From a virus, in the IMG/VR virus record IMGVR_UViG_3300037189_015965, positions 1 through 64,000 of that record: 64,000 bases of DNA; one strand, given 5' to 3'. The notes below the pieces were generated by a model. That model ran no database searches and was not told the DNA's origin. It saw nothing but the letters and a program-made list of their open reading frames with translations. A program made the position numbers and the translations under genes. Positions within the stretch are counted from its first letter, which is position 1; the number at the start of each line of letters is the position of its first letter. Shown here piece after piece: positions 1-64,000 of the stretch.

Positions 1-1
1 A

Positions 2-475
2 CATGCTGCTCTAGCTGTTCTTATCAACCGTGCTGCTAACCTAATTGCACAACGCACTCGTCGTGGTGCAGGTAACTGGGCTGTTGTATCAAGTGCTGCA
101 TTGACTGTTCTTCAGTCTGCAACAACTTCAGCTTTCGCACGTACTACAGAAGGTGCTTTTGAAGCTCCAACAAACACTAAGTTCGTTGGTACTCTCAATG
201 GTGCAATGCGTGTATATGTTGATAGCTATGCTGATGACACAATTCCTGTTCTAGTTGGTTATAAGGGAACTAGCGAAGCTGATGCAGCTGCGTTCTATTG
301 CCCATATATTCCTCTAATGAGCAGTGGTGTTATCCTTGATCCAACTACATTCGAACCAGTAGTTGGCTTCATGACTCGTTATGGTTATGTAGAACTCACA
401 AACGTAGCAAGCAGCTTCGGTAACGCAGCTGACTACCTAAGTGAAATCAACGTTAGCAACCTTTCATTCCAATAA
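2..475 (+). CDS. 23: Major capsid protein gp23, C-terminal part (start outside window)
   Basis: The reading frame is open from the left edge, so the start lies upstream. The visible 157 residues match the end of T4-type gp23: an RRGAGNW motif near the start of the visible part, then VYVDSYA, VGYKG, FYCPYIPL and a closing GFMTRYGY block. These align with the conserved C-terminal domain of gp23, which forms the hexameric capsid shell. An internal ATG at 101 is not the start because the conserved RTRRGAG segment lies before it. A strong terminator follows 25 nt after the stop. This gene is the clearest evidence for T4-like ancestry. Confidence 0.93.
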   Translation, partial: HAALAVLINRAANLIAQRTRRGAGNWAVVSSAALTVLQSATTSAFARTTEGAFEAPTNTKFVGTLNGAMRVYVDSYADDTIPVLVGYKGTSEADAAAFYCPYIPLMSSGVILDPTTFEPVVGFMTRYGYVELTNVASSFGNAADYLSEINVSNLSFQ

Positions 476-499
476 GATTTACGGAATACAGAAAAAGAA

Positions 500-527
500 A
501 AAGGGGCTGAAAAGCCCCTTTTTTATT
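500..527 (+). terminator. Intrinsic terminator after gp23
   Basis: Six-base-pair GGGGCT/AGCCCC stem (503-508 with 513-518) closed by a GAAA tetraloop and followed by TTTTTT. It ends the capsid transcript. Confidence 0.93.
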
Positions 528-549
528 GACCAAAAAATATAAAAAAATA

Positions 550-741
550 TTAGCGAGAAGTATTATATGTATGGTCAAATGCAATTTGTTCAATCATACC
601 ACGATTGATACCAATATCAGCTAAGTCTCTATCGTTTAAACGGCTTAATTCATCATAGGTTTTATAATACTTGCGACGAAGTGCAATTGCTTCACGATTA
701 TATTCTATGACCTTAGCTATCTTTTCTACGATGGTCTTCAT
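550..741 (-). CDS. DUF1127-family small protein
   Basis: 63 residues. The C-terminal half reads YDELSRLNDRDLADIGINRG, the hallmark of DUF1127 (YjiS-like) proteins, which are common in proteobacteria and especially abundant in alphaproteobacteria. Some members there affect phosphate and carbon metabolism and RNA turnover. The start at 741 is chosen because GGAGA lies just upstream; an in-frame ATG at 792 has no such site and would add 17 unlikely residues. A late-type box (793-800) lies about 50 nt upstream. It sits alone, antisense to its neighbours, between gp23 and the fibre genes. Its role in the phage is unknown; modulation of host RNA metabolism is conceivable. Confidence 0.85.
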   Translation of the reverse strand: MKTIVEKIAKVIEYNREAIALRRKYYKTYDELSRLNDRDLADIGINRGMIEQIAFDHTYNTSR

Positions 742-792
742 ATTAAATCTCCATGTTCTATGCATTTTACGCATATATTTAGTGCAGTGCAA

Positions 793-800
793 TATTTATT
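793..800 (-). promoter_or_regulatory. T4-type late promoter box for the DUF1127 gene
   Basis: AATAAATA on the minus strand, one mismatch from TATAAATA, about 50 nt before the DUF1127 start. Confidence 0.55.
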
Positions 801-863
801 ATGTTGCAGTGCATAAATGGCTGATATGCATAAATCTCATGGGTTCTTAAACAATCATTTTAT

Positions 864-871
864 GGTAAATA
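864..871 (+). promoter_or_regulatory. Late-type box before the first fibre gene
   Basis: GGTAAATA 20 nt before the start at 892, followed by an AGGA ribosome-binding site. It is identical to the box at 22808 before another fibre gene, which supports function despite two mismatches to TATAAATA. Confidence 0.5.
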
Positions 872-891
872 TAAGATATTAGGATATAAGC

Positions 892-3800
892 ATGGCACTG
901 CGTCGTTATTTTGGTAAGATTAGTTTTCTTGAAATAGGTAATCTTGTTGGTCACAACGGTGAATTAGTCATTGATGAAGCAACAGATTATGTATATGTCA
1001 TGGATGGCATTACTGCAGGTGGTCAACGTATTCTATATACCAATGTTAATGCAGCGGTAGGTAATGTTTATGCAAATGTAAATCCAAGTATTACTAATTA
1101 TTTTACATTAGGAAATGTATCTAATATTTGGGCTGGTGCTTATATTAAAGATGCAAACTTTTCTGGAAATATTAGCGTTGATACTTGGATTAATCCTACT
1201 AAAACAAATAATAATTGGGGTAATTTAAGAATAAATGCAAATCGTTTAAACGCTGATAGACTTTATGCCCAAACAAGTATTTCTACAGATGGTTCTTTAA
1301 GTGCTGACACAATTTATGCTAATGGCTTTATAGAAATCAATACTACTAATTTTTCTGGTTATACATTTAGTGGATTAGGAACTAATGTAACAGGTTTAAT
1401 TCACTCAAATGTTGGTAGTGTTCCAGCTTTATATATAACTTCAAATGGAAATACAAGTTTAACAACTTATGGTAATGGTTATAATACTGTAAATGGATAC
1501 ACACAATTTTATAGTAATGTTTATATTACTGGCAATAATCTTACCATTCCAAATTATACAACTATCGGGTTATTACCATCATTTAATCCTGCAAATGCAC
1601 GTTTGACTTATGTTGATAGTGTAAACAGTTATTCACAAGTATTATTACAAAACAAAAGCAATGGAACCAGTGCAAGTGGCGACCTTGTTGTAACAGCAGA
1701 TAATGGTAGTGATAGCACTAATTATATTGATCTTGGTATTAACAGTAGCACATTTAGTGGTGGCGGTGGTCTTGATGGGCCAAATGATGGTTATCTTCTT
1801 AATGAAGGTGGTAAACTTGTTGTTGCAACCCTAACTTCTGGTAAAGATATTGTATTTGCCATTGGTGGCGATGCTGCTGCAAATGAAATAGGTCGTTTTA
1901 AAAGTGGAAATGGATTAGTTGTAACAGGAAATGTTACAGCAAGTGGCAATGTTAATATTTCTGGTAATCTAAATGTTACTGGTAATATTGTAACTACAAA
2001 TTATGAAGTTGTTTCTAAAACTGAATATGCTAATAGTATTATTGCAAGCGGTAATATTAGTGCAACATTTTACACAGGTAATGGTTATTATCTAACTGGT
2101 GTTCAAACAAGTTATAGCAATACAAATGTAGCAGCGTATCTTACAAATAGTATTGTAACTGATGTTAATATAACTGGTAACATATCACCAACAGCAAATG
2201 CTGTTTATAGTTTAGGAACACTAACAAATCAATGGAAGAGTTTGTATGTAAGCAATAATACAATTTATATTGCTGGAACTGCGGTTCAAGTTGCAAATGG
2301 ATCACTTTTGGTTGGAGGAAATGCAGTCACTGGTGGAACAACATATAGTAATGCTAATGTTGCGGCATATCTACCTACTGATAGCACAATTATAACTCTT
2401 AATAGCAATGCGGCAACACAAGCAAACCTTATTACAACCATTAATGCAAATGTTACTGCGGCAAATAGTGCAATCACTACATTAACAAGTAATGCCGCAA
2501 CACAAGCAAACCTTATTACAATTATAAATGCTAACATCACTGCAGCTAATAGTGCAATCACTACATTAACAAGTAATGCGGCAACGCAAGCAAACCTTAT
2601 TACAACAGTCAATGCTAATGTTACTGCTGCTAATAGTGCAATTACTACAATAAATGCTAATGTTACAGCAGCTAACAGCGCAATTGCTACATTGTCAAGC
2701 AATGCCGCAAGTCAGGCAAGCGATATTGTTATACTTTATTCTAATGCTGGCGTTCAAGCAAACAGTATAACTGCATTAAACAACAGTGTTGTAAATCTTG
2801 CAGGTGAAATTGCGCAAATACAAGCAGGTACTGGATTTGCTACTACACAACAGATTCAAGCTGCGAATAGTTCAATCTCTACATTAAATGCAAACTTAAA
2901 TGCCGCTAATCTTAACATTAGCGCACTACAGAGTAACACTGGAACTATTGCAAGCAACGTGAATATATTATTCACTAATGCTGCAAGCCAAGCAAGTGAT
3001 ATTACTACTCTTTATAGTAATGCCGCTACACAAGCAAGTAACCTTGCTACACTTACAACTAATGCCGCAAGTCAAGCAAGTGATATTACTACTCTTTATA
3101 GTAATGCTGCTACACAAGCAAATCTCATTGCATTATTAAATGCTAATGTAAGTGGTGCAAACAGCGCAATTGTTACTGCAAATAGTGCTGTAACCGCTTA
3201 TGCAACAAACTTAAACAATGCAATGACTGCAAATATTAATGCAGCTAATGCTAATCTTGGATCATTAACTGGTCGTGTTACAGTCGTTGAAGGTAATATT
3301 GTAAGCATTAATAATACACTTATTGGTGTTATTAACGGTGCATTTAGTTATAGCAATGCAAACGTTGCTACATACTTGCCAACTTATAGCGGTAATTTAA
3401 GTGCTGGTAATATTACTGTAAATGGTAATCTATTTGTAACTGGTAATATTACTACACTTAACTATGAAACTATCAATAATACAGAATATGCAAACAGTAT
3501 TATTGCAAGTGGTAATATCACAGCAAGTGGTAATGTTGGTGCATCATTCTACACAGGTAATGGATATTATCTAACAGGTTTGCCTGCAACATATGGTAAT
3601 ACACAAGTAAGTGCTTATTATGTTGCTAATACTGTTGCTACAAGTAATGTTCAAATCTTGAGAAATGGTAATATAAGATTAGCAACTGGTGCAAGTATAA
3701 GTGATAGTTATAGTGCTGGTTATCTTGTTCTTTCGCCTAACACAACTGTAGATGCCCTTGCTGGTGTTGTTATTGGTGGCAGTGGTTATCTGTTATCACC

Positions 3801-5409
3801 AAATGGTTCAAGAAATGCTGTATTAAATTATGGTTCAGTTAGTGGACAATTTGGTGTCTACATATTAAATGTTTATGGTAATCAGCAAAATGCAATTGTC
3901 AATGGTGGTTCAAACAACTATGGCAATATTGGTAGCATAAGCACATTCTTTGGTAATGCTTTTGTATCCAACATTTACTCACCAAATTATCTATATCCAA
4001 ATGGAACATCAATACTTTCTGGTGTAAGTGGAACTTATGGTAATACACAAGTTGGATATTACTTAAACAGCAACTTGATCAGTTCAACCATTTCTGTTAC
4101 AGGCAACGTTATTGCAAACGCTCATTATGGTAACAGCTTCCTTTATAGCAATGGTGTAAGCATACTCACTGGTATTGGTGGAACTTATGGTAATACACAA
4201 GTTGGATATTACTTAAACAGCAACTTGATCAGTTCAACTATTTCTGTCACAGGCAATGTGATTGCAAACGCACATTATGGTAACAGTTATCTTTACAGCA
4301 ATGGTGTAAGCATACTGACAGGCATAAGTGGAACTTATGGCAATACGCAAGTTGCTGCATACTTGCCAACTTATACTGGTAATTTAACTGCTGGTAATAT
4401 TACTGTAACTGGAAACATAACACATCCAAGCAATAGTTATATTCTTGGTGACTTTACTAATTCTACTGTTGCTTATAGAACAATGTTCCAAACTGCTAAT
4501 GTTAATAGCAGCACTGGTATCTATGCTCTTCCAAGTGGTAGTAGCACTGCGGCAAGTTGGCAAGCAGCTAATAGCACTAACCCAACTAATGCAAGTAAGA
4601 TTCTTATTGCTACAAATGGTTCAACAGATGTTCAGTTGGTTAGTGGTATCAACGGCACTGGCACATATCTACCGTTAAGTTTCTATAACAACGGTGCCGC
4701 ACAGATGGTGTTGTATCCAAATGGTAACATTTATATGAGCAATGCCAACCCAATTACCACAACTGGTAATATTAATGTTGGCAATATCAACGTAACTGCA
4801 AATGTCAATGCCGCTAACATAAGTGTAACGAACAATTTAACTTATGGTAACGTATCTACAACTGGTAACATAACTGCTGGTTATCTTATAACAACAGGCA
4901 GTGGTGGTAACATCACTGGTGCAAGCTATGTAGTTGCAAGCAATTTTGTAATAACCAATTATGGTAATATTAGTGGTGCAAACGTTATTACTGCTAATAC
5001 ATTTACTGGAACTAATGCTACAATTAGTGGTAATTTATATAGTTCAAGTGTTACTGGTAAGAGTTCTGCAATTGTAGCACAAAATACTGCTGTTACGATG
5101 GATAATATTAAGGTTCAGTGGTTGAACAATGGTAGTAGCAATGCTAACCAATTACAACTTGGTAGTTTAAGCGGAACACCACAAGCACTTTACACTTATA
5201 TTTTCCAATCTGGATTGGGTGGTGGAACAACTGGTGGTAGTAGTAACACGGCATTAAGCACAACTTATGCAAATATTGGTAGTCCAAGTGGAACTGCTGG
5301 TGACATGTTTATGTTTACTGCAACTATTGGAACAAATGCTTATCGTGTCAGTGCAATTACTGGCAGTGGTTATAGCAACAACCTAATTAGTATTGAGCGA
5401 TTGGTGTAA
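892..5409 (+). CDS. Giant tail fibre / adhesin protein
   Basis: 1505 residues of low-complexity, Asn/Gly/Thr/Ala-rich sequence built from 'TGNI'-type beta repeats, as in long tail fibres of marine T4-like phages. Residues about 230-345 hold a module (VTADNGSD...IDLGINSS...NDGYL) that recurs in the fibres at 17285 and 52631. Residues about 500-815 are helical heptad-like repeats (SNAATQANLI, NANVTAANSAI), a probable trimeric coiled-coil shaft. Residues about 1045-1150 contain a near-perfect 50-residue tandem duplication. The motif YGNTQVGYYL marks module junctions. The N-terminus (MALRRYFGKI) is non-repetitive and probably attaches to the virion. No enzymatic motif is seen. Confidence 0.85.
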   Translation: MALRRYFGKISFLEIGNLVGHNGELVIDEATDYVYVMDGITAGGQRILYTNVNAAVGNVYANVNPSITNYFTLGNVSNIWAGAYIKDANFSGNISVDTWINPTKTNNNWGNLRINANRLNADRLYAQTSISTDGSLSADTIYANGFIEINTTNFSGYTFSGLGTNVTGLIHSNVGSVPALYITSNGNTSLTTYGNGYNTVNGYTQFYSNVYITGNNLTIPNYTTIGLLPSFNPANARLTYVDSVNSYSQVLLQNKSNGTSASGDLVVTADNGSDSTNYIDLGINSSTFSGGGGLDGPNDGYLLNEGGKLVVATLTSGKDIVFAIGGDAAANEIGRFKSGNGLVVTGNVTASGNVNISGNLNVTGNIVTTNYEVVSKTEYANSIIASGNISATFYTGNGYYLTGVQTSYSNTNVAAYLTNSIVTDVNITGNISPTANAVYSLGTLTNQWKSLYVSNNTIYIAGTAVQVANGSLLVGGNAVTGGTTYSNANVAAYLPTDSTIITLNSNAATQANLITTINANVTAANSAITTLTSNAATQANLITIINANITAANSAITTLTSNAATQANLITTVNANVTAANSAITTINANVTAANSAIATLSSNAASQASDIVILYSNAGVQANSITALNNSVVNLAGEIAQIQAGTGFATTQQIQAANSSISTLNANLNAANLNISALQSNTGTIASNVNILFTNAASQASDITTLYSNAATQASNLATLTTNAASQASDITTLYSNAATQANLIALLNANVSGANSAIVTANSAVTAYATNLNNAMTANINAANANLGSLTGRVTVVEGNIVSINNTLIGVINGAFSYSNANVATYLPTYSGNLSAGNITVNGNLFVTGNITTLNYETINNTEYANSIIASGNITASGNVGASFYTGNGYYLTGLPATYGNTQVSAYYVANTVATSNVQILRNGNIRLATGASISDSYSAGYLVLSPNTTVDALAGVVIGGSGYLLSPNGSRNAVLNYGSVSGQFGVYILNVYGNQQNAIVNGGSNNYGNIGSISTFFGNAFVSNIYSPNYLYPNGTSILSGVSGTYGNTQVGYYLNSNLISSTISVTGNVIANAHYGNSFLYSNGVSILTGIGGTYGNTQVGYYLNSNLISSTISVTGNVIANAHYGNSYLYSNGVSILTGISGTYGNTQVAAYLPTYTGNLTAGNITVTGNITHPSNSYILGDFTNSTVAYRTMFQTANVNSSTGIYALPSGSSTAASWQAANSTNPTNASKILIATNGSTDVQLVSGINGTGTYLPLSFYNNGAAQMVLYPNGNIYMSNANPITTTGNINVGNINVTANVNAANISVTNNLTYGNVSTTGNITAGYLITTGSGGNITGASYVVASNFVITNYGNISGANVITANTFTGTNATISGNLYSSSVTGKSSAIVAQNTAVTMDNIKVQWLNNGSSNANQLQLGSLSGTPQALYTYIFQSGLGGGTTGGSSNTALSTTYANIGSPSGTAGDMFMFTATIGTNAYRVSAITGSGYSNNLISIERLV
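2392..3330 (+). repeat. Degenerate coiled-coil repeats inside the fibre gene
   Basis: About a dozen units of roughly 20-27 codons encoding variants of SNAATQANLITT and NANVTAANSAI. DNA copies are close but diverged. The residue pattern suits an alpha-helical trimeric shaft. Confidence 0.75.
4030..4329 (+). repeat. 150-bp in-frame tandem duplication within the fibre gene
   Basis: Copies start at 4030 and 4180 with the first bases of a third at 4330. They differ at only scattered, mostly synonymous positions (for example GTTACA/GTCACA). The period of 150 bp equals 50 codons, so the fibre gained one structural unit in frame. Confidence 0.9.
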
Positions 5410-5411
5410 TA

Positions 5412-6125
5412 ATGGTAACCATAGTTGGACCAGGTATAACATTTGGTAACGGAATCGTAATAGAACGTGGATTACCATCACCTACATACGATCTTGATGC
5501 GGCTAACTATTCTGCTGTTCCTGTAAACGGCACAACGGATGCAACGGGAACTTTTACAATTACCGTAGCAAATGCTGGCAGTAGTATTGCTTGGAATAGT
5601 GCTAATGGTGGCGTTTTTAGAAAATCAACAAGCAGTGGAACAGATTATATATATGGTGGTCCAAATTATGTAACTGGTCAAGATTATACAGTTTTTATGG
5701 CATATAAACTTTCTACTACTGCTAATGGTAGATTGTTAAACACGCAAAGTGAAGCGAGTAAAGATTGGTTGTTGGGTAGTTATTCAACTGGTATTAATTA
5801 TATGAATGTATTCTATCCTAACGGAACAGTTAACTTAAGTTCCGATGTTGCTGATCAAAATTGGCATTTTATTTGGGGAACTTTTAAATCATCAACTGGT
5901 GTAGCAAATCTTTATATTGCTACAAATACACAACCTGCTGGAGTTTATAAAACAGCAACTAATGCAGGTTTTGGTGGATTTAATCAGTTGCGATTATTCA
6001 GTCGTTCAGGTGGTTCCGAAGTTCAAACTGCTGATATTGGATTTGTAAAAGCATATAATAGTGTTTTAGCATTAACAGATATACAAGCACAATGGGCATA
6101 TTATCGTAGCAGATTTGGATTATAA
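5412..6125 (+). CDS. LamG/concanavalin-like lectin-fold surface protein
   Basis: 237 residues, starting 3 nt after the preceding fibre stop, so it is co-transcribed and probably translationally coupled. After a short N-terminal tail the sequence alternates beta strands with the pattern DYTVFMAYKLS, NWHFIWGTF and a C-terminal DIGFVKAYNSVLA segment followed by AQWAYYRSRFG. This is the layout of LamG/ConA-type jelly-roll domains found at phage fibre tips. A role in binding a surface glycan is likely but inferred from fold only. No signal peptide or catalytic motif is seen. Confidence 0.6.
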   Translation: MVTIVGPGITFGNGIVIERGLPSPTYDLDAANYSAVPVNGTTDATGTFTITVANAGSSIAWNSANGGVFRKSTSSGTDYIYGGPNYVTGQDYTVFMAYKLSTTANGRLLNTQSEASKDWLLGSYSTGINYMNVFYPNGTVNLSSDVADQNWHFIWGTFKSSTGVANLYIATNTQPAGVYKTATNAGFGGFNQLRLFSRSGGSEVQTADIGFVKAYNSVLALTDIQAQWAYYRSRFGL

Positions 6126-6128
6126 TAA

Positions 6129-6136
6129 CATAAATA
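6129..6136 (+). promoter_or_regulatory. T4-type late promoter box
   Basis: CATAAATA, one mismatch from TATAAATA, 65 nt upstream of the gene at 6202 and overlapping nothing coding. The gene has AAGGAGA before its start. Confidence 0.75.
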
Positions 6137-6201
6137 CCTTTGTCGTTTAAGACTACGGTTTAGCCAGCCGTTGACCTGGAACGTCACATAAGGAGAATAA
6201 A

Positions 6202-6858
6202 ATGGCAAAATTTAAAATTCAAAAGTCAGCAACAGTAAACCAATATTTCGATGCTACAAACGTAATTGGTGGTACTGGTGGTCTAACAAGCATTGCGGGT
6301 AACCAAGTTCGTCCAAACGTTTATATTAGCGGTGCAAGTGCTGCTGGTTTTGGTTCAATTCTTAATCAAAAAGGTCGTGCAAAGTTTCTTGTAACAAACG
6401 GTACACAAACTGGTCAATGCACACTTGTTAACGTTCCGAATGCAAACTTAACTTCAACACAAATGAGTATAGGTGTTGATACTGCAGTAATTACATATGC
6501 CAACGTAAGCAATGGTGGTATAAGCAGTAGCTCAACATATGCTTATGTAATTTATCAAACTGCAAACGTAAGCGGTCCAAAAGCACCAGGCGCAGGTGAT
6601 TACCTACGTGGCACTGGTCTTACTGGTAACGTTGTAGTTAACACAGTCACTGCAAATACAACTACTGGTCAATCAAATGCAAACGTTTCACTTGGTCAAA
6701 CACAAACTGTTGCAAACACCAATAGCGTAGCAAGTATTTACAGTGGTGGTTATGCAGCACGGTTAACCAATAAGTTTGTTCAAGATTTTAGTGGTCTTGA
6801 ATATCAATGGACATTTAACAATCCAACTTCAACAACTGTTCGTATTCCTGGCGCTTAA
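6202..6858 (+). CDS. Virion surface protein, unknown family
   Basis: 218 residues, start preceded by AAGGAGAATAAA. It is beta-rich, Ala/Asn/Val/Thr-rich and nearly Cys-free (one Cys, in a GQCTLVN segment). A compact motif, QKGRAKFLV, sits near residue 55. The C-terminus ends in a clear beta-strand pattern (YQWTFNNPTSTTVRIPGA). It lacks the TGNI repeats of the fibres. It has its own late box and its own strong terminator, making it one of the few monocistronic genes of the structural region, which suggests high-level expression. A decoration, head-fibre or tail-associated protein is possible; I do not recognise the family with confidence. Confidence 0.7.
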   Translation: MAKFKIQKSATVNQYFDATNVIGGTGGLTSIAGNQVRPNVYISGASAAGFGSILNQKGRAKFLVTNGTQTGQCTLVNVPNANLTSTQMSIGVDTAVITYANVSNGGISSSSTYAYVIYQTANVSGPKAPGAGDYLRGTGLTGNVVVNTVTANTTTGQSNANVSLGQTQTVANTNSVASIYSGGYAARLTNKFVQDFSGLEYQWTFNNPTSTTVRIPGA

Positions 6859-6880
6859 TAACCAAGAATATGGTAGGATT

Positions 6881-6909
6881 AATAGCAGCCTTCGGGCTGC
6901 TATTTTTTT
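6881..6909 (+). terminator. Intrinsic terminator with UUCG tetraloop
   Basis: Perfect 10-bp stem AATAGCAGCC/GGCTGCTATT (6881-6890 with 6895-6904), TTCG loop, then TTTTTTA. It isolates the gene at 6202. Confidence 0.95.
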
Positions 6910-6924
6910 ATAAAAACACCTTCG

Positions 6925-6932
6925 CATAAATA
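6925..6932 (+). promoter_or_regulatory. T4-type late promoter box
   Basis: CATAAATA immediately after a terminator and 19 nt before the ATG at 6952, so the leader would be short but includes the GTAGGA ribosome-binding site. Confidence 0.8.
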
Positions 6933-6951
6933 TTTGGTAGGATTTTCTTAT

Positions 6952-7689
6952 ATGGCGACTGTAAAACGTGTAACTGGTGCAAATGGATTGACCGCTCCGT
7001 GGGACATTTATAGCAATGTTGTAACTATTCACGGTAATTTAACTGTCACGGGTAATACTTCTTCTATTAACACAAGTAATGTTAATATTGCTAATGCTTA
7101 TCTTATTTTAAATGATGCAGAAACTGGTTCTGGTGTAACAAGCGGAAACAGTGGTATTATTGTTGATCGTGGTAGTTTACCAAATGCTTATTGGGTATGG
7201 GACGAAGTAAATTCTTCATTTCGTGGAACTATAAGTGGTGTTTTAACAAGAATAAGTGCTGCAAATCCAGTAAATCCAAGTGATGTTGTAACAAAAGGTT
7301 ATCTTTCAAACGTTGGTGGAACCGCTGGTGGTAACGTTACCGAAGTTCAATATAATGTAAGTAATTTATTAGCTGGTAGTCAATATTTTACATTTAATAA
7401 TGGTAATTTGAAAGTTTATAATACTATAATTGGTAACGGTAATGTCACTACAAGTGGAACAAACCAAGACCTTGTATTAAGTGCTAATGGTTCTACTGGT
7501 TATGTAACTATAGATGATGTTCTTAAAATGAGTTTTCAAACAGCACCAACTAATCAAGCAAGCACAGCTTTCATATATGCAAATACAGTTGGTGTTGGTA
7601 ACAGTGGACTTTTCTTTGTTAATAATTCTACTAATGACGAATTACTTGCTAAAAACAGGGCAGTAGCACTGTCACTAATTTTTGGATAA
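6952..7689 (+). CDS. Short fibre / virion surface protein, paralogue 1
   Basis: 245 residues. The start at 6952 is preferred over the in-frame GTG at 6934, which overlaps the late-promoter region; it also matches the start of the paralogue at 7694. Both begin MATVK(R/K)VTGA, share a PWDIY...NVVTIHGN block, a GIIVDRGSLPNAYW motif and a C-terminal (LA/VG)KNRA(V/I) segment. A SDVVTKGYL-like motif lies mid-protein. Family members occur among tail-fibre genes of marine T4-like phages. The role is probably a fibre subunit or fibre tip; no enzyme motif is present. Confidence 0.7.
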   Translation: MATVKRVTGANGLTAPWDIYSNVVTIHGNLTVTGNTSSINTSNVNIANAYLILNDAETGSGVTSGNSGIIVDRGSLPNAYWVWDEVNSSFRGTISGVLTRISAANPVNPSDVVTKGYLSNVGGTAGGNVTEVQYNVSNLLAGSQYFTFNNGNLKVYNTIIGNGNVTTSGTNQDLVLSANGSTGYVTIDDVLKMSFQTAPTNQASTAFIYANTVGVGNSGLFFVNNSTNDELLAKNRAVALSLIFG

Positions 7690-7693
7690 ATGA

Positions 7694-8434
7694 ATGGCAA
7701 CTGTAAAAAAAGTTACTGGTGCAGATAATTTATATGCTCCTTGGGACATTTATGCTAATAATGTTACAATCAATGGTAATATTGCTGTTGTTGGTAATAT
7801 AGTTTATTTTAATGCTTCTACTACTGCTGTTGGAAATGCTTATATTGCAGTTAACACCGCTGAAACTGGTGCAGGTATTACTGGCGGAAATGCTGGTATT
7901 TTAGTTGACCGTGGTAGTTTGCCTAATGCTTATTGGATTTATAATGAATTATATTCAGCATTTACAGGTAACATTTCAGGTATACAACGTATACAAGCTG
8001 CAAGTCCAGTATCTAATAGTGATGTTGTTACTCTTTCATATATAAGCAATACGAGTGCTGGTGTTACGGCAGTTGGTGCTAACACTTATATTCAATATAA
8101 TCAAGGTGGTGGATTATTATTAGGTAATGCTAATTTTACTTTTTCTATTCCAAACTTAAATGTATATGGAACTAGAATATCAAATGGTAATATTACAACT
8201 AGTGGAACAAACCAAGATTTAAAACTTTACGGTAATGGTTCAGGTGTAATTTCTTTAGACAAAGGTCTTAAATTTAATTTTAAAAATATTACACCTGCAA
8301 GTGTAAGTAATAACACATTATTGTTTTCTAACACAGTTGGTAGTGGAAACACTGGTCTATATGTGGTAAATAGTAATAATGGCGATGAACTTGTTGGCAA
8401 AAACAGAGCCATAGGTTTCAACATAATGATTTAA
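7694..8434 (+). CDS. Short fibre / virion surface protein, paralogue 2
   Basis: 246 residues, 4 nt after the stop of its paralogue at 6952. The two are colinear throughout (MATVKKVTGA, APWDIYANN, ILVDRGSLPNAYW, NGDELVGKNRAI). The pair arose by tandem duplication and has diverged, suggesting either a heteromeric fibre or alternative receptor specificities. It lies in the operon running from 6952 to 9157. Confidence 0.7.
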   Translation: MATVKKVTGADNLYAPWDIYANNVTINGNIAVVGNIVYFNASTTAVGNAYIAVNTAETGAGITGGNAGILVDRGSLPNAYWIYNELYSAFTGNISGIQRIQAASPVSNSDVVTLSYISNTSAGVTAVGANTYIQYNQGGGLLLGNANFTFSIPNLNVYGTRISNGNITTSGTNQDLKLYGNGSGVISLDKGLKFNFKNITPASVSNNTLLFSNTVGSGNTGLYVVNSNNGDELVGKNRAIGFNIMI

Positions 8435-8444
8435 GGAATTAAAG

Positions 8445-8753
8445 ATGGCGATTACAAATACAGTTTTAGGGACAGCAGCTTCTGCAATTTATACTAGTAG
8501 TGGTACTAATGTTGTTAGCCTACTTTATTTTTGCAATACAAGCGGTGCAACAAAAACAATAAATCTTTATCTTGTTCCAAGCGGTGGTAGTGCAAGCAAT
8601 AGCACTGTCGTTTATCAAAATTATGCAATTACAAGCACTGATACACTTGTAGTAAGCACTGAAAAAATTGTTTTAAGTAATGGTGATGCAATTTATGCTA
8701 ATGCTAATGCCGCTACAAGTATTACTTCAACTGTGGGATATTTTACACTATAA
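8445..8753 (+). CDS. Small beta-sandwich virion protein
   Basis: 102 residues, start preceded by AAGGAATTAAAG. The order of strands (GTNVVSLLYFCNTSGATKTINLYLVPSG ... DTLVVSTEKIVLSNGD, split here) resembles small jelly-roll or Ig-like proteins encoded beside tail fibres in many phages. It lies in the same unit as the paralogues at 6952/7694 and overlaps the next start by one base (TAATG), indicating coupled translation. Function beyond a structural role is not visible. Confidence 0.65.
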   Translation: MAITNTVLGTAASAIYTSSGTNVVSLLYFCNTSGATKTINLYLVPSGGSASNSTVVYQNYAITSTDTLVVSTEKIVLSNGDAIYANANAATSITSTVGYFTL

Positions 8754-9157
8754 TGGCTACATTACTTAAAAATCCTAAAATAAGTGGAAGCACAGCAATT
8801 CAATTACCATTGGGTGCTACTTCCGACCGTCCATCAAATCCTGTTAATGGACAGATACGTTATAACACGGATACTCAACGTTTTGAGATTTATTATAATG
8901 CTTGGCAAAGTATTGCTATCTTGGGAAATGTTACCATTCCAAAAGATATGTTTACAGGTGATGGTAGCACAACAGTGTTTACATTAAGTTATACTCCACC
9001 AAGTGATACAAGTATTCTTGTGTTTGTTGGTAACATTGCACAAAATCCAGGTGATGCATTTACATTAGTTGGTGCAACTATTACATTTAGTAATCCACCG
9101 CCACTTGGTCAAACAGTAGTTGTATTCCACAAGTTTAATAGCACGGATGCCAATTAA
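8753..9157 (+). CDS. Fibre-associated protein with 'GQIRYNT' module
   Basis: 134 residues. The first half carries NGQIRYNTDTQRFEIYYNAW, a module also found in the fibres at 9201, 11394 and 17285. The second half, FTGDGSTTVFTLSYTPP...VFVGN, is a compact version of the GDGSQTNFTLSQ domain seen near the C-termini of 9201 and 17285. It therefore looks like a stand-alone copy of a fibre C-terminal region. Its start overlaps the preceding stop. Confidence 0.7.
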   Translation: MATLLKNPKISGSTAIQLPLGATSDRPSNPVNGQIRYNTDTQRFEIYYNAWQSIAILGNVTIPKDMFTGDGSTTVFTLSYTPPSDTSILVFVGNIAQNPGDAFTLVGATITFSNPPPLGQTVVVFHKFNSTDAN

Positions 9158-9174
9158 GGCAGTAAGTTAAACAC

Positions 9175-9182
9175 CATAAATA
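9175..9182 (+). promoter_or_regulatory. T4-type late promoter box
   Basis: CATAAATA 18 nt before the start at 9201; TAAGG in between serves as ribosome-binding site. Confidence 0.8.
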
Positions 9183-9200
9183 TTAAGTAAGGTGTTATAA

Positions 9201-11348
9201 ATGGCAGTTCTTGGTAAAGTTGCAGGTCCGATGCTCAAAGACAATCTGTTGCGTAATGGCACAGATCTGCAAATTGATACTGATCTTGTATATTTTGATG
9301 TTGTTAATCGTCGTGTTGGCATTTATAACACTATACCAGGCAATACGCTTACTGTTAATGGTAGTTTTACAACCAGTAATATCTATATAAACAATAACCA
9401 AATTACAAGTCTTGTTGGTAATCTTGTTTTAACCGCCATTTCTGGTAATATAAGTGCTAATAATTTGCGAATTGCAAATGTTGCTACACCAGTTCATACA
9501 GCAGATGCCGCAAACAAACTTTATGTTGATACTGCTATTGCTACTGCTGAACCTAACCTTACAATCAGTGATGGAACCAGAACTGACAACGTTGGTATCA
9601 ATTATGAAACCCTAACATTCTTTGGTAATACAAGCCAGATGAATGTTTATGTTACTAATAATCAAGTAACTTTTGGTTTTGTAAGTGTTCCTACCTTTTA
9701 TAATAATGTAAACATTAATGGAAACGCTATTACCAATTTAGTTGGTTATGTTCTGACAAACAATCAACCTTATATTAATAGTCTTGGTGTATTAACAAGT
9801 TTAAGTGTTACTGGTAATGTTACAACAAATGCTATTGCAGCTGGTCAAATTGGTAATACAAACACCATTCTTGAAGGAACTATTGCAAGCGTAAGTGCAA
9901 GCCAACCAAATATTACATCACTGGGAACATTAACTAGTTTAACAGTAACTGGAAATATTAGTTCAAGAGCAGTAAGTGCATTTCAAATTGGTAATACAAA
10001 CACTATACTTGAAGGCACAATTGCTAGTGTAAGTGCAAGTCAACCAAACATTACAAGTCTTGGAACACTAACTAGTCTAACATCTATTGGAACAATTTCT
10101 GCACCTACAATTAACGCTGGCACTATTGGTAATGCTGGCGCTGTTCATAGTGGTGCAAGTATGACTCTTACAGGAAATATAAGCGTAAATGCTGTAAGTG
10201 CAGGTCAGATAGGTAATACAAATACTATACTTGAAGGAACTATTGCTAGTTTAAGTTCAAGTCAGCCAAATATTACAAGCACAGGAACTCTTGTTTCACT
10301 TAATGTTGCTGGCAATATAACAAGTGCAAATCTTATTACAGGTAATATTAATAGCAGTTATGTTATAAGCAATGCAAATATAAGTGCTCAAAATCTTAAT
10401 ATTACTAATAGTATTGTATCAACCAATGTAAATGCAAACGTTTATACAAATTATATTACTGGTCAGGCAACTGATGGTAACATTTTCTTAACACCAACTG
10501 GAACTGGTATTGTTAACGTTAATAGTAAAACTGCTCTACAAGTTCCAGTGGGAAATAGTGGTGAATACCCAACTTATTCAACACCAGGTATGATTCGTTG
10601 GAATACAAGTTATAATTATTTAGAAGTTTATACAGGAACTATTTGGGAAGCAGTTGGTCTTGAAGGAACAACTGTAGTTACCAGTGACCAATTTACTGGT
10701 AATGGTTCTCAAGTTGACTTTATACTAAGTCAAAATAATACAACACAAGGAACACTTGTTAGCGTTAATGGTGTTTTACAGATTCCAACATCAAGCTATA
10801 CTGTAAATGGTAATGTGCTTACCTTTACAGAAGCACCTATCAGCACTGATATTATCGAAGCAAGACAATATACCCCTTCTACATCAGTCAATACTATAAG
10901 CAATGATAATTCACGCATTTATATACATAATGATGCTGGATTACAAAAAATTACTAGCATTGCAAATAGTGTAACTGTTAGTGAATTAACACAATCTAAT
11001 ACTGCTATCTTTAATACTTTAAATTTAAGTTCTGCAATTGTTGCAAATGTTGGCAACATTTCAGTTAATAATACAACAAGTATAATTGATAGCTTTGACC
11101 CATCAATTTATAGAACTGCAAAATATCTAGTAAGTGGAACAAATACCACAAGTAATTATTTCCAATCAGTAGAAGCTATGATTGTTCATAATGGTTTTAC
11201 TGCAAATGTAACAACATATAATATTATTGCAACTAACTCACAATTTTTTACATTATCAGCTAACATTTATAGTGGAAATGTAAGGCTTTGGGCAACCACA
11301 ACAGCTAACACAAACTTTAAAGTAAGCAACATTTACATACCAGTATAA
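9201..11348 (+). CDS. Tail fibre protein
   Basis: 715 residues. The N-terminus (MAVLGKVAGPMLKDNL, then FDVVNRRVGI) is the kind of baseplate-attachment head seen in marine T4-like fibres. Residues about 200-390 contain several copies of a unit with QIGNTNTILEGTIASVSASQPNITSLGTL (split over 20 residues; key parts ILEGTI and QPNITS). Near residue 460 is a GMIRWNTSYNYLEVYTG module, then a GNGSQVDFILSQ...FTEAPISTDII domain. The last 90 residues, starting IIDSFDPSIYRTAKY, are paralogous to the end of the fibre at 17285. Repeats shared at DNA level with 17285 suggest recombination between the two genes. Confidence 0.85.
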   Translation: MAVLGKVAGPMLKDNLLRNGTDLQIDTDLVYFDVVNRRVGIYNTIPGNTLTVNGSFTTSNIYINNNQITSLVGNLVLTAISGNISANNLRIANVATPVHTADAANKLYVDTAIATAEPNLTISDGTRTDNVGINYETLTFFGNTSQMNVYVTNNQVTFGFVSVPTFYNNVNINGNAITNLVGYVLTNNQPYINSLGVLTSLSVTGNVTTNAIAAGQIGNTNTILEGTIASVSASQPNITSLGTLTSLTVTGNISSRAVSAFQIGNTNTILEGTIASVSASQPNITSLGTLTSLTSIGTISAPTINAGTIGNAGAVHSGASMTLTGNISVNAVSAGQIGNTNTILEGTIASLSSSQPNITSTGTLVSLNVAGNITSANLITGNINSSYVISNANISAQNLNITNSIVSTNVNANVYTNYITGQATDGNIFLTPTGTGIVNVNSKTALQVPVGNSGEYPTYSTPGMIRWNTSYNYLEVYTGTIWEAVGLEGTTVVTSDQFTGNGSQVDFILSQNNTTQGTLVSVNGVLQIPTSSYTVNGNVLTFTEAPISTDIIEARQYTPSTSVNTISNDNSRIYIHNDAGLQKITSIANSVTVSELTQSNTAIFNTLNLSSAIVANVGNISVNNTTSIIDSFDPSIYRTAKYLVSGTNTTSNYFQSVEAMIVHNGFTANVTTYNIIATNSQFFTLSANIYSGNVRLWATTTANTNFKVSNIYIPV

Positions 11349-11364
11349 TAAGTGGCTATTACTG

Positions 11365-11372
11365 CATAAATA
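11365..11372 (+). promoter_or_regulatory. T4-type late promoter box
   Basis: CATAAATA 21 nt before the start at 11394; ACGGAG in between is the ribosome-binding site. Confidence 0.8.
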
Positions 11373-11393
11373 TTCCTAACGGAGTCCAATTTT

Positions 11394-13247
11394 ATGTCTT
11401 ATACCATTACATATTCAAATGGTGCTAATTCAATCGTTATTGCCGATGGAACAATAGATAACAGCACAAGTCTTTCACTTGTTGGTAAAAATTACCCCAA
11501 TTATGGTCAGTATCTTGATCAAAATTTCTTAAGTATGTTGGAAAATTTTGCAAGTGGTAGTCAACCAAGCAATCCAATTGTTGGACAGATTTGGTATAAC
11601 ACTACAAAAGGTGCTCTACAAGTTTATAACGGTGTAATTTTTAAGAACATTGCAAGTGCAACTAACAGTGCATCTGCGCCTACAAGTAGCGTTGCAGGTG
11701 ATTTATGGTTTGATAGTGCTAACCAACAACTTAATGTATATAATGGAACGGGTTGGGTGGTTGTTGGACCACTTGGTGGTGCTGGTCAAGTTGTTAGTGA
11801 GAGTATTGTTGACACTCTTGCTGGTAGTCACGATGTTATAAGCATGAAGATTAATAACACTCGTTATGCTATTTTAAGTAAAGATGCAACATTTACACCT
11901 TCAACAACAATCAGTGGTTTTAGCACAATATCACCAGGTTTTAATATTGCATCAACTGCTTTTGTAAGCAATAATAAATTTGTTGGTCAAGCTAGTGATA
12001 GTGCCGCACTTAATGGTGTCAGCGGTAGTAGCTTTATGCGTAATGACCAAAACACTGGTACAGTTGGTATTTTAAGTGTTACAAATAACAGTGGTATCAA
12101 TATTGGAACCACTGGACAAGGTGCATTTACTGTTTACAGTAATGAACTTCGTATGGATAATACTCTTAACAATGGTATTATACGTTTAAGAACACGTAAT
12201 GGTAGCGGTGCTGTAGTAGATGCACTTGACATTCTTGCTAATGCAGATGTTCAAATTAACGGTAACTTGATTGTTCTTGGTGATTTGGATGTTGTAACAA
12301 GTAATGAAATTGCAGTCATAAGTGGCACATCACCCGCATATAGTACAACAACTGGCGCACTTCAGGTATCAGGTGGTGCGGGTTTTGTTGGTAACATTAT
12401 TGTTGGTGGACCAAATAATGCTTTTACAGGAAATGTTTATGTTGGTAACTTAATTGCTAATGGTAGCAGTAATAATGGTAATGTTTATGCAAATTATGTA
12501 ATGGCGGGCACTATTGGTAATAGTAGTGCAACATTAACTGGAACTATCAGCACAGCAACACAAACAAATATTACAACCGTTGGAACACTTACTGCATTAC
12601 AGGTTAGCGGTGCAGCAGGTTTTGCAAATGGAACAGTTACATTTAATCCAACAAGCACATATAAAGTAATATTAGGTAATGTTGGTAATGTGCAAATTGC
12701 TGGCGGTAGTAGTGGACAAGCTCTTATTACTGACGGTAGCAGTAACTTAAATTGGTATACAATTCCAACACCTGTAGCTGGTGGTGGTGCTGCTGGTCGT
12801 GTTGCAATTTATACTGATAGTGCAAATCTTGCTGGTAATAGTAGTGTTACATTTAACAATGCAAACTTAAGTGTAACAGGTGGTATACTTGCTACACAAG
12901 ATATCGTTGCATTTTATTCCGACCAACGTTTAAAAACAGATATTGTTGAAATACCAAATGCACTTGATAAAGTTAAAGCAATTCGTGGTGTCACTTATCG
13001 ACCAAATGAACTCGCATTTACAATGGGTGTAGGTGATAACAACGAGCATATTGGTGTTCTTGCACAAGAAATTGCACAAGTTGCTCCGCAAGTCATTAAA
13101 GCAGCACCATTTGATATTGCAGAAGACGGTAGTAGCAAGAGTGGTGAAAATTATCTTACTGTACAATATGATAAACTTGTTCCACTTCTAATTCAAGCAA
13201 TCAAGGAATTAAGTGCAGAGGTCGAGGCATTAAAAGCAGCGAGGTAA
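11394..13247 (+). CDS. Tail fibre with C-terminal S74 intramolecular chaperone domain
   Basis: 617 residues. N-terminal attachment region (MSYTITYSNGANSIVIADGT), a GQIWYNTTKGALQVYNG module near residue 65 and a TTGALQVSGGAG module near 320. The last 110 residues form a peptidase S74 / endosialidase-type chaperone: SDQRLKTDI with the Ser-Lys pair, GVTYRPN, then HIGVLAQEIAQVAPQV and a terminal helix LLIQAIKELSAEVEAL. In this family the domain trimerises and folds the fibre and is then cut off autocatalytically ahead of the conserved Ser. The mature fibre is therefore predicted to be about 500 residues. Confidence 0.92.
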   Translation: MSYTITYSNGANSIVIADGTIDNSTSLSLVGKNYPNYGQYLDQNFLSMLENFASGSQPSNPIVGQIWYNTTKGALQVYNGVIFKNIASATNSASAPTSSVAGDLWFDSANQQLNVYNGTGWVVVGPLGGAGQVVSESIVDTLAGSHDVISMKINNTRYAILSKDATFTPSTTISGFSTISPGFNIASTAFVSNNKFVGQASDSAALNGVSGSSFMRNDQNTGTVGILSVTNNSGINIGTTGQGAFTVYSNELRMDNTLNNGIIRLRTRNGSGAVVDALDILANADVQINGNLIVLGDLDVVTSNEIAVISGTSPAYSTTTGALQVSGGAGFVGNIIVGGPNNAFTGNVYVGNLIANGSSNNGNVYANYVMAGTIGNSSATLTGTISTATQTNITTVGTLTALQVSGAAGFANGTVTFNPTSTYKVILGNVGNVQIAGGSSGQALITDGSSNLNWYTIPTPVAGGGAAGRVAIYTDSANLAGNSSVTFNNANLSVTGGILATQDIVAFYSDQRLKTDIVEIPNALDKVKAIRGVTYRPNELAFTMGVGDNNEHIGVLAQEIAQVAPQVIKAAPFDIAEDGSSKSGENYLTVQYDKLVPLLIQAIKELSAEVEALKAAR

Positions 13248-13251
13248 TTGA

Positions 13252-13881
13252 ATGGCTTTTGTCCCTAACTCTGGTGCGGTAAGCACTGATATTATAAGTG
13301 ACGTATTTGGGTTAGGTGATGATTTTAACAATTATCGTGGTACCAAATGGTATTATCCAGGTAATCTATTATTTGGTTACTTTAATAGTGGCACTATTAA
13401 ATCAAGCGATTTTTATGGTAAACAACCAAATGATCCTGCAACTGCTGGTGTGTTATTCAGTAATAGTTCTGGTAGTGGCAGTTTTGTCGTTCCACTTTAT
13501 AGAAATACAATTACTATAGAAATATGGGGTGCTGGTGGCGGCGGCGGTGGTTCTAATGGTAGTGATGGTGCAAAAGGCGGAGACACAAGTATCTCTAACT
13601 ACCAACCAATAAGTGGTGGAACAGTTACTGCAGATTATACTGCTGGTGGTGGTAAAGGTGGTGATGGTGGAAAAGTTCCTGTTCCTCCTCCACCTCTTTC
13701 AGTAGATGTGGGTGATCGTGGTCCTAAAGATAATTTACAATCATTTGGTGTGCAAAATAGCAGTGGTGGAACTACATACTTTTTTACAAGAGATGATGTG
13801 CCAGTTGGATATACACAGACATCACAACCAAATGGTTATGGTGATATTGTTGATAGATTTGGTGATACTGGAGTATATTGA
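13252..13881 (+). CDS. Glycine-rich adhesin, N-terminal half or separate subunit
   Basis: 209 residues. The N-terminus has the DFNNYRGTKWY...FNSGTIKSSDFYGK pattern shared with the protein at 14236. Then comes an IEIWGAGGGGGGSNG segment that begins a polyglycine domain. Polyglycine sandwiches form the receptor-binding tip of T-even gp38 adhesins. The polyglycine part breaks off at the stop (13879-13881), and the next gene carries what looks like its remainder. Either the adhesin is made of two chains or one gene has been split by a stop. Confidence 0.65.
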   Translation: MAFVPNSGAVSTDIISDVFGLGDDFNNYRGTKWYYPGNLLFGYFNSGTIKSSDFYGKQPNDPATAGVLFSNSSGSGSFVVPLYRNTITIEIWGAGGGGGGSNGSDGAKGGDTSISNYQPISGGTVTADYTAGGGKGGDGGKVPVPPPPLSVDVGDRGPKDNLQSFGVQNSSGGTTYFFTRDDVPVGYTQTSQPNGYGDIVDRFGDTGVY

Positions 13882-14234
13882 TGGCACAATACGGAGCAGG
13901 TGGCAGTGGCGGAACGATAGATGTAGGTATAACACCATTTATACCTAATCCAAAAAGTTTTACATTCCTTAATGGTAATAGTGGTGTAATTGGAACTGCA
14001 AGTGGCACATCTACTACTGCAAGTGCTACTAATGCAAATGTTGGTGTAGGCGGAAATGGTAGTGGCACAACTGGATATGCTGGTGGTGCAGGTGGTGGAG
14101 CAGGCGGTGCTGGCGCATATATAAAAGTAGTTTATACTGGTGGACAAATACCTGCTGGCACAGTTATAAATTATAATATTGGTGCTGCTGGTGGCAATGG
14201 CACCAATGGCGGAATAAAAATAACTTGGACTTAA
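13881..14234 (+). CDS. Glycine-rich adhesin, C-terminal half or separate subunit
   Basis: 117 residues. ATG at 13881 overlaps the preceding stop (TGATG), an arrangement suited to reinitiation. It is mostly polyglycine (YGAGGSGG, YAGGAGGGAGGAGAYIKVVY) and finishes with GAAGGNGTNGGIKITW, a typical end for a polyglycine adhesin domain. It lacks any N-terminal attachment region, so it probably works together with the product of 13252. An alternative upstream TTG at 13878 adds one residue only. Confidence 0.6.
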   Translation: MAQYGAGGSGGTIDVGITPFIPNPKSFTFLNGNSGVIGTASGTSTTASATNANVGVGGNGSGTTGYAGGAGGGAGGAGAYIKVVYTGGQIPAGTVINYNIGAAGGNGTNGGIKITWT

Positions 14235-14235
14235 A

Positions 14236-15057
14236 ATGACAATTTCGTTAACTGGTAAAGTTGCCCTTAATGCAAATATTAATACTGAATTCCAGTTGGG
14301 TAATGCTATTTCAGCTTATCGTGGTGTTTCATATTATAAACCATCAACTTTAACTATTGGCACTTTTGATACTACTGATTTAAATTTTAGTGAGTTTCGT
14401 GGAACACAAAATAAAGTTACTGTTGATTTAACAATCTCGGTTGATACAAAAAATTATACTTTAAATCCAGCTGCGGTAAGCGGTTATGTAGCTAATTTTA
14501 CAAAAGTAAATTTAACTATTGATAGTGGAATTTATGTTGGTAGTAGTTCTACTGGTTCATATGCACTGACTATTACTGGATTTGCTGCTGGTGATACTGT
14601 TAATTTAATCAATAATGGTTTTATCATAGGGACTGGTGGTGCTGGCGGTAACGGTACTGGTGGTGCTGGCGGTAGTGGATCTCCTGGTGGTAATGCATTA
14701 TTGTTACAGTCTCCTGTAAACATTACAAATAATGGCACACTTGCTGGTGGTGGCGGTGGCGGAGGTGCAACTGACGGTGGAACAACTTATGGTAGTTGTT
14801 TAGGTGGTGGCAGTAGTTATAATGGAACTGGTGGTGGCGGCGGTGCTGGTTATGATCCTGGTGCTGGCGGTGCTAATGGTGGTAGTGCAGGTACAAGAAC
14901 ATCTGGTGGTGCTGGAGGAGCATCTGGCGGTGGTCCTGGACAAGCTGGTTCTACAAGTGGAAATGGTAGATCAGGTGGTGCTGCTGGTAAATATATCAAC
15001 GGTATAGCCTATGCAACATGGGTTGTTACTGGAACAAGACTTGGTGGAAGTAGTTAA
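14236..15057 (+). CDS. gp38-like polyglycine adhesin
   Basis: 273 residues. N-terminal NINTEFQLGNAISAYRGVSY and STLTIGTFDTTDLNFSEFRGT, as in phage glycine-rich tip proteins. After a beta domain (ISVDTKNYTLN) come at least five glycine motifs (GTGGAGGNGTGG, GGGGGGGATDGG, GGGGGAGYDPGAGG) separated by short variable loops, the architecture of T-even gp38, in which the loops recognise the outer-membrane receptor. It directly follows the split glycine-rich pair, so three adhesin-tip genes are adjacent. Confidence 0.75.
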   Translation: MTISLTGKVALNANINTEFQLGNAISAYRGVSYYKPSTLTIGTFDTTDLNFSEFRGTQNKVTVDLTISVDTKNYTLNPAAVSGYVANFTKVNLTIDSGIYVGSSSTGSYALTITGFAAGDTVNLINNGFIIGTGGAGGNGTGGAGGSGSPGGNALLLQSPVNITNNGTLAGGGGGGGATDGGTTYGSCLGGGSSYNGTGGGGGAGYDPGAGGANGGSAGTRTSGGAGGASGGGPGQAGSTSGNGRSGGAAGKYINGIAYATWVVTGTRLGGSS

Positions 15058-15066
15058 GGAATTAAA

Positions 15067-15429
15067 ATGGATACATTAACCGTAAAAGTTCATGAATATA
15101 ATGAAGAAAATCATAGTTTAGTTGTCAGTTTTACAACTGATGCAAGTGATATGAGTGTTGATGAAAGTGAAAAATACAGTTTTGATATTCATAATTACAA
15201 CCCAAATGATTTGAGCGATGCGCTTGCACAAATTGCAAAACAAGGTGCAGTTATTGCACACCAAAAATATCTTAAAGAACAAAGTAAAAAGAACGAGGAT
15301 GTTGTTACCGCAGCAAAGTCAGAAATTGGTAAGGTTTATAATTTTCCAATTGCTGATTTGATAAATGTAACAACTTATACATCTCCTGATGGCGATACTG
15401 GAAACATGACAGGCATCACAATTCTATGA
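15067..15429 (+). CDS. Hypothetical protein, fibre-cluster accessory
   Basis: 120 residues, start preceded by AAGGAATTAAA. A mixed alpha/beta protein, not repetitive: beta N-terminus (LTVKVHEYNEENHSLVVSF), central helix (LSDALAQIAKQGAVIAHQKYL) and a C-terminal NMTGITIL. It overlaps the next gene by 4 nt (ATGA). The position between adhesin and fibre genes suggests a fibre-assembly or attachment role. I do not recognise the family; it lacks the DSL motif of acyl carrier proteins, which I checked because of the nearby ketoacyl synthase. Confidence 0.6.
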   Translation: MDTLTVKVHEYNEENHSLVVSFTTDASDMSVDESEKYSFDIHNYNPNDLSDALAQIAKQGAVIAHQKYLKEQSKKNEDVVTAAKSEIGKVYNFPIADLINVTTYTSPDGDTGNMTGITIL

Positions 15430-16025
15430 GTATTATTACAGGTAATACAATTCATATTAGTAATTTTCCTATGCAATTAGCAAAGGTTACATTTGAAAAT
15501 GCTGGTGATGTAATTGATCAATCATTTTCATATCGTGGTATAGGTAAAGACATTACTATCTCTCGACATATTCTTATAAATGGTTGGGTTAATGTTGATG
15601 GTTATCTAAACGGAGAAAAGGTAGCTACTGAATATACTGAATCACCTTATATTTCAAGATTACGTCATGGAATTATAATAAGTCCAAATGGTGATTATGA
15701 TGTTGATCGTGTTGTATCAACTGCTACTGAAGATAATTCAAGTATTTTTTGCATATATCCTGCTACACAACGTGAACTTATTAATAATACTGAAAATGAA
15801 ATTGTAAAGGATAAAGTTTGGCGTATACCAAGTGGACAACCATTTCGTTTAAAAACAGGTAGATACTATTTTTCTAATGTTGATCTAGAAATAAATGGTC
15901 AAATACATAAAGCTCTTGAACCTATTGCTTGTGTATATAGAGAAGCAGATGTAATGCCTGCGGTAGATGCAGCTATTGCAGAATTTTGGGTTGAAAAAGT
16001 TTATATTTCTCTTAATAACTCTTAA
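15426..16025 (+). CDS. Hypothetical protein upstream of the ketoacyl synthase
   Basis: 199 residues, overlapping the previous gene by 4 nt. Non-repetitive and beta-rich (GNTIHISNFPMQLAKVTF, INGWVNVDGYLNGEKV), with a central ISPNGDYDVDRVV segment and a C-terminal AEFWVEKVYISL. One HSP-like or lipid-binding reading is possible but unsupported. Its stop region overlaps the late box that serves the ketoacyl synthase gene, so the two genes are physically linked. Function unknown. Confidence 0.6.
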   Translation: MSIITGNTIHISNFPMQLAKVTFENAGDVIDQSFSYRGIGKDITISRHILINGWVNVDGYLNGEKVATEYTESPYISRLRHGIIISPNGDYDVDRVVSTATEDNSSIFCIYPATQRELINNTENEIVKDKVWRIPSGQPFRLKTGRYYFSNVDLEINGQIHKALEPIACVYREADVMPAVDAAIAEFWVEKVYISLNNS

Positions 16026-16028
16026 ATA
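16021..16028 (+). promoter_or_regulatory. Late-type box placed for a leaderless mRNA
   Basis: CTTAAATA followed by five T and then the ATG at 16034. With T4 geometry transcription would start at the A of the ATG. No Shine-Dalgarno precedes the gene. Confidence 0.55.
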
Positions 16029-16033
16029 TTTTT

Positions 16034-17236
16034 ATGAAATCAAATATCGTTATTAGTGGTATGGGTGCTATTACTGCATGTGGTGTAGGTGTTGACCCAT
16101 TATGGCAAGCTGTTGTTAATAACCAAAGCAGTATTAAACCCATTGGACATCAATATAATCTAAAAAACAAAATTAAAATTGCAGCCAAAATCGAAAATTT
16201 TGTTCATACTGATTATTTTACAAGACAGACTCGTATAGATTTGTTTTCTGCATACGCTGCTATCGCAACACGTGAAGCAATTGCAGATAGTAAAATTTCA
16301 CAAGAAGAATTAAGTGATAGTAGAACAGGTATAATATTAGGTAATGGATTTCCTGCCGCAGAATCAATTTATAATTTTATTACAAAATTAAATGCTGAAT
16401 CACACTCTAATGATGTATTCACTATACCTCGTGCTATGACTAATGCCGCAATAAGTTATATTTGTATAGAAAATAAAATTTATGGACCAAGTTATCCAAT
16501 AGGTTCTGGTTGTTCTGCTGGTAATCAAGCAATAGGATTAGCTTTTCAACTTATAAGAGCAGGAATAATTGATCGTGCTATTGTTGGTGCAACTGAAGCA
16601 AGTCTTCAACCTTGGGTAATGCGTGCGTGGGAATATATGAACGCATTAAGCACAACTACAATTAAACCATTCAGTATTGATAGAGATGGTATTGTATTGG
16701 GTGAAGGCAGTGGTATGCTTATTTTAGAACGTGAAAGTGATGTTTTAGCAAGAGGGGTAAAACCACAAGCATATATTTTAGGTTACGGTACATCAAATGA
16801 TGCATTTCATTTAGTTCAGCCAGATAATTTAGGTCTTATTAAATCAATGCAAAGTGCATTAGAAGATTCTAATTTAGCTTTAGGTGATATTAATTACATA
16901 AATGCTCATGGAACTGGAACAAAATTAAATGATAAAAATGAAGTTGCTGGTATAAGACAAATATTTGGAAAATATGCAGATTCACTACCAATATCTTCTA
17001 CAAAACCAATACATGGGCATATGTTAGTGGCAACTGGTGCGATTGAAGCAATCATTACAATTAAATCTATTCAAAACAGTTTTGCACCGCCTACTATAAA
17101 CTTTACAACAGCAGACCCAGAGTGTGATATGGATGTAATTCCTAACACTGGTCGCAACATGAACATAGATTATGCACTGACAAGTAACTTTGCATTTGGT
17201 GGAATTAACTCCTCTTTAGTTATTGGCAAATACTGA
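16034..17236 (+). CDS. Beta-ketoacyl-ACP synthase (FabF/KAS II-like)
   Basis: 400 residues, the normal length for KAS I/II, which condense malonyl-ACP with an acyl chain. The thiolase-fold N-terminus (VISGMGAITACG) is present. The catalytic set looks complete: Cys160 in GSGCSAGNQAIG, His292 in NAHGTGTKLND and His329 in KPIHGHMLVATGA, plus the C-terminal SNFAFGGINSSL loop. The Cys motif is GSGCSAG rather than the usual TACS(S/A)G, so substrate choice may differ. It sits inside the tail-fibre operon with its own late-type box. A MaoC-like hotdog gene lies at 49231. Possible jobs are altering host lipids late in infection or priming an acyl or polyketide product; neither is shown. Confidence 0.88.
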   Translation: MKSNIVISGMGAITACGVGVDPLWQAVVNNQSSIKPIGHQYNLKNKIKIAAKIENFVHTDYFTRQTRIDLFSAYAAIATREAIADSKISQEELSDSRTGIILGNGFPAAESIYNFITKLNAESHSNDVFTIPRAMTNAAISYICIENKIYGPSYPIGSGCSAGNQAIGLAFQLIRAGIIDRAIVGATEASLQPWVMRAWEYMNALSTTTIKPFSIDRDGIVLGEGSGMLILERESDVLARGVKPQAYILGYGTSNDAFHLVQPDNLGLIKSMQSALEDSNLALGDINYINAHGTGTKLNDKNEVAGIRQIFGKYADSLPISSTKPIHGHMLVATGAIEAIITIKSIQNSFAPPTINFTTADPECDMDVIPNTGRNMNIDYALTSNFAFGGINSSLVIGKY

Positions 17237-17257
17237 CGTTTAAAATACAAAATCTCC

Positions 17258-17265
17258 TATAAATA
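17258..17265 (+). promoter_or_regulatory. Perfect T4 late promoter box
   Basis: TATAAATA, exact consensus, 19 nt before the fibre start at 17285; GCGGAG follows as ribosome-binding site. Confidence 0.9.
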
Positions 17266-17284
17266 TACTTGCGGAGTTTTCTAA

Positions 17285-20200
17285 ATGGCCTTACCACCAT
17301 CCCTTACACGTATACGTAATAACCAAGTTTATAATAGTGATATCTATGCTGATGCAAAGGTTGTTACAAAGTCTATTAGTGGTGGTCTTTTAAGCGATAA
17401 TTTTACCTATACAGGTAATATGACCATTGGAAATCTCACAATCAGTGGTAATACTACTACAATTGATACCACAAATCTTGTAATTGCTGATCCAATGTTT
17501 AGCATTAATCGAAATGCTACTGGTGTGCCTGCATATGATCTTGGTATGATTATGGGTCGTGGTAGTTCAACTAACGTAGCATTTATTTGGGAAGAAAATG
17601 CTCAACAGTTTCAATTACAATATACGACACAAAGTACTGCAAGTACTACATTTGGAATAATAAACAATAGTGGTTTTGCAAATTTACAAGTTTATGGATT
17701 AGCTGCAAGTAATGCTACAATTGGTAGTGCAAGTTTAACTACTCTTAATACAAGCAGCACAATAACATCAAGTGGAAATATTTGGGCTGCAAGTGGAACT
17801 GCATCTACAAATACAACAACTGGTGCGTTGGTTGTGACTGGTGGTGCTGGTGTTAGTGGTGCATTGGTAGTTGGAACTGGCATTTCTATGCAAGGCAATG
17901 GAACTATCGTAACTGATCAAACGACTGCAACCGTATTCAATACTGTTTCTACCACAGTGAACGCTTTCCAAGCTGCAACTGCACTATCAATGGGTGCAAC
18001 ATCTGGCTCGTTGACATTAAGAAATCCAACTATCGTTAGTTCTTCAACTGCTGTTACTTTGTTTAACACTGTTGCAACAACAATGAATTTTGCTGGTGCT
18101 GCTACTGCACTTAAAATGGGTGCTACAAGTGGAACAGCAAATATTGCTAATCCTTTCCTTATTGGTAGTCAAACTACACAAAGTTTATATGATAATGTTG
18201 CAACAACAATGAATTTTGCTGGTGCTGCTACTAATATTAATATTGGTGCCACATCTGGTCTAGTAACTATTAAAAATGCAACCTTAAACTTACCAAATAC
18301 TACACAAGTATTGATGAATGGCGCAAATCCAACAATTGATACAAGTTCTACTGGCACTGCATCTGTCTTTAATGCAAACACTACAACTGTAAACATTGGT
18401 GGAGCAGCAACAACAGTTAGCATTGGTGCTGATACTGGTACAACTACCGTTAATAATGATTTAAAAGCAGATAATTTTACTTCTACTGGTGGCGGTCAAC
18501 ACATTGGTTATATAACTGGTGCAATTGGTGCCAACACACCTAATACTGGTGTATTCACAACTGCAACCGTTAATGGTACACTTAACGCTGCAACATTAAA
18601 TGCTGGTTCAATCGGTAATAGTGGTGCTACATTCGGCGGTGCTAGTATGACTCTTACTGGTAACGTAAGTGTAAACGCTGTTAGTGCTGGTCAAATCGGT
18701 AACACAACTACTATACTTGAAGGCACTATTGGTAGTGCTACACCAAGTCAACCGAATATTACAAGTCTTGGTACTTTATCATCTCTAACTGTCAGCGGTG
18801 CCGTAAATGCTAACACATTTAATGGTGTAGCAGTTTATGCTGGCACTATTGGTAATACTGGTGCGGCAATTACTGCCTCGACTGCAACACTAACAGGAAC
18901 AGCAAACAGCTATGGCAGTGGTCAAGGTGCATTACAAATAACTGGCGGTTTCTACGCTGGCGGTGACTCTTATATTGCGGGTAACTTAACTGTTGCTAAT
19001 CTTACAAGTCTTGGAAGTACTTCGCTTGTTGCCAATGCTCCGCTATTATACCTTGCGGTATCGGGTTTTACCAATTATAACTATGAAATAGGTTTCTACA
19101 GCCACAAATACGATGCTGCTGTTGGGTATAACCATACTGGTATTGTAAGAAATCACATAGACAATGCATGGTATGTATTCAGTAATCTTCGATCAGAACC
19201 AAGCACAACTGTTGATCTTGCAAATGCGTATCTAATATATGATACTGTAAAACTTGGTAATATCATTGCTTATAGTGGCAACACATCAACATCAACAACA
19301 ACTGGTGCTGCTGTAATTTATGGTGGTATGGGTGTTGGTGGTAACATCTATGCTGCTGCAATCCAAAATACTCCAATTGGTAATGGAACTGCATCTACTG
19401 GTGCATTTACTACTCTTACAACAAGTAGCACTATTACATCACAGGGAACTGTTGCTGCTCCTACTTTAAATGCAGGAACTATTGGTAATGCTGGCGCTAC
19501 GATTAGTGGTGCAAGTATGACTCTCACTGGTAACATAAGTGTAAATGCAGTAAGTGCTGGACAGATTGGTAATACAAATACAATTCTTGAAGGAACTATC
19601 GCTAGTGTTAGTTCTAGTCAACCAAACATTACTTCAATTGGCACATTGAATAGTTTAACAGTAACAGGCAATGCTTCTGTTGGAAACTTAAACAGTGCGG
19701 GCCAAGTTATTGGTTACTTAAATGGTGCAATAGGTGCTAACGTTCCAAATAGTGCTGTATTTACTAGTCTTTTAACAACAACAAGTGGTGGTAATGGTAA
19801 TGCATATATTGCTGGTAACTTAATTGTTACTGGTAATATCAATGCTATAACCGCAAATGTTTATACACAAGGTGGTATTTTCTACGGTTTACCAGTAACT
19901 GGTATGAATGCACTTTATGCTGGTCAAACTGGTTATACTCCACTTGCTAACGTAGTGGCTCAATTTAGCGGTAATACTAATAACTATACACAAATAAACC
20001 TAGAAAATAGCAATACTGGCGCACAAGCAAGTGGTGATATTGTTGTTACTGCTGATAATGGAACAGATGTTGACACTTTTATTGATATGGGTATCAACGG
20101 CAGCGGTTATAGTCAAGCTGCTTTTAGTTTAACAAAAGCAAATGACGGTTATCTATATGTTGCTGGTAATACAACAACTGGTGGTGGTAACCTTGTAATT

Positions 20201-21460
20201 TCTACAACTACTGCTAACGATATCATTTACTCACTTGGTGGTGTGGCTAATGCAAATGAGTTTGCTCGTATGAGAGCAAATACAAATAGTTTTGTTATTA
20301 GTAGCACAACTGCAAGTACAACTACTAACACAGGTGCACTGCAAGTTCGTGGCGGCGCTGGTATTTCTGGTGATCTAAATGTTGGTGGTAATATAAATGG
20401 AACTACATCAAAGAATGTTCCAACAATTTATACAAGCAACATTTACCCATACGCAAATGCTGGCAATATTAATCTATACCCACAATTAAACACAAATGTT
20501 ACAGTTAATGCAAATCAAATTGTTGCAAACCTTGTTGTTCACGGTAATAGTGCAGCTGGTTATCAAAATCTACTTACAACTAATGGTGCAACTGGACAAG
20601 TTGGAATTAAAGTAGCACCAAGCCAAATAGTTGGTAACACATCTCTGCAAATTAATGGCACAGATTCTATGATTATTCCAACTGGTGCACAGGCAAATCG
20701 TCCAAGTAATGCACAACAAGGTATGATACGTTTTAATACCAACAGCAGTCAATTGGAATTTTATACTGGAACAACTTGGAGTGGAACTGGGACTGCGTTT
20801 ACTATTATTACAGCAGATCAGTTTGTTGGTGATGGCAGTCAAACTAACTTTACATTAAGTCAAAGCACTACTACCGCAGGCACTTTGGTTTCAATTAATG
20901 GTGTTATACAGCTTCCAACTACTGCCTATAGTGTAAGTGGCACGACTCTTACATTTACAGAAGCACCATTAAGCACTGATATAATTGACGCACGTGCTCT
21001 TACTACAACAGGAACTGTTACAAGCATAACTGATGCTACTGGCGGTAATACAGTTGTTGCAAACACTGGTGGTGTATATACAACAGCAGTTAACAGTGTT
21101 GCACATCTTGCAAATAGTAGTGGTAATTTCTTTGGTGGTGGTATCAGCACATTAAGCGCAAATACAAGTTTAAGTGCGGGTGTTCCAACCATAATTGATA
21201 GTTTTTCAACAAGCACGTATCGTGGTGCAAAATATGTTGTTACATTGAGTGATTATACAAACAATAACTTTACACTTGCTGAAGTAGTTCTTGTGTGTGG
21301 CAGTAGCAACGCAAGTGTTCAAACCTATGGTGTAGTAAGCGCAAATGGAACTAGTATTGGTAACTTCTACGCTAACGTAAGTGGAACAACCGCAAGACTT
21401 TATGCAAACGCAGGCGTGTCAAGTTATGCTAAAGTCCAACAAATTTACATGCCTTTATAA
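17285..21460 (+). CDS. Giant tail fibre protein
   Basis: 1391 residues. N-terminus MALPPSLTRIRNNQVYNSDIY, then a TGNTTTIDTTNLVIADP motif typical of fibre heads. It has three TTGA(L/A)VV..GG.GV.G modules. It has two blocks of SGASMTLTGN(I/V)SVNAVSAGQIGNT (split) shared almost verbatim with 9201. A VTADNGTDVDTFIDMGING module is shared with 892 and 52631. Its C-terminal tip is GMIRFNTNSSQLEFYTG, GDGSQTNFTLSQ, then IIDSFSTSTYRGAKY, the last 90 residues being paralogous to those of 9201. It appears to be a mosaic of modules circulating among the fibre genes of this phage. Confidence 0.87.
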   Translation: MALPPSLTRIRNNQVYNSDIYADAKVVTKSISGGLLSDNFTYTGNMTIGNLTISGNTTTIDTTNLVIADPMFSINRNATGVPAYDLGMIMGRGSSTNVAFIWEENAQQFQLQYTTQSTASTTFGIINNSGFANLQVYGLAASNATIGSASLTTLNTSSTITSSGNIWAASGTASTNTTTGALVVTGGAGVSGALVVGTGISMQGNGTIVTDQTTATVFNTVSTTVNAFQAATALSMGATSGSLTLRNPTIVSSSTAVTLFNTVATTMNFAGAATALKMGATSGTANIANPFLIGSQTTQSLYDNVATTMNFAGAATNINIGATSGLVTIKNATLNLPNTTQVLMNGANPTIDTSSTGTASVFNANTTTVNIGGAATTVSIGADTGTTTVNNDLKADNFTSTGGGQHIGYITGAIGANTPNTGVFTTATVNGTLNAATLNAGSIGNSGATFGGASMTLTGNVSVNAVSAGQIGNTTTILEGTIGSATPSQPNITSLGTLSSLTVSGAVNANTFNGVAVYAGTIGNTGAAITASTATLTGTANSYGSGQGALQITGGFYAGGDSYIAGNLTVANLTSLGSTSLVANAPLLYLAVSGFTNYNYEIGFYSHKYDAAVGYNHTGIVRNHIDNAWYVFSNLRSEPSTTVDLANAYLIYDTVKLGNIIAYSGNTSTSTTTGAAVIYGGMGVGGNIYAAAIQNTPIGNGTASTGAFTTLTTSSTITSQGTVAAPTLNAGTIGNAGATISGASMTLTGNISVNAVSAGQIGNTNTILEGTIASVSSSQPNITSIGTLNSLTVTGNASVGNLNSAGQVIGYLNGAIGANVPNSAVFTSLLTTTSGGNGNAYIAGNLIVTGNINAITANVYTQGGIFYGLPVTGMNALYAGQTGYTPLANVVAQFSGNTNNYTQINLENSNTGAQASGDIVVTADNGTDVDTFIDMGINGSGYSQAAFSLTKANDGYLYVAGNTTTGGGNLVISTTTANDIIYSLGGVANANEFARMRANTNSFVISSTTASTTTNTGALQVRGGAGISGDLNVGGNINGTTSKNVPTIYTSNIYPYANAGNINLYPQLNTNVTVNANQIVANLVVHGNSAAGYQNLLTTNGATGQVGIKVAPSQIVGNTSLQINGTDSMIIPTGAQANRPSNAQQGMIRFNTNSSQLEFYTGTTWSGTGTAFTIITADQFVGDGSQTNFTLSQSTTTAGTLVSINGVIQLPTTAYSVSGTTLTFTEAPLSTDIIDARALTTTGTVTSITDATGGNTVVANTGGVYTTAVNSVAHLANSSGNFFGGGISTLSANTSLSAGVPTIIDSFSTSTYRGAKYVVTLSDYTNNNFTLAEVVLVCGSSNASVQTYGVVSANGTSIGNFYANVSGTTARLYANAGVSSYAKVQQIYMPL

Positions 21461-21484
21461 TAGCCAACAGGGAGATATGGAACT

Positions 21485-22804
21485 ATGGCTAATAGTAATT
21501 TTATAGTACACAATGGTCTTACAGTAGGACCAACAAGCATTGATGCTGTAAGTGGTAACCTTACAATTGGTGGCTCGCTTATAACAACTGGATCATCTGG
21601 ATTTTCAGTTACTGCACCTGCGGGTAGCAATGGTTATGGAACAATTTATGCTAACAATTATAGTGGCAGTGTTAGTGCGTATATAGTTGCAGATAACAGC
21701 TATACCCACTTTGGTAGTGCAAGTGCAACACAACTTAATTTTAAAATGGCAAGTCAAACACCTGCATTTATTGCTGCGAATGGTAGTGTTATTATTACTG
21801 GTAATACTTCACTACAAGCTGGCGGCGCAGGAAATCTTTTTGTTCGTAACAATACTGGTAGTGCCGTTGGTATGGCAATTACTGATGCAACAAGTTTCCA
21901 CGTTGGTTCTGTAACAAACAGTCAGTTTAACTTAAAACAGAATGATACTACTCGTGCTTATATTGATACAACTGGTAACGTTAACATTGTAAACAGTCTT
22001 ATTGTTAGTGGTAACTTACAAGTTACTGGAGCTATTACAACAAGTGGTTCAAGTAACATTGTTACAGATAATAAAAATCTTGTATTAGCAAACAACCAAA
22101 ATACAACAAGTGGTGTTGATGGTGCTGGTATCCTACTTGGAAATAATAGTGTTGTAACTTGGACTTATAACAATGCTGCTAGTGCTTGGCGTAGTAATCA
22201 AAATATACTTCCAACAACAAACAATACACTAAACCTTGGTGGTCCAAGCAATTACTTTAACACAATATTTGTTGGTAATGTTTATAGTAGTGGTCCTGTT
22301 ACAGCAACTACTGGAACATTTAGTGGTGCTGTATCACCAAGTGCTAACGCATCTGTAAATCTTGGCACAACTAGTTTATATTGGAATAACGTATATGCAG
22401 TAAACTTCCTTGGAACCTCAACCACAGCAAAATACGCTGACTTGGCCGAACGTTATACAAGTGATGTAGATTATGAACCAGGTACAGTAGTTGATTTTGG
22501 TGGAACTGCTGAAGTTACATTAAGCAATATCAATGCTAGTCAATATGTTGCTGGTGTAGTATCAACTAATCCTGCTTATCTCATGAATGGTGGTTTAGAA
22601 GAGAACTTTGTTGCTGTTGCACTACAAGGTCGTGTTCCATGTAAAGTCACAGGACCAATTGAAAAAGGTGCTATGATGGTCAGTAACGGTGATGGAACTG
22701 CTCGTATGGAACGCAATCCAAAAATTGGTAGTGTTATTGGTAAAGCACTTCAAAGTATGGGTGATGGCGTAGGTGTAATAGAGGTGGTGGTTGGTCGTCT
22801 CTAA
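21485..22804 (+). CDS. Fibre protein with conserved 'ADLAERY' C-terminal domain
   Basis: 439 residues. N-terminal repeat region (NFIVHNGLTVGPTSID, as in short fibre heads), then the C-terminal 120 residues AKYADLAERYTSD, PGTVVDFGG, VAGVVSTNPAYLMN, LQGRVPCKVTGPIEKG. The same C-terminal domain makes up most of the protein at 28447. It is widespread at the ends of marine T4-like phage fibres and resembles self-processing G2-type tail domains; cleavage is not established here. Start preceded by GGGAGATATGGAACT. Confidence 0.8.
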   Translation: MANSNFIVHNGLTVGPTSIDAVSGNLTIGGSLITTGSSGFSVTAPAGSNGYGTIYANNYSGSVSAYIVADNSYTHFGSASATQLNFKMASQTPAFIAANGSVIITGNTSLQAGGAGNLFVRNNTGSAVGMAITDATSFHVGSVTNSQFNLKQNDTTRAYIDTTGNVNIVNSLIVSGNLQVTGAITTSGSSNIVTDNKNLVLANNQNTTSGVDGAGILLGNNSVVTWTYNNAASAWRSNQNILPTTNNTLNLGGPSNYFNTIFVGNVYSSGPVTATTGTFSGAVSPSANASVNLGTTSLYWNNVYAVNFLGTSTTAKYADLAERYTSDVDYEPGTVVDFGGTAEVTLSNINASQYVAGVVSTNPAYLMNGGLEENFVAVALQGRVPCKVTGPIEKGAMMVSNGDGTARMERNPKIGSVIGKALQSMGDGVGVIEVVVGRL

Positions 22805-22807
22805 TAG

Positions 22808-22815
22808 GGTAAATA
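22808..22815 (+). promoter_or_regulatory. Late-type box
   Basis: GGTAAATA 18 nt before the start at 22834, identical to the box at 864; AGAGA follows. Confidence 0.55.
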
Positions 22816-22833
22816 CTATATTAGAGAACTTAA

Positions 22834-24996
22834 ATGGCATTAACTCGTCTCGTTAACGATTACAAAGATAGCGTAAAAGCATCATCAACTGGTGCTAACA
22901 TAAATCTTGGCGCTGCACCAAACACACTTGACGGCGTAAGTTTGTCAGCAAATGATCGTGTTCTTGTTAAAGACCAAACACCTACTTCACTTAATGGTAT
23001 CTATCGTGTAACTACTTTAGGAACAGGTTCTAATGGTAGTTGGACACGTAGTAGTGATTTTAATGATTGGCGTGAAATTAGTCCTGGCGCAATGGTGTTT
23101 GTAGAAGCAGGAACAATAAACGGTAATGCATTTTATTTTATTAATGGTGGCGGTTCTAACGTTACAATTAATACTACATCAATTAATTTTACAAACCTTT
23201 ATAGCGTTAATTCTAATGTTACATCATTTCCTGGCAATGTTAATATTGCGGGAACTTTAAATGTTATTGGTAATATTGTTACACAATCATATGAAACAGT
23301 TACACTTACTGAATATGCAAATGTTCAAAATGTTGCTGGTAATATTAATGTAACAAATAATGGTAATATAAACGTTGCTGCTGGTGGAAACATTTATCTT
23401 GGTTCTACTGCGGTTCCTCGTTTTAGAACTGGGAATGTCGCACCAACTGCTCCTAATTTGGGTGATACTTGGTATCAGGGTAATACCGATATTCTTTATG
23501 AATATATTCAAGATGCTTACAATAACAAATATTGGTTAGATTTAAGTAGCAATCCAAGTAGTTATGGTAATTTAACTGTAGCTAATACGCTTACAGTAAC
23601 TGGTAATTTAAACATAGATGTTAACAGTTTAAATGTTACTGGCGGAACCGCTGGTTATTTTTTACGCACAGATGGCAACGGCAATCTAAGTTGGGTTGCT
23701 GTTACTGCATCTGCTGGTGGTAGTAATACCATGGTTCAATTTAGTGATGCTGGTTCATTAGGTGGTGCAACATATATTCAGTATAATAAAACAAGTGGTA
23801 ATCTTGTATCTAACAGCACAACACAAAGCACTTCAACTAGCACAGGTGCGCTAGTTCTTGCTGGTGGCTTGGGTGTTGGTGGTAACATTTATGCTGCTAA
23901 TATATTAATTGGTTCAACTACTACACTAACTGGTGTCCAAAACATCGGTTTAATTGCTGGTAGTAGTGCTTATCTAACTATTATGGGCGCACGTCTTGGT
24001 GATACTGGTAGCCAAGTTACTGGTGTTGGTGCTCTTGAAATTCAAGGAAGCAGCGGTAGCGGCAGTGGTATCCAAAGTAAGATTGACTTTGTTGACAAAG
24101 TGCCTGGTGGAAATACACTTGTCAATAGTGCACGTATAAGTGTAACAAATAGTGCAACAGCAACCAACGTTGGTCAAATGGTGTTTAGCACTTATAATGG
24201 TTCTTCACTTGTTGAAGCCATGCGCATATATGAAAATGGTAATATCATAACACCAAGCACTACTACAATTACCCAAGGGACTTTATCTGCTAATACAGTA
24301 AATGCTAATGCATTTTACAGTAATTACTATCTTTATAGTAATGGTAGCACTATAACTACGCCTGCTGGTGGTAGCAACACATTTGTTCAATTTAATGATG
24401 GAACAAACTTTGGTGGTGCAACTTATCTACAATATAATAAAACAAGTGGCAATCTTGTATCTAATAGTGCAACAACATCTACTTCTTCAACAACTGGTGC
24501 ATTGGTAGTAAGTGGTGGTGTAGGAGTTGGTGGTAATTTAAATGTAAATGGTAATGTAACTGCAAATGCACTTTACAGTAATAGTCATTATTATTCAAAT
24601 GGAACACCAATTATAAGTTCTATATATGATTTAGATGATTTAAGTAATTATGTTGATGGTAGAACTAATACTTTTTCATTAACTTATAATAAAGCCAATG
24701 TTACTATATTAAGTCCATGGCAATTAACAGTAACAGTTAATGGACAATTACAACCTGCATGGGCTTACAATATTGAAAGTTTATGGCAAAGTTTTGTCCT
24801 TACTGGTAATAAAGGATATACGGTTATAAATTATTATTATCCAAATGGAACAGTGTTATCTGGTCCACTTATTAAGTTTGCAGATTCATTACCAATAGCC
24901 AGCCAAGTTTTGGTTAGAACAGTTACTGGAAGTTACAGCCAACCTCCAAAAATATATCCATTTAAACCAGTTGATATATTGCTAGGCGCAGATTAA
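22834..24996 (+). CDS. Tail fibre protein with 'VLVKDQT' head domain
   Basis: 720 residues. The first 125 residues (VLVKDQTPTSLNGIYRV, SWTRSSDFNDWREI, GAMVFVEAGT) form a compact module widely found in phage and bacterial fibre proteins. A repeat shaft follows with two TTGAL(V)V.GG.GVGGN modules and two nearly identical FVQFNDG...GGATYLQYNKTSGNLVSN blocks. The C-terminus (DLDDLSNYVDGRTNTF, LTYNKANVTI...VTVNGQLQPAW) is a beta domain seen at fibre tips. Its own late-type box lies upstream. Confidence 0.83.
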   Translation: MALTRLVNDYKDSVKASSTGANINLGAAPNTLDGVSLSANDRVLVKDQTPTSLNGIYRVTTLGTGSNGSWTRSSDFNDWREISPGAMVFVEAGTINGNAFYFINGGGSNVTINTTSINFTNLYSVNSNVTSFPGNVNIAGTLNVIGNIVTQSYETVTLTEYANVQNVAGNINVTNNGNINVAAGGNIYLGSTAVPRFRTGNVAPTAPNLGDTWYQGNTDILYEYIQDAYNNKYWLDLSSNPSSYGNLTVANTLTVTGNLNIDVNSLNVTGGTAGYFLRTDGNGNLSWVAVTASAGGSNTMVQFSDAGSLGGATYIQYNKTSGNLVSNSTTQSTSTSTGALVLAGGLGVGGNIYAANILIGSTTTLTGVQNIGLIAGSSAYLTIMGARLGDTGSQVTGVGALEIQGSSGSGSGIQSKIDFVDKVPGGNTLVNSARISVTNSATATNVGQMVFSTYNGSSLVEAMRIYENGNIITPSTTTITQGTLSANTVNANAFYSNYYLYSNGSTITTPAGGSNTFVQFNDGTNFGGATYLQYNKTSGNLVSNSATTSTSSTTGALVVSGGVGVGGNLNVNGNVTANALYSNSHYYSNGTPIISSIYDLDDLSNYVDGRTNTFSLTYNKANVTILSPWQLTVTVNGQLQPAWAYNIESLWQSFVLTGNKGYTVINYYYPNGTVLSGPLIKFADSLPIASQVLVRTVTGSYSQPPKIYPFKPVDILLGAD

Positions 24997-25004
24997 CATA
25001 AATA
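24997..25004 (+). promoter_or_regulatory. T4-type late promoter box
   Basis: CATAAATA 28 nt before the start at 25033, overlapping the end of the previous gene's stop region; CAGGGA is the ribosome-binding site. Confidence 0.8.
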
Positions 25005-25032
25005 TCTGTAATCGTAACAACAGGGACTTCTT

Positions 25033-28000
25033 ATGTCAAGAAACGTTATTTTAGACCAATATTATACATTTAATCCAACTACACGCACAATTGTGATTAA
25101 CAAAGTTATTCCACGTGAACGTATGATATTGATTACAAACGTCACAACAAACACTGTAATTTACAATTTTAGCGATAATAGTCTTACAGCTACAAGTTAT
25201 ACAATTACTTCTGACAGCACAGGTCAAAATAACTATACAACTATTGTTCTTAACTACAACACAGTTGCCATGAGTTCATCTGATAAATTGCAGATTATTA
25301 CCGATACATTTGACCAATCATTTACTCCGAGTGAAACACTAACTGACCCTGTTAATAAGTTTAGAATATCACAACCACAAGCGTTGATTGATACTGACTT
25401 TGAATATGGTTCACAGTCAACCAAGTGGGAATCACTTGCTCTTATTAATAATCGTCCATTTGCATATTATACTAACACAACACAGACATATACTGATATT
25501 ACGGCTACAAATGGTAGTAGAACTGTTTTAGTTTCTACATCTACACCTCCAACATTAGGTAGTGTTGTGTATATACAAGATACAATTTGGGCAGGTGCGG
25601 ACGGACTTTATGTTGTTGATGCTGTAGTAGCAAGCACAAGTTTTAGTTATACTGCAAAATATACATATACAGGAACTACTGGTAGTATTAACAATGCAGG
25701 CGTAACTGCAATTTATACTGGTAAACAATTTGCAAATGCACAAATAGGTATTGCAAATATTGATTTAGTAAGCAGTAATTTGTTGGTAGTTACCACAAGT
25801 GTTCCTCATGGTTTAAGTTTAGGCAATGAAATAGCAATTACAGGTGCTAACGCTACGACTCCACCAAATGGTAGTTGGACTGTAACAACTGTTCCAAATG
25901 CAACTGCATTTACAACTTATGTAGCTAGTGCACCAGCAAGTTATGTTAAAACAAGCAATTTATTGACCATCACAACAACCGCAAATAGTGTAACGGCTAC
26001 TTGTAGTGCAACTGCTAACGCATTTACTGGACAATATATTCAGCCAACAACTGGTATTCCTTTTGGAACATACATTACAGGTAACGTAACAAATACAAGT
26101 ATTACATTAAGTAATCCTGCTAATGCCAGTGCAAGTAATACTGTTGTCACTGCGACTGCAAATATGTTTGTTCGTCCACCAGGTTTAACAGTTCACCGTG
26201 CATTTGATGGCGGTGTTCAGTTCAGCACAAATGCTCAAAGCCATAACCAACAATATGTTCGTCAAACTCGTCGTTACTTCCGTTACCAAAGTGGTAAGGG
26301 TATTCAAATGAGCACTGGCACAATTATGAAGCCAAACTTTAACGTTGATTCATTAACTGCCAATGCTTTAACAGCAGGTAGCACAGCAACTGTTGTTACC
26401 AAACAAGCTCATAATGTTAATCCTGGTGTTTCAATCACTATTTCGGGTGCAAATGAAACTGGTTATAATGGCACATTTACGGTTGCTGCAGTTAAAGATG
26501 CCTATACATTCACATATACATTGTCAGCCGCTGTAACTGCTACAACAGCAAGTGGTCCTGTTGTTGTAAGTGTTGTTGGGTGGTATAATGCTGCTGTACG
26601 TACAGGTATGTTTGATAGTCAAAATGGTATTTTCTTTGAGTTTGATGGTCAAACATTATATGCAGTTCGTCGTAGTAGCACACAACAAATAAGTGGATTT
26701 GTCAGCGTCAATGCTGGTAGTAGCACTGTAACTGGTCAAACAGTAAACGGTGTAAGCACTATCTTTAGTAAGCAACTACAACCAAATGATTTTATTGTTA
26801 TTAAGGGCATGAGTTATCGTATTGTCAATATTGCTAGTGATACAAGTATGACTATCTCACCTGCTTATCGTGGTGTTGCAAACTTAACAAATGCTATTGT
26901 AAGCAAAACTGTTGACCTACGTATTCCACAAAATCTTTGGAATATTGATAAGTGTGATGGAACAGGACCAAGCGGATTTAACATGAACCTTGCCAAGATG
27001 CAAATGTTCTATATGGATTATAGTTGGTATGGTGCAGGTTTCATTCGTTGGGGCTTCCGTGGAGCAGATGGCAACGTAATTTATTGTCATAAACTTGCAA
27101 ACAACAATTATAATAATGAAGCATATATGCGCAGTGGTAACTTACCAGGCCGTTATGAAACAAATACATTTTCAAAATATGGCATTTTGACACAAAGTGC
27201 AGCTGGTGGTGATAACGTAATTTATATAAGTGATTGGAGTGGTTGGCCAACAAGTGGAACTGCAGTAATTAGAAATGCAACTCAACAGGAATACATCAAT
27301 TATACTGGTGTTTCTCAAGCAGCTACACTGACTGGCACATTAACTTATGGCAGTAGTACTATTGGTATGACAAGCACAAGTGGTGTTTCTACTGGACAAT
27401 ATGTAATTGGAACAGGTATTCCAAGCGGTGCATATGTTATAAGCATAGCTACAAATTCAAGCGTTGTCTTAAGTGTTGCTGTAACAGCAACTGGTTCACA
27501 AACACTTTATTTTGGACCATCATTAACTGGTGTAACTCGTGCACAGGCAGGTGGTGCATTAACATTTACGCTATCAACAACAAGTAATGTTATTACAGGT
27601 GCAAGCACAAGTGGTGTTCAAATTGGACAATATGTAACAGGTGTTGGTATTCCACAAGGCACTTATGTTGTAAGTTTTGTTGCTAATACAAGCGTTACAT
27701 TAAGTCAATATCCAGTTTCAAGTGGTAGCCAAACTGTTACATTTAGCCCAATGGGTATGAGCAGTGGACAAACTTGGACTTATAGTGCAACTGCACCTAT
27801 TGCAGTTGAAAGTCATAGTCCTGCATTTGCACCAACTATCAGTCACTGGGGAACTAGTGTTATTATGGACGGTCGCTTTGATGACGATAAATCATTCGTG
27901 TTTATTCAGGGCATGAATACAAACATCAGTGTTAATTCAGGCGCACGTAATGCCATTATGAGTTTCCGACTTTCACCAAGTGTCAGTAACGGTATTACTG

Positions 28001-28437
28001 GTAACCAACTTGGTCAGCGTGAAATTGTAAATCGTATGCAGATGGTTCTGCGTCAAATGGACTTGTTTAGTAACGGTTCATTCTTGATTCAGTTATTCCT
28101 TAACGGCACCACTGCATATACAAGTGATAGTTGGACATCTGTTGGTGGTAGTAGTTTTGCACAATACATCATTCACTTTGGTGGCACAACAATTAGCGGT
28201 GGTGAGCCTATCTTTGGTTTCTATACAAACTTTGCTACAAGTGCGGCAGCGGCTACTCAACAAGACCTTAACTTGGTCCGTGATATGGGAACAAGTATAT
28301 TAAGTGGTGGAGTATCAACTGGTGCTATTCAAGTTTATCCTGATGGACCAGATGTTGTTACAATTGTTGCAACAAATATTGGTGCTTCAACTGGAACTAT
28401 TCAGGCACGTTTGAGTTGGACAGAAGCGCAAGCATAA
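25033..28437 (+). CDS. Large conserved virion structural protein
   Basis: 1134 residues. It is less repetitive than the fibres. The motif ISQPQALIDTDFEYG followed by SQSTKWE near residue 115 is a signature of a large structural protein conserved in T4-like phages of marine bacteria. Ig-like or beta-sandwich repeats follow (VPHGLSLGNEIAITGAN; KQAHNVNPGVSITISGAN). Near residue 640 is a non-repetitive core (WNIDKCDGTGPSGFNMNLAK, MQMFYMDYSWYGAGFIRWGF) with unusually many aromatic residues, which may be the functional head. It heads a late unit with 28447 and 29007. Confidence 0.78.
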   Translation: MSRNVILDQYYTFNPTTRTIVINKVIPRERMILITNVTTNTVIYNFSDNSLTATSYTITSDSTGQNNYTTIVLNYNTVAMSSSDKLQIITDTFDQSFTPSETLTDPVNKFRISQPQALIDTDFEYGSQSTKWESLALINNRPFAYYTNTTQTYTDITATNGSRTVLVSTSTPPTLGSVVYIQDTIWAGADGLYVVDAVVASTSFSYTAKYTYTGTTGSINNAGVTAIYTGKQFANAQIGIANIDLVSSNLLVVTTSVPHGLSLGNEIAITGANATTPPNGSWTVTTVPNATAFTTYVASAPASYVKTSNLLTITTTANSVTATCSATANAFTGQYIQPTTGIPFGTYITGNVTNTSITLSNPANASASNTVVTATANMFVRPPGLTVHRAFDGGVQFSTNAQSHNQQYVRQTRRYFRYQSGKGIQMSTGTIMKPNFNVDSLTANALTAGSTATVVTKQAHNVNPGVSITISGANETGYNGTFTVAAVKDAYTFTYTLSAAVTATTASGPVVVSVVGWYNAAVRTGMFDSQNGIFFEFDGQTLYAVRRSSTQQISGFVSVNAGSSTVTGQTVNGVSTIFSKQLQPNDFIVIKGMSYRIVNIASDTSMTISPAYRGVANLTNAIVSKTVDLRIPQNLWNIDKCDGTGPSGFNMNLAKMQMFYMDYSWYGAGFIRWGFRGADGNVIYCHKLANNNYNNEAYMRSGNLPGRYETNTFSKYGILTQSAAGGDNVIYISDWSGWPTSGTAVIRNATQQEYINYTGVSQAATLTGTLTYGSSTIGMTSTSGVSTGQYVIGTGIPSGAYVISIATNSSVVLSVAVTATGSQTLYFGPSLTGVTRAQAGGALTFTLSTTSNVITGASTSGVQIGQYVTGVGIPQGTYVVSFVANTSVTLSQYPVSSGSQTVTFSPMGMSSGQTWTYSATAPIAVESHSPAFAPTISHWGTSVIMDGRFDDDKSFVFIQGMNTNISVNSGARNAIMSFRLSPSVSNGITGNQLGQREIVNRMQMVLRQMDLFSNGSFLIQLFLNGTTAYTSDSWTSVGGSSFAQYIIHFGGTTISGGEPIFGFYTNFATSAAAATQQDLNLVRDMGTSILSGGVSTGAIQVYPDGPDVVTIVATNIGASTGTIQARLSWTEAQA

Positions 28438-28446
28438 GGAGTTGCG

Positions 28447-29007
28447 ATGTCGATAACGTTATCTCCATCATATCTGTCATATGATCCATCACGTAATCAA
28501 GTAGCAGTTGCTGGTAGTTTTTACCCAAGTGCTAATAATTCGGCAAATCTTGGTTCTTCTACTTCTTATTGGAGCACAATTTATGGTGTAACATTTGTTG
28601 GTACATCAACTACAGCAAAATATGCTGATTTGGCAGAAATGTATCATGCTGATGATTATTATACGCCTGGCACTGTTATGGTATTTGGTGGCGATCTTGA
28701 TGTGACTGTATCAAAACAAAGTCACGATACTGCTATTGCTGGTGTAGTTTCAACAAATCCTGCATACCTTATGAATGATAATTTTGAACAAGATAATTGG
28801 GTTCCAGTAGCACTTACTGGTCGTGTTCCATGTATGGTGCGTGGACCAGTTGCAAAAGGAACATTACTTGTCAGTAGTGACATTAAAGGTGTTGCTTGTG
28901 CATTGGATAAAACAAAATATGAAGTTGGATGTATAATTGGTAAAAGCATGGAAATAATTACAGATGCTTCTATAAGAAAAATAGAAATAGCGGTAGGTAG
29001 ATATTAA
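28447..29007 (+). CDS. Short fibre-tip protein with 'ADLAEMY' domain
   Basis: 186 residues, start preceded by AAGGAGTTGCG. After a 45-residue lead (NNSANLGSSTSYWSTIYGV) it consists of AKYADLAEMYHADDYY, PGTVMVFGG, IAGVVSTNPAYLMN, LTGRVPCMVRGPVAKGTLL, colinear with the end of the fibre at 21485. It is therefore a stand-alone copy of a fibre C-terminal domain and may cap or exchange with longer fibres. The last base of its stop is the first base of the next ATG. Confidence 0.75.
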   Translation: MSITLSPSYLSYDPSRNQVAVAGSFYPSANNSANLGSSTSYWSTIYGVTFVGTSTTAKYADLAEMYHADDYYTPGTVMVFGGDLDVTVSKQSHDTAIAGVVSTNPAYLMNDNFEQDNWVPVALTGRVPCMVRGPVAKGTLLVSSDIKGVACALDKTKYEVGCIIGKSMEIITDASIRKIEIAVGRY

Positions 29008-30335
29008 TGCCATTTCCTAATAGTCCAACAGACGGTCAAACATATGTATTAAACAATACAAGTTACACCTATAATAGTGCACAAGGAACTTGGACTGCAA
29101 CACAGGCTGGTGTTTCTACACCTATTGTTATTGCAGCTAATACTGCTGCAACAAGTAGAACAACTGGTGCTCTACAAGTCGTGGGTGGAATTGGTGTTCA
29201 AGGCAATGTGTATGCTTCCAACGTTGGTTTTAGTGATGGAACTGTGTTTGGCACGGTTCAATCATTTGGCGCAAGAAATCGTATCATAAATGGTGATTTC
29301 AAAATTGACCAACGCAATGGTGCAGCCAATGTTGCTGTTTCTTCTTTTGCTGCGTATTATATTGACCGTTGGGTTTGGAATACAACCACAAATACCGTAA
29401 GTAAAGGTTATACTGGACAAAATCAAGGCAGTATTACAAGTCCAACAGGACATTTTAGCTATTATGGTTGGACAACTACAAGTGTTCCTTCAACATTAAA
29501 TACTAGTGATTACATTTTCTTATCACAAAAAATTGAAGGTTACATTGCTCGTGATTTAGGTTGGGGACAAACTTGGGCAAGAAATGCTACTTTAAGTTTT
29601 TGGACACGTAGTAGTAATGCTGGTGTTTATAGTGGATTTATAAGAAACAATCCAACCTTTGACCAAAGTTTAACTTTTACATATAATATTCCAAGTGCAA
29701 ATACATGGACTTATGTTAGCATTCCCGTGCAAGGTTCAACTACTGGAACTTGGGGCGGTGGTAGCGGTTGTGGTATAGAGTTAGGATTTGCAGTATGGAA
29801 TGGTTCTGTTTACGCACCAGCGAGCGCAAATACTTGGACAAGTGGTAACTATACTGGTGCCAATAGTCGTGCATTAAGTGGTAACGTTTTAACTGCAGTT
29901 GGTAGCACTATGCAATGGACTGGTGTTCAATTTGAGCCAGGTAGTATCGCAACACCTTATGAAAATAGACACTATCCAACGGAACTTGCAATATGTCAAC
30001 GATACTATTATACTCTTACAAGTGGTGGCAAAGAATGGGGTCCATGGGTAACTTATACATCTAATGGCGATACACGTGGTCGTGTTAACCATCCTCAACA
30101 AATGCGTGTAGCACCTGCTATATCTTTTAGTTCCACAAGTTGGAATATGGTTGGTGTAGGAACTACTACTACCACTCCTTATGCTCCTGTTAATGTAAGC
30201 ATGACAAGTATAACAGCGACATCTATAACAGTGGACGGATGGAGTTTAACTACAGCAAGTATTGCAAGTTATGGCACAAATTTAGTATGGGGAAGCAACC
30301 AAACAGTTACACTTTATGCAGATGCGGATATGTAA
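29007..30335 (+). CDS. Receptor-binding tail protein with carbohydrate-binding-type domain
   Basis: 442 residues. The N-terminus, FPNSPTDGQTYVLNNTSYTYN, is a common fibre attachment module, followed by one TTGALQVVGGIGVQGN module. From residue 93 the sequence ARNRIINGDFKIDQRNG...YYIDRWVWN opens a beta-sandwich of the type found in phage tail spikes, ending with GVQFEPGSIATPYENRHYPTE (split) and AICQRYYYT. This 'NGDF...QLEPG..ATPFE' layout is a recurrent phage tail-tip lectin. It is the most likely glycan-binding receptor protein of this unit. Confidence 0.8.
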   Translation: MPFPNSPTDGQTYVLNNTSYTYNSAQGTWTATQAGVSTPIVIAANTAATSRTTGALQVVGGIGVQGNVYASNVGFSDGTVFGTVQSFGARNRIINGDFKIDQRNGAANVAVSSFAAYYIDRWVWNTTTNTVSKGYTGQNQGSITSPTGHFSYYGWTTTSVPSTLNTSDYIFLSQKIEGYIARDLGWGQTWARNATLSFWTRSSNAGVYSGFIRNNPTFDQSLTFTYNIPSANTWTYVSIPVQGSTTGTWGGGSGCGIELGFAVWNGSVYAPASANTWTSGNYTGANSRALSGNVLTAVGSTMQWTGVQFEPGSIATPYENRHYPTELAICQRYYYTLTSGGKEWGPWVTYTSNGDTRGRVNHPQQMRVAPAISFSSTSWNMVGVGTTTTTPYAPVNVSMTSITATSITVDGWSLTTASIASYGTNLVWGSNQTVTLYADADM

Positions 30336-30338
30336 ACT

Positions 30339-30584
30339 ATGACAAAATATACATTATGTTGGCACGGAACAATTGTTGACAATGAAGACGGATGGCATAT
30401 TACACCTGATCCAGAAAACCGTCATTTTCAAGAATATGTAGCATGGAAAGCACAAGGCAACTGGCCAGATTTTGAATTAGATGCCTATGCACTTGACGAA
30501 CAAGGTTCACGATATGTTGCTACACAGTTTAGTCAAATGAAATATAGTCTTGAACACTTTCCAAGTGAAGTTGTGATACCATAA
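30339..30584 (+). CDS. Small tail-fibre accessory protein
   Basis: 81 residues, 3 nt after the preceding stop. The segment ITPDPENRHFQEYVAWKAQGN resembles the 'DP.N..YQ.YLAW...GN.P' motif found in small proteins next to, or at the ends of, phage tail-fibre genes. No ribosome-binding site is clear, so translation is probably coupled to 29007. A fibre-assembly role is inferred from motif and position. Confidence 0.6.
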   Translation: MTKYTLCWHGTIVDNEDGWHITPDPENRHFQEYVAWKAQGNWPDFELDAYALDEQGSRYVATQFSQMKYSLEHFPSEVVIP

Positions 30585-30587
30585 ATA
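30580..30587 (+). promoter_or_regulatory. Late box placed for a leaderless mRNA
   Basis: CATAAATA, overlapping the preceding gene's stop codon, then 5 nt (TTGCT) and the ATG at 30593. No Shine-Dalgarno. Confidence 0.6.
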
Positions 30588-30592
30588 TTGCT

Positions 30593-31300
30593 ATGCCAGA
30601 ATTAAACTTTCCTTATTATCGCAGAGATTACAAAGGTGAACCATTAACATTTACCGATAACGATAAAATGAAATCGTTGTTTGTAAATCCACGTAGTTTT
30701 CCATATGATCGTGCGGTTACTACTGCTATAGTTATTGGTAATGGTATTAGTCGTAACAGTCAAGATATTCAACTTATTTTAAATCAAAATAATCGTCGTG
30801 TTGCAGAAGGATACAAAACAACCTATGCTTGTAATGCCGCTTATCGTGATGTAAAAGCAGATTATTATGTAATAAAAAATAGATTACTATTTGCGGAAAT
30901 ACCAACTGACAAACACAATCAAATGTTTGTCACAAATGATATGTGGGTTACATATCGTGATACTAATCTTATTCCATATGTTTATTATTTGGATAGTGGT
31001 GCTACTGCAGCATATCTTGCCGCATTTGATGGCGCAAAGAAAATTTTCTTATTTGGTTTTGATGGCAGTGATCATATTACTAATGAAAATGTTTATGCTG
31101 ACACACTAGGTTATGATAGAAATGATTTTACACATGAAAAACATCATGGTCATTTATATGATGTTTGCAGTGTTTATACTGATGTTGATTTTTATCGTGT
31201 AAGAACACATATTAGCCACAATTATAGCAATCGTTTAAATCAACTACCTAATTATCACGAGGTAAGTGTTCGTGAAGCAGTCTTAGCTGGTGATTTTTAA
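30593..31300 (+). CDS. DUF115/sialyltransferase-like predicted transferase
   Basis: 235 residues. AIVIGNGISRNSQDIQLI is followed by TTYACNAAYRDVKADYYV and, later, DSGATAAYLAAFDGAKKIFLFGFDGSD (split). This pattern (glycine-rich loop, 'CNAA', then 'SG..A...A...G.K.I.L.G.D') matches DUF115-type proteins related to motility-associated glycosyltransferases and sialyltransferases. A glycan-modifying activity, perhaps on virion fibres or the host surface, is plausible. It ends the fibre cluster and converges on the Nudix gene with an 18-bp overlap. Its mRNA may be leaderless. Confidence 0.6.
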   Translation: MPELNFPYYRRDYKGEPLTFTDNDKMKSLFVNPRSFPYDRAVTTAIVIGNGISRNSQDIQLILNQNNRRVAEGYKTTYACNAAYRDVKADYYVIKNRLLFAEIPTDKHNQMFVTNDMWVTYRDTNLIPYVYYLDSGATAAYLAAFDGAKKIFLFGFDGSDHITNENVYADTLGYDRNDFTHEKHHGHLYDVCSVYTDVDFYRVRTHISHNYSNRLNQLPNYHEVSVREAVLAGDF

Positions 31301-31777
31301 TATTTGCTGCATCGTTTTTAATTTTTCTTTTATAATTTTATTATTCAAACTATTATATAAACCAGGATGTAATGGTTTAGGAGTTGCATCCAAACTGCAC
31401 CAACTGTAACCTTTATGCTCATTGCTTAACGTTGGTATAAACTCTTGTGGTACAATCACAACAAATGTGTGGTAACTAAAATGTCCATCAGGGCTGTTAA
31501 AATATTCAAGTGGTAATACTTTTTTAATTGGTGGTTCAAATCCAATTTCTTCTATAACTTCACGAACTAATCCACCATATAATGTTTCATTTGGTTCTAA
31601 TTGCCCACCAACTAAACCCCATGTATTGCTATATGTGTCTTGATCTCGTAGCAGAAATAAACCACGACCAGTTTTTTCACTTATGAATAGCGCACCAACG
31701 GCAGTTAGATCACGATTGACCAAAGACCTTCTGGGTAAATTCCTTCCCAACTTTTTACCCATTGATTTCCATCCCAT
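31283..31777 (-). CDS. Nudix hydrolase
   Basis: 164 residues from the first ATG. A complete Nudix box, GGQLEPNETLYGGLVREVIEEIGF, is present at about residues 56-79 (G-x5-E-x7-REVxEExGF), the metal-binding site for hydrolysing nucleoside diphosphates linked to another moiety. The start is uncertain: ATG 31777 overlaps the gp15-like gene by 73 nt without a good ribosome-binding site, while TTG 31723 has AGAAGG very close by. T4-like phages encode Nudix enzymes (for example NudE), but their operon position differs. Substrate unknown. Confidence 0.85.
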   Translation of the reverse strand: MGWKSMGKKLGRNLPRRSLVNRDLTAVGALFISEKTGRGLFLLRDQDTYSNTWGLVGGQLEPNETLYGGLVREVIEEIGFEPPIKKVLPLEYFNSPDGHFSYHTFVVIVPQEFIPTLSNEHKGYSWCSLDATPKPLHPGLYNSLNNKIIKEKLKTMQQILKITS

Positions 31778-33093
31778 GCATATTGAATATTTGTGTATGT
31801 GTTTGTAACATAACTTGCATTGCTGATACTATTTGGTCGATATGAAACAGCCCAAGCACTACCGTTATATTGAATAATATCATTTGGTAGTGCATGTGTA
31901 ATACTCGTGTTTGCATTTTGCCAAGCCGCTGAACCATTACCAGTTGATGCATTACCAAGTGGATTTACTATCAAGTAACGTTGACCAGTTGATGCTGCTG
32001 GTAATCCTATACCAGGACCATAAACACGTGGATCAACAATAGCATTTACACTTGGTAATATATTAGTTGGTATAGTAGCACTATCTACATTAAAAAACAA
32101 ATTATTTTGATTGTTTGGATCATATGCAACTGTGCCAGTAACCAACCTATCTGTTCTGTTATCAGTAAGATACATCATACTGTAGTTGTTTGCAATATTA
32201 CCAAATAAATTTATAACTGGTGCCCAAGCAATAGCATTTGCAGTTGTTGTTGGCATACTGTAACTGTTTGCGTAAATTTCAGGACCACCACGTGGTAATA
32301 ATTTTAAATTACCTTGATTTACTAATACTTGATAACCAGTTGGAGTAAAATACTGACGGTTACCTAATTGGTTTGTTGCTTCTATAAGTGCATTACTTGG
32401 ATTACCATTAGCATCATAAATGTTGCTCACTACACTTTGAACAATACCAAGTTTTTGAATCTTTGCAGGTGTGCTAAACCAAATTGGCATTTCAAATGTT
32501 AGCGTAGCAACATCTATTGGATCATCTGCGCCAACAGGAATATCACGTGTAGTCCAACTTGTTGATGTTAGTAATACATAACTTAAACTTGTCCAATCAA
32601 AGTAATTTTGATTACCTTGAATTTCCATATCTGGGTTAAACATTGTGGTAATCTGTTCCCACAGTTGTGCTTTTTGATCAAAATTACTCGTCCATAATTC
32701 GACTACGACCGTCAGCCGATATGGTGCTGGCATTAAACGTTTTAACGTATAATTTTGTCCTTGTTGTGTGTTAGTATTTCCTGTAAGTGGATCGTTCGCA
32801 CGTGTTCTTAAACTTTTATTATCAACATATTTTGGTTCTTGTATGCGAGTTCGGTCATAGTTTACTTCTTTAATGTAACAAACCATCATTGGAACATTGA
32901 GCACGCTATTGTCACTATTATTTTTTAATATAGCACTGACCTGACGGTTTGTATCGGCATAACGAACAGGAACACGTTTTAATATACTATTTCCATTATT
33001 ATCTTTGCCAAATTCAACATACATCTCATCAAAGATGCGAATGAATTGACCCATAAATCTGCGTATCTGTTTGTCGTAGAAATATTGACCCAC
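31705..33093 (-). CDS. 15: gp15-like proximal tail sheath stabiliser
   Basis: 462 residues, GTG start preceded by AGGATAACAGC. The first 230 residues match T4-type gp15: YFYDKQIRRFMGQFIRIFDEM (split), RVPVRYAD, then MPAPYRLTVVVELWTSNFDQ (split) and LWEQITTMFNPDMEIQ. gp15 caps the sheath and joins tail to neck. T4 gp15 has 272 residues, so the last 200 here, with beta-rich fibre-like sequence (AWDGNQWVKSWEG), are an extension of unknown role. The gp14-like gene lies 4 nt upstream, matching the T4 order 14-15. Confidence 0.8.
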   Translation of the reverse strand: MGQYFYDKQIRRFMGQFIRIFDEMYVEFGKDNNGNSILKRVPVRYADTNRQVSAILKNNSDNSVLNVPMMVCYIKEVNYDRTRIQEPKYVDNKSLRTRANDPLTGNTNTQQGQNYTLKRLMPAPYRLTVVVELWTSNFDQKAQLWEQITTMFNPDMEIQGNQNYFDWTSLSYVLLTSTSWTTRDIPVGADDPIDVATLTFEMPIWFSTPAKIQKLGIVQSVVSNIYDANGNPSNALIEATNQLGNRQYFTPTGYQVLVNQGNLKLLPRGGPEIYANSYSMPTTTANAIAWAPVINLFGNIANNYSMMYLTDNRTDRLVTGTVAYDPNNQNNLFFNVDSATIPTNILPSVNAIVDPRVYGPGIGLPAASTGQRYLIVNPLGNASTGNGSAAWQNANTSITHALPNDIIQYNGSAWAVSYRPNSISNASYVTNTYTNIQYAWDGNQWVKSWEGIYPEGLWSIVI

Positions 33094-33097
33094 GCTG

Positions 33098-34192
33098 TTA
33101 TCCTATGATATCTGGTTGTAACTTGAATAGATTACTTAGTGTCTCACGACTTGGTATAGTATAACCATTCGCCAATGTTACAGTTGCATTGTTATTAATA
33201 AATGTTCCAAGTTGTGTATTTGTATTTGCACCAGTAATATTAGCACGCTGAACATCTTGTATTGCACGCCAAGCTGTGCCATCATAACGGAATAGTCGTG
33301 ATGGGACATAATCTGTTCGTAATACATATTCACCTACTGTTGCATTTAATGGAAACGCAACATCAACCGTAACTGGTAATCCATTTGGTGCAGTTCCATC
33401 ACCAGTAAGATAACCATTAATTACTTTAACTGGACTAATGCCATCTTGTGTTGGTAATATGTAAAGTTTGTTTACATTATAACCACTTGCTGGTACATCT
33501 GTTTGTGCTTGAGCAATAACAGCATTATTAATTTGCACGTTGAGATTGTAACTGCTGAGTAGATCACCAAGTGTGCTACCAGTTGGTGTTCCATCACCTT
33601 TAATTGCTTCTTGGTCAAGAATATCTTTAAATTCTTGACTATCAACCATAGGTGTAACTTTACAACGCCAAATATGCGGCCACCAAGTTTGAGCATAACC
33701 TTCACTACCACGTACTGCTTCTTGAACAACATAAAACTTTTTAAGTGGAACAGGTATACTTTCATCAAGCGGACTGTAATCACGCAAGTGTGGTAATTCA
33801 AATACATCGCCTGGCATAATTTTACGACCAAGACGTTCACTCATATCATTGATATGGAATGTAATATAAAGTGTATCATTAGTTACCATAAGACCAAATT
33901 GACTTAGGTTAAAATCGTTGTCTTGAATGGTATAATGACCACGTAAATTATAAACATCTTTATCATATGCACGGTCACGGTTTTCCAAGAATAGTAAATC
34001 TTGGATATTCTTTTCACTTTGTGTGCTGTATTGTGGTTGTGTTAAATCGGTTGTTTCACCTTGATCTTTTGTTCCAAGGTATTTGTGCACATTTATACCT
34101 ACACCACTTATTGTGTATAATTCACGAACACGATTATCTTGCCATTTGTAATCGTTTGTATGTGTTTCACGGTAAAGACTTAAACGTGGCAT
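33098..34192 (-). CDS. 14: gp14-like neck protein
   Basis: 364 residues, start preceded by AGGATCAGCA and a late box at 34209. The N-terminal two-thirds carry LFLENRDRAYDKDVYNLRG, FGLMVTNDTLYITF and MPGDVFELPHLRDY...KKFYVVQEAV. This layout (ligand loop, 'GD.F.LP', then 'F.V.E') corresponds to the T4 gp14 neck family of marine phages. gp14 builds the neck with gp13. The assignment rests on these motifs and on the adjacent gp15. The C-terminal third (residues 250-364, ILPTQDGISP onward) looks like an added beta domain. Confidence 0.68.
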   Translation of the reverse strand: MPRLSLYRETHTNDYKWQDNRVRELYTISGVGINVHKYLGTKDQGETTDLTQPQYSTQSEKNIQDLLFLENRDRAYDKDVYNLRGHYTIQDNDFNLSQFGLMVTNDTLYITFHINDMSERLGRKIMPGDVFELPHLRDYSPLDESIPVPLKKFYVVQEAVRGSEGYAQTWWPHIWRCKVTPMVDSQEFKDILDQEAIKGDGTPTGSTLGDLLSSYNLNVQINNAVIAQAQTDVPASGYNVNKLYILPTQDGISPVKVINGYLTGDGTAPNGLPVTVDVAFPLNATVGEYVLRTDYVPSRLFRYDGTAWRAIQDVQRANITGANTNTQLGTFINNNATVTLANGYTIPSRETLSNLFKLQPDIIG

Positions 34193-34208
34193 TGCTGATC
34201 CTACAAGA

Positions 34209-34216
34209 TATTTATG
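34209..34216 (-). promoter_or_regulatory. T4-type late promoter box
   Basis: CATAAATA on the minus strand, 16 nt before the gp14-like start; drives the neck/sheath-stabiliser unit. Confidence 0.8.
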
Positions 34217-34234
34217 GTAAGATCAGCCTATACC

Positions 34235-34975
34235 TTAATGCTTTTTATAAACAAAATAGAAACGGTCACCGTTATCTTGTTTCCATGTTTCTAATTTAAC
34301 ATTATTTGCTTCTGCAATACGAACGGCGGTGTCAAAATCCCAGTAATACGGATCAATCCATTTATTTTCTGGTTCTGTATTCCATGGATTTGCACGACAA
34401 AATACTGTTCCACCAGGTGCAAGTAATTCAAATACTCTAGAGAATCTTTCCGCAACCCAATCATAGCTGTAAAAATTTATACTTCCAAAAACAATAATTG
34501 CATCAAAACTTTCTGGCTTCCATTTAAAATCCATAATTTCAACCATATAATCGGCATTTGGATTGTAACGGTCAATACCAATCAAGCCAGGTATATGTGC
34601 TTTAAATTGATTAAACCCACACCCAACATCTAATACTGCATTTGGTTTAAGATCGTTTACATCCTTGACGATATTCCAACCAGTAAAACGATAAATCTCA
34701 GTGCGAGGTTTCCACATTTCACCACCCCATACACGGCACTGGTATTTGTAATCAACGTGTTCAGTAAATTCTTTTAGTGTCCCTTTAAATTCTATATCAA
34801 CGTCTTGAAAAGTATCATTGATATCTTTTTTAAATTTTTCCCAACGTTTTAATGTCCAAGGAAGATCGGTTATAATAGTATTTTCATCAATACTATTGCG
34901 AATTTCTGTGTATCTTTCTAATTTAAATGCTTCATTTAAATTTTTTAATAAAAACTCATAAATTTTCTTGTTCAT
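34235..34975 (-). CDS. SAM-dependent methyltransferase (class I)
   Basis: 246 residues. Motif I is AVLDVGCGFNQFKAHI near residue 114, followed by LIGIDRYNP (acidic ribose-binding region), then FDAIIVFGSINFY and LLAPGGTVFCRANPW, the classic order of a Rossmann-like class I methyltransferase. The 100-residue N-terminal extension is helical and charged and may recognise the substrate. Start preceded by AGGAAAAAAATA. It is divergent from the sulfotransferase-like gene at 35057. Substrate unknown; small-molecule or glycan methylation is as likely as nucleic acid. Confidence 0.8.
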   Translation of the reverse strand: MNKKIYEFLLKNLNEAFKLERYTEIRNSIDENTIITDLPWTLKRWEKFKKDINDTFQDVDIEFKGTLKEFTEHVDYKYQCRVWGGEMWKPRTEIYRFTGWNIVKDVNDLKPNAVLDVGCGFNQFKAHIPGLIGIDRYNPNADYMVEIMDFKWKPESFDAIIVFGSINFYSYDWVAERFSRVFELLAPGGTVFCRANPWNTEPENKWIDPYYWDFDTAVRIAEANNVKLETWKQDNGDRFYFVYKKH

Positions 34976-35033
34976 TTATTTTTTTCCTAATTTTAATAAA
35001 TATTTTTAAGATACTAGATTTTTTTTTACTAAA

Positions 35034-35041
35034 TATTTATG
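35034..35041 (-). promoter_or_regulatory. Late promoter box in divergent intergenic region
   Basis: CATAAATA on the minus strand, 58 nt before the methyltransferase start. On the plus strand the overlapping CTAAATAT could serve 35057. Confidence 0.6.
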
Positions 35042-35056
35042 ATTTAGGAAATATGT

Positions 35057-35740
35057 ATGGATTTTTTTAAAAATAAAGAAAAAAATAAAATTATTTTACT
35101 TTTTGGTCCACAGGGCAGTGGAAATCATCTGTTTAGTAAAATCTTTGCACTACACCCAGATGTTCATGGATGGGAAGAATTATTAGATACAAGTGATCCT
35201 GATAATTATTTTGTTCCCCATTATAAAGAACCTAACAACAAATATTGGAATGATATTGATAGCATAACATTAGATATCATGGGTGGTAAGAATTACGCTG
35301 TGATAAGTGCTAGTGTTCCATTTTGGAATAAAGATGAATTACAAATACCTCCATTTACTAAATTTATTACAAAATTACAAAGTTTAGATATTGAAGTTCA
35401 ACCTGTTATTATAGGACGTGATAAAACAATATTAACAAAGCAACAAAGTAGAATTCGTGGTGGACCAACATGGGGATGCATGACACAGTATATTAGATGG
35501 CTAGATGTTACTCCTTTTTATGTAAGCACTGAACTTGTGTATCTTTATAAAAAAATATATCTACGAGATATTGGAAAATGGTTGCAGTTTCCCATAGCAT
35601 ATCAAGACTCTAGATTAGAAGAAATTTTAGCCGAAGATTCAAATGAAAAATATATAAAATCTGCTGAAAATCCACAAGTAGATGATATTATACGTAGGTC
35701 TGGGTATACAGTAGCAGTTCAAAAAAAAGAAATATTTTAA
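35057..35740 (+). CDS. Sulfotransferase-like P-loop protein
   Basis: 227 residues, ribosome-binding site TTAGGA. Near residue 14 is LLFGPQGSGNHLFSKIFALHP (split), the N-terminal phosphate-binding loop style ('GsGnhl..ki...HP') of PAPS-dependent sulfotransferases. A later GRDKTILTKQQSRIRGG segment may be the 3'-phosphate-binding region. The length suits a minimal sulfotransferase. A PAPS-supply pair may be encoded just downstream (38295, 38765). It starts the metabolic operon 35057-39127. Acceptor unknown. Confidence 0.6.
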   Translation: MDFFKNKEKNKIILLFGPQGSGNHLFSKIFALHPDVHGWEELLDTSDPDNYFVPHYKEPNNKYWNDIDSITLDIMGGKNYAVISASVPFWNKDELQIPPFTKFITKLQSLDIEVQPVIIGRDKTILTKQQSRIRGGPTWGCMTQYIRWLDVTPFYVSTELVYLYKKIYLRDIGKWLQFPIAYQDSRLEEILAEDSNEKYIKSAENPQVDDIIRRSGYTVAVQKKEIF

Positions 35741-35751
35741 GGATATAAAAG

Positions 35752-36828
35752 GTGTTCGAAAAGCATTGCTTATTTCAACCATTAAAAAATTGTGTAATTG
35801 GTCGCACCTATGCACCAGAATTTTATAGTTTTATAAAAGATATTGATGTCCGCCGTCGTTATGAACAAATAGCATATGAAACAGAAGAAGACTATCAAAA
35901 TTTAGAAAGACTGCTACAATCATTTGGTGTAAAAACCATACGTCCCACGGTTGATACTAACGCAGATTTCAAAAAGAGAATCCAGTCACGAGTATGGTAT
36001 GATCAATTTGTATTACCATTACAATACACAGAATATCCCACAGCCGAGTGTATAGTGCCACCCCCACTGCAGCCTCGTGACTGGATCATGATGATGGGTG
36101 ATAAATTCATCCACTGGTTTATTGAACCAGAACAATATGCTCAATATCAAAATATTGTTGAATATGTTAAAGCGCAAGGAAATTCTGTTTATCATACTAA
36201 AACACAAATAAACAGTGAAGGTTGGATGACCAAAATTGGCAAACGTATGACATATGGAAATGGTGGACCATTTCAAAGATATGGATCACATAATGAATTT
36301 CAACAATTTGTTTCTGAATTTGGTGAAGGTTATGAGAATATTATATACGATGAAATAGGTTGGCGTGACAGTTGGTATCGTCCACTTAAACCAGGTCTTA
36401 TCGTTAGTGTTATGGGAAGTGAAAAATATGCAAAAGATTTTCCAAACTGGAAGGTTATTACTACAGATGGCAGTGACAGTTTGGTAAGCATGTATAAGTT
36501 CTTAGGATTCAAACAAAAACATAATCATAACCTATGGAACTATGGTGAAGAAGGAGATGCTGCTCGTGCTGCTCTTGCTAATGAATGGTTAGATAATGGT
36601 TGGCAGAAATACATGATGGATAACGTATTTGACTGTAATATGTTAAGCATTGATGAGAATAATGTAATTGTATTCAATTACAATAAAAGAATTTGTGATG
36701 AGTTAGAAAAACATGGTATAAATGTTCACGTCTCTCATTACAGAAATCGTTATTTCTGGAGTGGAGGTATACATTGTATAACATGTGACCTTAACAGAGA
36801 TGGCGAATTAATAGATTATTTCAATTAA
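35752..36828 (+). CDS. Glycine-amidinotransferase-like enzyme
   Basis: 358 residues, GTG start with AAGGA 8 nt upstream. The C-terminal 21 residues (SGGIHCITCDL...) match the catalytic end of L-arginine:glycine amidinotransferase, in which the Cys of 'FHCWTCD' forms the amidino intermediate; here it is Cys342, next to His341. Upstream PPPLQPRDWIMMMGD and DCNMLSIDENNVIVF match the family's active-site strands. These enzymes move an amidino group from arginine to an amine such as glycine. It is 11 nt downstream of the sulfotransferase-like gene and 12 nt upstream of the symporter. The true acceptor is unknown. Confidence 0.82.
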   Translation: MFEKHCLFQPLKNCVIGRTYAPEFYSFIKDIDVRRRYEQIAYETEEDYQNLERLLQSFGVKTIRPTVDTNADFKKRIQSRVWYDQFVLPLQYTEYPTAECIVPPPLQPRDWIMMMGDKFIHWFIEPEQYAQYQNIVEYVKAQGNSVYHTKTQINSEGWMTKIGKRMTYGNGGPFQRYGSHNEFQQFVSEFGEGYENIIYDEIGWRDSWYRPLKPGLIVSVMGSEKYAKDFPNWKVITTDGSDSLVSMYKFLGFKQKHNHNLWNYGEEGDAARAALANEWLDNGWQKYMMDNVFDCNMLSIDENNVIVFNYNKRICDELEKHGINVHVSHYRNRYFWSGGIHCITCDLNRDGELIDYFN

Positions 36829-36840
36829 AAGGAAAATAAA

Positions 36841-42537: not shown

Positions 42538-43149
42538 TTAATCTATATAAAATCCTAAACGTTTATAATCTGGAGATGATACAAAAGTTAAACTATCAAA
42601 GTCAACTTCTGGATATAATTGTCGCACATCTATTTTTTCCCAAACTGGATATGCTACACTATTGCCCCATACAAAATCAGGATTATGACGAAAATGAATT
42701 TCTATAACTTTTCCGCCAATATATTCAACATTGATATATTCATAACGATTTATTACGTCGTGAAATATTTCTGGTAATGGCAAATCATCATTTACACGTT
42801 CCCATTTGCAAAACTGCCAAAGATGACCGTCTCTACGAAATCCTTCTACTGCTAACACTTGTTCACCATTTTTATAATCAACGCTTATATGTCTACCACT
42901 GAATGATTCACACCAGAAATGTCCAGTAGGTAAGTGTTTTGTTCGTTTAATAAGGTGTCTCAATTTAGCACCACGTCCCATGCCTGGTATATTGACACAC
43001 GGGCGCACAATGTAAAAACCAGGTTTAGGCACATCAACTCCTACAGGACCACATGTATAACCCATTTTCTTGGCAATAATTAGTTTATCAAATACCCATA
43101 AATCTTCTTTGTGAGTATTTTTCCAAGAAATTGCTTCTATATCTTCCAT
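42538..43149 (-). CDS. Conserved hypothetical phage protein
   Basis: 203 residues, one domain without repeats. Conserved-looking motifs: GFYIVRPCVNIPGMGRGAKLR (split), LPTGHFWCESFSGRHISVDY (split) and LPEIFHDVINRYEYINVEYI (split), ending in PDYKRLGFYID. It resembles hypothetical proteins of aquatic T4-like phages; an ATP-grasp-like or nucleotide-binding fold is conceivable but no catalytic set is identifiable. Its ATG follows a late-type box by 5 nt with no Shine-Dalgarno, so the mRNA is probably leaderless. It ends 3 nt from the degenerate tRNA. Confidence 0.7.
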   Translation of the reverse strand: MEDIEAISWKNTHKEDLWVFDKLIIAKKMGYTCGPVGVDVPKPGFYIVRPCVNIPGMGRGAKLRHLIKRTKHLPTGHFWCESFSGRHISVDYKNGEQVLAVEGFRRDGHLWQFCKWERVNDDLPLPEIFHDVINRYEYINVEYIGGKVIEIHFRHNPDFVWGNSVAYPVWEKIDVRQLYPEVDFDSLTFVSSPDYKRLGFYID

Positions 43150-43154
43150 GTAGG

Positions 43155-43162
43155 TATTTAAT
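43155..43162 (-). promoter_or_regulatory. Late-type box placed for a leaderless mRNA
   Basis: ATTAAATA on the minus strand, then CCTAC and the ATG at 43149. It abuts the CCA end of tRNA-Gly. Confidence 0.55.
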
Positions 43163-43236
43163 TGGAGCGGCTAACCAGAATCGAACTGGTGAATTCTCGT
43201 TGGCAACGAGACAGGTTACCTCTACATCATAGCCGC
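43163..43236 (-). tRNA. tRNA-Gly (anticodon GCC)
   Basis: Acceptor GCGGCTA/TAGCCGC, anticodon arm TCTCG-TTGCCAA-CGAGA, T-loop TTCGATT, CCA encoded. Canonical; second Gly isoacceptor of the array. Confidence 0.95.
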
Positions 43237-43267
43237 AATATTTGTATGTATCATTTTGTAATTTTAA

Positions 43268-43275
43268 TGTAAATA
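43268..43275 (+). promoter_or_regulatory. Late-type box for the basic peptide gene
   Basis: TGTAAATA 19 nt before the ATG at 43295, followed by TAGGAGA. Confidence 0.5.
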
Positions 43276-43294
43276 TTTTAATAGGAGATCAACC

Positions 43295-43456
43295 ATGGCT
43301 AAAGCAAAAGGTGGAAGTAATGCTGCACAAAAAGTTACATTTAAAAAAGCAAGTGTTAAAAAACGTACCAGTATAGGTCATGCCAAGGCAAGTCGTCCTA
43401 AAAATAAACATGTTCGTCGCAATACTAAAACCTATCGTGGTCAAGGTCGTCCCTAA
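43295..43456 (+). CDS. Small, very basic protein
   Basis: 53 residues, about a third Lys/Arg, start preceded by the strong site AATAGGAGATCAACC. The C-terminal half, KKRTSIGHAKASRPKNKHV followed by RRNTKTYRGQGRP, is a compact basic motif that resembles small conserved proteins of T4-like phages from aquatic bacteria; nucleic-acid or ribosome binding is the natural guess. Its stop shares a CTAA with the convergent lipoprotein gene. Late-type box upstream. Confidence 0.75.
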   Translation: MAKAKGGSNAAQKVTFKKASVKKRTSIGHAKASRPKNKHVRRNTKTYRGQGRP

Positions 43457-43911
43457 AATTTAAAAATTGTATAGCCAAATTCAACGGATAAAACTGCACC
43501 AGCAATTGGTGCTGGTGTTACCCTTGAACGCACATAAAAATCACCACAATGAATTGCACCTTGTATACCACCAACTGGAACTGGATATGTTTTATAACCA
43601 GTTGCTGCTCCTATAAAACCACCTACATCTATTTTTCCACAATCATTTTGTCTTAATAATTTGTATGGTGAATAATCTAATATTGCATAATTGCTTTGGT
43701 TGTTATAGCTGTTATTGTAAAATCCACTTTGTATTGCAGTATCATTATTAAAATTAAGTCTTAATCCAACACCACTATTGGTTTCATTATAAGGAGGATT
43801 AGTCCGTTCAATTAAATGATGTGATAAACCAGTTCCAACAACATCTACACTAGTTTTTTGTAATGTGTTGCATCCTGACAATAACAAACAAATTAGAATA
43901 ATTCTTTTCAT
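43453..43911 (-). CDS. Outer-membrane lipoprotein, small beta-barrel-like
   Basis: 152 residues. Signal peptide and lipobox MKRIILICLLLSGC with Cys14 as lipidation site. The rest alternates in beta strands: GTGLSHHL, YNETNSGVGLRLNF, IQSGFYNNSYNNQSNYAILDY (split), then GGFIGAATGY and a C-terminal SVEFGYTIFKF ending in Phe. The 'SHHL...YNE.N.G.G...GFY.NS' pattern occurs in small hypothetical barrels of proteobacteria and phages. It may act at the host surface, for instance in superinfection exclusion. Late-type box 4 nt before the ATG, no Shine-Dalgarno. Confidence 0.75.
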   Translation of the reverse strand: MKRIILICLLLSGCNTLQKTSVDVVGTGLSHHLIERTNPPYNETNSGVGLRLNFNNDTAIQSGFYNNSYNNQSNYAILDYSPYKLLRQNDCGKIDVGGFIGAATGYKTYPVPVGGIQGAIHCGDFYVRSRVTPAPIAGAVLSVEFGYTIFKF

Positions 43912-43915
43912 AATA

Positions 43916-43923
43916 TATTTAAT
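43916..43923 (-). promoter_or_regulatory. Late-type box placed for a leaderless mRNA
   Basis: ATTAAATA on the minus strand, then TATT and the ATG at 43911. Confidence 0.5.
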
Positions 43924-43939
43924 TGGTGCTTTGTGCTTA

Positions 43940-44016
43940 TGGTGCTGTTGGCTGCACTCGAAGCAGCTTTTCCCACCTTATGAGAGTGGTGCGATTTCCA
44001 CAACCGCCCCAACAGC
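43940..44016 (-). tRNA. tRNA-Met (anticodon CAT)
   Basis: Acceptor GCTGTTG/CAACAGC, anticodon arm CCACT-CTCATAA-GGTGG, T-arm GCTGC-TTCGAGT-GCAGC, CCA encoded. It could be elongator Met or a lysidine-modified Ile tRNA. Confidence 0.88.
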
Positions 44017-44017
44017 G

Positions 44018-44025
44018 AATAAATA
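44018..44025 (+). promoter_or_regulatory. Late-type box for the small membrane protein
   Basis: AATAAATA, followed by a leader hairpin TACCTTTT/AAAAGGTA (44030-44037 with 44044-44051) and TAGGAG before the ATG at 44068. Confidence 0.65.
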
Positions 44026-44067
44026 TTATTACCTTTTTATGACAAAAGGTATTAGGAGAAGTATAAA

Positions 44068-44301
44068 ATGGATATTTTAAAGACAGTTAAATCATGGGTT
44101 TCAGCACTTGCTGACACTCTATTAAGTGTACTAGCACTTATGATTGTTACTAGTGTAATTTTCAAGGGTGTAGCAATCCCATTCCTTCCAAATGTAGACG
44201 TTATTGCTAACGTTACATCAATTGTAAAAGGTCTTGGATCAGAAGGTCTTGTAGGCTTGATTGCAATTTGGGTTCTCTATAACATTTGGCAGAAGAAGTA
44301 A
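44068..44301 (+). CDS. Small two-helix membrane protein (holin-like size)
   Basis: 77 residues. Helix 1, LADTLLSVLALMIVTSVIF, and helix 2, GLVGLIAIWVLYNIW, are separated by a loop with a VIANVTSIVKGLG segment; the tail ends in QKK. Size, two helices and a charged tail fit a class II holin, and the endolysin is at 61881, but no family match is certain. Monocistronic: own late box, leader hairpin and terminator, implying high late expression. Confidence 0.75.
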   Translation: MDILKTVKSWVSALADTLLSVLALMIVTSVIFKGVAIPFLPNVDVIANVTSIVKGLGSEGLVGLIAIWVLYNIWQKK

Positions 44302-44326
44302 TTTTCCCAAAAGTTTATTCTACAAT

Positions 44327-44362
44327 AAATGAGAGGAAAGCAATTTCCTCTCATTTTTTATT
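44327..44362 (+). terminator. Intrinsic terminator
   Basis: 13-bp stem (44327-44339 with 44344-44356), GCAA tetraloop, then T-rich tail. Ends the gene at 44068. Confidence 0.92.
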
Positions 44363-44438
44363 TGGTTGGCATGATTGGATTTGAACCAATGACCCCAGTC
44401 TTATCAGGACTGTGCTACTACCACTGAGCTACACGCCA
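44363..44438 (-). tRNA. tRNA-Ile (anticodon GAT)
   Basis: Acceptor TGGCGTG/CATGCCA, anticodon arm CAGTC-CTGATAA-GACTG, T-loop TTCAAAT, CCA encoded. Its 5' end directly abuts the stop codon of the nuclease-like gene at 44439. Confidence 0.95.
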
Positions 44439-44960
44439 TTAAAAAGTTTGAATATCATGAACCCATGGTTGACACAATAATTTACTTGTGTTGCTAACCA
44501 TATAATCATCATTTCCACCATCTTGTCCACCTTGTTGACGACGAAAAATACCACTGTTAATATTTGCAATAAAATCTTCTTTTGTAAACCATACTCTTCG
44601 TGTATCTTCCAATGGACGGTTTACACCATAAAATATTAATCTATCCCAATCTTTATCAGCACTAATATGATTTATAATATGACTATCTGGACCAAATTTG
44701 CCTTGAATTGCGTGTTTTATTTCTGTTTTAATACCATCAATAATTCTGTCATGACCAGCATTAATACGATCTTCTACAACATGTCCACGGCTTGACATAT
44801 CTGCACTAACAATTGCTTCACCAATACTACCACGAACTGTATTTGGATGACTTAAAAAACCTTCATACATTGTGCCAACATAATAATCAATATTACCACG
44901 ATAGCTTTCTAGTATTGGTCTTGCACTTTTTTCAAATGCTGCATATTCTTCTGTATTCAT
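44439..44960 (-). CDS. PD-(D/E)XK-like nuclease
   Basis: 173 residues. RGSIGEAIVSADMSSRGH (residues 43-60) gives the first helix with Glu48, then GHDRIIDGIKTEIKHAIQGK (69-88) carries Asp71 or Asp75 followed by Glu80-x-Lys82, the D...ExK core of restriction-type nucleases. The rest (DWDRLIFYGVNRP, RRVWFTKEDF) fits the remaining strands. It may be a restriction- or homing-type enzyme; nothing in the sequence gives a target. Sigma70-like promoter upstream and AAGGTG before the ATG. No gap separates it from tRNA-Ile. Confidence 0.7.
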   Translation of the reverse strand: MNTEEYAAFEKSARPILESYRGNIDYYVGTMYEGFLSHPNTVRGSIGEAIVSADMSSRGHVVEDRINAGHDRIIDGIKTEIKHAIQGKFGPDSHIINHISADKDWDRLIFYGVNRPLEDTRRVWFTKEDFIANINSGIFRRQQGGQDGGNDDYMVSNTSKLLCQPWVHDIQTF

Positions 44961-44978
44961 GTTACACCTTATAATGAA

Positions 44979-45007
44979 AGTATAACAAAAATTATTAGAA
45001 TATGCAA
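44979..45007 (-). promoter_or_regulatory. Sigma70-like promoter for the nuclease gene
   Basis: TTGCAT (45002-45007), 17-nt spacer, TATACT (44979-44984), about 18 nt before the ATG at 44960. Confidence 0.6.
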
Positions 45008-45013
45008 ATTAAT

Positions 45014-45090
45014 TGGTCCGCCCAACGAGTGTCGAACTCGTTACTCTGCCTTGAAAGGGCAGTGATATAGCCAGCGTTATCTATGGGCGG
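45014..45090 (-). tRNA. tRNA-Glu (anticodon TTC)
   Basis: Acceptor CCGCCCA/TGGGCGG, D-stem GATA/TATC, anticodon arm CTGCC-CTTTCAA-GGCAG, T-loop TTCGACA, CCA encoded. Canonical. Confidence 0.94.
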
Positions 45091-45095
45091 TTAAA

Positions 45096-45344
45096 TTAAG
45101 GACGTGTATCTAAAATAATATATTTGTTATTTTGACACGTTATACGTATTCGTATTGTTGGATCAGCTTTGTTTTTTGCTTCAACCCATGCATTCATAAT
45201 GCTTTGTTTGCTATAATCAGCACTGGCATCCCATTGTGTCCAATGGTATTCTTTTACATTATGATAAAAATAATGCATCCGCCAATAGCACGGACCCCAC
45301 GCCATATCGTAGGTTTGTGGTAGAATATCCAACAGTATCTCCAA
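45096..45344 (-). CDS. Small hypothetical protein
   Basis: Up to 82 residues; rich in Trp, Tyr and His (DMAWGPCYWRMHYFYHNVK). The start is uncertain: TTG 45344 has no ribosome-binding site, TTG 45332 has GGAG 6 nt upstream, and ATG 45305 is the first ATG. It ends 5 nt before tRNA-Glu and follows the gene at 45390 by about 45 nt. No family recognised. Confidence 0.5.
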   Translation of the reverse strand: MEILLDILPQTYDMAWGPCYWRMHYFYHNVKEYHWTQWDASADYSKQSIMNAWVEAKNKADPTIRIRITCQNNKYIILDTRP

Positions 45345-45389
45345 ACATGGAAAATTATAGATGTAATTGAGATACTGATATAATTGAAA

Positions 45390-45830
45390 TCAGTGTGCTA
45401 ATTTAAGTAGTAGATAGCCAGCACCACCTAAAATTGGTATGCAGACTAGAACAATCACAATTGCCCAAAAATACTGCCAAAACTCTTCACTTTTTCTTTT
45501 AGCTTCTTTAGCTGCACGTTGTGCTGCTGCGGCATTAGCTTCTTTTGTTGCTTTATATGCTTGACGTTGTGCAGGTGTCATTTTTGCTAATGCACTTGCT
45601 TCTGCTTCTGCCGCAATTTCACGCATTGCTTGTTCACGCAGTGCGTTATTATTGCGAATTATTTGATTGTTGATTTCTGTAATTTTATTTTTTGCGGCAA
45701 TCTTTGCATTATTTGATGCTTTGATATTTTTCGCATTGCGAACATCATCAACAATACCAAATACGGCGTCGGTGACGCCTTTGCCATATGCTTCACCAAG
45801 TTTCTGTGCGGATTTAGGATCTAGTGCCAT
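45390..45830 (-). CDS. Coiled-coil protein with C-terminal membrane anchor
   Basis: 146 residues from ATG 45830. The frame extends upstream through tRNA-Asp, so the upstream start is rejected. Residues about 35-110 are a charged Ala/Lys/Glu-rich coiled coil (EINNQIIRNNNALREQAM; EAEASALAKMTPAQRQAYKA). Residues about 120-143 are one membrane helix (FWQYFWAIVIVLVCIPILGG). This tail-anchored design resembles spanin or membrane-scaffold proteins, but no lipoprotein partner adjoins it. The late box lies 5 nt before the ATG, without a close Shine-Dalgarno. Confidence 0.72.
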   Translation of the reverse strand: MALDPKSAQKLGEAYGKGVTDAVFGIVDDVRNAKNIKASNNAKIAAKNKITEINNQIIRNNNALREQAMREIAAEAEASALAKMTPAQRQAYKATKEANAAAAQRAAKEAKRKSEEFWQYFWAIVIVLVCIPILGGAGYLLLKLAH

Positions 45831-45835
45831 ATAGT

Positions 45836-45843
45836 TATTTATG
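45836..45843 (-). promoter_or_regulatory. Late box placed for a leaderless mRNA
   Basis: CATAAATA on the minus strand overlapping the CCA of tRNA-Asp, then ACTAT and the ATG at 45830. Confidence 0.6.
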
Positions 45844-45916
45844 GCGACTCCAAGGAGAATCGAACCCCTATCCCCTGATAGACAGTCAAGGATAATAACC
45901 ATTATAAGATGGAGCC
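45842..45916 (-). tRNA. tRNA-Asp (anticodon GTC)
   Basis: Acceptor GGCTCCA/TGGAGTC (one G-U), anticodon arm CTTGA-CTGTCTA-TCAGG, T-loop TTCGATT, CCA encoded. Confidence 0.92.
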
Positions 45917-46035
45917 GTATTATGTAACCATTCTTGGTATTCTTTATTATTTTCTACATTAAAGAAAACATTTTTAGTTTCTAAGATAGAAATGTACTTA
46001 TAAACTTGATTGTAGTATTTGTTACACAAGCACAT
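45886..46035 (-). CDS. Doubtful 49-residue reading frame between two tRNAs
   Basis: Starts MCLCNKYYNQVYKYISIL and fills the 163-nt gap between tRNA-Cys and tRNA-Asp, overlapping the latter by 31 nt. A TTG start at 46056 is an alternative. No convincing ribosome-binding site; the overlap with tRNA-Asp counts against it. Confidence 0.3.
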   Translation of the reverse strand: MCLCNKYYNQVYKYISILETKNVFFNVENNKEYQEWLHNTAPSYNGYYP

Positions 46036-46079
46036 ACGAGTTTTGTGTATTAACAAATCTATCTCTTTATCTCCAGTAA

Positions 46080-46157
46080 TGGAGGGGAAGATGGGACTCG
46101 AACCCACATGAACAGGTTTTGCAGACCTTGGCGTAACCATTCCGCACTCACTTCCCC
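46080..46157 (-). tRNA. tRNA-Cys (anticodon GCA)
   Basis: Acceptor GGGGAAG/CTTCCCC, anticodon arm AGGT-CTGCAAA-ACCT, T-arm GTGGG-TTCGAGT-CCCAT (one G-U), CCA encoded. Confidence 0.92.
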
Positions 46158-46159
46158 AA

Positions 46160-46408
46160 TTAGTTTTTCTTCTTTTTAATATTATACATAACACCAACCC
46201 ATGTGCCAGCAAATGCACCTAAACAAGCTGGAACAAGTAACCAGTGATTATCAATATAACCTATTGTTGCGATACTTGCAACAAAAAACACAATGGTAGC
46301 CATAAAAGAGGCAAATATAGGTTTGTTATTTTCAATGCTTTTTAGATATATTGCATAGAATACATCCACGACAAACATCGATAAAAATACAATAATATAT
46401 TCTATCAT
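46160..46408 (-). CDS. Small membrane protein
   Basis: 82 residues, three hydrophobic segments (IEYIIVFLSMFVVDVFYAIYL; FMATIVFFVASIATIGYI; WLLVPACLGAFAGTWVGVMY, each split by few polar residues) and a short KKKKN tail. Its ATG overlaps the stop of the amidotransferase-like gene (TAATG), so the two are co-translated. Ends 2 nt before tRNA-Cys. Related small three-helix proteins appear in marine phages; function unknown. Confidence 0.68.
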   Translation of the reverse strand: MIEYIIVFLSMFVVDVFYAIYLKSIENNKPIFASFMATIVFFVASIATIGYIDNHWLLVPACLGAFAGTWVGVMYNIKKKKN

Positions 46409-47055
46409 TAGCGTTTCATAAGTTCATCAACAAAATCATGTAATAGTTCATGATTGTGTTCTTTTCCAACATACTTTGGCTTCAACCAAGTATATTCGTC
46501 ATACCAGAATTTTTCTGCTTCTGGATGACTGCCGATAAGACCAATACGATCTTGGTAACCTGCCATAGCATCACCATTGGGGTAAGTGGCAACAACATCA
46601 AACTTACCTTTTCCAATAATGCTACATCCATCATACCAAAATATCTTTTCTTTATTACCTAACCAAGTAACTTCTAAATCTTTTGCATGTGGTCGGCGTG
46701 TATCAGTTTTAGGGCGTCTAAGATATTGAACACAATCACGTCCTTTGAGTATATCAAGAAACATACTGCCAGCCCAATATGCACCCATACAAATACCAAG
46801 ATAACGACCACCACGGTCAAGAAATGTTTTAATTTTAGGAATATGATGTTTCATAACACGATTAAATGTCATATAATCACCAATACCACCTGGCACGGCA
46901 CAGATATCAACATCATCCCACCAATCATCATATGGAAGATCATGTCTTGTAAAAATCTTAAACTGATAATCTTGAGCAAGTGCGTTCATTAACCCATTAG
47001 CACCATGTATGCTAACTCTTGGGTGATCAACAAAAATCGCTATCTTGCCTTTCAT
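46408..47055 (-). CDS. Class I glutamine-amidotransferase-like protein (BPL_N type)
   Basis: 215 residues, start preceded by AAGGGAACTGT. PGGIGDYMTF near residue 55 and GGRYLGICMGAYWAGSMF with Cys89 form the nucleophile elbow of the class I glutaminase fold; GLIGSHPEAEKFWYDE carries the expected His and Glu. The arrangement is closest to the N-terminal-like domain found with biotin-protein ligases and in small stand-alone proteins, which do not all have glutaminase activity. In an operon with 47052 upstream (ATGA overlap) and 46160 downstream. Confidence 0.78.
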   Translation of the reverse strand: MKGKIAIFVDHPRVSIHGANGLMNALAQDYQFKIFTRHDLPYDDWWDDVDICAVPGGIGDYMTFNRVMKHHIPKIKTFLDRGGRYLGICMGAYWAGSMFLDILKGRDCVQYLRRPKTDTRRPHAKDLEVTWLGNKEKIFWYDGCSIIGKGKFDVVATYPNGDAMAGYQDRIGLIGSHPEAEKFWYDEYTWLKPKYVGKEHNHELLHDFVDELMKR

Positions 47056-47282
47056 ACAGTTCCCTTTCCTACCTTCTTTGCACGATTATACCAATACTTT
47101 CCGCCTTCACGCAACTCTAAATTTGCTGCACGAATATATTCCAATAAACTTTCTGCTAAATCTGCTTGTTTTTTACGCCACTCTGCATCTTCTTGGGCAG
47201 ACATTTGGCTAATAAGGTCTTGTGCCATATCAATATATGGGCAAGTATTATCTGGAATGATGGGCGGTTTGCTTGATGCCAT
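47052..47282 (-). CDS. Small helical hypothetical protein
   Basis: 76 residues, mainly helix (MAQDLISQMSAQEDAEWRKK; LAESLLEYIRAANLEL) with a basic tail KKVGKGTV. First gene of the operon with 46408 and 46160. A sigma70-like promoter ends 6 nt before the ATG, so its mRNA could be leaderless, although AAGGATA lies further upstream. No family recognised. Confidence 0.65.
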   Translation of the reverse strand: MASSKPPIIPDNTCPYIDMAQDLISQMSAQEDAEWRKKQADLAESLLEYIRAANLELREGGKYWYNRAKKVGKGTV

Positions 47283-47288
47283 CCTATA

Positions 47289-47317
47289 ACTATATATCCT
47301 TTTAAATTGCGTGTCAA
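47289..47317 (-). promoter_or_regulatory. Sigma70-like promoter for the 47282-46160 operon
   Basis: TTGACA (47312-47317), 17-nt spacer, TATAGT (47289-47294); 6 nt then the ATG at 47282. Confidence 0.7.
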
Positions 47318-47337
47318 TGTCATAATAATGTTATTTT

Positions 47338-47411
47338 TGGCATCAGTGCAAGGACTCGAACCCTGAATAACGGTTTTGGAGACCGCTGTGTTACCATTAC
47401 ACCACACTGAT
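47338..47411 (-). tRNA. tRNA-Trp (anticodon CCA)
   Basis: Acceptor ATCAGTG/CACTGAT, D-stem GTGT/ACAC, anticodon arm GCGGT-CTCCAAA-ACCGT (one G-U), T-arm CAGGG-TTCGAGT-CCTTG, CCA encoded. Confidence 0.94.
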
Positions 47412-47421
47412 AGAAAAACAG

Positions 47422-47445
47422 AAAAAGGGGCGGAAGCCGCCCCTC
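47422..47445 (-). terminator. Intrinsic terminator of the HTH gene
   Basis: GGGGCGG/CCGCCCC stem (47427-47433 with 47437-47443), 3-nt loop, and TTTTTC on the minus strand. Confidence 0.9.
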
Positions 47446-47474
47446 TTTAATCTTGAAATTATATAATAATATAA

Positions 47475-47741
47475 TTAGATGCGAACGCCTGCATCCATGA
47501 GAGCCCGCATACCAGCTGCGACGATCTCACGTGAAGGAGTGCCAAGACGATACTTCTTGGTTACTTCACCCTTTGCAGTCTTATACTCATTGAGATAAAC
47601 TGCATAACCCTTGAGACGGATTGCAGAAATAGCTGCATGTGGATTGGCAACGCCAAAACGGGCAGAAATCTGCTTTGCGGTGAGCAACTCACCAGACTTA
47701 AGGGCTTCAAGAACACGGTCTGTATTTGATACGATAGTCAT
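47475..47741 (-). CDS. Winged-helix/HTH DNA-binding protein
   Basis: 88 residues from ATG 47741, chosen because GGAG lies 9 nt upstream; the ATG at 47756 has no such site. NTDRVLEALKSGELLTAKQISARFG followed by NPHAAISAIRLKGYAVYL (within family spacing) is a winged-helix fold: helix, recognition helix, then a wing with YLNEYKTAKGEVTKKYRLGTPSRE. Small proteins of this type are common in T4-like phages of aquatic bacteria and are thought to regulate transcription. Preceded by a sigma70-like promoter and a leader hairpin with a T-run. Confidence 0.82.
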   Translation of the reverse strand: MTIVSNTDRVLEALKSGELLTAKQISARFGVANPHAAISAIRLKGYAVYLNEYKTAKGEVTKKYRLGTPSREIVAAGMRALMDAGVRI

Positions 47742-47756
47742 AGTTACTTTCTCCAT

Positions 47757-47779
47757 AAAAAGGACGACACCATGTCGTC
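47757..47779 (-). promoter_or_regulatory. Terminator-like hairpin in the HTH leader (possible attenuator)
   Basis: GACGACA-TGG-TGTCGTC (47773-47779 with 47763-47769), then CTTTTT on the minus strand, between the promoter at 47792 and the GGAGA ribosome-binding site. Confidence 0.65.
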
Positions 47780-47791
47780 ATCAACATATGC

Positions 47792-47819
47792 ATAATAGCA
47801 CAACCGTATAATAAGTCAA
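47792..47819 (-). promoter_or_regulatory. Sigma70-like promoter for the HTH gene
   Basis: TTGACT (47814-47819), 16-nt spacer, TATTAT (47792-47797). Expected start near 47785. Confidence 0.72.
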
Positions 47820-47992
47820 GAAAAAAATGCACGAAAATCAAAAAAAGTTTGCACAAATTTTAGGCAATTTTTTGGTAAAAATGTCAAAATATTGACACTC
47901 CCACCCCATTTTTCACCGCCGAAACCACCTATTCAGCCATTTGGCCCAAGTACTGGTCGGTGGGTATCCTTATGCAAAGGGGATACCGTCCT
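47820..47992. other. Non-coding spacer with inverted repeats
   Basis: No gene seen. It holds TGTCAA-AATA-TTGACA near 47880-47900 and GGTATCC/GGATACC (47963-47969 with 47981-47987, 11-nt loop). C-rich tracts near 47900-47935 are unusual for this A/T-rich sequence. Regulatory or RNA role unknown. Confidence 0.5.
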
Positions 47993-48029
47993 GAAAATAA
48001 AAAAACCCCCGAAACTTTCGCTTCGGGGG
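47993..48029 (-). terminator. Intrinsic terminator of the 26-residue gene
   Basis: CCCCCGAA/TTCGGGGG stem (48006-48013 with 48022-48029) and TTTTTTTATTTT on the minus strand. Confidence 0.93.
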
Positions 48030-48058
48030 CTAAGTGCATACACTAATGTGCGTTCACA

Positions 48059-48139
48059 TTAGGCACACGCCCCCGTAATCCAGAAACCTTCTGGCATGCG
48101 GCAAATGATATAATCGTTATGTTTAGGCGTGTTAGTCAT
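48059..48139 (-). CDS. Tiny 26-residue peptide gene (or small regulatory RNA)
   Basis: Reads MTNTPKHNDYIICRMPEGFW followed by ITGACA. It has GAGAG before the ATG, its own promoter (48161-48190) and its own terminator (47993-48029). The stop codon lies in an 8-bp hairpin CTAATGTG-AACG-CACATTAG (48043-48062). The compact promoter-hairpin-terminator layout also suits a non-coding RNA of about 160 nt; sequence alone cannot decide. Confidence 0.55.
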   Translation of the reverse strand: MTNTPKHNDYIICRMPEGFWITGACA

Positions 48140-48160
48140 AATCACTCTCTGTTGTAGGTC

Positions 48161-48190
48161 TATTTATACACGATAATTATATAATGTCAA
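48161..48190 (-). promoter_or_regulatory. Combined sigma70-like and perfect late promoter
   Basis: TTGACA (48185-48190), 16-nt spacer, TATAAA (48163-48168), the latter being part of a perfect TATAAATA (48161-48168). It could be read both by host sigma70 early and by the late sigma factor. Confidence 0.72.
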
Positions 48191-48231
48191 GAAAAAAATA
48201 ATGCCCTACAAAAAATAATTCTGTAGGGCAT
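48191..48231 (-). terminator. Intrinsic terminator of pstS
   Basis: 10-bp stem ATGCCCTACA/TGTAGGGCAT (48201-48210 with 48222-48231) followed by TTATTTTTTTC on the minus strand. Confidence 0.93.
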
Positions 48232-48254
48232 ATTTTACAGTAATTTTATGTAAA

Positions 48255-49178
48255 TTACTTGACTACTGACCAAGCCTTTTTGCTTTCTGCCTTTTGTGCT
48301 GCAGTCAATGGAATATAGTCAAGTGCTTCTGCGTCCTTGTCATTTGCATAACCATATTCAAAGAACTTAATTGCCGCTTGAACTGCTTCTTTGTTATCAT
48401 TTTCTTTGTTTAGAACAATGTAACTTGTAGCAACCATTGGCCAAGTTGTTTGGAAAGCCTTAAGACCAGGTGAAACCTTCTTACCATCCTTGCCAATCAT
48501 ATCAGCAACAGTAAGATCATTTTGCTTGGCAAAAGCATATTCTACATAACCAATGGAACCATTTGTCTGGTAAACGTTGTTTGCAACACCGTCATTACCC
48601 TTTGCTCCGATTGCACCGCCAACCCATTCAACAGTTTGACCAGTTCCATACTTCTTCTTCCAATCTTCATTGGCTTCTGTAAGAAACTTTGTAAAATTCC
48701 AAGTTGTGCCACTACCATCAGCACGACGAATCTTGATAATTGGAAGGTCTGGAAGTTTTACACCTGAATTAAGGTCTGCAATTTCCTTGTCATTCCAACG
48801 ACGAATCTTTTCACTATAAATTTTTGCAAGAATGTCTGTTGTTAATGTTAGATGGTCAACATCCTTAAGATTAATAATTGGAACAATACCACCAACGATC
48901 ATTGGGAATTGAACTTGACCTTTCTTTTCAAGGTCTTCTGGCTTTACTGGAATATCTGTAGCACCAAAATTTACTGTCTTTGCTTCAATTTGCTTGATAC
49001 CTGCACCACTACCAATACCTTGATAATTAATGACATTACCAGTGGCCTTCTTATAACCTTCTGCCCACTTCATATAAATTGGTTGTGGGAAAGTAGCACC
49101 TGCACCTGTAACTTCTACTGCAAAAGCAGCAGTACTAATAAGTGTTGCGGCTGCAACAGCAATAAACCTAGTAAGCAT
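48255..49178 (-). CDS. pstS: Periplasmic phosphate-binding protein PstS
   Basis: 307 residues. Signal peptide MLTRFIAVAAATLISTAAFA, then VTGAGATFPQPIYMKWAE, the start of mature PstS. Phosphate ligands are in the expected places: GAGATFP, GIGSGAGIKQI, GATDIPV and RRADGSGTTWNF. PstS captures phosphate in the periplasm for the host PstCAB transporter; no pstC, A or B is present, so it must feed the host complex. Start preceded by AAAAGGAGAG. A Pho box sits at 49222-49238, so expression should follow host phosphate starvation. Known as an auxiliary gene of marine cyanophages; here in a different T4-like lineage. Confidence 0.96.
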   Translation of the reverse strand: MLTRFIAVAAATLISTAAFAVEVTGAGATFPQPIYMKWAEGYKKATGNVINYQGIGSGAGIKQIEAKTVNFGATDIPVKPEDLEKKGQVQFPMIVGGIVPIINLKDVDHLTLTTDILAKIYSEKIRRWNDKEIADLNSGVKLPDLPIIKIRRADGSGTTWNFTKFLTEANEDWKKKYGTGQTVEWVGGAIGAKGNDGVANNVYQTNGSIGYVEYAFAKQNDLTVADMIGKDGKKVSPGLKAFQTTWPMVATSYIVLNKENDNKEAVQAAIKFFEYGYANDKDAEALDYIPLTAAQKAESKKAWSVVK

Positions 49179-49221
49179 ATTTCTCTCCTTTTAGTATGCT
49201 GACCTAATTTATCACACTAAT

Positions 49222-49238
49222 ATGACAGTATTATGACA
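49222..49238 (-). promoter_or_regulatory. Pho box and promoter of pstS
   Basis: Two TGTCAT half-sites on the minus strand (49233-49238 and 49222-49227) exactly 11 nt apart, as PhoB sites require, with GATAAAT about 9 nt downstream as -10 element. The first half-site lies in the 3' end of the MaoC-like gene. Confidence 0.8.
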
Positions 49239-49596
49239 AACTACAAATAATCCAATCACCACTGCAATATTCCATATCACCACTTATTTCCCAACTTATT
49301 TTAGAAATACGAAATTTTAATGGTGTATAGTTAAACGTTATGTTTACTGGTGTATCTGCAATAAGTGGATTACTAAATTTGCAATCCATTTTAACAGTCA
49401 TGCTATCGTTAAATATTAGTGAAAAGTTACCTAATTCTATCGCTATTTTAGACCATTGTGGTAACATGCTTAAAATCAATCCACCTTGCACAATACCACC
49501 TTCAACATGAATTGCGCTGTCATCGCCAGTTAAATTAGCAAAATCTAATACTTGTTGCTTTGTAACAATAATGGGAATGGTATGTGAAAGTGTCAT
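49231..49596 (-). CDS. MaoC-like hotdog-fold protein
   Basis: 121 residues. VTKQQVLDFANLTGDDSAIHVE matches the MaoC / (R)-enoyl-CoA hydratase signature ('F..lsGD.NpiH.d') with catalytic Asp and His. GGIVQGGLILSMLPQ is the following hotdog helix. Length matches single-hotdog hydratases. These enzymes hydrate or dehydrate acyl-CoA or acyl-ACP. With the ketoacyl synthase at 16034 the phage encodes two activities of acyl-chain elongation. Its ATG overlaps the stop of the methyltransferase (ATGA). Confidence 0.8.
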   Translation of the reverse strand: MTLSHTIPIIVTKQQVLDFANLTGDDSAIHVEGGIVQGGLILSMLPQWSKIAIELGNFSLIFNDSMTVKMDCKFSNPLIADTPVNITFNYTPLKFRISKISWEISGDMEYCSGDWIICSLS

Positions 49597-50678
49597 TCAA
49601 ATGTAAACAGATTACTGTCTAAACGTTGTTCAGGTGGATCAATGCGATCTTCTGCCAAATCAATATATTCTGGATTAAGTTCAATTAAAGTAGCATTACG
49701 TCCAAGACGATTGCTTACCAATCCAGTTGTGCCACTGCCGCCAAATGGGTCTAATACCATACCATCTTTTGGGCAACCTGCTAAAATACAAGGTTCAATC
49801 AAATCTGTTGGAAATGTGGCAAAATGTGCACCTTTATAAGGTTTTGTTGTGACAGTCCAAACACTACGCTTTTGTCGCATACCATCATAGATTTTATATT
49901 CTGGTGGACGACCATTTACACCAAACTCTGCTTGACGTTCCGCACTGCCTTTTGCCGCTTTTGTACCAGCAGGTATTACACCTTCTTCTTTAATTGCTTC
50001 ATGGTCAAAGTAATAATTCTTGCTTTTGCTTAACAAAAAGATATATTCATGTGCCTTTGTGCAACGGTCTTTCACACTTTCTGGCATTGGGTTTGGTTTG
50101 TGCCAAATAATGTCTTGACGCAAATACCAACCATCGGCACGTAGAGCAAATGCTAACATCCATGGAATACCAATAAGGTCTTTGCTTTTAAGACCATCTA
50201 ATTTATTATTACGACTTGGGCTGAAACTTGGCAAATCTTGGTCAGTTTTTGCTACACTTTGCTTAACAAATGCAGTTCCACTGCGATAATTGTAATAACT
50301 ATCACCAATGTTTACCCAAAGTGTGCCATCATCTTTAAGAACACGACGAACTTCACGGAATACTTCTACTAATTGTTGAATATATTCTTCTGGTGTTTGT
50401 TCAAGACCAATCTGGTTATCACTTGAGGTTGCGCCACACTTTTCACAAGTTCCACGAAACTTGAATACATTACCACCTTGGTCACGGTCAGCACGTTCAC
50501 CGCCATGTGCGGCAATCTTTTCAACATGATCACAATTAGAATCACCACCACTCCATGTAGCAGTTTTGTAATCACGCAATCCATAATAAGGTGGTGATGT
50601 TACACACATGTTTACACTTTCATCTGCCAATGTTTTCAAAACATCACGGCAATCACCTTGTAATATTTGGACGCCCAT
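49593..50678 (-). CDS. DNA methyltransferase (SPPY type)
   Basis: 361 residues. Catalytic SPPYYG at residues 28-33 and SAM-binding DPFGGSGTTGLVSNRLGR near the C-terminus: the order of beta-class N4-cytosine/N6-adenine methyltransferases. A C-D-H...C-E-K-C zinc-like pair lies at about residues 49-82. SPPY favours N4-cytosine or N6-adenine, not resolvable here. It abuts the second methyltransferase (TAATG) and is weakly paralogous at the N-terminus (ILQGDCRDVLKTL versus ILHGDCREQLKTL). No cognate restriction enzyme adjoins, so protection of phage DNA is the likely role. Confidence 0.92.
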   Translation of the reverse strand: MGVQILQGDCRDVLKTLADESVNMCVTSPPYYGLRDYKTATWSGGDSNCDHVEKIAAHGGERADRDQGGNVFKFRGTCEKCGATSSDNQIGLEQTPEEYIQQLVEVFREVRRVLKDDGTLWVNIGDSYYNYRSGTAFVKQSVAKTDQDLPSFSPSRNNKLDGLKSKDLIGIPWMLAFALRADGWYLRQDIIWHKPNPMPESVKDRCTKAHEYIFLLSKSKNYYFDHEAIKEEGVIPAGTKAAKGSAERQAEFGVNGRPPEYKIYDGMRQKRSVWTVTTKPYKGAHFATFPTDLIEPCILAGCPKDGMVLDPFGGSGTTGLVSNRLGRNATLIELNPEYIDLAEDRIDPPEQRLDSNLFTFE

Positions 50679-51907
50679 TATTCTTCCTCAAATAGATTAT
50701 TGTATGTAGTAATTTTATCTTCAACTTGTGCTACCTTTTTTTCTACCACAGCAATTCGTGCTTTAGCAATTTCAACATATTCTTCACTCATTTCAATACC
50801 AATAAAATTAAAACCTTCTAACACAGCACCACGACCAGTAGAACCACTGCCAGTAAATGGGTCTAGGACTGTTCCACCAGTTGGAGTGATCATTTTGCAC
50901 AAATAACGCATTAAATCAGTAGGTTTTACAGTAGGATGTGTGTTTTTACGTATTGATGCACCACGTTGATATGCATTATCCGCATCCTTTTTACGACCAT
51001 CATTGGTCTTGCCACCTTCAAAATCATCTAAACCATCATTGCGGTCTGTATTATTTGCCTTCGCACAATAAAAAAACTTTTCCCATTCTGTTTCTATGCT
51101 ACCATCATGGATAAAGTTTGCTGGCCAACGACCTAATGGATTATCAACAAGTTCCGCTTTTGCTTCACTATCTGTTGTCCAAATACCACCTCGTGGTGTA
51201 ACCCACTTTTTTGCACCTTCTCCAACTCGTGATGCATCAATATTCAATGCACCGACACCCCATTGCAATACATTATCTGCAATAGTTTTTTCACTTATTG
51301 GCTTACGTGCAACACAAATTGGTTCATGTGATGGTTTAAGTGCTGTCCCCCAACCTTGCCACTTTTTTGCTTCTGGGGTTGCTGGTTCATCATAAATGAT
51401 TCGTTCTGAGGTAGTTTCACTGGCATCATCTTTAATAATACCACCACTACGTGCGCCGCCGCTCCATACTCTACCACCAACAGTTCTTTCAGCACCAGCA
51501 GCATTGTCAATTGCCTTGCTTATATCATGATTCTTTGGAAATCCTGTTCCATAAACCCACATAATCTGGTCACGTATTTCAAAACCAGCCAATCTAATTG
51601 CTGTGACACCTAAATCATAAGTTCTTGAACCAAAGAATGATAACATATGACCGCCTGGTTTAAGAACACGCAAACATTCACGCCATACACTTGGTCCTGG
51701 AACAAAACTGTCCCAACTTTTACCCATAAAACCCTTGCCAGTATGTTCATAGTCATCACCATTTAACCAGTGACGAAGAACTTCTGTCATATCTGGTTCA
51801 ACACTTAAACCATAAGGTGGATCAGTCACAATGCTATCAATGCTATTGTCGGGTAGAGTTTTGAGTTGTTCACGGCAGTCACCGTGCAGTATCTTTACAT
51901 CAGCCAT
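50678..51907 (-). CDS. DNA methyltransferase (DPPY type)
   Basis: 409 residues. TDPPYGL at residues 28-34, DPFTGSGSTGRGAVLEG near residue 353 and THPTVKP before it are the hallmarks of beta-class N6-adenine/N4-cytosine methyltransferases. The middle (about residues 130-300) is a large target-recognition region with GGARSGG and ATPEAKKWQGWG motifs. First gene of a three-gene unit (50678, 49593, 49231). A TTGACT/TATAAA promoter ends 7 nt before its 'ATGGCTG' start. Confidence 0.92.
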   Translation of the reverse strand: MADVKILHGDCREQLKTLPDNSIDSIVTDPPYGLSVEPDMTEVLRHWLNGDDYEHTGKGFMGKSWDSFVPGPSVWRECLRVLKPGGHMLSFFGSRTYDLGVTAIRLAGFEIRDQIMWVYGTGFPKNHDISKAIDNAAGAERTVGGRVWSGGARSGGIIKDDASETTSERIIYDEPATPEAKKWQGWGTALKPSHEPICVARKPISEKTIADNVLQWGVGALNIDASRVGEGAKKWVTPRGGIWTTDSEAKAELVDNPLGRWPANFIHDGSIETEWEKFFYCAKANNTDRNDGLDDFEGGKTNDGRKKDADNAYQRGASIRKNTHPTVKPTDLMRYLCKMITPTGGTVLDPFTGSGSTGRGAVLEGFNFIGIEMSEEYVEIAKARIAVVEKKVAQVEDKITTYNNLFEEE

Positions 51908-51914
51908 AATTTAC

Positions 51915-51941
51915 TTTATACTTTTAATCCAATAAAGTCAA
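51915..51941 (-). promoter_or_regulatory. Sigma70-like promoter for the methyltransferase operon
   Basis: TTGACT (51936-51941), 15-nt spacer, TATAAA (51915-51920), then 7 nt to the ATG at 51907; a leaderless or nearly leaderless mRNA is expected. Confidence 0.62.
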
Positions 51942-51950
51942 GAACTTTCA

Positions 51951-51958
51951 TATAAATA
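51951..51958 (+). promoter_or_regulatory. Perfect T4 late promoter box
   Basis: TATAAATA 19 nt before the start at 51978, followed by AGAGGATTTAGAAG. Divergent from the methyltransferase promoter. Confidence 0.9.
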
Positions 51959-51977
51959 ACTGCAGAGGATTTAGAAG

Positions 51978-52274
51978 ATGCCATCAGCAACCATTATTAC
52001 AGCAAATAATAGCACAAGTGGTCAAACACCTGCTATATCAAGCACAAGAGCAAAAGTTACTGCAAATGCCCACGTTCACTATCAAGTAGGTGCAAATCCA
52101 GTAGCATATGCTGGTAACTGCGATGTAATTCCTGCTGGAACTACAAGATTTATTAATATGGAAGGTCTTAATAATAAACTTGCGTTCATTACTGCAACTG
52201 GCACCGCAGAAGTAACCGTTGTAACAGTAGGTTATGTAGCAAGTAGTGCAATCCCACAAGTACAAAGTACGTAA
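51978..52274 (+). CDS. Small beta-rich virion protein
   Basis: 98 residues, Thr/Ala/Val-rich (ATIITANNSTSGQTPAI; KVTANAHVHYQVGANPVAYAG; CDVIPAGTTRFINMEG). The layout resembles small beta-sandwich proteins encoded beside tail fibres. First gene of the late unit 51978-57574, which ends with the 1647-residue fibre. Exact role unknown. Confidence 0.65.
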   Translation: MPSATIITANNSTSGQTPAISSTRAKVTANAHVHYQVGANPVAYAGNCDVIPAGTTRFINMEGLNNKLAFITATGTAEVTVVTVGYVASSAIPQVQST

Positions 52275-52283
52275 GGAATTATA

Positions 52284-52616
52284 ATGGAAGCCGCAGAACT
52301 AATTCGCAAGTTGATAGACGTTTTATCACAGATAAACCAACCAACAGCGCAACAACCACACGCAGAACTTACACCAGTAGTAGCACCACAAGACCCATTT
52401 CCAGAAGATACACATACAAATAGTGAAACTGGCGGTGTAATGGTGCCACCATTGCAGCAAAAATTAGAACTTTTAAAGAAAGTTGCTGGCGAAGAAAGCA
52501 TTTTTAATCAACCTGGTGACGAGGATGTTGAAGACGAGTTATCAATTATCAAGCGTAATGCAGGAATTCATCCTATCGCAGTGCAAGTTGCAAGTGAAGA
52601 CACTGACCTAGAATAA
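52284..52616 (+). CDS. Hypothetical protein in fibre unit
   Basis: 110 residues, start preceded by AAGGAATTATA. Helical N-terminus (AAELIRKLIDVLSQIN), a Pro/Gln-rich linker (QPTAQQPHAELTPVVAPQ) and an acidic C-terminal part (PGDEDVEDELSIIKRNAGI). Lies between a small virion protein and the giant fibre; a chaperone or scaffold-like role is possible. No family recognised. Confidence 0.6.
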   Translation: MEAAELIRKLIDVLSQINQPTAQQPHAELTPVVAPQDPFPEDTHTNSETGGVMVPPLQQKLELLKKVAGEESIFNQPGDEDVEDELSIIKRNAGIHPIAVQVASEDTDLE

Positions 52617-52630
52617 AAAGGAGTTAGGCG

Positions 52631-55600
52631 GTGACTATAAATCACGTTCAGGAACTATTCACCAGTAGAAATAACAACAGCAATGGTATGACCAGACTTG
52701 GTGAACTTGGGCGTATTTGGTATGATCCAATTACAAATACACTGCGTGTTGGCGATGGTCATACACCTGGTGGTGTTATCATCAGTGGTAATGGCAGTTC
52801 TTTTACATATCCAACAGTTTTAAGTGCATATACTAATGATGTTGGTTATATTACACAAACTACTATGCCACAAAACATTAGTTTCTTTAACAATGATTCG
52901 GCATATATTACAGCAGCAAGTATTCCGCATAATGTTAGCGCATTTTATAATGATGCCGCTTATCTTACTACAAGCACATTACCGCATAATTTAAGTTATT
53001 ATACTAATGATACCAATTATATTACTGCGGCAAGCATACCTGTAAATGTAAGTTATTTTGTAAATGATAGTGGATATCTTACTGCTGGCACACTACCACG
53101 TAATTTAAGTGGTTATAACAATGATGTTGGATTTCTTTATGCCAATGCACAGTTAAGTAACCAAAACCTTTATACTAATAGCAGTGTAGTATTCAGTAAT
53201 CTAACTGTTGGTAATGTTGCTAATCTTGGTAATCTTTATATTAGTGATGAAACTATTGGCGGTTTAGTCAGCAATCGTGATATTACGCTATTACCACTTG
53301 GCACTGGTTTAGTAAGTGTTCCTGGTATTAAAATCCCTGTTGGTAGTATCGTGCAAGGAAGTGCACCTATCACAGTTACAATTGCAAATCTCACACTTAA
53401 CCAAGTATTAGATTATAGCACAAGCAGCAGTGATAACTTGAATATTGGTGATTATGGTATTACTAATGGTATAAGTGGTGCTGGCACTGGTTGGTCAGTT
53501 TATCAAATGACTACAAATCCAGCACCAGCATTACAAGTTGGTGACCATATTACTGGAACTGGTGTTCCATATTTAAGTAATGTTTTGGCTATTGGAACTG
53601 GTGCTAATGCCAATGTTGTTATTACAAACCAAACTCTAAACAACCTATCAATTCCAACAAACGGCACAACAATATTCACAACACGTGATGTTGTAAATGC
53701 TGGCTTTAATATTACCACAGCAGCAAATACTGACGTATCTTTTGTTCCTGGCACTGGTGGTAGCACGGTTACAAGTAGCAGTATATTACCATTTACAGAT
53801 GATGTTTATGATCTTGGTAGTCCTGTAAAGCGTTGGCGTCACGTATGGGTAGGTGCTGGTACAATTTATGTGTTGGATGAAACACTTGGAACTGACCAAA
53901 CTATTGGCGCAAAGGATGGCAATCTTTATATTGGTGGCGGCACTGGTTTAACAGTTGGTAAATTTACACTATATGGCAATACAATTGCTCTTGCAAGTCC
54001 AACAGAAGATTTTAATATTGGCACACAATTTGCCACTGGTAATCTAAACTTAAACCGCCCAGTGCAGGTGCTAAACTCACAAGCAAAACCAGCATTTAGA
54101 GTTGATAGAAATGGTTTAACAACTATTTTAGCACCTATTAGTCTTACAAATACACAAGCAGTGTTTAATATCAATGGTTCTGAATCAGGTTATGCTCAAC
54201 CACGTAATTTTAGTAACACTATGGTTCAGGTTACTGGTCAAGATAATGCCGTAAATCGTATTAGTTTTGATGCGTTTGGTTATGCAAGTGGGCAAAACTC
54301 TTATACTGCACTTGCTGCTCGTGCTGCCCGTGGTTCAGTTGATTCACCATCTACTACACAGGCTGGCGATACTATACTACGTTTAACTGGTCAAGGTTGG
54401 ACAGGCGGTGGTGCATTTGCTGGTAGTATTGTTCGTGTCAATTTAGAAGCCGCAGAAACATTTACAAGTAATTCATCTGTTGGCACACGCATTACATTCC
54501 AAACTACGCCAACTGGTAGCAGCACTATTGGCACCACTGCAAGTTTTTACAGCAATGGTCTGGTTCTTGGAACTAACACTGGCGTTACATTTGCTGATAA
54601 TACTCGCCAAACCACTGCATTTAATTCAACCAGTGCTGTTACAAGTTTAACTGCTGGTGCTGGTATCTATGTTACTGGTTCTACTGGTGCAGTCACTGTT
54701 GATAGCACTGGTATTCTTGGCGTTAATGGCACAGCAAACCAAATCAATGTTACTAATGTTGGTAATGTTGTTACATTAAGTTTACCACAAAACATTGGCA
54801 CAAATAGTAACGTAACATTTGCTAACCTAACTGTAAGCAATCTTACTGTTCTTGGCAATACATATAGTATTCAACCTGCTGTAACAGTAGGCACAGTGCT
54901 TTATCTTGGTAATACTGCTAATACACTATCAGCAATAAGTGGTGGTGGTATTGTTTTAGGTAATGTTGCAAGTGGTATAAGCAAATATATTAAGTATGAC
55001 CAAGCAAGTGATAGTTGGCTTGTAGATGGTGGCACAACTGGTATTACTACTGGTAATTTAAATGCAAGTAATGTAAGTGCAACATTTGGTTATTTCACTG
55101 ACGCTGGTCACTTTGGTGCCGCATATATTGGTTATGATTATCCTAATGCTGATTTACAAATAGACAGTAATATCAATGCTTATAGTCAAGTTGTTCATAC
55201 AAACCATTATAAAGGTGGCAGTGCATCTACTGACTTTGTTGCAGAAAATGATATTGGCACTGATGGTGCAAACTATATCGATATGGGTATAAACAGCAGT
55301 GTTTATAATGATCCAAATTATAACATTGGTGGTGCTAATGATGGTTACCTATACGTAAATGGTGGTAATCTATCACTTGGAACACAAACTGCTAACACAG
55401 CATTGGTATTCCACGTTGGTAATACTACAATTGGCGCAAGAGTTGGTTATGTTACTAATGTTGCTTGGTATATGAGCAATGTAGTTGCAACTGGACTTTA
55501 TGCTAACACCAAGAATCTTACAGAAGATACAAACCAATTCTTTACAACAGCACGTGCTCGCAGTTCTATAAGTGCGGCTGGCAGTATAAATTATAACAGT

Positions 55601-57574
55601 TCTAACGGTGCAGTATGGTATAACCAACCTACACTTATTTCTACATTTACAAACGACAGCAATTATGCAACAGTCACACAACTGCAAGCAAATGTAAATG
55701 CCGCTAATAGTGCTATTAGTGCCGCTAACAGTTATGCTTCAACATCTTGGTATGCTAATGCCGCTTATCAAGAAAATGAAATTGCACTACTTAATGCAAA
55801 TGTTGCCGCAGCAAATGCCGCAATTATTGCCGCTAATAGTTATAATAGCAGTGGTTGGGTCAGTAATGCCGCTACACAAGCAGATTTAATTACTGCACTT
55901 ACTGCTAATATCAATGCCGCTAATAGTGCTATCGCAAGCACAAATGCAAATGTTACTGCGGCTAATAGTGCTATTATAAATGCTAATAATGCTGTAACCA
56001 GTGCATGGCAAGCAAATGCCGCTTTCCAAGAAACTGAAATCAGTGGTTTACGTGCTAATATAAATGCCGCAAATAATAATATTAGTGGTGCAAATGCCGC
56101 TATTATTAATGCAAATATTGCGGTAACTGCGGCTTGGACTGCTAATGCCGCTTACCAAGATAGTCAAATTGTTGCTGTTCAGGCTGGCTTGACTGCCGCT
56201 AATGCCGCAACTGCCACATCACTTAATAATATTATTGTAAATTGGAACGCAAACGCCGCATCACAAGCCAATGATATAAGTGGTCTACGTGCTAATATCA
56301 CAGCGGCAAATAGTGCTATCGTGACTGCCAACAGTGCGGTTACAAGTGCATGGCAAGCAAATACTACTACAATCATCACTACTTGGAATGCTAATGCGGC
56401 TTATCAAGAAGATGAAATTACAGCACTACGTGCAAATGTTGAGGCTGCAAATGCCGCTATCGTTGCCGCAAACAGTTATAATTCTACTGGTTGGGTATCT
56501 AATGCCGCTACACAAGCAAATCTAATCAGTGCGCTACAAGCAAACATTGCGGCGGCAAATAGTGCTATTACTTCTGCTAATTCTTATGCCGCAACTAATT
56601 GGTTGGCAAATGCCGCTTACCAAGAAAATGAAATCAGTGGTCTTCGTGCTAACATCAATGCTGCTAACAGCAGTCTTGGCATACAGATCAACAATGTTAT
56701 CACTGCATGGAACGCTAATGCATCTTACCAAGAAGGTGAAATCAGTAGCATAAATGCAAATCTAATTGCTATGAACAGTGCAATATCTTCAAAATCTGTT
56801 TATAGTAATGCCAATGTTGCCGCTTATATGCCAGTTTATGGTGGTAATATAAGTGCTGGTAATATTGCTATTGTTGCAAATAGTCGTGTAACGTTAAGTG
56901 CAGGCACTACAAGCACTGCACCACTTACATTCCAAACTGGTGTTCTACAATCAAATAGCAACATTACTAATGGTGATACAGAATACGATGGACAAGTTCT
57001 TTACTTTACACCACAAGATAGTCAACGTGGTCTATTACCAGCAACTCAAACATTTATTCCAAATGCTAACGTTAGTATTACAAATCGTACAAGTTTACAA
57101 CCTATGTTTGGTTTAGGTAATGGTGTTGTAGTAAGTAGTAGCACTCGTTATATCTACCGCATTATGGCTGTTGTTTACAAGAGTAGCAGTGCATCAAGTG
57201 CAGCAGTAACTTATGCTATGGGTGGTAGTTTCAACGGTCAAAGCAATGCTGTTCTACAACATCATACATATGTTGTAAATCCTGCTTGCGGTTCAAGCCA
57301 ACAAGCACTAAACGCAGCTTACCAGATGAGCAATTACTTGACTGCTAACTTTACAAATCCTGTAACTATTACACCAACAAGTGGATTATCATCACAATAT
57401 TATAACTTGATTATAGATGGTGACATAGATGTTACAACAGGTGGTTATATCAATCCACTTATCGGATTTACTAACACACCTGGTAGCAGTTCAATATTAC
57501 AATCTGGTGCATTTATGCAGATTTGGCCAGTTGGTAGTATTACTGGTAATACAAGCGTAGGAACTTGGGCTTAA
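52631..57574 (+). CDS. Giant tail fibre protein (1647 residues)
   Basis: Largest gene of the window; GTG start after AAGGAGTTAGGCG. The N-terminus has GELGRIWYDPITNTLRVGDG, a head module common in marine T4-like fibres, then five 'FxNDxxYIT..S.P.N.S' repeats (residues about 60-170). A VAENDIGTDGANYIDMGIN module near residue 870 is shared with 892 and 17285. Residues about 1015-1395 are helical repeats (NAAYQENEI, NANVAAANAAI, ANSYNSSGW), a probable trimeric coiled coil. The C-terminal 200 residues (TSRYIYRIMAVVYKSSSASS; SSQYYNLIIDGDIDVTTGG) are a non-repetitive beta domain, the likely tip. Converges with the phosphoesterase gene, sharing TTAA. Confidence 0.87.
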   Translation: MTINHVQELFTSRNNNSNGMTRLGELGRIWYDPITNTLRVGDGHTPGGVIISGNGSSFTYPTVLSAYTNDVGYITQTTMPQNISFFNNDSAYITAASIPHNVSAFYNDAAYLTTSTLPHNLSYYTNDTNYITAASIPVNVSYFVNDSGYLTAGTLPRNLSGYNNDVGFLYANAQLSNQNLYTNSSVVFSNLTVGNVANLGNLYISDETIGGLVSNRDITLLPLGTGLVSVPGIKIPVGSIVQGSAPITVTIANLTLNQVLDYSTSSSDNLNIGDYGITNGISGAGTGWSVYQMTTNPAPALQVGDHITGTGVPYLSNVLAIGTGANANVVITNQTLNNLSIPTNGTTIFTTRDVVNAGFNITTAANTDVSFVPGTGGSTVTSSSILPFTDDVYDLGSPVKRWRHVWVGAGTIYVLDETLGTDQTIGAKDGNLYIGGGTGLTVGKFTLYGNTIALASPTEDFNIGTQFATGNLNLNRPVQVLNSQAKPAFRVDRNGLTTILAPISLTNTQAVFNINGSESGYAQPRNFSNTMVQVTGQDNAVNRISFDAFGYASGQNSYTALAARAARGSVDSPSTTQAGDTILRLTGQGWTGGGAFAGSIVRVNLEAAETFTSNSSVGTRITFQTTPTGSSTIGTTASFYSNGLVLGTNTGVTFADNTRQTTAFNSTSAVTSLTAGAGIYVTGSTGAVTVDSTGILGVNGTANQINVTNVGNVVTLSLPQNIGTNSNVTFANLTVSNLTVLGNTYSIQPAVTVGTVLYLGNTANTLSAISGGGIVLGNVASGISKYIKYDQASDSWLVDGGTTGITTGNLNASNVSATFGYFTDAGHFGAAYIGYDYPNADLQIDSNINAYSQVVHTNHYKGGSASTDFVAENDIGTDGANYIDMGINSSVYNDPNYNIGGANDGYLYVNGGNLSLGTQTANTALVFHVGNTTIGARVGYVTNVAWYMSNVVATGLYANTKNLTEDTNQFFTTARARSSISAAGSINYNSSNGAVWYNQPTLISTFTNDSNYATVTQLQANVNAANSAISAANSYASTSWYANAAYQENEIALLNANVAAANAAIIAANSYNSSGWVSNAATQADLITALTANINAANSAIASTNANVTAANSAIINANNAVTSAWQANAAFQETEISGLRANINAANNNISGANAAIINANIAVTAAWTANAAYQDSQIVAVQAGLTAANAATATSLNNIIVNWNANAASQANDISGLRANITAANSAIVTANSAVTSAWQANTTTIITTWNANAAYQEDEITALRANVEAANAAIVAANSYNSTGWVSNAATQANLISALQANIAAANSAITSANSYAATNWLANAAYQENEISGLRANINAANSSLGIQINNVITAWNANASYQEGEISSINANLIAMNSAISSKSVYSNANVAAYMPVYGGNISAGNIAIVANSRVTLSAGTTSTAPLTFQTGVLQSNSNITNGDTEYDGQVLYFTPQDSQRGLLPATQTFIPNANVSITNRTSLQPMFGLGNGVVVSSSTRYIYRIMAVVYKSSSASSAAVTYAMGGSFNGQSNAVLQHHTYVVNPACGSSQQALNAAYQMSNYLTANFTNPVTITPTSGLSSQYYNLIIDGDIDVTTGGYINPLIGFTNTPGSSSILQSGAFMQIWPVGSITGNTSVGTWA
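55670..56790 (+). repeat. Coiled-coil repeats inside the giant fibre gene
   Basis: About ten diverged units encoding variants of SNAATQADLI, LRANINAANSAI and NAAYQENEI, of the same family as the repeats in the fibre at 892. Confidence 0.75.

Positions 57575-64000: not shown

Follow-up and report, generated by a model that had tools for sequence, protein, structure and literature searches.

A complete beta-ketoacyl synthase of an accessory lineage, preceded by a late-type box, in the tail-fibre region of a freshwater jumbo phage

Why would a giant phage carry an enzyme of acyl-chain condensation among its tail-fibre genes, and what could such an enzyme be for? The question is raised by a beta-ketoacyl synthase (KAS) gene found in a 64,000-nucleotide stretch of viral DNA (the window hereafter, that is, the whole stretch that was analysed), which lies in the following setting.

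14236 to 15057, plus strand: glycine-rich protein that weakly resembles GP38-type tail-fibre adhesins
15067 to 15429, plus strand: 120-aa fibre-operon protein, with 99 N-terminal residues common to KAS-less phages and an allele-specific C-terminus
15426 to 16025, plus strand: 199-aa all-beta protein, tentatively a bicupin, in an allele present with KAS in 8/8 contigs
16023 to 16028, plus strand: TAAATA, the late-type box of KAS, at -11 from the ATG, with no Shine-Dalgarno site and of an apparently leaderless class
16034 to 17236, plus strand: beta-ketoacyl synthase, 400 aa from an ATG start, with catalytic C160/H292/H329 and K324
17258 to 17265, plus strand: TATAAATA, a box that resembles a late promoter and belongs to the fibre gene that follows, at the right border of the cassette discussed below
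17285 to 21460, plus strand: 1391-aa fibre-like protein, downstream of KAS

The reading that we prefer, and that we think stands about an even chance of being right, is that of a late condensing enzyme of an accessory KAS lineage that would work on host acyl-ACP, perhaps together with a MaoC-like enzyme, and would thereby alter acyl groups of the envelope.

The virus itself can be described with some precision. The record from which the window was taken (111,185 bp) matches, with 100% identity, a section of a 338,435-bp contig, the ends of which overlap by 123 bp, so that the genome closes at about 338.3 kb and the virus is a freshwater jumbo phage of ~338 kb. Its terminase is closest to those of Pseudomonas phages PA5oct/MIJ3 (54%), Agrobacterium phage Atu_ph07 (52%) and Sinorhizobium phage Phosso (50%), then to those of GAP32/Serratia BF-type jumbo phages, with T4-type phages further down; the label 'T4-like' given in the preliminary description is thus apt in a wide sense but not in the strict sense of Straboviridae. 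Over twenty tRNA genes are found in this genome (G001), in clusters with short gaps in L070-L071 and L080-L082, as well as a phage-encoded tmRNA gene on the minus strand (L066:330-694) with the tag peptide ANDNAPVEMRLAA. KAS is flanked by structural genes on both sides in eight contigs and is a metabolic gene in an authentic viral genome, with no host flank; host contamination or a prophage edge was ruled out by the complete 338-kb phage genome and by these structural genes.

The claim that the KAS open reading frame is complete, with all its catalytic residues, proved correct. The two Pfam ketoacyl-synt domains together span the whole protein at scores well above cut-off (N-terminal 3.9e-37, C-terminal 8.3e-30), solved FabF structures (PDB 4ls5, 1j3n and 1e5m) match it end to end, and Cys160, His292, Lys324 and His329 fall, in the alignment, on the active-site residues of FabF. 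The best NCBIfam model is TIGR03150 fabF (E 9e-110), against which KAS scores 367 bits, that is, below the curated equivalog cut-off of 493.75, and PHROGs returned no match. Eight IMG/VR contigs encode KAS, with 73-100% identity and a length of exactly 399-400 aa. The four catalytic residues are invariant in all eight, and Cys160, the loss of which in relatives had been singled out as telling against activity, has been lost in none. Also invariant in 8/8 are Phe388 and the FGG loop, which we take to be a FabF-type gate. The setting of the nucleophile (GSGCSAG), first described as unusual, turns out to be merely mildly odd in its GSGC, the phage relatives having GAGC and the nearest cellular KAS GSAC or ATAC. 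A chance reading frame was rejected on the strength of an E-value of 1e-110 and conservation in eight contigs. With a median pairwise dN/dS of 0.16 (28 pairs), comparable to the 0.12-0.24 of neighbouring genes of the fibre operon, KAS is under purifying selection. Judged by its sequence, it is a complete member of the KAS I/II superfamily with an intact active site, from which a condensing activity is predicted.

As for its origin, cellular KAS were searched in 398 Pseudomonadota genomes and in 199 genomes from the phylum of the Bryobacterales match. The best of them are 36-39% identical to the phage protein over its full length, and recent transfer from a known donor was rejected because no full-length cellular KAS above about 40% was found. 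The KAS phylogeny that had been proposed as a check gave a clear answer: the phage clade groups with accessory bacterial KAS of the ACP-KAS-MaoC type (L151, L153, L155 and L168; support 100/98) and stands apart from the clade holding FabF-type sequences (a second tree left out MW202545, L050 and L133, which formed long branches in the first). A housekeeping FabF was ruled out by this position and by the sub-cut-off TIGR03150 score, and the protein is best assigned, on both grounds, to an accessory lineage. The operons of these four bacterial KAS hold an ACP and one or two MaoC domains, a glycosyltransferase of family 21 being present in two of them, with an adjoining SDR in one of the two. Taken together with the MaoC-like gene described below, the tree position suggests that the phage has representatives of two neighbours in one accessory bacterial operon. 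Nothing was found in the literature that identifies this ACP-KAS-MaoC operon. Among annotated phage records searched by tblastn, no relative had a KAS of this lineage; most of the 'phage' records with a KAS that were retrieved in this way are unannotated and short or host-like, and were excluded as evidence. A wider, alignment-based viral scan, which was non-exhaustive as it used short conserved peptides, added no phage KAS to those from the single-sequence scan.

Is the position of KAS among fibre genes meaningful? The gene order (glycine-rich gp38-like, 120-aa and 199-aa proteins, KAS, late box, large fibre-like protein) places it between adhesin-like and fibre-like genes, in agreement with the earlier statement that it lies inside a tail-fibre operon. 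However, sister phages (L107-L109 and G626) have the same operon without KAS, the fibre gene following after about 40 nt. In these sisters, the first 99 residues of the 120-aa protein are retained and a different C-terminus follows, and a 180-182-aa homologue (24-31% identity) takes the place of the 199-aa protein, the allele of which, when used in a scan, gave matches solely in the eight KAS contigs. These sister operons and the distribution of the allele suggest that KAS is carried, along with one allele of the pair, by a cassette that undergoes exchange. Cassette exchange in a variable region could also explain the placement, and linkage by itself proves nothing. The model of the 199-aa protein (pLDDT 88) is all-beta and bicupin-like, with weak structural matches (TM at most 0.54). 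The module formed by the 120-aa and bicupin-like 199-aa proteins (15067-16025) was also seen 3' of glycine-rich adhesin-like genes in quite different phages (L110 and L111).

When would KAS be expressed? That it has a late-type box of its own, as originally proposed, is well founded: TAAATA at -11 is kept in 8/8 relatives although the surrounding bases vary, and the boxes of a genome-wide class lie most often at just this position. In the window, the box and the upstream stop codon share bases, but they do not in L003-L008, which means that the box is not conserved on account of that stop. TATAAATA is not the KAS box, since this exact T4 consensus, at 17258, is that of the gene which follows; the window has three exact copies of the motif, fewer than shuffles give (about 11). 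The core TAAATA, by contrast, is enriched genome-wide within 60 nt before starts (96 vs 6 expected) and falls into two classes. In the first, it lies around -22 to -32 and is then followed by a Shine-Dalgarno-like site in 25/37 cases. In the second, it lies at -9 to -15 with a peak at -11, and a Shine-Dalgarno-like site is present in 1/31; this class of 31 genes (L066-L082 of G001), against 0.8 on average, and never more than 4, for random sites, includes the gene for the large subunit of the terminase as well as KAS. If transcription starts a few bases 3' of the box, as in T4-type late promoters, the KAS message would be leaderless, and the class as a whole suggests leaderless late mRNAs, that of the terminase included. 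This apparently leaderless late promoter class, shared by KAS and the terminase, represents a second testable point, which concerns gene expression in this phage group.

The possible partner of KAS lies elsewhere in the window.

49231 to 49596, minus strand: MaoC-like hotdog protein P0002, 121 aa, with invariant D25 and H30
49593 to 50678, minus strand: DNA methylase (N6_N4_Mtase), which shares 4 nt with the MaoC-like gene and was used to locate the empty MaoC site

Although P0002 has no match to Pfam MaoC_dehydratas, even at E 10, its first description as a MaoC-like hotdog protein is upheld by three lines of evidence, that is, (i) a hydratase-like motif with Asp25 and His30 invariant in seven phage homologues, (ii) an AF2 model of moderate quality (pLDDT 75, TM about 0.55) with a hotdog fold, for which the best PDB matches in Foldseek (E 1e-4) are the (R)-hydratase PhaJ of A. 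caviae, human HTD2 and HadAB, and (iii) a profile comparison that aligns the catalytic D/H with those of MaoC in the bacterial operons (probability 62, E 7e-5). By predicted fold and conserved D/H, P0002 is a putative MaoC-like hydratase/dehydratase. Its gene is about 32 kb from KAS, on the other strand and in a DNA-methylase operon that has no late box in front and a weak sigma70-like match (9/12) ahead of it. Two adjacent, divergent N6/N4 DNA methylases are encoded here (49593-51907, minus strand), the relatives of which abound in IMG/VR, and a phage-encoded PstS phosphate-binding protein (48255-49178, minus strand) adjoins the operon. The lack of a late box means that MaoC may be expressed earlier than KAS. 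The idea that it supplies a second step of acyl elongation thus gains from the ACP-KAS-MaoC operons and from the matched presence/absence described next, but the two steps may occur at different times.

Four contigs cover both sites. The window's virus (G001) and G003 have both KAS and MaoC; G616 and G626 have neither, but do have the methylase neighbour, and their fibre operon is contiguous across the KAS site. This co-occurrence is suggestive but not significant (Fisher p about 0.17, uncorrected for kinship among four contigs that are phylogenetically non-independent), and the matched presence and absence among sister phages offers a natural comparison. Searches of the phage genome for an ACP, an SDR ketoreductase and an acyltransferase of the PlsC type (the one acyltransferase family searched) found none, while positive controls were detected in each case, which means that host partners would be needed. 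A complete fatty-acid synthesis pathway in the phage was ruled out by these empty searches and that for Pfam MaoC.

Put together, these elements outline how the preferred late condensing enzyme might work. KAS would be translated late, from a transcript of its own that is apparently leaderless, and, as a decarboxylating condensing enzyme, would join malonyl-ACP with acyl-ACP, both presumably from the host because the phage has no recognisable ACP. The 3-ketoacyl product would be reduced by a host ketoreductase, and the phage MaoC-like enzyme could then dehydrate it or, in reverse, hydrate an enoyl. Most likely, the enzyme would serve to change, at a late stage, which acyl groups, by length or type, are available to the lipids of the host envelope or to lipid-linked glycans. 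The phage also has a sugar-nucleotide cluster (L011:9401-18476; record G000, 93.4-102.5 kb) with a GDP-mannose 4,6-dehydratase, a C-methyltransferase, epimerases and proteins without Pfam match, which is compatible with remodelling of the envelope or surface.

The most serious rival, unlikely but far from implausible, is that KAS is an ordinary auxiliary metabolic gene that boosts the host's fatty-acid supply, with MaoC unrelated and the place in the fibre operon that of incidental cargo beside a late promoter. Viral fabF, fabG and fabZ are indeed known from viromes (PMC10653327; PMC12783922), KAS is an insertion that is present or absent in otherwise collinear operons, and the missing late box of the MaoC operon fits with two unrelated genes. 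Against it stand a KAS that is outside the housekeeping FabF clade and below the FabF equivalog cut-off, and the match of KAS and MaoC presence in 4/4 informative contigs.

A bolder view, which we consider rather improbable, is that of a late two-enzyme pathway derived from a bacterial accessory operon, in which KAS and MaoC would make a dedicated product that goes with one allele of the fibre module, be it a modified envelope lipid, a lipid-linked glycan or an acylated virion component. If true, host-surface chemistry and fibre type would be exchanged together.

It is decidedly unlikely, in our opinion, that KAS serves to make or transfer an acyl group destined for the fibre or another virion protein. 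Such a role would suit its place in the fibre operon, its strict association with the 199-aa allele (8/8 contigs, against divergent 180-182-aa alleles without KAS) and the late-type promoter class that it shares with the terminase. However, the PlsC search revealed no acyltransferase to attach the group, co-inheritance of neighbours is what cassette exchange predicts anyway, and the 199-aa family exists without KAS, which means that its basic role needs no KAS.

Two readings without catalysis fare worse. A repurposed decoy, for example one that binds host acyl-ACP to inhibit host lipid synthesis, would account for a KAS that is alone in the genome, with neither ACP nor reductase, but is very improbable, since a protein that only binds need not keep all catalytic residues, whereas in eight relatives the four of KAS, like Phe388 and the FGG loop, show no variation, and dN/dS is low. 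A neutral hitchhiker on the exchanged fibre cassette, which the clean presence/absence between collinear phages might suggest, is already disfavoured and hardly credible given purifying selection like that on neighbouring fibre genes, an exact 399-400 aa in eight divergent contigs and a promoter box of its own kept in 8/8.

If the KAS-MaoC pair is active, the preferred reading would have a phage steer acyl-chain elongation via an accessory, non-housekeeping KAS under late control, and it would become testable whether giant phages alter envelope lipids together with fibre type.

How does this compare with known systems? FabF/KAS II (TIGR03150) has the same fold over the full length, the C-H-H plus Lys site and the gating Phe with its FGG loop. 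In FabF, a basic patch binds ACP, and it is in the region carrying these basic residues that the phage KAS differs by a two-residue deletion. Closer, as the best-supported sister group, are the accessory KAS of ACP-KAS-MaoC(-SDR-GT21) operons (L200, L203, L206 and L208), which have SSTKPxHGH and SFAFGGxN-type motifs in common with the phage KAS and, like the phage, a MaoC-type partner, but the ACP and the SDR are lacking in the phage. P0002 shares its predicted fold and D/H motif with PhaJ of A. caviae, human HTD2 and mycobacterial HadAB, but is short and divergent, without significant Pfam match. Among phages, Caudoviricetes sp. ctpbd312 (MW202545; L113:11779-12723) has a KAS-like gene beside structural genes that keeps the Cys, HGT and GH motifs; its product, at 314 aa, is truncated at the N-terminal end, is about 26% identical over half of the protein and sits on a very long branch, and is not of the phage KAS lineage. 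In the literature, as far as our partial coverage goes, no report was found of a jumbo phage with a KAS of this lineage, a late-type promoter in front of it and a MaoC partner. Published viral fab genes, whether fabF, fabG and fabZ recorded in viromes as auxiliary metabolic genes (PMC10653327; PMC12783922) or fabG-acpP-fabF in predicted Rhodobacteraceae prophages (PMC8224337), are annotations at the level of reads, vOTUs or prophages, whereas the KAS described here is in a structural-gene operon of a ~338-kb jumbo phage, under late-type control and conserved in its clade. Viral fab genes were already known, and what is new here is the lineage of this KAS, its regulation and its pairing with a MaoC-like gene.
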